The notes under the pieces are model-generated. The model saw nothing but the letters and a program-made list of their open reading frames with translations, made no database searches and had not been told where the DNA came from. Position numbers and translations under genes: made by a program. From Spirogloea muscicola (lineage: Eukaryota > Streptophyta > Zygnematophyceae > Spirogloeales > Spirogloeaceae), in the NCBI GenBank assembly GCA_009602725.1, contig WELB01000056.1:30313-81396 (forward strand): a DNA stretch of 51,084 nt. Reading direction: 5' to 3'. Of the stretch, positions 1-51,084 are shown piece by piece; the first letter of the stretch is position 1, and each line of letters starts with the position of its first letter.

Positions 1-1808
1 CGGCCCGCAGCCGCCGCCGCGGGACCCCGCCGTGCCGCGGTGGTCGTGGCCGCCGCCGCCTCCCCGCGCCCCGTCTGGTTCCCGGGCAGCACCCCGCCCG
101 AGCACCTCGACGGCACGTAAGAATCCACTATCCTCCGCATGAGCCGCAAAATAAAACCTCGCTCAGCAAGTACATGGTTACCAGGCCAGACCGCTTTCGC
201 TTCTTCTCATGTGTTGGTCTGCGGCGACCAGACTGCGTTGATAGACACAGGACAGTGGCTGCATGCTGCGACTGATGCTGAGCCAACGTGGGTTCGTCTT
301 GCAGCCTCCCGGGCGACTATGGCTTCGATCCCCTTGGTCTTGGTGAGTCCAGATGGGCTTCGTCCCTCCCTCTTCCCATCTCTTCCTCCCTACCCCTCTC
401 TCCCTCTCTCTCCGTCTCTCCCTCTCTCTCTCCCTCTCTACCCATCTCCCTCAGTCGTGTTACTCTCTCAGAGGCAACCACCGCTCCACTCCCCTTTCTG
501 GCTCCTGTCTCTCTCCCTTCGCTCTGTCCTTTGTTGCCACTCTTTGCTCCTTGCCTTTCTGCCCCTTCCCTCCCTCTCTTCCATCTTCTCCTGCTTCCCG
601 TCTCCCAACTTTCCCATGATTGGTACTTCTAGCATGAAATGTGTCGTACCCTAACAATCAACAGAAGGGCAGGTCTGACTTGGCTTACTCGGCTTTGCTG
701 CCGGTGGCATTGGCTGTCAGCGTGCAACCTGGTGCATGCCAGCGCAGATACTGTCAATGCACATGCCAGCAATGTGCCGATCATGCTGACTACTGTGAAT
801 GATCTTGTTGGGATGGGCAGGTTCGGACCCAGATCTGCTCAAGTGGTTTGTCCAGGCAGAGCTCGTGCACAGCCGCTGGGCAATGCTCGGCGCCGCCGGC
901 ATCTTCATCCCGGAGCTCCTGACCAAGATCGGCATCCTGAACACACCGTCGTGGTACTCGGCCGGCGACGCCGACTACTTCGCCGACCAGCTCACGCTCT
1001 TCGCCGTCGAGCTCCTCTTCATGGGCTGGGCCGAGGGCCGCCGCTGGGCTGACATCGTCTCCCCGGGCTCCGTCAGGTACTCGCCCCTTACTCTGCTGCT
1101 ACAGTCTGGCGCTCATGTGCAGCTCACTGTGCTTTCGCGAACCGAGCTTGCTACTGTGACTCCATGGTGTAGTGCTGTGAGTCCCTCCTCCCTCCTATTA
1201 TTGTGACCATCCCGAAGCTTTCGTGTTGGGACGTGCAGCCAGGACCCCATCTTCTCCCAGTACAAGGTGACGGGCACAGATGTCGGTTACCCCGGTGGCT
1301 TCTGGTTCGACCCCCTCGGCTATGGCTCAGGTGCGCAATCTGCGACCTGCCGCTGGTCTTCAGCATGCACTGCTGCTGCAGCGCTTCGGCCAATCTGGTC
1401 CATGTTACTAAGCTGCATTGGGCGCTGCTGACCTTGCCGGCGGAGTCGCGGGCCTGGATGGTGCTTTGCAGGTAGCGCGGAGAAGGTGAAGGAGTTCCGG
1501 GCCAAGGAGATTGCCAATGGCCGGCTCGCCATGCTTGCCGTCATTGGCGCCTGGTTCCAGGCTGTGTACACCGGCGCGCGTCCCTTTGACAACCTTTTCG
1601 ATCACCTCTCCGACCCTGGCCACATCAACATCTTCTCTGTAAGTTTGACCAAGCTCCTGCAAAGCACTCTGATAATCTCAATTAATTGTACGCTATTGAC
1701 TTCAAACAAATTGATTGCAATTCTATGCAGCACTGACTGTTGTAGAAGTTGTGTTGTTTGACTTCTGACGCCAGCCGGTCATTGCCAATGCAGACCCTCA
1801 GCTCTTAG
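1..1808 (+). CDS. LHCA2: Light-harvesting chlorophyll a/b protein of photosystem I, LHCA2 type (5' partial)
   Basis: Thylakoid antenna protein that binds chlorophylls and carotenoids and passes energy to photosystem I. Exons read 1-116, 305-342, 821-1076, 1239-1330, 1472-1638 and 1794-1808, all with GT-AG introns and closing phases. They give 227 residues of mature protein plus an Ala-rich tail of the transit peptide; the start lies left of the window. Visible motifs are [13 protein letters not shown] at the mature N terminus, [12 protein letters not shown], helix [15 protein letters not shown], the [11 protein letters not shown] stretch, [18 protein letters not shown], and helix [17 protein letters not shown]. 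The block from helix B to helix C follows plant Lhca2 almost without gaps. The helix-B chlorophyll ligand is His (ELVHSR), not the Asn linked to strongly red-shifted LHCI forms, so a non-red type is inferred. The short last exon (TLSS-stop) is the least certain part. Confidence 0.93.
362..600 (+). repeat. Polypyrimidine CT-rich tract in LHCA intron 2
   Basis: Almost pure CCCTCTCT-type sequence fills much of the 478-bp intron 2 of the antenna gene. It opens long Ser/Leu/Pro reading frames that are not genes. It is probably simple-sequence expansion. Confidence 0.8.
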
Positions 1809-3595
1809 GCTTGCCGGCCCATGCGAGCCTATGATTGGCTTGCACTACCCTTCTTCCTCCCTTGCGCCCACAGGACTCTTTCAATTGCACAGCAATTTGA
1901 TGCCTCGTTCACGAGCCCCTGCCGCTATGTACCTTTCCTGGTGTAAGATATGAGTTTGATGCCCCGTTCTGATTTGGTCTTACCAATCAATCTTCACCTC
2001 AGTCACCAAGCATTGCATACTTGTTCCAAGTCAGAACATGTCGATGGTTGCTTTCTTGTGGAATCTGGCCGACTTTGGATACTTTCCGACTGGACCCACC
2101 TGGCACAGGCTAGGTGACATTAGTCCAGTTTCTCGCACTTGTGACCCCTCAGTATTTCTAGAGTGTTCCATGTTATGTTCCTATAGATGCCTGAACTGGT
2201 CATTGTATAAGTCAGAGGTTCGGGTGACCTTATGGGGAGTTGCAGGAGATGCTTTCTGTGGCTTGCAGGCTTTCGAGTTCGGCCTCTTGAGCAGAGGCGT
2301 GCCTCAGTGGTGCAACTAGCTTTGTCTCACCTTCTATTCACATGTATACCACCATTTTTGCACAAGTATCTTGTCGGCTCAGAACTTGAATACAGATTGT
2401 AAGAGAGAAGTCGTCATGGTTGATTGCGCATTGACAAGTTACTTAATCATGGATCTTCAAGCGGCATTTCCTTGCAGCTGTGAGTTTTGCATAAACTTTG
2501 CCAGGAGCCAGGATGTCAACAGTGTGGTCTTGAGGGCAATCTTGCAAGAGAAACGGCTGCGCAATTAGGACTATCGTCAGCGTGAAAGCATGTCTAAGGT
2601 TACGCCTGAGCTCCAGAATAAATAAAGAATGATAATGTTACAAATTTCTAAGAAGCTCCTCTAGAGGCAAGCTTCACAGCAACCTATTCGGCTTTGCTGA
2701 GTTGGCTGCTTGCTAGGTGTGAGCTATGCTCAGCCTGGTCACACTGAGCTAGCTTGGTGCCAGTCAACCCTCTGTGGTGGATTGATCCTGATTACACATG
2801 AGAACAGCACGCATGCATTTTGTGTTGGTGCGTATGCAATTTATCTAGTCGTACAAAGAAAGAAGCTTATTGTAAGCTGAACACCCAAGGAGCTAAATGC
2901 TGGGAGAAGACTCACCTTGCAATGATGGTGGTGTCATGTTGGGAACTCGTGGTGTGCACGACCTGGAAATGGCTTACCTTCTTGGTCTGTATGCGCGTGT
3001 ACGCGGTCAAAGCTCCAGCAGCAACGCTGAGGATGCCCAGGTAGCTGCATAATTTCTCTGCACGTGTTAGGTTATCTCTAGTTACCATGTAGGACTACTG
3101 ATGTCTAAGCGACCGGAGTACCTATGGCGGTGTGGCAAACTAGCTCACTGCTACAACATGGAGTAGGAGCCTGCCTGGAATGCCAAGTCCTATGACCCTA
3201 CTCTCAAGCAGTGTGGGGTATGTCATGACCCCTGTCACCTACAGAGTCTATACCACATGCCTAATCTGCATCCACCTAGTCAGGCTCAACCTATATGAAA
3301 GAATGGTGGGCCACGCAGTGCCAGTCTCTGCTGCCGGAACAAATGTTCATGGAGCCACAGAGGCTGAGGAAGATACATCAACTTGGACTACTTCACACAA
3401 GAGAAGACAACTGAATGGAGCAGCAAACCTATGTGCTAGCATGTTGAGCTGTGTTAGCGGCTAAATGGAAATGGGAATGCGGGCCAGCTCTTTGTAGTGC
3501 TGCCAGCTGTGGAGTCCATCATCGTGCCCCATCTCGTCTTCATAAGTGCACCTTCTTGCAGCACATCTTGACTCTGCTCCAGCACTTGATTGTAC
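1809..3595. other. Convergent intergenic region between LHCA and methionine synthase
   Basis: This 1.8-kb stretch must hold the 3' UTRs of the + strand antenna gene and the - strand methionine synthase gene. Short reading frames such as 2038-2319 and 3180-3464 have no recognisable domain and no splice-linked extension. No RNA gene or mobile element was seen. Confidence 0.5.
1942..1946 (+). terminator. Candidate TGTAA polyadenylation signal of LHCA
   Basis: TGTAA is the usual chlorophyte poly(A) signal. This copy lies 133 bases after the LHCA stop codon. The five-base motif is common by chance, and an AATAAA-like run near 2620 is an alternative, so the call is weak. Confidence 0.3.
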
Positions 3596-6500
3596 CTACA
3601 GCTCAGCGCGCACGAGCTTGGCAGCTGCCACCATGTTCTGCAGCGCCGGAAGCACCTGCTCGTACTTGCGTGTCTTCAATCCGCAGTCGGGGTTGACCCA
3701 CACAACGCCTGGGTCCAGGACGCCGATAATCTGGCCATATAGCACCAGACAGTGCTGATTTAGGTAGGCCCTTAAAATAAGTGCTCAGGTGGGACTGATA
3801 CATGCCATTTTGTTTCGTTTGATTAAAGATGCAGCTGACATTTGTTTGCAGATCACATCTGTTCACAAATTAGCAGGTTACCTTGCGTAGGCGCTCAACC
3901 ATCTCCTCAGTGGCGGGCACTCGTGGAGAATGGATGTCATATACTCCAGGACCAATGCCAGCAGCATAAGTTGCACCGCCTGAGGAGAAGGCTTCCAGGA
4001 GCTTCTCGTCAGACCGCGAGTTCTCGATGGTGATCACGTCGGCGTCCATGTCCTTGATGGCACTCATGATGTCGTTGAAGTTGGAGTAGCACATGTGGGT
4101 GTGTATCTACAGCAAGCCAACTCTCAGCCTTGAATGCACGACTCTGTTTCCTCTAAAATTTCTGCTCTGGTCCTCTAACCACATCTAGTGGTGGTACGCT
4201 ACACACAATCTTCCAGCAGATTATGAGATGCAGGAGAAGTGCATGGTACAACAAACCTGGGTTGCATCTCCAACACCTGATGTTGTGATGCGGAAGGACT
4301 TGACAGCCCACTCCAGATACTTGGCCTGCTCTGCATGGCGCAGGGGCAGACCCTCCCGTAGTGCAGCTTCGTCAATCTGGATGATCTGTGAATCACAAAA
4401 AACAGCTTGAGAAGAGCTGCAGAGGTTCCAGATCCTCAATATGATGGGCATGCACACGTACATTCTGACGTCTGTCCGATTTTGTCCTGCTGCTGTTCAT
4501 CCAGCATGTGAAGAAGGTCTGCAAGCTCAGAGCAAGTGATGCTCACACCTGGATGCCAGCAGCTTCAAGGTCCAAGACTTCGTCCCTTATAGCCAGGGCA
4601 ACCTGCAGGCAAGTCGTCTCCCTGGCATCGCGCACAAAAGGACTCTAGTAAGCCCAGCAGTGCAAGGAATTCTGCAAAAAGTACAGTCAGGAGGGAGTAG
4701 AAGATGTATGAATGGACCTATCACTTACCGAGGCTGGTCATCACGAACAAATGACCAATTCAGGATGGTTACTGGGCCAGTCAGCATCCCCTTCATGGGC
4801 TTCATGGATTCAGCCGCAATTTTGTTGGCGTACTCCATCCAAGCGACTGTCATCGGCTGGGGGCGACACACGTCCCCGTAGATGATTGGCGGCTTGACGC
4901 AGCGAGAGCCATAAGATTGGACCCAGCCGTTTTCAGTGAACGTGAAGCCTTGCAGCTGCTCTCCAAAGTACTCGACCATGTCATTCCGCTGCATCAAGTA
5001 ACCGACATGGTTACAATTGATCAAGTATCTTGACATCAGCAACATGATGTGCTTTTTGATGTGCTTTTCCAGGCCAGTAAACCTACCTCGCTTGCTTCTA
5101 GTCATCACATTATACTGCCTTCTAAAGATGGCAACGCTCTTTCATGCAGATTACATAAGCTGTGCGTGCTACCAAAGACACACACCTCAGGTTCGCCATG
5201 CACCAAAACGTCAATGTCGAGGTCGACTTGAAGCCTCACCACGCGCGCAATCTCTTCCTTGATTGCAGTAGTGTACTGTTCTTCTGTCAGCCTGAGCCAC
5301 AAGCTTATATTGGTCAATCTCCATGCTGATGTACACCCATTACACCCTTTGGCAGAAGTAGCCACAAAGTTGCATTTTCTGATTGATCTAGCAATGAGAA
5401 TGGTTGAGTCAACACGCATACTGTGCTACTTCAATTCCAGAAGCACACAGACAGATAAGTCAAAATTGCAATGATTCGGATCACAGAGGCTCTTGGATGC
5501 ACGGCACGAACTTGTGCATCTTGAAATCCCGACGAGTTCGACGGATCTCAGGCGTTTGCGGGAACGAGCCGATGGTGGTAGTTGGCAAAGGCAGGAGCTT
5601 GAGAGCTTGTTGTTGGGCTGCAAGCCGTGCAGCCACAGATGTCTTGCGGTAATGGTCAGCAGTGCGCAGCTTGGTCACAGCCTCCTGTACCTTCGGCAGC
5701 GTAACCATTGTTGAGGACTTCCTGGACGCCATTGACTTTGCGTTGGAGGTGAAGAAAGCCTGTGTAAAAGCATGCCAAGTCAACAGATGATGCAACGTTA
5801 CCGTAGACACTGACCCCCATTTAGCAGCCCCATTAGCTATGGATTGCAGAACTCCAGCAGGTGAGATTACATGGGCACGGATTTCTGTATTTATCAGTCA
5901 AGCTTGCAGGGAAAATTAACATTATTGTACATGTCTTTCAATACTCTTTAATGTCTCAACCCATTCTGAACCAGTAGCCCAAGTAGGCCGTACCTCGTCT
6001 CTCTGGCCCTTCAATGCACGCGACAGTGCCACAATCTCCAGAACTTTCTGCTTGGCGAATGCCATCCAAGAGCGCAACTCTTCGTCCATGTGCACCTCGT
6101 AGTCCAGGTCAACAGCTGTGTGCTGAAGCGTCGATGATGTAGAGACAACAACGCGGCCTGCAGGACAACAGAGTGCGGGACTTGGCTCCCATGAAAAACT
6201 TTCGCTAGACTAGTTCTAGTTAGTCAACGAGTATTTAGAAAGTTTGTGGACTTGGCCCACCGACTCTTGCGTTCTGTAACCTGCTCCTCAAAAGTTATGA
6301 AGCATGATCATAAGTGGGCGGATTCAAGAGTCTTCATCCAGGAAATTTGGATCCAAGGAGGAGCCGGCAAGTACCTCTACCGAGCTTTGCCTGAAGGCCC
6401 TCCAGAGTCTGCAACGACAGCTGCAGGTCATTGGCCCACACGTTACGACCGTCAACAATGCCGGCAAACAGCAGCTTGTCAGCCGGCAGCCCGATGCTGT

Positions 6501-8147
6501 GTACAAGGTCAAGAGTCCTCTTGCCCCGGACCAGGTCCAAGCCGATGGCTGCAACGCCCTCCAGACTTGTGATCAACCTGCAGTTGGACATTCTCACTCA
6601 TGTTAGTAATTTCTGCCAGGGCTCTTCAAGCCATCAAGGGCACAGTCAACGTTGTCAAAGATCTTCGCTAACCAAAGTAACTTCAGTAATCAGAGTACCT
6701 TTGCCAGATCTGTCTGTGGAAGGAATGCTTGCCAAGTTACATCACGCATTACCTGTAAGCTTCCTCGGGAATATCTGAGAAGTAAGTCTGCAGGAGCAGC
6801 TTCATTGACGACATCGCCATCACTTCTCCAAGGACTGAGTATGCCGTGCGATAGGCCTCCAGAGTTGGTGCGTCAAGATCGAGGACCAGCGCAGGCTCGT
6901 CCAATTGCACCCACTTGGCTCCCGCGGCTGCTAGTGACAGTAGGATCTCCCTACAGGAGGTGCTAGGTACACTATTACTTGAACCTGTATTGATCATTGC
7001 AGTTTGACAGCAGATGGTTGCAACTTCTAACCTTGTATAGCACTTACTGAGTTTTCACCTTACCTGTATATGGGAAGGATGGACTGTAGCAGGGAGAGCT
7101 TGTCAAACAATGCATTAGTCCCCCTTGCCGGCTTGCTGACCAGTAAGTAAGTGATGGGCCCAATGAGCACCGGCACTGTCTCAATGCCAGCCTGCATAAC
7201 ACAAGCCCACAATATAAACCGTCACTACATCGTAAGGCCGATATCATCATACTGCAGACTGCAAAGCGATTAGGGGTGCAAGCAAGTGTGGAGCTTCTGC
7301 CAACTCTCCTTTGCGTTGTATGCAATCTGCAGCTGTGAGCAAACATACAATGGCTAAGACTTGTGTTTGTATACGAAGAAAAGGATGACTTCCATGGCAC
7401 AAATTCAATCTACTTACAATAATACATATATTACAACAACAGATTCTCAGGGGCAGGCAAGCGGACTGGACTGTACCGCTTTGGCTTCCTTGTACTCGTT
7501 GACGGCCTTGGTGGAGGAGAGCCGGAAGCTCTGGCGAGCGGCCAGCTCGGGGACAATGTAGTGGTAGTTGGTGTCGAACCACTTGGTCATCTCCATGGCC
7601 GGCTGGCCGGCCGTCCCGCGCGCCATGGCGAAGTAGAGGTCAAGTCCCATGGCGCCGCCCTGCCAGCCGAAGCGGGGCGGCACGGCTCCCAGCATCACGC
7701 TCGTGTCCAGGACCTGGCCAAAGATTGTAGTGAACAACAATGGCTGGCCATTAGCACATAGATTATTTAAATTATACACATACTTGGATGACCATGCAGC
7801 TGCTATAGAGGTGTCAGCGGGAACCTCCTTCTATTGCGGAACCAAACACGCTGAATGAATCTATCAGTGAGCCACTTGCTGATAAGCAACTTACTTTGAA
7901 TCAATTTACATCAATCATCATAGGAAGATGTTAGCTACTTTCATCAGACCTGGTCGTAGAGCGAGAAGGTGTTGCTGGGGATGTAGTCGACGCCGGCGGC
8001 CGCCATCTGCCGCCAGGCGAGCAGGCGCAGCGAGCGGCCGGCGTCCTCCAGCTGGCCCGCCGCGAGCTTGCCCTCCCAGTACGCCTCCTGCGCCAGCTTG
8101 AGCTCGCGCTTGGCACCGATGCGCGGATAGCCGACGATGTGAGCCAT
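3596..8147 (-). CDS. METE: Cobalamin-independent methionine synthase (5-methyltetrahydropteroyltriglutamate-homocysteine methyltransferase)
   Basis: Transfers a methyl group from 5-methyltetrahydropteroyl-polyglutamate to homocysteine, giving methionine; zinc enzyme. Thirteen exons in transcription order: 8147-7950, 7713-7477, 7191-7064, 6950-6753, 6577-6375, 6157-5994, 5759-5512, 5291-5186, 4988-4729, 4621-4549, 4385-4257, 4106-3882, 3730-3596. They total 2304 nt, 767 aa, matching the plant family (about 765 aa). It starts [17 protein letters not shown], the conserved N terminus, so no transit peptide is seen and a cytosolic form is likely. Zinc ligands are in place: His652 and Cys654 (THMCYSNF), Glu676 (TIENSRSDE) and Cys739 ([10 protein letters not shown]). 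[18 protein letters not shown] and [18 protein letters not shown] are also present. The donor at 5511 (AA|GTTCGT) was chosen because it restores a gapless family alignment. The gene converges on LHCA and diverges from the glutaredoxin. Confidence 0.97.
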
Positions 8148-8232
8148 GGCTGGCTTCGAGGCGGCAAAGGCAGCGGCGGCAACGGCGGCGGCGGCGGTGG
8201 CGGCGGTGGTGGCGGCGGCGCCGGCGGTGACA
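8148..8232. promoter_or_regulatory. Very short divergent spacer between methionine synthase and glutaredoxin start codons
   Basis: The inferred start codons of the two head-to-head genes are only 85 bases apart. The spacer is mostly GGC/GCC triplets with no TATA box. If both starts are right, the promoters overlap each other's 5' UTRs. The other reading is that one gene starts elsewhere. Confidence 0.35.
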
Positions 8233-8275
8233 ATGGCGGCGGCGGCGGCGGTGGCGGTGACGGTGGCGGCGGCGG
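8160..8275. repeat. GGC/GCC-rich trinucleotide tract
   Basis: Imperfect GGC triplets run across the divergent spacer into the first glutaredoxin exon, where they encode an Ala/Val-rich N terminus. The tract opens long Gly- or Ala-rich frames on both strands, which are not separate genes. Such tracts are prone to assembly error, and the ambiguous base at 8306 lies just beyond it. Confidence 0.75.
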
Positions 8276-9251
8276 GGCTCGGAGAAGGGGCTGCTGCGTC
8301 GGAGTNAGCGCCGTCGTCGTCTTCAGGTGGGCCGTCTGCGCCGCAGCCCGGCGCCCTGAACCCTAAACGCTAAACCTAAGCCCACCTGCCGACGGCAGTG
8401 GCGCCGCCACGCCGCCTGAACCCTGAACCCTGAACCCTAAACCCTAATCCTGAACCCTAAGCCCGAAAACCCAAACACGGAAAGATAGCCCCATACTAAC
8501 CCACAGCTTTAACCCATCTTCCCAATGCTTTGGTATACAGCAAGTCCTACTGCCCATACTGCGTCCGCCTGAAGAAGATAAACACGAAAAGGCTAACCCA
8601 AAATCTACCCAAAGATCAAAACCACATATCACACTTCTTTGGTATGCAGCAAGTCGTACTGCCCATACTGCATCCGCGTGAAGAAGCTCCTCAAGTCGCT
8701 TGGCGTGCGGGCGACGGTGTACGAGCTCGACCACGAGGCGGACGGCCAGGCGGTGCAGGCGGCGCTGGCCGGCTGGACGGGCCAGCGCACTGTGCCCAAC
8801 ATCTTCGTGGGCGGCTGCCACATTGGCGGCTGCGACGGTCAGCGCCCACTAACTGCAGCTTAATCATGACCCTCGTAGTCAGTGGCATATAAGTCGTCCG
8901 ACTATAAGGAGGAGTGACTGAGAGTCTCTGCTTGACTTCAGCCCGTAACAACACTCACTGGGCTACGCGTTTATTCCCGCCTCCAATAGTGGACGCTGCC
9001 CTCTGTCGTTTGACTGCAAGCTTAGCAGACTTAGCCCAGCCATCACCATGATACCGGATTCATCTCTGAAAGCTTAGCCTAGTCAGGTCATTGAAGTATA
9101 ACTGTGACAAGACCACTAACCCCTGACTTTGTTTGCTCCTACGGCTTGCTACTGACTTGACCACTCGTCCGCTGCGAACGCGCCAGACACGGTGGCCGCG
9201 CACAGCTCCGGCCAGTTGATGCCGATGCTGAAGCAGGCTGGCGCCCTCTGA
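8233..9251 (+). CDS. GRX: Dithiol (CPYC) class I glutaredoxin
   Basis: Small thioredoxin-fold oxidoreductase that uses glutathione to reduce disulfides or remove glutathione from proteins. Exons are 8233-8326, 8650-8837 and 9187-9251. Exon 1 ends AVVVFS and joins to [14 protein letters not shown]. The rest shows the CPYC active site, the cis-Pro loop TVPNIFVGG, the glutathione-binding GGCDDT split by intron 2, and the end [11 protein letters not shown]. The length, about 115 aa, is typical of the family. The frame from ATG 8233 to AVVVFS is off by one base, and the break falls at the ambiguous base 8306. If that symbol stands for two bases, the reading frame is continuous. Without correction the codon TNA there may read as a stop. 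Exons 2 and 3 are secure; exon 1 and its start are inferred. Intron 1 holds telomere-like repeats and a duplicated piece of exon 2. The Ala/Val-rich leader ([15 protein letters not shown]) is not a clear transit peptide. Confidence 0.85.
8354..8463 (+). repeat. Interstitial telomere-like CCCTAAA/CCCTGAA repeats
   Basis: Two clusters, 8354-8382 and 8415-8463, of CCCTAAA, CCCTGAA and close variants lie inside glutaredoxin intron 1. CCCTAAA is the complement of the TTTAGGG repeat found at the telomeres of plants and many green algae. The copies are degenerate, so this is an old insertion or repair scar, not a chromosome end. Confidence 0.8.
8474..8690 (+). repeat. GRX: Tandem duplication covering the 5' part of glutaredoxin exon 2
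   Basis: Two units of about 106-111 bp lie in tandem. Both begin AAACACG(G/A)AAA, at 8474 and about 8580. Both contain TTTGGTAT(A/G)CAGCAAGTC followed by codons for K-S-Y-C-P-Y-C-(V/I)-R. The second unit is the working exon 2, with acceptor at 8649. The first copies the acceptor and the active-site codons but runs into the unit boundary after about 50 bases and has no GT donor. Splicing into the first copy would shift the frame. Confidence 0.8.
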
Positions 9252-10120
9252 GGACGCCTTGCTGCTGGCTGACAGCGCTGCTGGCACTCGGAGTACCTGC
9301 CACACGAAGCTGCTCAACACATCTTTGGCTCCAAGATAGTGCATGTGCAGACGGATCTGTCTACTACGTCTTACTATGATTGATCTTACTATGACAACTC
9401 ATTATTTCTTTGATAGGTCTATTCATATGTATGATTGTACACATTGGTCAATGAAGACAAATACTTACAATGCAACAGCTTAGATAGTATACAAGCATGG
9501 ACTATTGTTACTGAAATAGGTGACATTTACTCAAGCTATCTCACACTTGCCAAATTCCGACACTAGGACCTCTGTGTCAGAAGAACTTGTTCTTCTGGAG
9601 TACTAACTCCTTCTCGACTGCTGTGCAGCTTCAGAAATGTATGAGAGGTTGGTGGCATGTCGCATCTTACAAGAGTTGATCACATGCCACTCCAGCCGAA
9701 GAATGTACTCGCTGAGTCTCATGTTACAAATATTATGAACCCCAGCACAGGAGCTAAGGGTTGGGTTACTGAACCAGGCAGCCCCATTACCATGTTCATC
9801 ATGGTGGTGCTGTCGCAATATCGGATTGCAATCTGAATAATCTGTATATCACTACAAAGACAGTGTACACTACAGCCCAGCACTGAACAGACTTGCAGAA
9901 GCCATGAGCGCTGCTACGCCTGCGGTATGTAAGCTTTCCCAACCAAGAGGAGGTAGAGAGGCAACGGATGGCTGTATATGTACAATCGAGGCGCTGTACA
10001 CTCTGCCATCAAAGAATGGTCCTACTGTAACCTATTACACGACCTGTAACATACCTGATGTGCTACGTACCTACGATCAATTGTCTGAAGACAAATCAAA
10101 ACCTAGAAATACCTGACAAG
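9252..10120. other. Convergent intergenic region between glutaredoxin and TRRAP
   Basis: This holds the 3' UTRs of the two facing genes. On the minus strand a TGTAA (10034-10038) lies about 83 bases past the TRRAP stop and could be its poly(A) signal. No coding feature is recognised; the small frames here have no family resemblance. Confidence 0.5.
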
Positions 10121-12513
10121 CTAGAACCAGGGGTGCCAGGTCGGGTCCATCATGCAGAGATTCTTAGGTCGCAGAGCTGCCTCCACCAGATCCGTCGCAC
10201 CCTTTTGCACAGACAGTGCAACCTCATTGGTGTCCTTGTCCTGCAAATACAGAAGATGTGGAAAGTGCACATCCATCATCAGCTGCAATATTTTGAAGCT
10301 CTTGAGCAATGCAGCTGCATGTTAAGTGTTTGCAGCATCAGGAAAGAAATGTCAGCAATCTTTCTGATGCGCTAAGGTTGTGATCTATGTTATTGCAAAC
10401 ACTTATGGCCCTACTGCCTGCTAATGGGCGAACTATATGCGCCACTACAAGCTACACCTGGCAGTGACTGTCAGGAGTCCTGTTATTGACAATTTTCGGG
10501 CACGGGCTGTAAGTACCGACCTCAATAATGTAGTGTTGCGGGGCAACTTGCGTAATCCGCTGAAGTACGTGATTGACATTGGCCGCCACCTTCTGCTTCA
10601 GCTCTGCCGTGGATATGCCCGCCGAGGAAGCGGCCGTGGGTGGGAGGCCGGGCGGCCTCCTCCAAGACCATGAGATCAGCTCGTCACGAAAGAACATGCT
10701 CAGCTGCTGCTGCATATGCTGGTTCTGCATTGTCAAAACCGATAGACTGAGAATGATAAGAACATTTTTTTGCTTCTAGGCATACACAGCACACACGAAG
10801 GTACATGCGCGTCTGATAGGCAAGAGCTCAAGTAAAGTGACAGTCGAGTTGGCATAATCTGGCTTGCCTTTGGAGAGACCAGCGCCTGCGCGGCCGCGCA
10901 CATGGAAGCAACGAAAATTCCTTCCACCCCGAACGGCGTGAAGAAGGTCTGGAGGTTGCGGGTCAGCCGGAAGGGGACCGCCTCTCCACACTCCACCATG
11001 CCATTGGAGTCGTAAGCTGCAGCACAGTCCAGAGTGCCAAGAGAATGAGTGCTTTGCAAGGGCGGCCTTACTCCAGATTTTACCTGCAATGGCACGTTGC
11101 TAACAACGTGCTGACAAAAAAAAATATTCATCTCAGAGAAAGAACATGATTAGCCCCAACCGGGTGACGGTAACTCAGATATTTCTTTGTCTTTCTGAAG
11201 TGAGGATGCCTGAGCCTACTCACCCGGGTGGAAGTCCGTTTGGAATATCTTGCCAGTGTCCTTAGCAAACAGTATCTTGTTTGGGCTCCGGCCCCCAATG
11301 TGCAGGAGGTAGCTCATGAGGCCACTCAGAGCTAGCTGCAGCGCAAACTGCTTCTTGAATGTCCAGAGATGGGCGCTCGTTGGCAGCGTCTTGTACATGT
11401 ACTGCGAGAAGACGTTCTCCGAGACCAGGGAGTGCGTGATCTCCATGTACGTCGTGTACCGGAGCTCCAGGAGTTGATCCCCAGACACCTGCTGACGGGC
11501 GAGGCAGGGTGCTGTCAAGCCATCAGAGCAGCTAGAAGGCCTTCCTTGTCTATATGTGAACTTGACCACTAAATTCTTCTGTTAGTCACCAGACCGCTAG
11601 ATCAAAACAACTTGTGGCATCAGTGATTCGTGGCAAGCTGCAGAAGTTCATTTGATGCAACTTCAGAGGAGATTCCTTGCAAGCACCTGGCCTGTCATAG
11701 CAGCATTCAGCTGCTCCTTGAAGTGGGTGATGGGCAAGTCTGCCTCTCTGCCATATCTGGCGCAGTTTATTTCATACACTTCACCAAAGGTGCTGTATGT
11801 CACCTCGTCTTCCACCAACCGCACCTGGCCATTGATGGAACACCGCTATCTTGAGTATGAGAAACGTGGTCACAAAAGGAAGAATAATAATACCCTTATG
11901 TGTTCAGAATAAGAATTCAGGGTTATGGTCAGAGTAAGCCTGTACAGTGGTCTGAAGTTTAAGGTTTGCCCTAATTCTACCCTGTACAATGGCACAATTT
12001 GGCTAACAAGCATGAGTCACAAGATGACCTTTGTTCAATCTCAAGTTTGATAATCTTTATAATTTTATTCAAGCTCTTGCAGGGTGCACAGAATTTATGT
12101 GCAAGGTACTCGTCTCCAACCTGGGGCCACACAGGGATGATGATGGGCGTGTGGAAGGACAGGTGCCGCCTTCTGGACTCCTTCTGCTTGTCCAGAAGCC
12201 GGTTCATCACCCGGAAGAGTTGCACCATGCGCTCGTCGCTGCGGGCAGACGGCGTCAGCGACGTCTGGACGAGGAAGTGGCGGCTGGAGCCGTCGCTCCC
12301 AATCAGCGAGAGCCGCCGGTGGCTGCTCCCATGCCGCCGCACGATCGGGACGTCTGCGCCGATGCGGTCCAGCTTCACCGTGTGGTCGGGCGCAACCTCA
12401 TGGTCCCCAAAGTACGCGCCAGGTAGCTCGATATCCATGACATGGGACTCCCTCAGCTGCCTGCTCTCCTCCTCCAGCTTCAGCACAGCCGGCAGTCTGT
12501 CCTCCACATTACT
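10121..12513 (-). other. TRA1: Pseudokinase and FATC coding block of TRRAP/Tra1
   Basis: Exons were resolved here: 12513-12121, 11824-11687, 11488-11224, 11016-10868, 10724-10521 and 10240-10121, all closing in phase. The block carries HTPIIIPVWPQ, VEDEVTYSTFGEVYE, SENVFSQYMYKT, LLHIGGRSPNKILFAKDTGK, TDFHPAYDSNGMVECGE, PFRLTRNLQTFFTPFGVEG and FRDELISW. Active PI3K-related kinases have GDRHxxN and HIDFG at the catalytic and metal-binding positions. Here they read GGRSPNK and QTDFHP, so kinase activity is not expected, as in all TRRAP/Tra1 proteins. The last exon encodes a 39-residue FATC domain. Confidence 0.93.
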
Positions 12514-15500
12514 CTGTAAATGGGCAACCAGGAAAACATTACTCTGTAGACAGAATAATGTTGGCCCTACATGTTGACCAATATCCTAAAGCCCTTTGCA
12601 TGACAATATTCACTGGAGACTTCACCTAACTGCGCCCATTTCAACATGGATGCAAATGGACATGATACCACTGATGATATGTACATCAATAGGTCAGGCA
12701 AGTGCGCTGAGGTGCGACTGTAGATACTGCAAGAAATAGGACTCGAAGTATGACAAGGGCTGACCTGCAGGACCCCCTTCCAGTACTTCAGTCGTCTGGT
12801 GAGTTCCGCTAGGGTGGGGGGGAACGTGGTCGCGCTGTCAGGATCCAGATCCCTCTCAAACTCCCGCTTGTATTCGTTCACAAAATCCGTGTGCTTCGTC
12901 ACCGTGTCGCTCGAGAAGCAAGCCTTGCACACTCCTGCAAGCTCCTTCTTCAAGGAGCTCGGGACCTCCGCCGTGGTCGCGGTCGGGTACTTGTAGCAGC
13001 GGTGCAGGAGTGCGTGCACGACCGCCAGCAGCCGCTCTTCGGGCAGCGGCACAAAGCGCCCTCCAACCTCTTGCAGCATCGTCTGCAGTTGCGGCAATGC
13101 ATATATATAAGTCAGTAAACCGGTTCAAGGTCCAGGAACTTGGCTTAGTTGCTGCATGCACGGAAGCACACAGAACATTGTACCAGCCTAGTAACCCATA
13201 ACAAGTGCAGTTTTAGACTTTGCTTCCACTAGTAATGTCAAGGATGTACAAATTGTGGAAGTATTGCATAGGCAGCATGCTACACACAGTCCTTATACTG
13301 TTGATTCCAAGACTAGCAACGGCACTTGGGAAGCAGATCCTCTGGTTGGAGCTCAAACCTCAAGCTCAGCAGCCAGGTTCGTGTGCTTGGCTCGCAGAGC
13401 CTCCATGACCTCCTTGGCAGCATCGAATGCCTGCAGCGTCGCCTGGGGCCACGTGGAGTTACTCGCAGTGCGCCGAAGCACCATGGCAGCTTGCGCTGCC
13501 ACGCCGCCGCCAGGCCCCATCTGTGCGCTCTCGTCGCCTCCGCCCTTGTTGACCATCTCCATTGACGTGCCAGATGATGTCGGCCCCGCCGACGGCAAGT
13601 GAGGCACGTTCTGGGGGCCGTCCACGCCCCCGCCGTGCGACTGCGCCGGGGATGGCGCCCGCGATTCGCCGAGCCCCGGCATGGCCGCAGCGCCCGCTTG
13701 TGCTCGCGCAATGCGTTGGAGCTGCTCCGCTTTGGTCGCAATGTCGCGCCTTTCCAGTAGGTACGTCCGGAGCCAGTAATACAGTGCCTAAGTGCCAAAC
13801 CGGGTTATTTTAAGTATCACAACATCTTGCCTTCCTAGTGTACCCGTCAAATTTCCATATGACACTGCCAGACGAACCTTGTGCGCATCTGTGCTGCAGT
13901 ACATGATGCAACCAGGTTGGCTGACGTAAGTGCCAAGAACCCAGTTGGCAGCTTAACCAGTACCTGCGGAAAGAAGCTGGCTATCTTCAGCAGCACAGCT
14001 TTACAGTGCTGCGACTCGGGCCGCTGGAGAGAAAGGAGGAGCTGCGGGATCCACGTGAGCCACACCCAGTACGGGACATTGTCGCCAAACTTGTCGAAGG
14101 CCCTCCCCACAGTGCCCTCGCTGTTGTCGAAGCTGAGGAGGTAAAGGATCCGTGCCAGGTGGCTCCGTCCATGTGCGGAGCCGTACTTGATGCCCTGCAG
14201 GAAGCAGGAGACGGCGTATTCCAGCCACAGCTGATCGCCAGTCTGCTGGTACACCTGTTGCAGTGTTGGAGCCACTTTGTCTCATGAAGGGATTGCTTCT
14301 CACAAAAGTCTTCATAATCACAATGATCTCAAAGATGAGATTGAAATCAGGAATATTGTACGCTTTCTACCTGCCTAGATTTTCTCGAGTACGATCATTC
14401 ATGAGCTCTTATATTCTGCTGTATTGCTTCTGAGCAACATCACAGAGGCGTATCGTTGCGAGACTATTGCTTTCAATCACAGCAGCTTGATACCTGATCG
14501 CAGTACCGTGCCCAGCAGATCCAGCCTTTTGGGAGGTTCTTGTGGATGGAGTTCGCAGTGGAAAAGGCTTGGTTGGCTTGTTCACCATCATTCATCTTCT
14601 GCAAGAATTCGCCCTTGAGGCAGAAAATCTCGGCCTTGTGCTGTGGTAAGAAGTACTCAAGATTCGTAGAATTGAGGAGATTGAGGCCTGTCAATGTCTC
14701 CCCCTTCGTCATGAGGTGCGCTTTGGCTTGCTCCTTGATCTTCACAAAGGCCTCCTACAAGCGCAACAAGAAGTGGCGGTTAGCTACCTGCAAAAACGAG
14801 ATACTAGTAGACTCAAGGGCTCCAACAAGAAATATCAATGATGCAAGTCTGTCCTGTTATGCAGTCACCATTCAGACATTAGCAAGTCTCTCCTCAGCAT
14901 ACACTACTTTCCATTTCGTCTGAAAGGTGTAGTAACGTGAAGCTCCGGCCACTACCTGCACCTCCATCGTGTTGTAGCCGTACATGGTGGTGAGGATCTT
15001 CGAGCAAATATCTCCTAAACCTTGCTTCCTGGCAATGTATGCCAGCTTGTTGACGCTCCAAGCCTTGTCCCGGAACCCGAGTTGGTGGAGCTGCGGGCTT
15101 GTCTCGGCAAAGCCCTGCCAATGGATCTTATCTTGGTGAGTACCTCGGGTGTCAGCTATTTATCTCCGCTGCGCCCTCTCCCCCTCAATATGTATCATAA
15201 ATGATCATAACGGGTTTTCTGCAAAATTCCTCTGTATACGAAGTCTTAAGCAACAATTTGAGGACAGTTGGTGAGAGATAGAATCTCAGTCCCACTAGCT
15301 GACCTTGAAGGCAGTGATCACAGTGTTGTACAAGTGATTCCGCCACACCAGCAGGTCGGTCCAGACGGTCAGCTCGTCCCACTCATTGGGTACACGCAGT
15401 CGCCACGTCTCGAGAATGTCCTTGAGCTCCACAAAGGGGGTCTGTCCAGGCGTTCCCCCTCCGGCTGTTGCCTGCTGCAAAATAATCTGCTGCGCTTGCC

Positions 15501-18500
15501 TATTTGATGTCCCGACCTCAACCAGGACTCTGTAGGATCAGACACAGCATGTAGTGGAAGATTACCATCCAAGTCCAATAAGGGTTTTGGCTCCAAGCAA
15601 CCGCACAATCCTCGCTTTGCCTTTCTTGTGCTAGCTTGGTGCCATTGTCTCATGATCACAAGATTCACCGAACGACAGCAAGGTGTACACAGTAGCCAAA
15701 GCTTTACTTTAAAGTGAAATCTAATACTTGCTAGAGCGGCTGTCAAGGCCAGCCGCTCTTTCAAGAAACACATTCAGCATGCTATGAAGCTCGCACAATC
15801 GACCTCCATGCATGACTGAACGGCAGATTGAAAGCTTCCTCACAAACCTGGCAGACTCTTGGAGCTCCACGAGTTGCTGGAACTGCTGGAGAAGGGGGAT
15901 GTGCGGACACACCCCCAGCTCTGGCAGCTGCCACCACTTTTTAAGAGCCATGTCTAGACCCTGTTGCATATGAGTACAGCTCAGTCAGCAGAACTGGAAT
16001 GTTTAGCCTAAATCAGTCCTACTCATTCAAATCTGATTTTTAACCTGCGCTTTCATGCGGACTGTTAGCAAGATGCATTCGACGCAGGATTCACTTGGCA
16101 AACCACCTGTGCAACACGTTCTTCGGCCTCTTGAATCCTGGGCATAGGGTTCCCAAGCAGAGCAGCCTGCACCAAGTAGGGAGATGCATGATATTTCAAC
16201 AGATTGATAGAGACATAGCTTGTAGATACAGCCTCAAATTGACACAGCTTGTGTGGCAGATATTCTTTATCAACACCAGACTCACATACATGGTAATTCT
16301 GTCTGATGTCACAAGATCAAGAACTTCACAATTCAGCTGTCATTGGATAAGACTTACCTGCCCGGGCTCCTGGACAGAGATGACACTGGCATCGTGCAAA
16401 GCAATGAAGGCCTGGACCATCCTGAATCGTGCATTCTCCTCCACTTGAGCCTTAGGCAAGATGTCATTCTTCAGGCTGGCCCATCGATCACTATCCGGCG
16501 CCTCGGGCATCTTCCAGGTAACATCCAGCAGGATGTCGTAATTACCGACGCTCCGCCCAAAGTCTGTGAGAAGCTCCCACTGGTTCAGCCGCTTTGCGCA
16601 GCTCAGCCACTGCTCCTCCCACAGGCACATCTCCGCCTTGCTCGCTGACGGGCTGCCTTGTGCACCAGGCCCTGGATTGTAAACTCCCTGCCAGGCAAGG
16701 TCCTCAGCCTCAGAACCACAATAGCAAAGCATGTAGGAGTATGGTCAGACAGCTCAAAACAGCAATTATGAGCATACATGCCAAAGCAGGTGGCACCGAA
16801 GTTGCAGTAAGAGCTTGCTCTTATACTCAGTCCTGTAGCAAGTCTTGGGGACAAGCCCACAAACCGGCGTCAATTTTGACATGGCTGCGTAGAATGCCTC
16901 CAGAGCCTGCTCCCAGAACCCATGCTGCACGAGCGAAAGACCAGCCCGTGTGTCTGCAGTGATGCTTCGGCGCTTCCAGAGACCATATAGCACATCTTCC
17001 TCATTCAGCAACCTGCCAACACAAAAAAATATTCACGTGTCAGACCATGCATGAGACTGAGCGAGCTCTGTCTTGAGCAGCGACTCTACAGTAGCCAGCT
17101 CCCTTCATATGGGGCCAAGACATCCTACAGAGGAAACATCAGATTCCCTGCAGCCAGACCTGATGCTCACCTGTATAGTTCAGCAAGAGCATCAAAGCAG
17201 CGGCTCTCCTGTGGGAACAGCATGACATGTGACTCCAGCAGGGGTATTGCTATGTGCCAGGCATTATAGGTCTTGCCAAGGAACTTGATCAGCTCGCTGG
17301 GTATTTTTGGCTGCGGCTGGCTCAAGGAGATGCCCTCCAGCAGCGCCTGCAAAATAGAGGATTCCAGGTCTTAAGCACATGTTATGTCCTGGTCTTCTGC
17401 GTCAAACTAAGACTTGCATGAGCTGCATTGCTAGTGCGACTACGTGCCCACTTGGTCAATGACAACAGGTGAAGCAAGGGCGCACCTGGACGACGTTGGG
17501 CCTAAGATGTGCCTGCTTCGAGTGATGCTCCTTGGAGAGAAGCGAGATCATTGGCTTTGCAAGCAGGACCTGCTCCTCCTTCTGCAGGGTCGCCCAGACT
17601 ATGGGGAAAACAAGCACCCACATGTGATATGCCACATTGGCGTCCACGGATGCGAGCTCCCGCAGCGGCACCACGAGCTCCAGAACCTGCATTACCTTGT
17701 GGCATGATCAAGTCAAGGCCTGCTGGGCCTGCAGCAGAGTGCCAGACCACAAGCACTTGGGCATGCATCTCTACAATCCTCAAAAAGCAGTCAGAGACAC
17801 TTAGCATCAAGTCATAGCGTAATTGTCAATTTCACATGGACTGAACATTCCTATGTCCTCGTATAAAAAACCGCTATCTTGACCTGCATTCGCGCCATCT
17901 CGTTCATGAACGCTGCGTGCTTGTTCACCACACTTGCAAAAGTGGGGACTGCATTCTCGGCCTCCTCTCCATCCACACTGCCCAGGAGAGCCATGCCAGG
18001 TCTGTCTGCTATATTGCCAGAGGCCAACAAAGGTGGGAGCTGAGCCGAGTTTGGCGCAAGTGTGATGGGCTCGTGCTCATTGAGGATGGCCAAAAGGAGG
18101 TCCAGGCCTTGCTTCAGCCAGAAGCAGTCGCTCAGGGCCTCCCACTCCTGGAGCGAGACAATGTACTGCAGACGTGAGAAGAGGCTCCGGCCAATGAACT
18201 CGTGGTACAGTGTAAAGAACTTGTGGCGCAGCATGGGGTCCTTGGCACGTAGCCCGAGCATGAACTGCCGCTCCACCTTCTGGAAGGCCTCCTGCCGCAC
18301 AGGAAGCGGGTACCTGCAACACAGTACCGCAAGGCAACAACATGGATACAAGAATTGGCAATTAGGGGTCAATGAAATCCAATTAGTCAATGATGTCAAG
18401 ACTTTAGGGCCCTGTCCTGGCTATCAAGAATTTGTGCCAGGCAATAATTGCAAATGCCACAAGGTGCCAGGCCCTTCCTGATGGCCCTTGTGATTGACCA

Positions 18501-21500
18501 TCATCTGAAAAGCATCATCAACTACTTAGCTTATCTAGCATAGGATCTGCTGCTGAGGAGGCTTACTTGTCTCCCTCAGCTGAGAGCTGGTGAAGCAGAA
18601 CAAGGAAGTCAGTCTCCCATATCTCGAGTTGCGCCGCAGGCATGTGGGTACGGTCGACTTGCGCCAATCTTATCAGGAATGCAATGACGTCCTTGGTACT
18701 CAGTGCACCTCCTCCGCTTGCCAGAGGCCTGTCAAGACAGAAGCACATTAGCTCTTATGCTTCCATCATCCCATGCATTTCTAGTAACAATCAGGGAGTG
18801 TCTTGTGATATAAAGCCAGCACTGAACAGGCTACAAGCAGGTAACTTGAAGCTAGCGAAGCTTCTAAGGGGTGTCCTTGTGAATGGTACGAATGCTTGGG
18901 TCAAGACATGTCAAGATATGCTGTGACAATTGTGTGGTAGTCTTCATTTGCAATCAAATTTCTATTTGTACATGTAACGCGATATTTGAGTGACACAAGC
19001 AAGAATGATAAAGATTGAGTCACAGAGCAACTATGACCGGACGACACATCCTTAATATGTTGGATCCTTCTGCTCCACCTGAATTCAGTATTGACCCAGT
19101 TCTTGATGATCTCTAATATGGTAAGTAGCACGCTCGCCTCCATGCCCTTCTCTGCAAGTAGCTGCTGCAGGATCTGCCCAAGGATCCGTTTGCACTCTGG
19201 CACTTGCAACACCCGTCCTTGTATCAACTTCATTGCCAATTTTAAGTTTGTGCCAGGGCCTCCATACTCTGTAGCTGCTCTCGCGGCCACCGTCGATGCT
19301 TCTGCATCTGGCTGCTGGCCCTGCAGCAACAGTAGGGACATCAGCTTTCTCCCCATTGTCTGTTGATCTATCAACAGCATTGACAATGACATCATGCTAT
19401 CACGGGCATAGGATGCCATGACTTTATTGACAAACTGCTAGCCTCAAGGTGAGGACTTCTAACGCCTGGTACAACCGTAGGTGCCTTATATAGCTCAGGA
19501 GAGTACCTGCTTGACAAGACCTGCGGTCTGTGTGGTCAAATCACGAGCCAGGCGCTGTATTACGCGTACGAGGAGCACAAGGTATCGATCGACATACGGC
19601 TGACCAGCCTCGGCCGCTGTTTTGATGATCTGGAGAACCGCCGCAATTGTGGTATTTGCTGCTCTCTGCTTCATGAGCTGCACAATCAAGGGTCAAGAAG
19701 CATCATAATTTTGTGAAAGACACGTGACACTCAGCCCTAAGGCTCCACAAGTGATCTCCACATCAACGTGCCGCAATCCTGGGTACAGGTTGAAAGCTCA
19801 TACAGCTTCACTTAGATTCACATAGCTGTTGCTTGTCACAAGCTTCATCATCAAGCTGCTAATCCGGTGCGAAGTTGCAGCTACTTAGAAACAGAGAGAG
19901 CTTACTGAGCTCATATTTGCCATGCTGAAGCAATAGCCACCTATAATGTCAGGAGAGAAGAGGAGTACTCAATCAAGAAGTTGTCAAGGAGGGAGGTAGG
20001 AGAGGCAGAGCACACAGACCGGAGGCAGCTGGGTGGTGACAGCTTGTAGCTGTTTGTTCAGGATCTCCTCCAGCTTGATGTACAAGCCCTTCACATCGGT
20101 GGGGTTACTGGGTGCATCAACAGGATACTGGCCGAAGACAAGGTGAAAGACGGAGCCAAGCGACTCCATGATCTCCTGCACCTTGCTGTTGAAGCATGGC
20201 TCCAATACCTGCCCATGAGACATTCTCGAGAAGCTTCACGAAGTGGCCATGGCCTCTGAATAAAATAGAACGGCAGACCAAATGCTTTGTTGCGACTGTG
20301 CTAAACAATTGTTTGCTGCAACATCCTTGCTAGTTGACGCCATAAGGAAGTCAAGTATGTATACAGTCAAGTATGCATACAGACTTTGAAAGACCGTCCG
20401 TCGTCGGCAAATGCATTGGTGAAATGCAGCAATTACTGCAACAATAACAAAGACAGCCAGCCCCTCTGATTGTGGTTGGAAGAGATTCATCAAGACACAA
20501 TGACCCTATAAATCTGTTCCTATTTAGACACCAACAACCTGGCCAGAGTGCAGTCATATTACCAGGACAATGACGCTTGCATTGTTCAGGAGGAAGCGGT
20601 GTGCTTGCTTCTTCAAGACCCGAGCGAGCACATCGAGCCCAGTGCTGAGCACGTGGAGGACCTCTTTGGCCTGTGGGCTGGCTGCAGCTGCAGCAGCAGC
20701 CGCAGCTGCAGCAGCAGGGCCTACTTGTCCCTGTATTGAAGCACAGAATGTGACCAGGCTGACAGCTTTATCATCAGAGCGGCATTTGTGTCAATTGAAC
20801 ACCCGCTAGTAGCGAATTGGCTACACACTGCAGTCATCCTTGTAGCTACGATCAATATACAAAGCAAACACCTATATTGCGTGTGGAAGCTGAGTGCTTG
20901 TCTCAAGATCCTTTGAGGAACAGATGGAAAGCACTCTGCATAGTCGTGCCATTGGTAACAAATTTCACAAGGCTGTCCTGCCAGACGAACCTGTGGCGCT
21001 TGCACATTGGCTGGCTGATTTTGCAGGTTCAGTTGGTGCTGCAGCAGCTTCTCGAAGTAATTCAGCTTGACATTGGCCTCGGGCCACACTGTCAATGCAT
21101 CTTCAAGCAGCTCGACAGCCTGCCACCATCCAAAACACCATAAGAGCAAGGTTTGGCTTTTCTGAACGACTTTCTATCTTGACTATGCAGGCGTGCCTTT
21201 AATGACTTGGCAAGCCACGTCTGTCAAGTCGCAGCTGACACAAGTAGACGCATGGGAGCCTGACTGTGATGGTTGACATTGAAAGCCTTGCCTGCTTGTG
21301 GAGAGAGCTCAAGTCCTTGTCCTTCTGCTCCGTAAAAAGCGCCACACGAATCAAGAAGCTGATGATCATCTCCTCCATGGCCGTGTTCGGCCTGAACTCC
21401 TCCTCCGCAGCTCCTCCCTGCGGCGCCGCCTCTGGGCCAGCCAACCCACCTGGGGCTGGAGCGCCGTTCTCCAGCTTGACCTTCTTTGCAGGGTCGTCAT

Positions 21501-24500
21501 GCGGCAGTCCGGCCATCTCGGCAGACCGCTTCATGCTGCTAGCAGGGCCGCCCTTGGGGGTCACAGCTGGAGTGGCTTCCTTGCCTCCACCTGCTGCCAC
21601 TTTTGCCTCGGACTGCCTCCGCCGCTCCCAAGCGATGATGAGCCCAGCGAGGTCGAGAGCCAGTCTGCGGTTTTCCGGGGTGGTGTTAGCTGGCAGCCCC
21701 AGCCGGCTCAGCGAGTTGACCATCTGGGGCACGAACTGCGCCCTGCTGGGGTAGAACAGGTCGGTGTGCTGGACCAAGAGCTGTCATGGTGAAGCCATAA
21801 GAGTCTCAGTATGTGGGGTGTCCTTTGTGCTATCTGTAACTCGTACTGACAATAGAACCACTACACCATGTAACCTATCCTGACATTGTGTCAAGTACCA
21901 GATCCAGGACCATGCCTTCTATTCTGCCACAGGTTTTACTATATTAACAATGACTCTGGAGGCAACGAGCTCTGCCTTACTTGGAAAATGTGGACCAGAT
22001 GTGGCAATGAGTGGCCCTCCTCGACGAGTATCTTCTTCGTATATCTGATCCAGATGGGCACCTTGAAGTCACCAGCAGGTAGCCTTTTGGGCAGGGCGGG
22101 CATCAGGATGTCGAGGGCTTGCTTTACCAATACTCGTGTCTCAGGCTGGCACGTACGGAGGAGGGCCACAAAGACCTGCCAAGGGCTCAACAGCATTCCA
22201 TGTAGGAATGTGCAGAGGACTTAATAATAGGCATGTCATGATGATGGGACGGAGCAATTTGAGAATGATGTGTCTCCTCATGAGGTGTCTCCTGATGAAT
22301 CTCCTCAAGAACTTGGTCAGAAGAGATTGCACCAGATTGGAAGCCAGTCCAGCATTCATTCTGAAATCTTAAATCAGCAGTGTTGTGCAGGACCTCAACA
22401 ATACCAGAACCTCTATGATGCTGACCAGTACCAAAACCTGTAGGTTGTAATAACAACCTACAGTCATGCAGCTCAAGGCAATCGACGTTCCTACTCACCT
22501 GCAAAATAATCTTCTCAGGTGCCTGATATGCTGCAAGGAAGTGCGACACATTCACAAAGGCCCATTGCTTGGAAGCAGCCTCCTCTCGTCGGAGGTGATT
22601 CCAGCCGAATTTGATGAGCTCCTTCCGATGATGCACGAGGTCATTTGGCAGGTGCTTGATCAGCACTGTAGCCAGTTGCAGAAGCTCAATCCGCAGAGGC
22701 TCTTCATACTTCTCACTCACCTAGTAGTCATCCGTGAGCTTGCCTGATCAGCTTTGAGACTTTACAAGCACACAGATACATGGATCTCACAAGAAGCGCC
22801 TTGCTGCAAGATAAAAGCTGATTTTAGAGCCCGATTGCTCTTTATTGTTTCATGTCCTTCCACATGTCTCGACCTACGAGCCATATAATGACGAGCCATA
22901 TAATGACAGATACATCAGCAGCCAGTGTTGCAGCAGCAACAATCAGTAAGTGGTGCACTTACTTCTTCTGGGGGGTCAAGTAGGTGCTTAACAATGGTCT
23001 CGATGATGCTGACATCAACGACTTCCCAAGCCTGCCCTGCTTGGAAAGCGTGGGTGAGCACCGGCAGAATGAGCATCTGCAGAGCAGTAACAAGATGGTC
23101 CTGCGGTAGCATTTTCTTCGCAAAGACCTCCAGGAAACGCAAGATCACAGTCTTCTTCTCCGCTGAGCTGTATTTCTCCGGTACCTGCCACATAAATTGC
23201 AGGCAGAGCTGCCTAATTGAGCTGCCTAACGCTGTGAACATGGAATTTCTAGACCTGATGAACTCAAGGATCGGCCAACGTACTCAAGAAAGGCAGTACA
23301 GGCAATGTCTGACAGATGAGCATTGAGAGAAGGTTGACCACTTTTGACAGATCACAGCACTGAAAGAGAAGCAAAGTCACATATGGCTGCAAGTAGCTGC
23401 TGTTATTTGGACAAAAGGTCAACTACACTTCAGGATCAGTGGTTTAGCAGTTCATTCACCTCCACCATATAGAACTCTCTCAAGAAAGTGTAATCCAGGC
23501 GGGTACGGCTGCCAAAGATAGAAAGCATCTCAAACAGTACATCAACCTCACTGCGGTCTTTCCTGAGGAAATTGAGGAAGCACTTGACGAGTCTTTTGCT
23601 CTCCTTCACCTGTGCAGCAACCAGGGAGTCGAGGATCCATTGATGGACAAGGACCGGAGTATGCAACAGCGAAGCAGAGACTCCAATGGAGTGCGCTTGG
23701 AAGTGTCAGGCTTAACTGGGCTACATTTCTCCACATCTGATCAAACATCTAATTAGACATCTAAAAGCTTAGCAGGTGAGAGGGTAAGGAGGTGTGGCAT
23801 GCAGAAGAACACAGACGATTGTCAGGATCTAGACGGGAACATACCCACAATTATATTTCACATTGGACTGTTCTGAGGACTTGAGACAGGACATCATGAT
23901 TGCAGCAGCTAACATCTAACAGGAGAGAGCCACAGCTCACCTGCAGCAATGTCAAGTTCTGCTCGTTTCGTAGGCATCTCAAGCGACCCGGGGAGCGCCA
24001 CAGGCGGACCAGTGAGTCGAACATGACTCTACTATTGACAAGCCAATCTGGCATCAGCTTGACTAGTGTAGAAACGAGTACCACTCCTTGAAAATGTACA
24101 TCACCAATGCTTCCTGCAAGTTTGCAGTCAGGCTTACTCAGCATGTCTTGCTACACTAATACCAAAGCAGTAAGTCCAGATTGGAAGAAGTCAAGGTCCT
24201 GAGGCCAGGGAGTCAGACAGACATATCAACTTAATGATTTGTCTGTCTGTTCATAAGCCCAAGAGGAGCAAACCGTGCCAATCATGCTGTTCTGTCAAAC
24301 ACACGCAACATACTCAATCAGGAAGCTAAAGGGCAGTTGAGGAGAACCTGCAAAGAGATCACCTCCAGTGACATACTGCGTGGTGTCTGCCTGGGGAATG
24401 TGCCGCTGAAGGGCTTGTGCAATGATCTTGTCGCTGGACCTGCCCAGCTCCTCCCGTAGTGGCTGCCCTACGCTTGACTTAATGATGTCCAAGAATCTAT

Positions 24501-27500
24501 TGAAGAAAGGTGAGAGTATCAGTAAGCCCCGTTGCAAAACAAATAGTATTGAAGAATAATAACACCACCAACTAATATGGACATTCATTCATGTTCTACA
24601 TTCATCACTATGCAACTCACAGCTATCTCATGTTGAGCTGTCTGGGAAGGTGAACACAACAATAAAGAGAAAGGGTGAGAGACACATACAATACCCAGCC
24701 TTGCATACTCCCTGCGACAGCCTTAACCCTTGTCATGAGCCCTGCCCCCTGGCTTACCTGCTAAATATGGCAGGCTGATCGAGGCGAGCAAGGAAGTAAT
24801 CCACGGATTCGGAAGCGTAGCGATTTAAGAATTTTGCAAAGGGGGCCCGGTAGGGGCTATTAAGCTCACTGTAAACCTGCCCCGGGGCCAAGGCCTGCTC
24901 CAGCGATATCGTCATGGTCACCAAGCTGTCCAAGAACCGGTGAGCTGCCGGAGGAAGGAGGTGGAAAAGCTCCAGAATGGCTGCTCATAATGTCACAGCA
25001 GGACAAGAAAATATCGTTAGTAGCCCTAAAGCCACACGGCATTTATGGATGAGTAAACATGTCGATGACTCTCAGCAGCTATTGAGTCTTAGACCAGAGG
25101 CAGAGCGCAATGAGCAGAGCAGACATAAGCAGAGCTTTCACACAAGTACCCAAATTGCATGTGTCAGCGCTGCTCACCTCCTGCTACTTTTGGCTCTTCG
25201 CCAGCTTTCCAAGTCTTCTGAGCCAGCTTCTCAGGTTCCTGCCACTTCCTCAGGTGATCCAGAAGCTTCTCGCCGAGCGTGACATTGAACCAGTTGGAGA
25301 GCAGCTCGAGCAAGCGAGCTAAGCCCTGCGGTGGGATCAAGGCAAGCTCCTTGGTGTCTCAATCTTTCTGATACGTGAGCAGGTTATGACATTTCAAAAT
25401 CACACTCACACGGCAGGTGTCAGGACTTCGGAGTTCAGGTCTTGAAGTGAGGGCTTAAGACAAGGGCTTTTGCAATATGGTTTTGATTCAGAGGAGTGGC
25501 CGACACATACGAGTTGAGATATGCATGTCGACAACTTTACCCACAAGCATGGGTGAAGGTGAAACCAGGATCCCAAACTGGACCACTAAGTCGGCTGACC
25601 TACACGATACCTACCATTAAGACAGTGCTTCGTCATTGTACCTGTAGGAGGGGAATATTCAGATGGCGATAATGTGCCAGGTTCATGAGAATGGGACGGA
25701 GGCTGCTCTGCAGTAGATCCTTGGGCATCTTCTGCTGTTGTACGACCTGGAGATCCAAGAACTGGGAATCCTCAGCTATGTGCTTTCGCAAACCTCTGAG
25801 CTTACATCCAGATTGATTTGACACTTTGCTGCAGAATTAGCAATTAGATTACTGGCTAGACAGAGCAACAGAGAAGCTGTGCAGTGCCCATGACGTGAAA
25901 GGGAGGCCAAACCAAGTCATACACTGTTTAGGAAAAATGTAATTACATATCTGGGCTACACAAAACGAAGCCTTATGCTACTGAGGGGTAAGATAATTGT
26001 GAAAAAGCGGCTGAGAAGCAAATAATATTGCAATTGTGAAAGCATCGACGACAGACAGTCATCCTGCATGCAGTGATGCAAAGCAGGAGGTGAATTGGGT
26101 GAACGTCTCTGAACCTGACGGAGGCCTTCCTTTGCAACAATTACAATCTCCGGCGTCCGGCATGTGAGGCTCTTGAAGAACATGGCAATGATCCGCGATC
26201 TCAAGTCGGCATGCTCGGGAGTTGTCCTGAAGTCAGTCCAAGCCATGGCTGTGCAAAGGAGCTCAATGCAAGCTGTCCTCAGCTTTGTGAGCACAGCTGC
26301 CACTCTTGGATTCAGAAACTTCCCATGAAGGCAGGACTCGTCCGTCTCAGCTATGGTCAGCGCTTCTGTTATAAGGAGGACCAGTTCTCCAGAAAGTTTG
26401 AGCAATGGAGGCCGCAGTCCCAAACAGAAGTTTAAGGCCATGACTGTGCCAATCTGCCTCACGTTATCACAGCAAGTTACCTTAAGGAAGGTGTAAGAAG
26501 TAAAGAGATTACATTGTCGTCCTTGACAATGTGACAATGCTAAATCTCTCCACCAATTTCAAGTGGAAGATGTAACTCCACCAGCACTTACAGCCTCCTC
26601 ATGCTGCGGTCACACCTTTTTATCAGCAATTCAACGGCCTGCTCATGCTGCAGTCACACCTTGGGAAAAGATGCATGGGCCATGAAACTTGCCTGCTGTT
26701 CCACATGCTTATGCCGGAGCGGCTTCACCAGCAGCGGCTGCAGAAGCTTGTCGTGAAGTGGTTCGAGCAGCTCAGACACCTCGGACCCAGTCCTGGCTGC
26801 CAAGAGGGAGAGGCAGGACTGGACGTTCTTCCGCACTGTCGGCGGCGAGTTGGGGTTGAACAGCTCCGCTGCAAGCACTTCCATCACGCCCTGAAAGCTA
26901 GCTCTCTTGTGCTGCTCCACTACCGTATCATCCACATTATTGACAACCCGCAGCACCTGTGCACAATATCAAGCATACACAACAAGAAGCAACAGCAATT
27001 ATAACCCGCACAGACCAATGCAGCTCTCAAATGCACAGCCTCCGCAGAATATTGCTTACACATCATGACGTTTCTGAAGCAGTCCATATCAATGCATACA
27101 TACTAGCGTCAACTTCTTGACACTAGGAAGCAGTCAACCAGGGCAAGAAAAGGACCTGCGTCAGAACTTTGTCAGTCTCTTCCTGTTCTCTGTTGGCATG
27201 TGGTGGAAGCCTCTTCAGAACGTATAGTAAAGCTCGTACAGCTCGCACCTGCAGCTATATAGAACTCATCAAAGTCTGCTTGACAAGCTGAGCCCTTTGC
27301 ATAGTGGGCTCATAGTGTAGTTTTGTTGAAATGAGGAGCTTCCGCTGGAGTCAGAGTCCATGCATCAGCAGAAGAGCTGTGCCACGGGCTGACCTGGAAA
27401 TGGCAGAGCGTGTCCACAGGGACCTTGCCGATCAATGCCCCAAGCCCCATAACACCGCCCATCTGTGCCTGCCACGTCCCACCATAGCAGCAATGCAGTA

Positions 27501-30500
27501 GCCTGGGAAGCAGCTGCTCAAACACCGGGATCCGCACCGAAGGTGGTGGCGAGAACACGGGGTTCAAGGAGGGGCTCGACACGGCCAACGGCGTCCCGGG
27601 CGCTCCAAGGCTGCCCCTGCTTGCCGCGGGCATGCCTGACTGCTTCGAGCGGGCCAACAAGAGCAACGTCTCTGCGAAAGTTTGCAAGCCCTGCAATGAT
27701 TGACATCCAATCATGATCGGTGTTTCACAAACAAGACTGGACTTGCCTGAGTAAAAGGAAAACCTCAGACCTGCTAGACGAGAAGCAACTCTCAAGGTCT
27801 GAGCACTGAAATATAGTCCTTAGACAAAAAGGCTTAGACAATACATTGTCATTCGAAGTCTCCATCCTGTACCTCGTCAAAGCGACAGCTACCAGACAGC
27901 AGCAAGAGTGGTCAGCACACAGACCTGCAGGGCAGCCTTTGCATGGCTCCGGTTGTTATCAGAGAGCACAGCAACAAGCGCGTCGAGGAAGATGAGGGGG
28001 TCGAGCTCTTTGAGATTGCTCTGGGGCCGCGCCTTGCCACGGCTTGCTGCTGCCGCAGAGGCGATGCTGCCCGTCGCCGAGGCGCTGCCAGGCCTGTCTG
28101 CGGCGGACAGCGGTGAGCCTGAAGTCCCACCACTGGAAGGTGCTGCCGATGCCTCTATGTGGAACATCATAGCAAAGTGGCGACATATGCTCCCAACAAA
28201 GTCATCCTTAGCATTCTGGATGGGAAAAGATTGGAGTGTGCAAGCAAGACTTTGTCAGTCACCCTATTGTTCCAATGAGTGTGAACAACAATAGCACAGA
28301 TGTGCGACGTACAGAGATTTACAAGCACAAATCCCATGAGTAGCTCATCTACCCATTTAGCTTAATAGGCAGATAGTGTGCAGGAGATCATGGCTAAGGT
28401 AAAGAGTACCGCGAGATCAGCGTGAGACGAAGCTGCAAGCACGGCCATGAGAAGAACGCGGAAAATGCTCCGCTCGGCCATCAGCTGCGTCTTGGTCTTC
28501 ACACCAAGATCAACCTGCAGAAGCACAAGTAGCGACCAAAAAGTATGTCATGAAATCCAGTCAATATGTGAGCAGGCTCTACCTGTACATCCTCCTTACT
28601 GCTTGTGCAAAGAAGCTCTTGCACTTGGAGGTCAGGAGTTTTGCAGCAAATGACGTAGATTACGATATTGTCGACCTTTATGTGATGGCCTACTGTAAAA
28701 GACAACCTAAGTCACAGAGCAGTCCCTTAGACAGCAACATGTGCTTCTACACTTATGAGCAGGATCAAAGGACCTCACCCTGTTCATGCTGCCGGACTCC
28801 GGCCTTCGCCGTGCTGGGTCTACTGATGTCAGAAGCATGGTGCTCAGCTGACCGGGAGTTAAGGAGCCGCCCTCCACGGTAACATTGCCTTTCAGATTCA
28901 GCACTGATGCCAGGCAGACCCTGAGGAACTTCAGGGCCTGCTTGCGGTAGTACAGGTCCAGGCTCCCCTGCGAAAGAGCACGGAATCACCCATTAATCTG
29001 CAAGGGCTCATATGTACAGATCAACATCAGGCAAACTCCTGATTGAGACTGGCAGTCGACTTATCACTGACAACAAGCTAAATGTCAGAGTGGATAACTA
29101 TTATCTGGTCACACAAGCTGGCATGCATAATGGAGCAGGATGCTCGGTCCAAATCATGGATGCTTAAGGTTGAAAAGTGTAATGTATTAGTGAAGGCATC
29201 AGCCGCTTGAGCTTCAAGGTTGGTTGGTAAGGCATACCGTGTTGTTGAGGGCAGCCTGTCGCGCCAACAAGATGCAGCGGTCGAGTGGGACGAGGAAGCT
29301 TGTGCTGGGCTCGAACATCAGAATGTGCCGGAGCCCGTGCTCAGGGTTGTCCTTACACTCGAGCTCCAGCGGATCTTTCAGAAAGCGGCGGTTCCTGCCC
29401 CCCAGCTTTCCAAGTAGCTGAAGAGCCTTGACACCATAATCGTATGGCTTTGGCCTTAAGTGACCCCAGAGGGTCAGTATCAGCTCATTCATCACGCTGG
29501 CCATGCTGCACAAAGATATGGTGAAATTAGTAATCAACTTGCACATCTAGCAACTTGACATCGAAAAAGCCAGGAAGAGAGCAAAAATGAATTTTCATCA
29601 TGAGAGAGGGCATAGCAGCAAGCATGCGTTGTGACGTGCACAAAGCGCAGAGCATGCTTGTATTGAACGAGCGATCTATATGAAATCTAGATAGACTTCT
29701 CCATTTCAGCATGCATGCAGCAAAGAGTTGCCTGTAAGTATACAAACCTTGGTTCTAGGAACTCCGGATTCAGGCTGTCAACCCAGAATTCCAGAGTCCT
29801 TAGGCCCAACCCAGCAAGCTCCTCAGAGCCCTTCAGGGCGAGGACGAGGGGCTTCATGAGCCGCGGAAGGTGGGGCAGGAGTGCGGAGAGCCGCACAGGC
29901 AAGGTGAGGCAGAGCTCGACCAAGAGGTCGTGCATTTCTGACCCCGTTGGCCCTTCCAACATGGCCAACAGCAGGTTGAGGCATGGCTGCAAGAAGGAGA
30001 TGAACTCTCTATACAGCGAGTCAAACTTCCCTCCATTCAGTGCGCGGAACATTGTCCGAAGAAGCTGCATGTACCTGTTTAAAAAATGACTAAATTATGA
30101 GCACCAGCAGGAGTGCGTAAGAACTTTTAGCATAAATGCCAGTACTTAAAGCAGACCTTGACTATAGTGGCAAGCAAAGTGAGGAAGCTGAGCGGCGCGG
30201 CTCACCCTGAAGGCTTGTCCAACTGAGTGGCGTTCTTCATGCAAGTCTCCATGAGGACCGCAACGTGCGGCTGCAGCACGCGCTCGCACTCCACTGGATA
30301 CTTAGCAACAGCGCCAAAGAGAAGCCTGAATAGTTGAAGGACAAGCTTTGCCGACTCTGTGTCGGGTTGCTTGAGGATTTCCAGCTTTGAGGCAACCAGG
30401 AAGTATGCCAAGACATCGGCAAAGTGCTTGCTGGCCTTGGGGTTCTGGAGCAGCGCTGCAAATATCTGCATGAAGCGCATGCAACATGAAGCGCATGGCA

Positions 30501-33500
30501 GGGTTGTCATTGATCAATAAACCTCAACCATGAAGCCCAGTCTGTAAACCCAGAGGGCTACTTCAGCCAGAGGGTAAGATGATTTGACAATATATCTCTA
30601 ATAAGCAGGAATGCACTTGTATCTGTTGCTTGCTAAGAGTACCTGAAGGAGTTGTCCATTCAAGAGAAGGCAGTCAAAGAGGTAAGGCATCGTCATGCTG
30701 AACATGTCCATGAAGTTGCGCTGCTCGAGCACTGTGAAGACCATCGCATAGTGCAGGAAGATCTCCTCATCCTCCTTCTCCTTGAAGAGAGCGAGGCACT
30801 GAACCCCGCTCTTCAGCAGTCCGGATGCCAAGCGAACCTGCCCATGTTGATGTTAACATTGATATTGATATTGATATTGACATTGACTTTGACATTGATA
30901 TTGATATTGATATTGCCTGCTCAGATTATAGACAGCTGCACAATTTCTGTAAAGTTTAGCCCCTTCTAGCCTAGGGCTTTGCTTTGTGTAGCCTTTGTCC
31001 TTTGCAATGCTTTGGCCAGTTGCGTGCATACTGTATAGACTCAACGTGGCCTCCATGTCCTACAAGCGCACTGCCCACCATCTCTCTAGTGCTAATTGTA
31101 CAGTGATCTGGACTAATGTGCAGCACAATGCCAGTACTTGCATGCACAGCTTACCTCCTCCTCTCGCATGCCTTTGGTGCCAGTAGTCATCTGGCCATTA
31201 GGCACCATTGGGCCGCCATTGAAGTGAGTAATGCTCCAGACCAGTGTCTTCATGCCTACACAAATGGCACCCAACCTCCTTGGCGATTGCACCCCAGAGC
31301 AACAATTGCGACTTTTAAGTGACAGAATCCTCAAAGATCGTGTGACAACACACTGTGCGTTTAGATGTGTGTGAGGCCTACACACTCCTTCAGAACATCA
31401 GGGGTTGACCCACTCAGATCTTGAAATATGGAGATTTTAGTTTGCCACATTACACAATGTAGGAAGTTAAGCAAATCAAAGTGGACTCTCATCTCACCCA
31501 TTATAAGAGTCTTGATCAGTTGCTTGCAGTCGCTCAATTCCTTGGCATGGTCAGGGGGTGCCTGAAGGTTCAAGGCTGCCTGCAAAGTAACAATAATTTG
31601 ACACAAGTAAGAGCTAAAGTAGATGGAGTAGACATTCAGCAAGAAGGCAGAACAAAAGAGAACATGACATCACTTGCAGATATCTGACAACGGGGCATGA
31701 TTTAAGTAGTGGATGGCACTTTACCTGAAACGGTAATTCCAGGCGAGTCCGCAAGCTTGTCTGATTCTTGTCTTTCTGAGTATTTGATTCTGATAGCAGC
31801 TGCACAGAACAAATAATGAAGGCCAGTAAGTAGACAAGTAATTTTTTCAAAGTCAAGCTCACCAACCAGGTCTGCTACTTATCTTGCAGCTTTGTCCACT
31901 GCAAAGTCTCAGATTACAGATAGTACCTGTGGTATACCGCGTTTGAGGGTTCCAAACTTGCTCACAAGGGCATCCAGAATGCGGCCCTGTCAGTAAGGTC
32001 AAAGAAAAACTTAAGCTTCTACGTGACACAAACTGAGAAGCGCCGTATAATTAGGAACCAAGGGGGCACAGTTGCTCTTGGGATTGCTTTTTGGGGAAAA
32101 CACATTTGTTGACCCTTTGCAACATCCCAATCTGTTGGAAGTCTGATTTGGCATTTAGTGTCAAACTATGGCAAGCCTCACAAGAACAGCGCGGCCTTCT
32201 TCTCGTTGTGCTTCGTGTCTCCTGCCAAAGATGGTCTCAACCTGCAACCCAAAAGCTTGTTCATGCAAAGTCATCTAAGAAGCAAAGCATAGCAGGCGTG
32301 CGAGTTCCACAAGCAACACAAGAACCAGTCACCCTGCTCTCCCAGGTAGAAACCCAGTTAATGCAATCAATTAGAGTATGAAAAGTGCAACTGAGAAGAC
32401 TTATGTATTCTCCAGATATACATTGTTGAGTTGGAAGCTGACCTCACCAGATTCAGCATGAGGCGAACACATGTCATCTGTACATTGAGGGGAAGCGAAG
32501 AATCGTGCACGTTGCGCGAGAAAAGGTACACAATTCTTAGCAACTGTATGCAGACAGCCACAAGGACTCCACCTTGGTCAAGTCAGAAGAAGAGTCAAGC
32601 TTTAGGATCATCCCATTTGCAGTCCAAGTACTTGTATGTCATCTGATATGAGTAACCTCAAAGAGTCTATTGGTAAGACGGAATGTATCGGGGCACCTGA
32701 GGTGAGGTCAAGTCTGTCCGGACATGATGTATAAGCTCTGCGAGGAGGCTGTACGCCAGCGGTCGAAGGGTCTCGAAACAGGCCCTGCCAACGCCTACTA
32801 GCACTCTGCAACATCAAAAGCAGAGCCAACTGTTAGGAGGTGCAGAGCTCAGCTGCAAAACTGTAGAGAGGTAAGCTTGGCAGTCAACAACCTCAAGAAT
32901 CACGTGACCTGCAGCCTCGCGAACCTAGACTTGGGATTTTGGGATTTAGGTTTTAGGGTTTAAGGTTTACGGGTTTAGGATGATGTATGAGGACCTTTCA
33001 TCAAGCAGGGTGTCCATGTGCTGGAAGAAGCCCCGCTTGAAGTCGGTGGCCAGCACATGTCTTGTTGCCACCAGGAGCTCCTTCCGGGTGCCGACCGAGT
33101 CGGGGCAGGTGACCAGCAGGTTCACCACGCTCCGGCAGATGCTGTCCTCGTGCACTCTCATTGCCTCGCCGAAGCTTTTCAGCACATAGGTCAAGAACGA
33201 CACCGTCTGCCAAAGCAGGAAATCATAGCTATCACAGATTGGTCTGGATTATATTACCTTGTTGGGTCAAAATACCAGAGAGAGGTCTTCTGAACTCAGA
33301 AATCAAGGTGTCAGCAATGTTGATATTTGTGGGTGCCGCCTAAAAGCAAGCTCTCAGCGGTGTTGCACTTGCCATAAGGCAAGCCAACATTTTATGCTGA
33401 ATGCACACACCTTGACTTGAGCACCCTTGAAGTCAGCATAAGCTTGCTTGAGGTGTGGAGGAACTTGTGTGGGCCCGGGGATGGAGATAGCTCCGACCAT

Positions 33501-35378
33501 AAGGGGGAGGAGCCTATGTATGTTTGTCGCGAGATAGCGGGGGTAGATCTAGTAGAGACTCATTACAATAAGCGGGCACTCTGTAACGATCTGACATCAC
33601 AACAAAGGCATCACGTTTCAGTGGGCAGTCAGAATTAGTGACTTTCCCGCATTAGCGAGGCCTTTGTCCCAATATAAAGGCTCGGGTTCATGCAAAATCT
33701 CATGAAGCACTTGCATGACAATTCCTTATAGTATTAAAAGAATAGGAGGCCAACAGGTTGGCTACAAGAGAATTGTCTTGTGATGCCCCCTATATGCATG
33801 ATGTATGATGGGCAGTAGCACAATACTTGCAATCAACTGTGTGCAGATATTAGACAAATGCTACGAGTTGTATCGCAAGGATGAGCGTCGACCTTGAAAG
33901 AGCGTGTACTGGGATTGAGGGAGGCAGGGGCGCCAGCACCGCCTGCTGATTTGTCCAGAGCAAACATGCCCTGTTGGCCAGCAAGGCCTTGGCTCGTCGG
34001 CACGCCAGCCAGCGGGCCGTCTGCCTTGGCGCCCCCCTCAAAATAGTAGCTTGACGTGTCCTTGAACTTCTGATAGAGCTGCATTATGCAAAGGGAAGGC
34101 GACTTGAGGCTAGTATCAGCAGAAGCATGCCAGCAGAAGACCCATAATCCGCTTTCTTCACTTAATGGGAAGCGCTGCAAGGTTCACATTCAAGTTTCAG
34201 GGTGGATTAATGGCTAGAGAATGCTATAATAGATTGATTATTGAGGAATCTGGCCTGCTCGATGGTGGTGTCCGCTGCTCAGTCTGTCTTTTGAATCTGT
34301 TTGATTTATCGCTCAGGTCTGGCTCCTGCATCTGCTGCCGTCACTACAAGTGCCCAGGATTCACGTTCCAGCGTGCTGTTAAATTTATGATTGGCAAACT
34401 GACGGTGATGATTTAGCCAGCAGGCGCCTGCTTGAAGGTCAGCAGAATGTCGTACCTTGCAGACCAGGTCCAGGAAAGGCTGCACTTGCGGCTCAAGCGA
34501 CGTGCGGAAATTCTTGTGCAGGTCGAAGATGATGCGCGTGCATATCATGCCGCTCTCCTCGTTGTCTTCGGCCAGCACAGTCATTGCGAGGCCGAGCAGG
34601 TCAGCCGCATACAGCCGCAGGACCTCTGTGTGCGGCAGGCGATTCAGAATCTCCAGCACAGTGCTGCGTAGCTTGTGCTCCACATTGTCCGTTGCCTGCA
34701 CGAGAACAGCCACGCATTCAGCTCAGCGCCCAGCTTATTGGAAAGCCTAACCTTCACCGCAAATCTTCTGCCCATCATGAACCTCAAAGCTATGGATCCA
34801 TTGGCTTGCAAGGTATCTTCTGTCATGCAGAGGCCATAAATGGCCAAGCAAGACGCACAAGCCTTTCGACTATGTAGCTGTGCTTGATCTGACTATCCAT
34901 AGTTGAGGAGGAGCAAGGCCCGGCTTCATGATTCAGATCATGATGGTCTGGTCTCACAACCCTCAACATGAGCGACCCTACATGTTTGACCTTTGAGCCC
35001 AGAATCTCGGTGCTGCCCTGCTAATGGTCTGGTCATTGAGCTGCAGGAGCAACTACCTGGCTGCGTGTTGCAGCTCAGAAATATACATACATAGCTAGTA
35101 GGTAACATGAGAATTACCAATTTGATACCAACTGAAGATGACCAACTATTGCAGCCCGCACAGAGGAGCTGGTGGCTGTTGTCATATGAGAAGCAAATGA
35201 TTTTGTCGAGCTGGGACTTGGGTTCATTAATGGGCGTTAGCACCTGGGGCTTGGTGATCTGCGTGAGCAGCCGGGAGAAGACGGCGAAGTAGGGCTTGAG
35301 GAAGTTGAGGTACTCGGACGTGTGCGCAATCTCGATGCTGTCGCGGACCTCGGTGGCGTGCGTCAGCCGCCCCTGCAT
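10121..35378 (-). CDS. TRA1: TRRAP/Tra1 transcription-associated pseudokinase, giant scaffold subunit of SAGA and NuA4-type complexes
   Basis: Nuclear adaptor that contacts transcription activators and recruits histone acetyltransferase complexes. The gene spans 25.3 kb in about 55 recognisable exons. Exon 1 (from ATG 35378) reads GRLTHATEVRDSIEIAHTSE then LNFLKPYFAVF, matching plant TRA1. Then come HEAT repeats (for example EHKLRSTVLEILNRLPHTEV near 34.6 kb, and ATDFKRGFFQHMDTLLDE near 33.0 kb), the FAT region (about 20.7-13.4 kb), an FRB-like segment, the pseudokinase (about 12.5-10.5 kb) and the FATC end NLCMMDPTWHPWF with stop at 10121-10123. Low-complexity inserts lie near 28.0, 27.6, 21.5, 20.7 and 13.6 kb. 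Three of its introns are GC-AG. The usual family length is about 3,700-3,900 aa; the exact length was not computed. A further 5' exon may lie in or beyond the gap at 35600-36450, so the start is tentative. No internal break was noticed, but not every junction was checked. Confidence 0.95.
10725..10867 (-). other. TRA1: GC-AG intron in TRRAP (pseudokinase/FATC region)
   Basis: Junction read as VSPK|NQHMQQQLSMFFRDEL, with donor AAG|GCAAGC and acceptor TGCAG|AAC, phase 0. The join matches the plant protein with no gap. A GTCTCT nearby would drop conserved residues and is a poor donor. Confidence 0.8.
13359..20730 (-). other. TRA1: FAT-domain coding region of TRRAP/Tra1
   Basis: Exons here encode helical-repeat sequence aligned with the plant TRA1 FAT domain. 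Examples: VLYGLWKRRSITADTRAGLS (about 16.9 kb), AEMCLWEEQWLSCAKRLNQW (16.6 kb), CFLQGIKYGSAHGRSHLARI and YWVWLTWIPQLLLSLQRPES (14.1 kb), ALYYWLRTYLLERRD (13.78 kb). The FAT domain packs around the pseudokinase in known Tra1 structures. The borders given are approximate. Confidence 0.8.
20680..20718 (-). repeat. TRA1: Polyalanine-coding GCN repeat in TRRAP
   Basis: On the minus strand GCT/GCA/GCG codons encode about 12 Ala, between GQVGP and SPQAKEVLHVL. It is a lineage-specific low-complexity insert in an exon of the scaffold protein. Confidence 0.75.
21120..21291 (-). other. TRA1: GC-AG intron in TRRAP after the NLS-bearing exon
   Basis: The donor is CAG|GCAAGG and the acceptor GGCAG|GCT, phase 0. 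It joins LSSLHKQ to AVELLEDALTVWPEANVK, which aligns with the plant protein with no gap. No GT donor in range keeps the frame. Confidence 0.8.
26454..26692 (-). other. TRA1: GC-AG intron in TRRAP HEAT region
   Basis: The donor is CAG|GCAAGT and the acceptor GGCAG|ATT, phase 0. It joins RHKHVEQQ to IGTVMALNFCLGLRPPLLKL, where plant TRA1 has EQQVGTV. A GTGTGA 30 bases further downstream is in frame but would add residues that plants lack. A 21-bp segment is repeated inside the intron, at 26598-26618 and 26642-26662. Confidence 0.78.
30847..30915 (+). repeat. TTGATA hexanucleotide microsatellite in a TRRAP intron
   Basis: About 11 units of TTGATA and variants (TTGACA, TTGACT) lie in tandem just upstream, in the sense of transcription, of the exon encoding VRLASGLLKSGVQCLALFKE. 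There is no coding consequence. It is simple-sequence expansion. Confidence 0.85.
32931..32980 (+). repeat. Interstitial telomere-like TTTAGGG repeats in a TRRAP intron
   Basis: About seven degenerate TTTAGGG units (GGGATTT, TTTAGG, TTTTAGGG, TTTAAGG, TTTACGGG, TTTAGG) lie between the exons ending at GFFQHMDTLLDE and starting at VLVGVGRACFETL. On the sense strand of this minus-strand gene they read CCCTAAA. Confidence 0.75.
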
Positions 35379-35599
35379 TGCTGTTGGTGCCGTGGCGGCC
35401 AGGGTCAAGGAGCACAGTAGCAGATGCGTTGAGCTTGCGCACGGGCTCGAGCGGACTGACTGACAGGAGGAGGGAGAGGCAGATGGAGACAGGAAGAAGC
35501 TGGACGACGTGAGCAGAAGAGGAGTGCAACCACGAGCGAGAGCGCGAGCGAGGGAGCGAGAGCAAGGGGCGCAAGAGGGGGGAAGGGAAGGGGGGGGAG
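35379..35599. promoter_or_regulatory. Probable 5' UTR/promoter side of TRRAP, purine-rich, running into the gap
   Basis: The + strand here turns into a GA/GGGA-rich run that ends at the gap, so the transcript-sense strand is CT-rich, as in many 5' leaders. An in-frame open stretch continues upstream of ATG 35378 without a clear start. A first exon further upstream therefore cannot be excluded. Confidence 0.4.
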
Positions 35600-36450
35600 N
35601 NNNNNNNNNNNNNNNNNNNNNNNNNNNNNNNNNNNNNNNNNNNNNNNNNNNNNNNNNNNNNNNNNNNNNNNNNNNNNNNNNNNNNNNNNNNNNNNNNNNN
35701 NNNNNNNNNNNNNNNNNNNNNNNNNNNNNNNNNNNNNNNNNNNNNNNNNNNNNNNNNNNNNNNNNNNNNNNNNNNNNNNNNNNNNNNNNNNNNNNNNNNN
35801 NNNNNNNNNNNNNNNNNNNNNNNNNNNNNNNNNNNNNNNNNNNNNNNNNNNNNNNNNNNNNNNNNNNNNNNNNNNNNNNNNNNNNNNNNNNNNNNNNNNN
35901 NNNNNNNNNNNNNNNNNNNNNNNNNNNNNNNNNNNNNNNNNNNNNNNNNNNNNNNNNNNNNNNNNNNNNNNNNNNNNNNNNNNNNNNNNNNNNNNNNNNN
36001 NNNNNNNNNNNNNNNNNNNNNNNNNNNNNNNNNNNNNNNNNNNNNNNNNNNNNNNNNNNNNNNNNNNNNNNNNNNNNNNNNNNNNNNNNNNNNNNNNNNN
36101 NNNNNNNNNNNNNNNNNNNNNNNNNNNNNNNNNNNNNNNNNNNNNNNNNNNNNNNNNNNNNNNNNNNNNNNNNNNNNNNNNNNNNNNNNNNNNNNNNNNN
36201 NNNNNNNNNNNNNNNNNNNNNNNNNNNNNNNNNNNNNNNNNNNNNNNNNNNNNNNNNNNNNNNNNNNNNNNNNNNNNNNNNNNNNNNNNNNNNNNNNNNN
36301 NNNNNNNNNNNNNNNNNNNNNNNNNNNNNNNNNNNNNNNNNNNNNNNNNNNNNNNNNNNNNNNNNNNNNNNNNNNNNNNNNNNNNNNNNNNNNNNNNNNN
36401 NNNNNNNNNNNNNNNNNNNNNNNNNNNNNNNNNNNNNNNNNNNNNNNNNN
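35600..36450. other. Assembly gap (851 N)
   Basis: This is unsequenced. It is flanked by a G-rich purine run on the left and a CGCC/GGCG tract on the right, so extreme base composition probably caused it. It may hide the TRRAP promoter or a first exon. Open frames drawn across it mean nothing. Confidence 0.99.
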
Positions 36451-37221
36451 CGCCGCCGCCGCGGCGGCGCGCGGCGCGAGCGCCATGGCGCGGCTGCGCT
36501 GCGGCTCTGGCCCGCAATGGCTGTGGCGAGGAGCTCCCGCAGGAGGGGAAGGCTCGGAGGGGGGCGGAGGAGAGGGGGGAGCCGCCGAAAAGGCAGCGGG
36601 GAGGTCAGCCTATGTAGTGTCAGGCGGGGAGGGAGGCCACGCTAGCGCAGTGGTCTAGCCTCAAAAGCGAGAGGCTTATAGTGACGTATGATAAGGTTAT
36701 GGAGAGAGCCTCCTGGCTGCGAGGGGAGGGGCCAAGGATCCCACTCAGAACCGCACGATGGGATTGATCGAGGGCTATAAAATCTGCCTTTCTATGGACG
36801 GTCCTGATCACCATCCGACGGCTCTTATCCTCTGCGACGGAGCATCCGGGGACCTCTGATCGACGGCGTCTGCTTCGTCCCACTGCGCCCGTTATTACGC
36901 GCTTGTTCGATCAACACAAGCAACTTGTCTTGCTCTGAGATATAAGTCGTGCTCTTATTCTCAGTGTGTTAAGCCGCTCTGCTGAGCCCTACACAACACA
37001 TTGTTACAGAGACCATCCAAGGAGTGCGCTACTGCCAACCAAGCTCCGTGCTGCAATTCTGACAGTAACTAGTTTCTGAGTTAGTTCTAGCTTCTTGTGT
37101 GGAACATTGTTTAGCAATATGTGCAATGTGAGACGAGCAATTGCATGTCTGCCATTCCAGTGTTAGCATAACAATCTGAGCACTGCAGCAGTGCCATCAA
37201 GGAAGCGGGCGAGTAAAAATC
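36451..37221. other. Spacer between TRRAP 5' side and beta-COP 3' end
   Basis: The left edge is CGCC-rich. It contains two opposed ATGs (36484 +, 36486 -) opening short Ala/Arg-rich frames into or away from the gap, which cannot be judged. A TATAAAA lies at 36776-36782 on + with no gene after it. A minus-strand TGTAA (37004-37008), about 215 bases past the beta-COP stop, may be its poly(A) signal. Confidence 0.45.
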
Positions 37222-40200
37222 CTAACCCTTTTGCTTCAGAGTGATCTTGTCCCCAAGACTGAGAGCTATGCCTTGAGTCTTGCTGCGTATTCTGATGTAA
37301 CCCCCGAGCTTCCCATCAGGCTGCTTCTCGATGCTGATGTTTACCAATGCATCTTCCCCAAAGACGCTCTTGGCGTACAAATTGGCAGCCAGGTAGCCGC
37401 AGTCTCCAGCCAGTTGCGACCTGAAATTGCGTTTGAAAAGGAAATGAGCCGGCGCTTGGATGGCACACCATTCTATGTCAATCTCACGTGAATGTCAGGC
37501 AAATGCACCATACAATTCCAGCTCAAGGATGGTGGTAGAGATCTATTGTCTATACGCATTCTCTGGCTTGCTTTAACACAAAAAACAACACTGGAGACTC
37601 AGAGGGTGCAGAGACTAACGGCGGTGTCAAGCACTTCATGTTGGTCGATGTCACAATGTGCTCCAAGAATTGAGATACCTCGGTGATTTGAGTATTCACA
37701 GCCACCTGCCATCCTTACGATTACATCAGCCCAAGCATGGAGAGGTGTAGGCCACAGCCCACTTTACTTAGCGCCAAGCTCCATGAAGCAGAAGCACAGC
37801 GCAGCCAGCTTATTACCTTGTTCTCCCACTCAAACTCCGCCCACATGTTGCGGAAAGCCACGTCCGCGCAGGTGGCAGGAGAGATGTAGTCCATAATATC
37901 AATATGGATGTCATTCAAGACAACCACGTTCCGGTCTAGCACACTCGTTGTCTCGTACACAATGTTGCCAAAGATGACACCAGTTTCAGTAGAAGAGACC
38001 TTAATATTTGCCCGGATCTGCTTGCTTGCCTCCGGTCCAAGTGTGTAATTCTGCACAATGAGCAACATGCCAAAGCCTCTCAGAAGTAGTGAAAATTGAT
38101 AAAATCACTATCGCAACGTGCTGTAATACCTCCATAAACAGGCAGATCCGGTACGTATTTGTGATGAGCTCAACCGCCAGTCCGTCAAGGCCCGCATGAG
38201 AGGGAAGGCTGCTGCTGATGCTGAAAACGGCTGTAAGTGCCAGCTATGTCTCCCTCACATGCGACAGAGCTAGCTTTCCTAGTCCGAAGGGCCTCATGCA
38301 AGGCATTCAACCATTGAAGCTTCTACGTCAACTCACTTGAGGCCGCTCAACTAGCTTGAGATCTCCCATTGTGGCCAACTCCAGGCAGAGGTTTTGCAAA
38401 GTCTCAGTCGTACGATTCACCACAGTCACATCCAAGACAATATCGTACTGGTGGACTGTGACGTATGCCTCAGCATAAACCGGGTCGCTGCAAGGACACG
38501 AGCATAGGATTAGCAGGTGCTGGCTGCACAGCGGAAGACAACTGACCAACAGAGTAAAGGGGTGCTGGAAGAGCAACAATCGAAGGCTGGAGGCTAAGTA
38601 ACACCTACATACTTATTTCTCTGTGCAAGCAACTTCTCAAGCAGTGCATGTAGATGATGTGCTAAAGAGCTGCATGTCTTCACAAACCTGAAGCCAGTAA
38701 GCTGAAGAACCCTGTTCAGCTTCCGCGTGTTGTCGCTGTCCTTGGTGAACTCTCCGGTCGCCCTCTTGAGATCGTTCTGGACCTCATCTTCCAGCTCTAA
38801 TTGGCTCATACCCTGACAAGACCATACATTATTCATTGCCATTAAGTATGGAATGGACAAACTGGAGAAAAGTCGGAGGCCAGAAGTCAGCTGACAATCA
38901 TTGCACTTGACCACAATAGAAGCCTTACCTTACGGCTCTTCAGGTGGTAAAAGTCAATGAGGTCGTCGGGCTGAGCATTGGACACCTGTGACTTTGCCTT
39001 GTTCTCCTCCACTTCACGATGCTGGCAAAGCAAGTTTCAAGAGAGCTCTTAACACCAGCCTCTCTCATTTAAGCCATGCTGAGTGCTCAATGATGGCAAA
39101 GGACATTACTAACAAATGCACAAGTAGGACGCCTGGATACTTGTGTACTTGAATGAGCGGTAATCAGCACTACCTGCTTGTCAGCGATCATTTCAGCGAA
39201 GGCCTGGCGGCAGTAGCTCAGCCAGACTTTCCGCATGACGTCGGCAGGGCTGGCAAGTATGCGTATGCACAATGATATCCTCTCCACAGAGTCGTCATCT
39301 ATCGGGTGGGGAAGGGCAGAAGATTGGCCCAGTCGTAGGATGGAGACTAGATAAAGCATGACCTCAGCTGTGACCTGAGTTGGCACACAGCATCATGCAG
39401 AATCAAGTTAAGTCTCAGGATTAGCATGCCGTGCAACTCTGCAGACAAGGTACCTGCTGACTTCTAGTGATCCATCTTAAGCATACACACCATCACTTGA
39501 CCTTGCAAGACATGGGATGTCCTGTGCTACACATATATAACAAAATGCGTTGAATTCTGTGCTGCAGTATTGTGCTGATTTGTGCTGCAAATGCTTTTGG
39601 CAATGCTGTATCTGCTAAAGCATGCAGGCAATACCTGATTCGTGTTGACCTTATCCTCAGGCTGCACTTCTGCAAGCCTCAAGACAAGCTTGGTGAGCGT
39701 GGTTGCTGTCACCGAGCCTAGGAAAAAGTCCCCTGTCAGAAGCAAGGCTCGAAGATTGGCACTGCTTCCCGCGCTTGCCACCACTGTTGGTGCAGCTACG
39801 GCAATCTCCACAGCAGCACTCTGCAAAGCACAGCCCCAAGAGCAAGTCAGGATACCGAATAAATCGCAATTGCAACATTGGAGCTGTTTCAGGAATTCTC
39901 ACACTCCACCTTTTTAAAGTGTCACTATGAGCATGTTTATGGTAGCCTCCAGTGGATGATGAACCCTTTGTTTGATGTTGGAGATTGCCCATAAGCAGGC
40001 CCTCTGCCATGCACTCAACAACAAGAGGTCTTGCAAGCAACACTAGCTTCATTCAGCTCAGGAGCTGCTCACCTGCGTGGCATATGTGCCATCGGCCAAG
40101 ATTGCGGGTCTCTTAGATGTCACCACTGGAGCAGGCACAGCTGTCACGCCCGGTGCAGCACCAGCTGGCTTCCCTGCAGATTCCTCTTGTACCTCCTCCG

Positions 40201-43028
40201 CTGCTACAAAGAAAGGTAGATCCCCAAGGGACTGCAGGAGTGACATTCAGATTCAGATACATATATGTTGATATGTAATACAATATACTTATATAATTCG
40301 TAGGCTTGCACATGAAGTCTGTGCTGTCAAGGGCTGAACAAGTCACCTGCTTCACGGTCCCAATGCCTTGCTCGACTTCTGTCCTGCTCTGGCAGTACTC
40401 TCCAATAATCCAAAGTGCACAGGAGCAGACTCGAGAGGATCGAATTTGATAGAACGTATCCAGCAGCCTCGTCATGATAGATTCTCTCAGTTTCGGGTTG
40501 GTTTCAATAATTTCTCGGACGAAGAACACCACATCAAGGGCTGATGCTGTATTCTGCACACATGACATAGACAGCTGAGTAGCCTGTGGCGTCCTGTACC
40601 TAACTTTTACTATTACGACATTCTTTTTCTGCCACATGCAAAATGATTGTGACACTTCTATCCTTGTGTGAATCTTTTGGTTTAGCATAGAACACCTCAA
40701 ACTTGTCAGGATACAACATCATTTGAATCTTGAAGCAAGGAAGCCAAGGCGATACCGTGTCACCCAAGAAGTCCATGAGGAGGTGTACCACACTACTGGC
40801 CACATCAGGAAACTTGATTGCGCACGAGTGGATTGCCTGCAGGAGTGTGAAGAGTGAGTGAGCTGCGCAATATCAACGAGAAATGACATAGGGTAGGAAG
40901 TCATGACATACCCGCAAGCATGTACATAAGTGCAGTCACACTGCCTAGCATAGGAAGCAGAAGCTACTCTAAACAGCTGTTATGAGTAGCAGATGCTTGA
41001 TGCCATTAAGGGTCTGACACTTTGTAGTTCCTCGGATTTATGCGTGTATGGCACCTCCAGACGAAGCCAGCGCTGTTCTCACCTGCACGAGCATCTGGCG
41101 GTACTCCCCGTTCTTTTCAAGTTCCTTATTCTGGGTCTTGACAACCTCCTTCTTCAATGTCAATACCACTTCATCAATATTCCTAGGAGTTATTAAGTCC
41201 AAGGCAATATCAAGAGTTTTCCGCCGGATGTCCATGTTGGGGCTCGATAATGCCCTCAATACATCCATAATCATCTCCACCATCACCTCCCTGTGATGTG
41301 ATTTCAGCTCCTGCAACAAAGAAACACAGGAGCAAGATCTCAGTTCAAATATCTGCTCCTTAAACCCGACTTTATGCCTGTGTCTCTGGCTAGCATCCCA
41401 GACATTAGCTATAATCAACAGAATGATGGCTGGTGAAAAGGCTGCGGCATTTGTCCTCAGCAGAAAGGTATAAAACTGTAGAAAGTGGAAGCTGCACTCA
41501 CTTGCAGTCGATCCAGGACAATGAGCTTGACATTGTTGTCACTTTGGGACAGTAATAGCTGGCAGTAGCAATTTGCTGCTGCACGGACAGCTGTGGGTGC
41601 TGAAGACAAGGTGACCAGCGTCCCGGCACACTCATACACGACAGCGGCTGATGACGAACCAAGGAGCGAGAGAATAATTTTGATGTACTTGCCCTTTTCG
41701 GAGGGGGTGGTTCTGCAAACCTGGACAGCAATAGTAACCATGTGAAATGTAAGCTTAAAAGTCTAAAGGATATGATAGAAGGAAGTGTTCGATGTGACTC
41801 ATCCAGCAGCGAAGTGGCACATAGGGCAGATACTCTTGGGCCCACCTTCTTCACAAGCTCAAGAACAACCATCTGCAGAATGTCACCCCACAGTGGGACA
41901 TTGTCCAGGTTGTTGAGGAGATAGTGCACTGCGTGCTCCTGGAGCCAAGATCGGAAGACGATTGGAAAGTATTTTCAGAAGAAACTGGCAGTAAATTGTC
42001 AAGAAAGTTGCTCGGTCTGTTAATCCGGTTGTGTTGACCTGACCTGCCCTGACTTGCTATATTGTTTTGAAGCTGGTTGCGATGTACTGCAGTGAGTTGC
42101 CAGAAGCACAGGCGAGGCAAACTCTATCCTGGACTTCATGGCTGGCTGGAAGACAAAGACTTACATGCGCGCAATTGTACAGCATCAGGAAGGCATTCCT
42201 CTTGGCTGATAAATCCTGCTCCGAGCTCAAGAACTTCTCGATCATCTCCGGCGCATCGACCAGCAGGTGCTCCCCCTGGGGCAGCTTGTAGATGGACATA
42301 ATCGCCAGAACAGCATTCCTCCTCACGAATGCGTTGCGGTGCTCCAGGTTGTCGAGGATCGAGGGCACCAGAGGCTCAATAAGCTCCGCTTCCTGCCGCA
42401 AGCCACTCTCCACGATCAGCAGGCCACATTTGCAGCTGCGGCGTGCTCACATGCATCTACAATGAAGAGCTTGCACATCATTGACAATCAAGCAGGAGCC
42501 GCCTGCTGTAGAAATAGGTGTGAGTATCCTGCACGCATTCGTGATTACCATTCTCAATGGTGTATATCTCAATGATGCTATCAACTTGCACAATCAACTT
42601 GCAGGGCCTGTTAGGCTGCAGGGGTCTTGCAGGGGTCTGGCAGCAGGAGGACTCGCCTGGAGCCGGCACAGGAACCGGAGTGTGCCGCCGCGGATGTACT
42701 CGTTCGGGTGCTGGAGGTTGTTGCGGAGGTTCTGGCAGATGAGGATCATCTCCGGCAGGATCTTGCCCTGGGCGTCGGTCTTGTCGATGATCTCCAAATA
42801 CAGCAGCAGGAGCTTCTGGACAGTATGGTCCTCGGACGGCAGGACGTAGCGCACGATGGTGATGAAGAGTGTCGGGAGGTGCTCGCCGTTGAGCAGCAGC
42901 ATGATGGCCTTCTTCATTGCCTCCTGCTTGCGCTCGTTGTCGCTGCCCTCCAGCGCCTCCTTGATCTCGTTGGCCAGCGCCGGCGTGCCCTTGTCGAAGT
43001 GCACCAGCAGCGTCGACGTCTTCTCCAT
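37222..43028 (-). CDS. COPB: Coatomer subunit beta (beta-COP)
   Basis: Subunit of the COPI coat that forms Golgi-to-ER and intra-Golgi transport vesicles. Sixteen exons in order: 43028-42657, 42392-42165, 41938-41846, 41720-41502, 41310-41083, 40836-40756, 40553-40347, 40231-40073, 39820-39635, 39374-39174, 39021-38929, 38812-38688, 38487-38337, 38050-37817, 37705-37620, 37420-37222. They total 2862 nt, 953 aa; Arabidopsis beta-COP is about 948. It starts [20 protein letters not shown]. The adaptin-like HEAT trunk includes [18 protein letters not shown] and [20 protein letters not shown]. After a variable Ala/Pro linker (about residues 500-530) come the beta C-terminal domain and the appendage, with [36 protein letters not shown] and the end [16 protein letters not shown]. 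Every intron phase closes. Intron 1 is GC-AG; the others are GT-AG. The gene is divergent from NFU. Confidence 0.97.
42393..42656 (-). other. COPB: GC-AG intron 1 of beta-COP
   Basis: The donor is CAG|GCGAGT and the acceptor CGGCAG|GAA, phase 0. It joins TLRFLCRLQ to [15 protein letters not shown]. The join keeps the family alignment gapless, and no GT within reach does so. Confidence 0.85.
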
Positions 43029-43897
43029 GGCGTCGTCCCCGCGGCCTCCGCCGCCGCTACCGGCTCGCGCTCAAGGCCCCGCCGTCCTTGCCGCCCCGCG
43101 GCAGCTCATGTGTGGCGAGAGCCGGGGCCTGCCGCCTGCGCCGAGACGCCGCGCCACGGTCCTGGCTGCGGATCCGTCGGCGGCGGCGGCGGGGACATGC
43201 GAGGCTCTCAAGCTCTCAGTAACCCCGCGACGGCGGAGGCGGCGACGGCGGCGGCGGCTCTCGCGCCGCGAATGGCGCCGGGCAGCGCAGCCCGACCAGG
43301 GTTAGGTCTCCGGTGTGTTCCGCGCCTCCTCCCTCCTCCTTCCCTCCCCCGAGGCAGACCAAAGTTGTTACCAGCGCCTCGCCCGGGCCCTCCTCGGACA
43401 CCCCCCTACTTTCCCTCCTAACTCATCTTCACAGTTAACCGAGGTCATCACCGCATGTTGTTGATTCGGTGGTCGAATGTACAGCGGTCCTAGGCCCCTC
43501 ACGGCTATCCCCATAAGCGTGCCCCAAGGTTGCTCATACTCCCTTATCCTGCGTCATTAATCTCTTGGCTGGGCTGACATGAAGTTACCTGAAGAAATCC
43601 TAACAGAGTGATTAAGTGACTATTAGCGATAAAGACGCGGGGGGCCATCACATGCCAATGCCAGGAGTCGGCAACCCCACCTTCTCGATTCTCATCCGCG
43701 TCGCGAGACGACACCTATTCCGTCTTTCAAATAACATAATACCTGACTTCTGGACAAAGGTCATACCAGGCCGTTGGACTTCGTGATTCCGCCGCTCGAA
43801 GACCGGCGGGAGCGGGGATGCCTGATCGGGGATAGCAGCCCCGCCCGAGGCCATTTCCATTGGCCGCACGGATCGACCAGCCTTGGCCAGCGCCGCG

Positions 43898-43933
<36 letters not shown>

Positions 43934-44012
43934 ATGGCGGCCCTGCCAGCGCCTCCAGGTGAGGCTTGCCGGACCGCTTAATCGTCAATCTAAGCATTGA
44001 GTGCAGGCCGCC
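43029..44012. promoter_or_regulatory. Divergent promoter region between beta-COP and NFU
   Basis: The two start codons face away from each other across 984 bases. The beta-COP side is GC-rich to about 43420. The middle, to about 43780, is of average composition. The NFU side holds a (CCG)n run and ends GCAGGCCGCCATGG, a strong plant/algal start context. No clear TATA box was seen. A 95-codon minus-strand frame (43648-43935) is open but unrecognised. Confidence 0.5.
43898..43932 (+). repeat. (CCG)n microsatellite in the beta-COP/NFU divergent promoter
   Basis: About 11 near-perfect GCC triplets lie about 80 bases before the NFU start codon, probably in its 5' UTR or core promoter. Translated on the minus strand they give polyalanine in an unsupported frame. 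Confidence 0.8.
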
Positions 44013-47000
44013 ATGGCTCTGCTCCAGCTCTGTAACTCCGGCCGATTTGGCCAGAGCGAGCAGGCGCGACAGGCGCCAGTACTATCTGCAATGGTAGTTC
44101 AGCTTGCTTTGAAGGAGACGTAGTAGCCGCAGGTGTATAGAGGAGAGCTTAGCCTAAATGTTGCACTAATTGGGGTAAGATGTGAAGACATCAGCCGCCG
44201 AGTAGCTCTCCCTCAGCCTACACAGGCCTTTGCTCCTCCTATCAGCCATGGCCTGGCCACTCGGAAGGTACTGATTGTGCGCATTGCCTGTGATGCAGCT
44301 GTTACCGGCGCCAGTTCTCGCTTGATGACAGTTTCCAGCTGCGAGACTGAGTCAAGAATAAGCACGTCATTGAGGACAAAGAATCAGGTGAGTTGCTCAC
44401 AAGCGAATGCGCGAGCTGAATCATATCTCCACAGGAGCAAGATCGTAGATAATTGCAGTCCTCTGGGTTGTCATGGCACATATTCTCTATCTGAGTTGCA
44501 ATTCTAGTTGATGGCATGAACCTCTTGCTAGTGTACATTCGACAGCTTTAAGTGACCAGCTTCCTCACCTAGACTGTTCTGGCTGGCACGCAGATATCTA
44601 CCACTGGCTTGTCCGCACCTATCAAGTCCCTGCCTCGAGAGCGTCTGGAAGTTGTGAGTTGCAACTCTGTCCTCCATAACTTCTTAAGAACACCGGCTAC
44701 AGACAAGTGATTGCTTCTCTTTGCAGTAGCAGTTGAGCCAATTGCCGAGTCCCCAATTGCTGCCGCACCACAGCAGTCATTTGACAGTTGCACGCGCAGA
44801 CTTTGCTCCTCTTTGGGCTTTGGGGCGCAACTGATTCTCCTTTTGTGCTTGTTGCAGCTTGCACCTGGGCCTACACCCACACACTCAGCAAGGAGGTACG
44901 ACGCCTCCACTTGTACTCAGGTTCCCTTTCCGTATCTTAAACTTCAGCATCATCCTCTATCCAGCAGTTTGGCTTGCCAGACCCTGAGAACTATGGCTCA
45001 ACATAGCAGAAACAGGTTCTCTTGCAACCTGTATCTGCTGTGCAACCTCTTGGCTGTAATTAAAGTCATATATTGCAAATGTCCACTGAATATACAGAAT
45101 AGACGAGCACATGTCACTGGTGTCTCAGATTGGTGCTGCAATGCTTTTTACATAGCTCAACGACAAGCTCAAAGCTCCAATGTGACAATGGCAATGCCCT
45201 ATTTCCCATGCCGGCTTGTGTCATGCAGGCTGTACATCCAGGTCATGAAAACTGGAAGCAGCGGAATCAGTACAGAGCAGATGGAAAAGTTGCAGTCTTT
45301 AGGAGGAGTGGTTACAGATGATGCTGTGCCCGAAGGTCATCAAGGGCTCCACGGTTTTCTATATGGCGACAATGGGGCAGGTTGGCCTATGGCTGATCTG
45401 GTGCTGTTGCCTGTCAAAGAAAGCACCTGATGCATCTCCTGGCCATGATTAGTCGGGTAATGCTGGTCTTGCCCTATGTGCAGATGTTCATGATGCACCG
45501 ACTTCCACCTACCAAGCAGAATCTGGTCAGGATGACGGGTCTACTGTGATGTTGTTCTCCAACTATGTAGACCCAAGGTAACCTTTCGGATATACTTTGG
45601 CACATCTTCCTATTGGAAATGGAGAGTGGATGTGTTTACCGTTCACAGGGTTGGAGTTTGTGCAGCCAAGCATGTCCTGCTCTTGTCTAACTTGGAGAGG
45701 ATGTAGATTCTTTCATTTTCTAGACATTTTCAGCAAACTTACACACCATAGTGAGGCTACATATTGAAACTGTTGTATCTCATGTCTGCAGATGCTAGGC
45801 ATATCATAAGTTGATGTCAGATTCTGTGCTATGCAACATGAATTTCGTTGACATGACTGTGCAGGGACGGGATCAAATTTGCTGGGGTGTACGCAATATA
45901 TGCTGAGGATGGTGCATTGCAGTATATTGGTTACTCCAGAAATGTCATTCTTACTATGAAGGTCAGTACCAGGACGGTGACCATGGTTCTTTTCTGCACA
46001 GGTTGATCATGTATACTTCACCAGTCATCCATGTGGACTTAACCACAGTGTCAGCCAAAATATGTTGTGTGCAGCCATGCTTGCAGTGAAACTTTTTGAC
46101 ATCCTAGTAATTGTGCAGGCTCATCGGAGTAGAGTTGGAGCTGCCAGATGCTCGGCAGTTCGTGTCAAGATGTACACCGAGGCAGCCATGGTCACCCGAG
46201 CTAGACTGCAAGAGGAATGTGAGCTCTGGCTTGCACAAACTGCTCCACCACCAGGAAACAGTACTGATCGGTGAGGAGCGTCCTAAGTCTCTTAACCTAG
46301 ACTTTTAAACCCTAAACCCCGGTAACGATGTGAAATCCTGCTTGGGGTCACATTGTTGCGACAGCTTCTTCCTTGGACCAAGTTCTAGTACTGTGGACGC
46401 AATGGAAGGATTTTCACATGGTATTGAAGGCTGTCAATACTGCTCAATGCAGGGCTTTGTGGGAGGGGACAGCAGGCACTGCGGCAGCCTACATGACAGA
46501 GGAGGACAAGGCGGCTTATGAAGAGAAGAAGCTAAAGATGAGGAAGGCCATGGGGGAAAATCTGTATGATGATGTAGAAGGGGAGACAGAGGACTCTAAG
46601 ACACGCCGTCTTCGGCTCCTGCAGGTCAATCGTCTCAGACCCTTGCTTACTTACCTTTTATGCATAAGTCAAGTCAAATAGAAATTGGTGGCATCCCCTT
46701 GCTTTTGCAGTGACCCTTGAAGCCTCTTACGAGATTTATCAGTTGGTGGGCAGCGAGCATGGAGTACACAGCTGACTGCTTCAGAATAAGTGTGGAATCC
46801 ATTGAAGTCTAGCAATTGATAGGTGGAAGTGTCAGGCAACTTTTTGTGTCGCAGTCGGACTACAGGCTTAGCTAGACATCCGGTTAGAGAGCTTTCTGTC
46901 AATGGGCATCAATATGCTTGTGCAGGCAGTAGAGGGCGATGATTGGAGCAGCGTGATTGATGGCCAAACAACAGAAATGCTGCACGAACAAGAGCCTACC

Positions 47001-48034
47001 ACTTCTGCGCAGACAGGCAGCTCTGTCACAGATGCAGCTGCCGCAGTCCCTGGACAGATTATCAGCCCGTTTGCGAGGCCTGGAGGGCCCTTGATGGGCA
47101 GTCAGGAGTCTGCTGCTGAGCTGGAATTGACAGTTGCCAACGTGGATATGGTCTTGAATGATGTGCGGCCTTATTTGATTGCGGACGGAGGCAATGTTGA
47201 GGTTGTTGGGGTGGAGGATGGCATTGTGGCACTCCGCTTGCAAGGTGTGTACCGTTCAATCAGTAACTTGTTGCACCAAGCGGCCCCCATTGTTATGCAC
47301 CCCTTTTTTGTTTATTTCTTTCTCTTTGATTGGGTCCTGCCAGCCAATTTGCCACAACTGGGTAGCTTTGCGATCTTGCAAATGCTTATTACTCTGGGTT
47401 ATGTTCTTGAATATTTCGAGCAAGAGTGTTATTCTATACTGCAGATTGTTTCAGCACACTAGTGAGTCCTTCATTGTTAACCACTGGAGCTTTCCCCCGC
47501 CCTAAAAGGACGTTTCACTTGCAGGAGCATGCGGTACATGCCCAAGCAGCACATCGACTATGAAGATGGGCATCGAGAGAGCCCTTCAGGCCAAGTTTCA
47601 AAGCTCCTTAAGGGAGGTGGTGCAGGTGGACAAGATAGACTTGGGAGCTACAGTAGAGGTGAGACAGTCAATCTTGCCTTCCCAAGGTTCAGGTCACAGG
47701 GTGTTGAACCACACGCGTAAGTGGTCATGGTGGCGCCACCGAACGCAGGGCCTCCTGATTCTTCTACTTGTGGATGTTGAAAGACAGGCGTGCAAGTCAT
47801 GTCTTCTTCTTGACATCCTTCTTCATGCTTGCTCAGAGTCTGGACGCATTTCTGGAAGGCTTGCGGCCCGCTATCACAAACTATGGGGGGAGTGTTGAGG
47901 TTGTAAGTGTGGACAGGGTCAAGGGTGCGTGCCTCATTGACTTTAAGGGCCCAGCTCCAATCAGCATGGGCATTCAAGCTGCCGTCAGGGACAAATTCCC
48001 TGACATGCGGACTGTGAATCTTGTTAGTCCTTAA
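44013..48034 (+). CDS. NFU: NifU-like (NFU) iron-sulfur scaffold protein with an N-terminal GIY-YIG-like domain, probably plastid
   Basis: NFU proteins receive Fe-S clusters and pass them to apoproteins; in plants the two-NFU-domain forms are plastidic. Thirteen exons: 44013-44093, 44246-44267, 44299-44387, 44573-44653, 44858-44895, 45229-45380, 45484-45577, 45865-45961, 46119-46270, 46453-46624, 46926-47244, 47525-47658, 47837-48034; 1629 nt, 542 aa, all phases closing. Residues 1-90 are Ser/Thr/Ala-rich like a transit peptide. Residues about 187-268 match the N-terminal domain of plant GRXS16: GVYAIYAEDGALQYIGYSRN, then AHRSRVGAARCSAVRVK, ending APPPGN. A charged linker follows (YMTEEDKAAYEEKKLKMRKA). 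NFU domain 1 (about 394-477) has DVRPYLIADGGNVEVV and the cluster motif Cys435-G-T-Cys438 (GACGTCPSSTSTMKMG). NFU domain 2 (478-542) lacks cysteines, as in plastid NFU1-3. Exons 1-5 rest on splice sites and phase only. The first exon could differ; the fusion itself cannot be explained by a frame error. Confidence 0.9.
46303..46320 (+). repeat. Short CCCTAAA telomere-like tract in an NFU intron
   Basis: TTTTAAACCCTAAACCCC contains two CCCTAAA-like units, just after the exon ending PPPGNSTD. It is short enough to occur by chance, but it shares orientation with the two longer intronic tracts in the window. Confidence 0.45.
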
Positions 48035-49060
48035 TTTTTGTAAGCATAAAAGTAAGAGGAGAAGACGCATGTCAGCCAGTGCCTTTTTTATTTCCTTATT
48101 CTGGTCATAGCCTACAGTTGTGGTCTTGATCGCTGTGCGCCAGCCACTGCCACCTGTAGCAGCAGGGCTGCTTCAACGACTCGGTGGACCACTAGACGAG
48201 GTTTTGTGCTCTTGCTAGCAGCGTGCCATGGCTCAAGTGAGGTCAGCCAGGGGCTGTTGGAAGTAGGAGAGGTAGTGGCCATGGGCGATCGATAACAGGT
48301 TCTAAAGCGTGATCCAGTCACGCTTGTAGGATTGGTCTCTCCAGAGTGTTGCTTTGTGGCAAATGCTGGCACCGGCCTCAGCACATGGAAGCAGGTGATA
48401 GCCTTGAGGCATATATTCAGGAATTCAATCTGCAGTTGCTAGAAAGAGGCTCTGGGACTTTGGCTTTGATGGTCCTAAACGTCCTCCGCCAGTGCTTGAG
48501 GATAATAAGGGCGGCCTTCTTAGCTAACTTTTACGCGATTGTGAGAATCAGCAGGTCACAGATATTTCTCTGATCCCAAGCAAGGGGAAAGGGAGTGTGA
48601 ATTGAAGTGATGGACGGCCTGTGTGGCCAGGTACAAAGGCAAGCACATTACCAGATATACATTACCTGCTGCTGAGCTGACCCGCTCAGTATCCACGAGT
48701 TAGCACATAGGGGTTGCTGATGCCCAAATACCGAACAGCATTTGACAAGCAATAAGCAATGATTGCTGTATGGGAAAACAGAAGGGCCAAGCGGCTACAT
48801 GCACGAAGGACCCTTACCGTGGACAGCCGTTTACACCACCCCGTCCCTTTCCCCTTGATGAAGCAAAACGTACAAATCACAGCCTCTCAAATCTCACAGA
48901 AAGGGCGGGAAACCGCAAAGATTGCTGCAAAAGCACAATGAAGCAGCTCTTCCCTCCATAGAGGCTGCTTCTGCTTCCAATATCCGATCTGCACCTGCTG
49001 ACTAGAGGGCATTGAGCATTTTATTTGCAGAAGTCACGTGAAGTAGTTTCATGTCATTTG
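48035..49060. other. NFU 3' flank without recognisable gene
   Basis: A TGTAA lies only five bases after the NFU stop codon, too close to be a typical poly(A) signal. Short frames on both strands (for example 48346-48573 +) show no domain and no linked exon. No RNA gene was seen. Confidence 0.45.
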
Positions 49061-50540
49061 CGCCGTTTGGCCCTTGCGGACCTTGTTCAACTATTCGGGC
49101 TGGCCTCTCACAACCAAAGCCTTACACTAGGAAAACTATATTTTCTGAATGACTAAGTTCACCGTCCCCCTCTTCTCCAGTTGCAGGTTGCCCCGACTTG
49201 CGGCTGCTGACTCGGGACTACTAAGCTGCTGTGGACACTTGCATAGTTGTGCTTTTGGCGCCTTTCGGCCCTTAGTTCGTTCTTTCTGGGCTGACTTCTT
49301 ACAGCCCCCGCCCCCACTGGAAGAGGTCACATCTTATCTGGGCTGGCTTTCCACAGCCCTCGCCCTTTGGAAGACCTCACTCCATTGACCTCTTGCAAAG
49401 AAGGCGCGCGGAGCACATGAAATGAAAGGGAGGCCAATCCAAGCCAATACATGTTCAGGCAGAATCTATCGAAAGTAAACAAGGCTATATGAAATGGAGA
49501 GTAGGAGATAGTATCCGGCTTTTTGCGCCATCCGGCCCTTTCAGTCATTAAGCCTCCTACATCCAAAAAGTAGTGGCTTTTCCAATGGGGGCAAGGGCTG
49601 TGCGAAGCCAGCGCGAAAAGATTTGACAAGGTTCGAAGGGGCCAAAGTACGAAGGGGCCAGAAGCGCTATCTCAGAACTGGTGTAGGATGAACCAATCAA
49701 TAGTACGAGTGAGGAGCCTCAAATTCGACAGACTAGCTGCGGAAAAACTATTCCCCCCGACGAAAGTCAGAGGCTGCAGCGAGAGCACGGCCGGCACGCA
49801 GGTGCAAGGCGTGGGCCATGGACCGCTGTATGGAAATGGATAGTCGCATGCGGTAGACTTGGGCTAACGAGCCAGCGGCATTGAAGTCAGCCTGCTCACC
49901 TCGTCTTGTACATACAAAGGCCTTTCACGCTTTCCACTTTCTTTCCCTAACAGTCACTGCCTTATATTGGAAGAGCTGTCTCTTTGACCTTGTCAATCTT
50001 CCCGGGGTGGCTGTCCACAGCCCTCAGGCCATTTGAGAGAGCCACTCTCTCTTTGGAACAGCTCACTCCTCCCTTCCGTTCTGTTCTTCTCTCTGTCTCG
50101 AGGTTACCGAGAGCCCCCGTGCAGCCATCTTAGCAATCAGTATCTAGCTTTTTGCGACATCCGGCCCCTCCAGACCTTGTCCATTCATTCTCTTGGGCTG
50201 GCCTCTCTCAGCACCAGTCAATTTGGAGCAAGCAGCGTCCAAATTGACTGGTGGCTGTGAGAGGCCAGGCTAAAAGAAGAAGTGGCACTCCCAATGGGGG
50301 CAAGGAGAAAGTGCTCGCCCATTGAGAATAGGGGCTGGAAAAGCCAGCCCAAATGATCAACAAAGGACGAGAAGGGGGCCAGGGGAAGCACTAAGAAAAA
50401 CAAGCACACAGAGAAACAAAGCAGCTATGGATCACTCAGTAACCCCTGCTAAGCAGCCTCAGGTCAGAGACGCTAGGCTCCTGGAATTGGGTCCCCTGGC
50501 CAGCCCGGAAAGAGTGGACAAGGTCTGGAAGCGCTGCTGG
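49060..50540. repeat. Family of short degenerate repeats in both orientations with a GGGCTG...CAGCCC core
   Basis: At least eight related copies are seen. + orientation: 49064-49115, 49255-49312, 49336-49375, 49519-49550, 49998-50030, 50148-50203. - orientation: 49566-49610, 50290-50380, 50498-50536. Shared pieces, in order: TTTTTGCG(C/A)CATCCGGCCC, then (G/A)GACCTTGTC/T, then GGGCTGGC(C/T)T, then CACAGCCC, then CCCCCATTGG(A) or CCCTTTGGAAG. The ends GGGCTG and CAGCCC can pair. No transposase frame is present. It resembles a decayed MITE-like or satellite-like non-coding element that amplified locally. Confidence 0.65.
50200..50266. repeat. Long near-perfect inverted repeat (28-29 bp arms, 10-base loop)
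   Basis: The left arm, 50200-50227, starts GGCCTCTCTCAG and ends CAATTTGGA. The right arm, 50238-50266, is its reverse complement apart from one mismatch and one single-base gap. The loop is GCAAGCAGCG. A transcript from either strand would fold into a stable hairpin. It lies within the repeat family and pairs a + copy with a - copy. Confidence 0.85.
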
Positions 50541-51084
50541 ATGCGCTGTTTCCCGCTGTTGTCTTTCAAGATTGCCCACTTCACGGCCCGTTCAAGCCTG
50601 CATCCCGAGCCCCAGAGGCGGCGCAGGACGGGGGGGGGCGCCGCGGCTGCGACGTCCGCAGGAACGAGAGGAGCTCCCGCTAGCCGACGCCCCGCTGCCG
50701 TTACCAGGGGCGCCCTTTCCACCTTGGCAGGTGCCTGTCTGGGGCGAGAAAGGACGTCGCCCCTGGTGCCTACATCAGAAGGCGAACACCCTGCAGGGTC
50801 GTGGGCGCAGAAGCCCCAAACCCCGGCCCCCCCCTTTCCGGCGCACCAGGCAGCTCCCCCCCCCGGGAGCCCCCCTCCCCCTCCATAGCCAGCCCGGTGG
50901 CTCGGTGCCTTTGGGTCTGGTGTCCTGCTACCGTATGCGACTGTCTATGTCCCTGCAGCGCTCCCAAGCGCTTGCTTTGCACCGCCGCGCTGGTCGCGCC
51001 CTTGCAGCAGCCTCTGGCTTGCGCAGCGGGGTTGCTCTTCCTCCCCTCAGCTCATCTGACTTCCTACTGCTGACACGGGGGTAT
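50541..51084. other. GC-rich right end with C-tracts, no gene recognised
   Basis: Composition shifts sharply to GC-rich, with runs of G (50630s) and C (50825-50880). Frames open on both strands (50322-50888 +, 50459-50722 -), but their translations are Ala/Pro/Arg-rich low complexity with no domain. It may be the promoter or first exon of a gene that continues to the right. Confidence 0.4.

Follow-up and report, generated by a model that had tools for sequence, protein, structure and literature searches.

A probable plastid NFU1-type iron-sulfur carrier of Spirogloea muscicola with a GIY-YIG-like module homologous to a stand-alone cyanobacterial protein

Fusions of a GIY-YIG-like domain to a plastid NFU protein have been in print since 2013 and include Chlamydomonas NFU1, other algae, and some land plants, moss and spruce among them (PMC3721309, 2013; PMC8003979, 2021). 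A literature search for the fusion turned up only these two papers and PMC5890173. The parts of PMC8003979 cited here place the fusion in Chlamydomonas NFU1 (Cre17.g710800, formerly NFU3), in many microalgae analysed, and in all land plants except dicots; on its presence in non-dicot angiosperms the cited statements of the two papers disagree. The resemblance to the N-terminal domain of GRXS16, and a proposal that there were two ancestors in cyanobacteria, have likewise been published (PMC3721309; PMC8003979). Cre17.g710800 itself is named among 253 higher-confidence photosynthesis candidates (PMC8448359). Since PMC3721309 and PMC8003979 describe the same architecture, the kind of fusion reported here is already known, and its novelty falls, as a first-pass annotation of this DNA had allowed it might. 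What is new here is the evidence on the descent of the module, on a missing catalytic Arg, and on a conserved Cys.

Two further systems frame the comparison. GRXS16/GRX6, whose N-terminal domain in Arabidopsis is PDB 2LWF, likewise carries a related GIY-YIG-like core without the catalytic Arg on a plastid iron-sulfur carrier, but its partner is a CGFS glutaredoxin. In Arabidopsis NFU1-3 an NFU domain with CxxC precedes a degenerate one, the same order as in the protein described below, but the GIY-YIG module is absent (PMC3721309).

Gene model and domain content

The gene lies on the forward strand of the window, by which we mean the whole 51,084-nucleotide stretch of Spirogloea muscicola contig WELB01000056.1 that was analysed, and has the following features. 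Exons 1 to 4 are predicted.

43934..43958, + strand: exon 1, predicted first coding exon (MAALPAPP...), opening a transit-peptide-like stretch; ATG, GT donor, and in-frame join; two homeologous copies agree at 25/25 and 24/25 positions
44299..44387, + strand: exon 2, predicted, Ser/Thr/Arg-rich and transit-peptide-like; AG/GT borders, in frame; equal length and 77/89 identical in both copies
44594..44653, + strand: exon 3, predicted; AG/GT borders; in frame in the window and in copy L002 (51/60 identical)
44858..44895, + strand: exon 4, predicted (LAPGPTPTHSAR); AG/GT borders; end phase matches the split codon at 45229; two copies agree at 37/38 and 38/38 positions
45229..45380, + strand: exon 5, N-side flank of the type A module (VPEGHQGLHGFLY); AG/GT borders; flank matches type A ORFs
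45484..45577, + strand: exon 6, N-side flank of the type A module; AG/GT borders, in frame
45865..45961, + strand: exon 7, GIY-YIG core with GVYAIY and LQYIGYSRN, Thr at the catalytic Arg position; from splice borders, alignment, and hhalign
46119..46270, + strand: exon 8, remainder of the GIY-YIG-like core, with the conserved Cys (residue 196, 509-aa model) and PPPGN; from splice borders and alignment
46453..46624, + strand: exon 9, C-side part of the type A module (EEKKLKMRKAM); from splice borders and type A comparison
46926..47244, + strand: exon 10, closes the type A module (DDWSSVIDGQTTE) and, after a linker, opens NFU domain 1, so that the fusion joint is inside it; from splice borders and type A comparison
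47525..47658, + strand: exon 11, remainder of NFU domain 1, CGTC motif; from splice borders and Pfam
47837..48034, + strand: exon 12, degenerate NFU domain 2 (without CxxC) and stop; from splice borders and Pfam

Rebuilt from the raw sequence, the eight exons spanning 45229-48034 form a single open frame that, counted from 45230, reaches its stop after 438 codons, and every one of the seven introns between them is GT-AG and keeps the frame. The exons at 45865-45961 and 46119-46270, the introns from 45381 to 47836, and the edges at 45484 and 47658 that the first-pass annotation had given were all reproduced, as were its motif series (GVYAIY...LQYIGYSRN...PPPGN) and its two NFU domains. Its protein length of 542 aa and its placement of the module at residues 187-268 were not: adding the four predicted upstream exons in frame yields a 509-aa protein, in which the GIY motif starts at residue 160 and CGTC lies at 402. 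The N-terminus of this longer model is Ser/Thr/Arg-rich and, judged by eye, resembles a plastid transit peptide, which the four predicted exons may supply. Conservation across them is lower than elsewhere in the gene (77/89 in both other copies, for example), and copy L001 is missing approximately 140 bp that include the end and donor of predicted exon 3.

Two stretches of the protein match Pfam NifU (E = 4.1e-28). CGTC is present in the first NFU domain, while the second lacks the cysteine pair and carries GPAPISM, which is the order of domains that characterizes plastid NFU1-3. N-terminal to them, in the same reading frame, lies the GIY-YIG-like domain, an arrangement of the CrNFU1 kind. Both motifs of the superfamily are present (GVY...YIG). 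A domain search, which had been proposed as a check on the annotation, returned a match to PDB 2LWF (E = 8.8e-7); the match to Pfam GIY-YIG was weak and below the cut-off (E = 0.019 with the 433-aa protein, 0.0023 with the 96-aa domain alone). Comparison of the module with cyanobacterial GIY-YIG domains by hhalign gave a probability of 84% over 27 columns in one gap-free register, with control sequences (alignment A3) that had been chosen by an Arg-requiring pattern. The view that this is one gene, encoding an NFU protein with an N-terminal GIY-YIG-like domain related to that of GRXS16, is supported.

No CGFS glutaredoxin domain is found at the C-terminus, where NFU stands in its place. GRXS16 genes lie elsewhere in the same genome (L005 and L006), and we therefore rejected the possibility that a GRXS16 gene had been mistaken for an NFU gene. 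The genome also holds a separate NFU2/3-type gene, as does the Chlamydomonas-type system beside its own fusion. Compared by description, the window protein differs from CrNFU1 in having a second, degenerate NFU domain, which CrNFU1 is said to lack in the cited part of PMC8003979; in this respect it is like some of the algae described in PMC3721309.

Cyanobacteria carry two stand-alone families that match the GIY-YIG-like domain, here called type A and type B.

Catalytic positions and a conserved cysteine

The catalytic Arg of GIY-YIG nucleases stands at a position that we take, from I-TevI and UvrC, to be 8 residues after the Gly of YIG. We examined this position in 60 aligned rows, made up of 3 NFU1 copies, 3 GRXS16 rows, 24 type A proteins, and 30 type B proteins, and found Arg in none of them. 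NFU1 has Thr (2) or Gly (1), GRXS16 has Ser (3/3), type A has Ser (23) or Thr (1), and type B has Ser (29) or Gly (1). As a control, a pattern without the Arg requirement recovered Arg at 8/8 GIY-YIG loci, which were the ones extracted from among 18 Pfam matches across five genomes of cyanobacteria.

Two alignment columns are candidates for the catalytic Glu. The first holds Cys in NFU1 (3/3), Trp in GRXS16, Arg or Lys in type A, and Glu in 11/30 type B rows; the second holds Gln in NFU1 (3/3), Ser or Thr in GRXS16, and Glu in all 24 type A and 28/30 type B rows. If the second column is the true one, the cyanobacterial proteins would have kept the Glu and the plastid fusions would have lost it. 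Other Glu residues lie nearby. The Tyr of GIY and the His are kept in 60/60 rows and the Asn of PPGN in 59/60, the remaining row having a gap.

These positions bear on a reading in which the module works as a nuclease whose metal or cluster is provided or gated by the NFU part, much as PMC3721309 suggests that NFU may supply metal for the nuclease. The NFU1 copies do retain the GIY Tyr, the aromatic residue of YIG, the His, and the PPGN Asn. Furthermore, the N-terminal domain of Arabidopsis GRXS16 also has Ser at the Arg position and is reported in the cited part of PMC5890173 to have endonuclease activity, so a lost Arg is no proof of lost activity. Set against this are the absence of Arg at the catalytic position in all 60 rows and, in NFU1, the Cys and Gln at the candidate Glu columns, the first of which is Glu in about a third of type B rows alone. 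We consider an active nuclease unlikely. A binding or regulatory module appears likelier from these residues, and the nuclease link drawn in the first-pass annotation is weakened by the Ser, Thr, or Gly at the Arg position, yet retains the reported activity of the Arabidopsis domain in its favor.

One Cys is kept in 58/60 rows, namely in NFU1 (3/3), type A (24/24), type B (30/30), and 2LWF; the two GRXS16 copies encoded in this genome have Val instead. Because the aligned stretch of 2LWF contains only that one Cys, it is probably Cys123 of Arabidopsis GRXS16, for which a disulfide bond to the Grx Cys is reported (review PMC5890173, in the part cited). That Val replaces it in 2/2 of the genome's own GRXS16 copies speaks against a redox switch as a general function common to the two fusions.

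Relationship of the module to cyanobacterial type A and type B proteins

Scanned first against bacterial genomes, alignment A1 gave no matches, its patterns probably being too strict. Cyanobacterial genomes for a profile search were picked via a scan with the NFU2-type domain of this genome, and the first profile found matches in 6/8 of the chosen genomes and in 61/194 of the phylum. A type A profile of seven rows, the window protein among them, matched 103/386 cyanobacterial genomes at E = 1e-15 or better. Type A proper comprises 25/386 genomes that score at least 214 bits; the next best genome scores 101 bits, with a protein of the shorter type B kind. The type A ORFs span 214-232 aa in 24/25 cases, and the 25th is broken (98 aa). 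At this length they are too short to also hold an NFU domain and are thus stand-alone proteins. For one type A example, no NCBIfam family scored at E ≤ 1, and the match to Pfam GIY-YIG fell below the cut-off. Peptide-pattern searches of viral contigs, with the window domain and with a type A protein, found no relative.

The approximately 207 N-terminal residues of the window protein are homologous to type A over nearly its full length, flanks included, the cyanobacterial protein differing in that it stands alone. When the module was compared with 37 cyanobacterial ORFs, all six type A proteins ranked first, with 36-39% identity over 205-212 aa (123-139 bits); the other 31 matched mainly over the GIY core (45-76 bits). 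In the same 37-ORF database, at an E cut-off of 0.1, the N-side flank (residues 1-78 of the 433-aa protein) matched the six type A proteins only (4.6e-6 to 0.002), and the C-side flank matched those six (2.6e-14 to 2.7e-8) plus one type B protein at 0.03. The GRXS16 of this genome (L005) behaves differently: it lacks the type A flanks, its best 29 matches among the 37 ORFs are non-A, with the six type A proteins at ranks 30 to 37, and its best matches are in the type B family. At least two further type-B-like genes, apparently stand-alone, occur in the same genome.

The module could also have been copied from GRXS16, or both could come from one eukaryotic domain, by exon shuffling, which would give the two fusions a single origin. 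Consistent with this, the NFU1 module and GRXS16 are 31% identical over 85 aa. A tree of the GIY core (60 rows, 81 columns) places NFU1 beside type A and GRXS16 beside type B, but its support of 81/91 is not strong, and the AU test rejects neither NFU1 with GRXS16 (p-AU = 0.36) nor type A with GRXS16 (p-AU = 0.29). Because the tree is this weak, the homology of the flanks is the stronger argument, and it runs against a shared origin: both flanks match type A, with the one type B protein on the C side as the sole other match, and the best matches of GRXS16 fall elsewhere. We regard a single origin as rather improbable. The flanks argue for separate origins of the NFU1 and GRXS16 modules, and the tree agrees without rejecting a common one. 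The label "GRXS16-type" given to the domain in the first-pass annotation thus holds at the level of the superfamily but not for the module with its flanks.

We also surveyed the neighborhoods of the 25 type A loci (approximately 1.5 kb on each side), scoring clusters present in at least three loci and identifying five example ORFs. No consistent iron-sulfur assembly gene was found within this distance of the 25 loci. ABC transporter ATPases of differing kinds lie near type A at 6/25 loci, on the opposite strand in 4/6; the best NCBIfam matches of two examples, both below the cut-off, were to iron-dicitrate FecE and to a phosphonate family, respectively. Among the other neighbors, a permease of the sugar type recurs at 12 loci, an aldo/keto reductase at 7, and a BFA1/DUF3598 protein at 5.

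Three homeologous copies and the likely role of the protein

The locus is present as three homeologous copies in the genome: the window copy (C56), L001 (C68), and L002 (C217). Aligned across the eight exons, the three have no gapped columns, while each of the seven introns has between 1 and 43. Variable sites in these exons fall on codon positions 1/2/3 as 13/9/67 (p = 4e-16), and dN/dS for the three pairs of copies is 0.07-0.11 over the whole of the eight exons, with values of 0.18-0.26 for the GIY segment taken alone. The eight exons are under purifying selection in the three copies. Given the exons free of indels, the codon-position bias, and the low dN/dS, the GIY part is under purifying selection together with the rest of the protein, and the earlier argument from frame-keeping introns that the fusion is no chance neighbor is borne out. 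Exon 46926-47244 contains both the terminus of the module and the beginning of NFU domain 1, so the fusion cannot arise from a wrong choice of splice sites. That two adjacent genes were wrongly joined can be dismissed as extremely improbable, since the joint lies inside this one exon, the three copies are free of indels, and the same architecture has been published.

The explanation we favor, with a probability of roughly 0.7, is that the gene encodes a plastid NFU1-type iron-sulfur carrier, probably green algal, composed of a probable transit peptide, a GIY-YIG-like module homologous to type A along nearly all of its length, a CxxC NFU domain, and a degenerate NFU domain, and that the module would bind or redox-regulate instead of cutting DNA in the usual way. 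By analogy with known NFU proteins, two chains would share an iron-sulfur cluster via CGTC, and the shared cluster would then be handed on to plastid proteins. Perhaps the module acts through its conserved Cys, coupled to CGTC, as is reported for Cys123 and the Grx Cys of Arabidopsis GRXS16 (PMC5890173, in the part cited); this is the least certain step. Points that weigh against the favored explanation are the reported activity of the Arabidopsis GRXS16 domain, the weak tree, the Val in the GRXS16 copies of Spirogloea, and the lack of a consistent link between iron-sulfur assembly and the genes near the type A loci.

More tentatively, two catalytically degenerate GIY-YIG-like proteins of the cyanobacterial ancestor, A and B, may have been fused independently to NFU1 and GRXS16. 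This would mean that they already did iron-sulfur or thiol-redox work in cyanobacteria and belong to an unrecognized class of partners in iron-sulfur assembly, and that they are not nucleases.

What the GIY-YIG-like domain does when attached to plastid iron-sulfur carriers is a question posed in PMC3721309, and the domain is still called "of unknown function" in the cited part of PMC8003979. With evidence that the NFU1 module descends from a stand-alone cyanobacterial protein, this question can be put to the test in cyanobacteria by knocking out type A and type B genes, while the lost Arg and the retained Cys point to particular residues for study.

Other genes with GIY-YIG-like domains

Two more nuclear GIY-YIG genes in the S. 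muscicola genome resemble type B, the stand-alone cyanobacterial family that is the best match of the alga's own GRXS16:

L164, contig C14: type-B-like GIY-YIG gene; like matches on C16 and C38
L165, contig C102: type-B-like GIY-YIG gene; like match on C193

Within the short stretches read, Grx or NFU is apparently absent beside the GIY-YIG domain of both genes. The C-terminal end of L165 is RFDPKLKEQGLLDLK, resembling cyanobacterial type B. In L005 and L006, the GRXS16 genes of this genome, the GIY-YIG-like domain has Val at the conserved-Cys position, whereas Arabidopsis GRXS16 and the cyanobacterial rows (54/54) have Cys there. Ostreococcus tauri ostta16g00515, annotated as a GIY-YIG nuclease and possibly a member of these families, is among the genes most strongly induced under long-term iron limitation (PMC4855317).

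Other NFU genes

An NFU2/3-type gene is present in three copies, on contigs C206, C195 and C222, and in the two copies read (L007 and L008) a single open frame holds both NFU domains. No NFU4/5-type mitochondrial gene was among the matches of the search of this genome that gave these copies, although an exon-wise search may miss one.

Possible large homeologous segments around NFU1

The NFU1 copy on C68 (L001) lacks ~140 bp opposite window positions of about 44635-44774, a stretch that takes in the splice donor of one predicted upstream exon.

A glutaredoxin match lies elsewhere in the window:

8642-8824 (G000:C56:38954-39136), + strand: PF00462 glutaredoxin, Pfam profile match

The homeologous contigs C68 and C217 each carry a PF00462 match as well. 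Because its spacing from the local NFU1 copy is similar on all three contigs, these data suggest three large homeologous segments.
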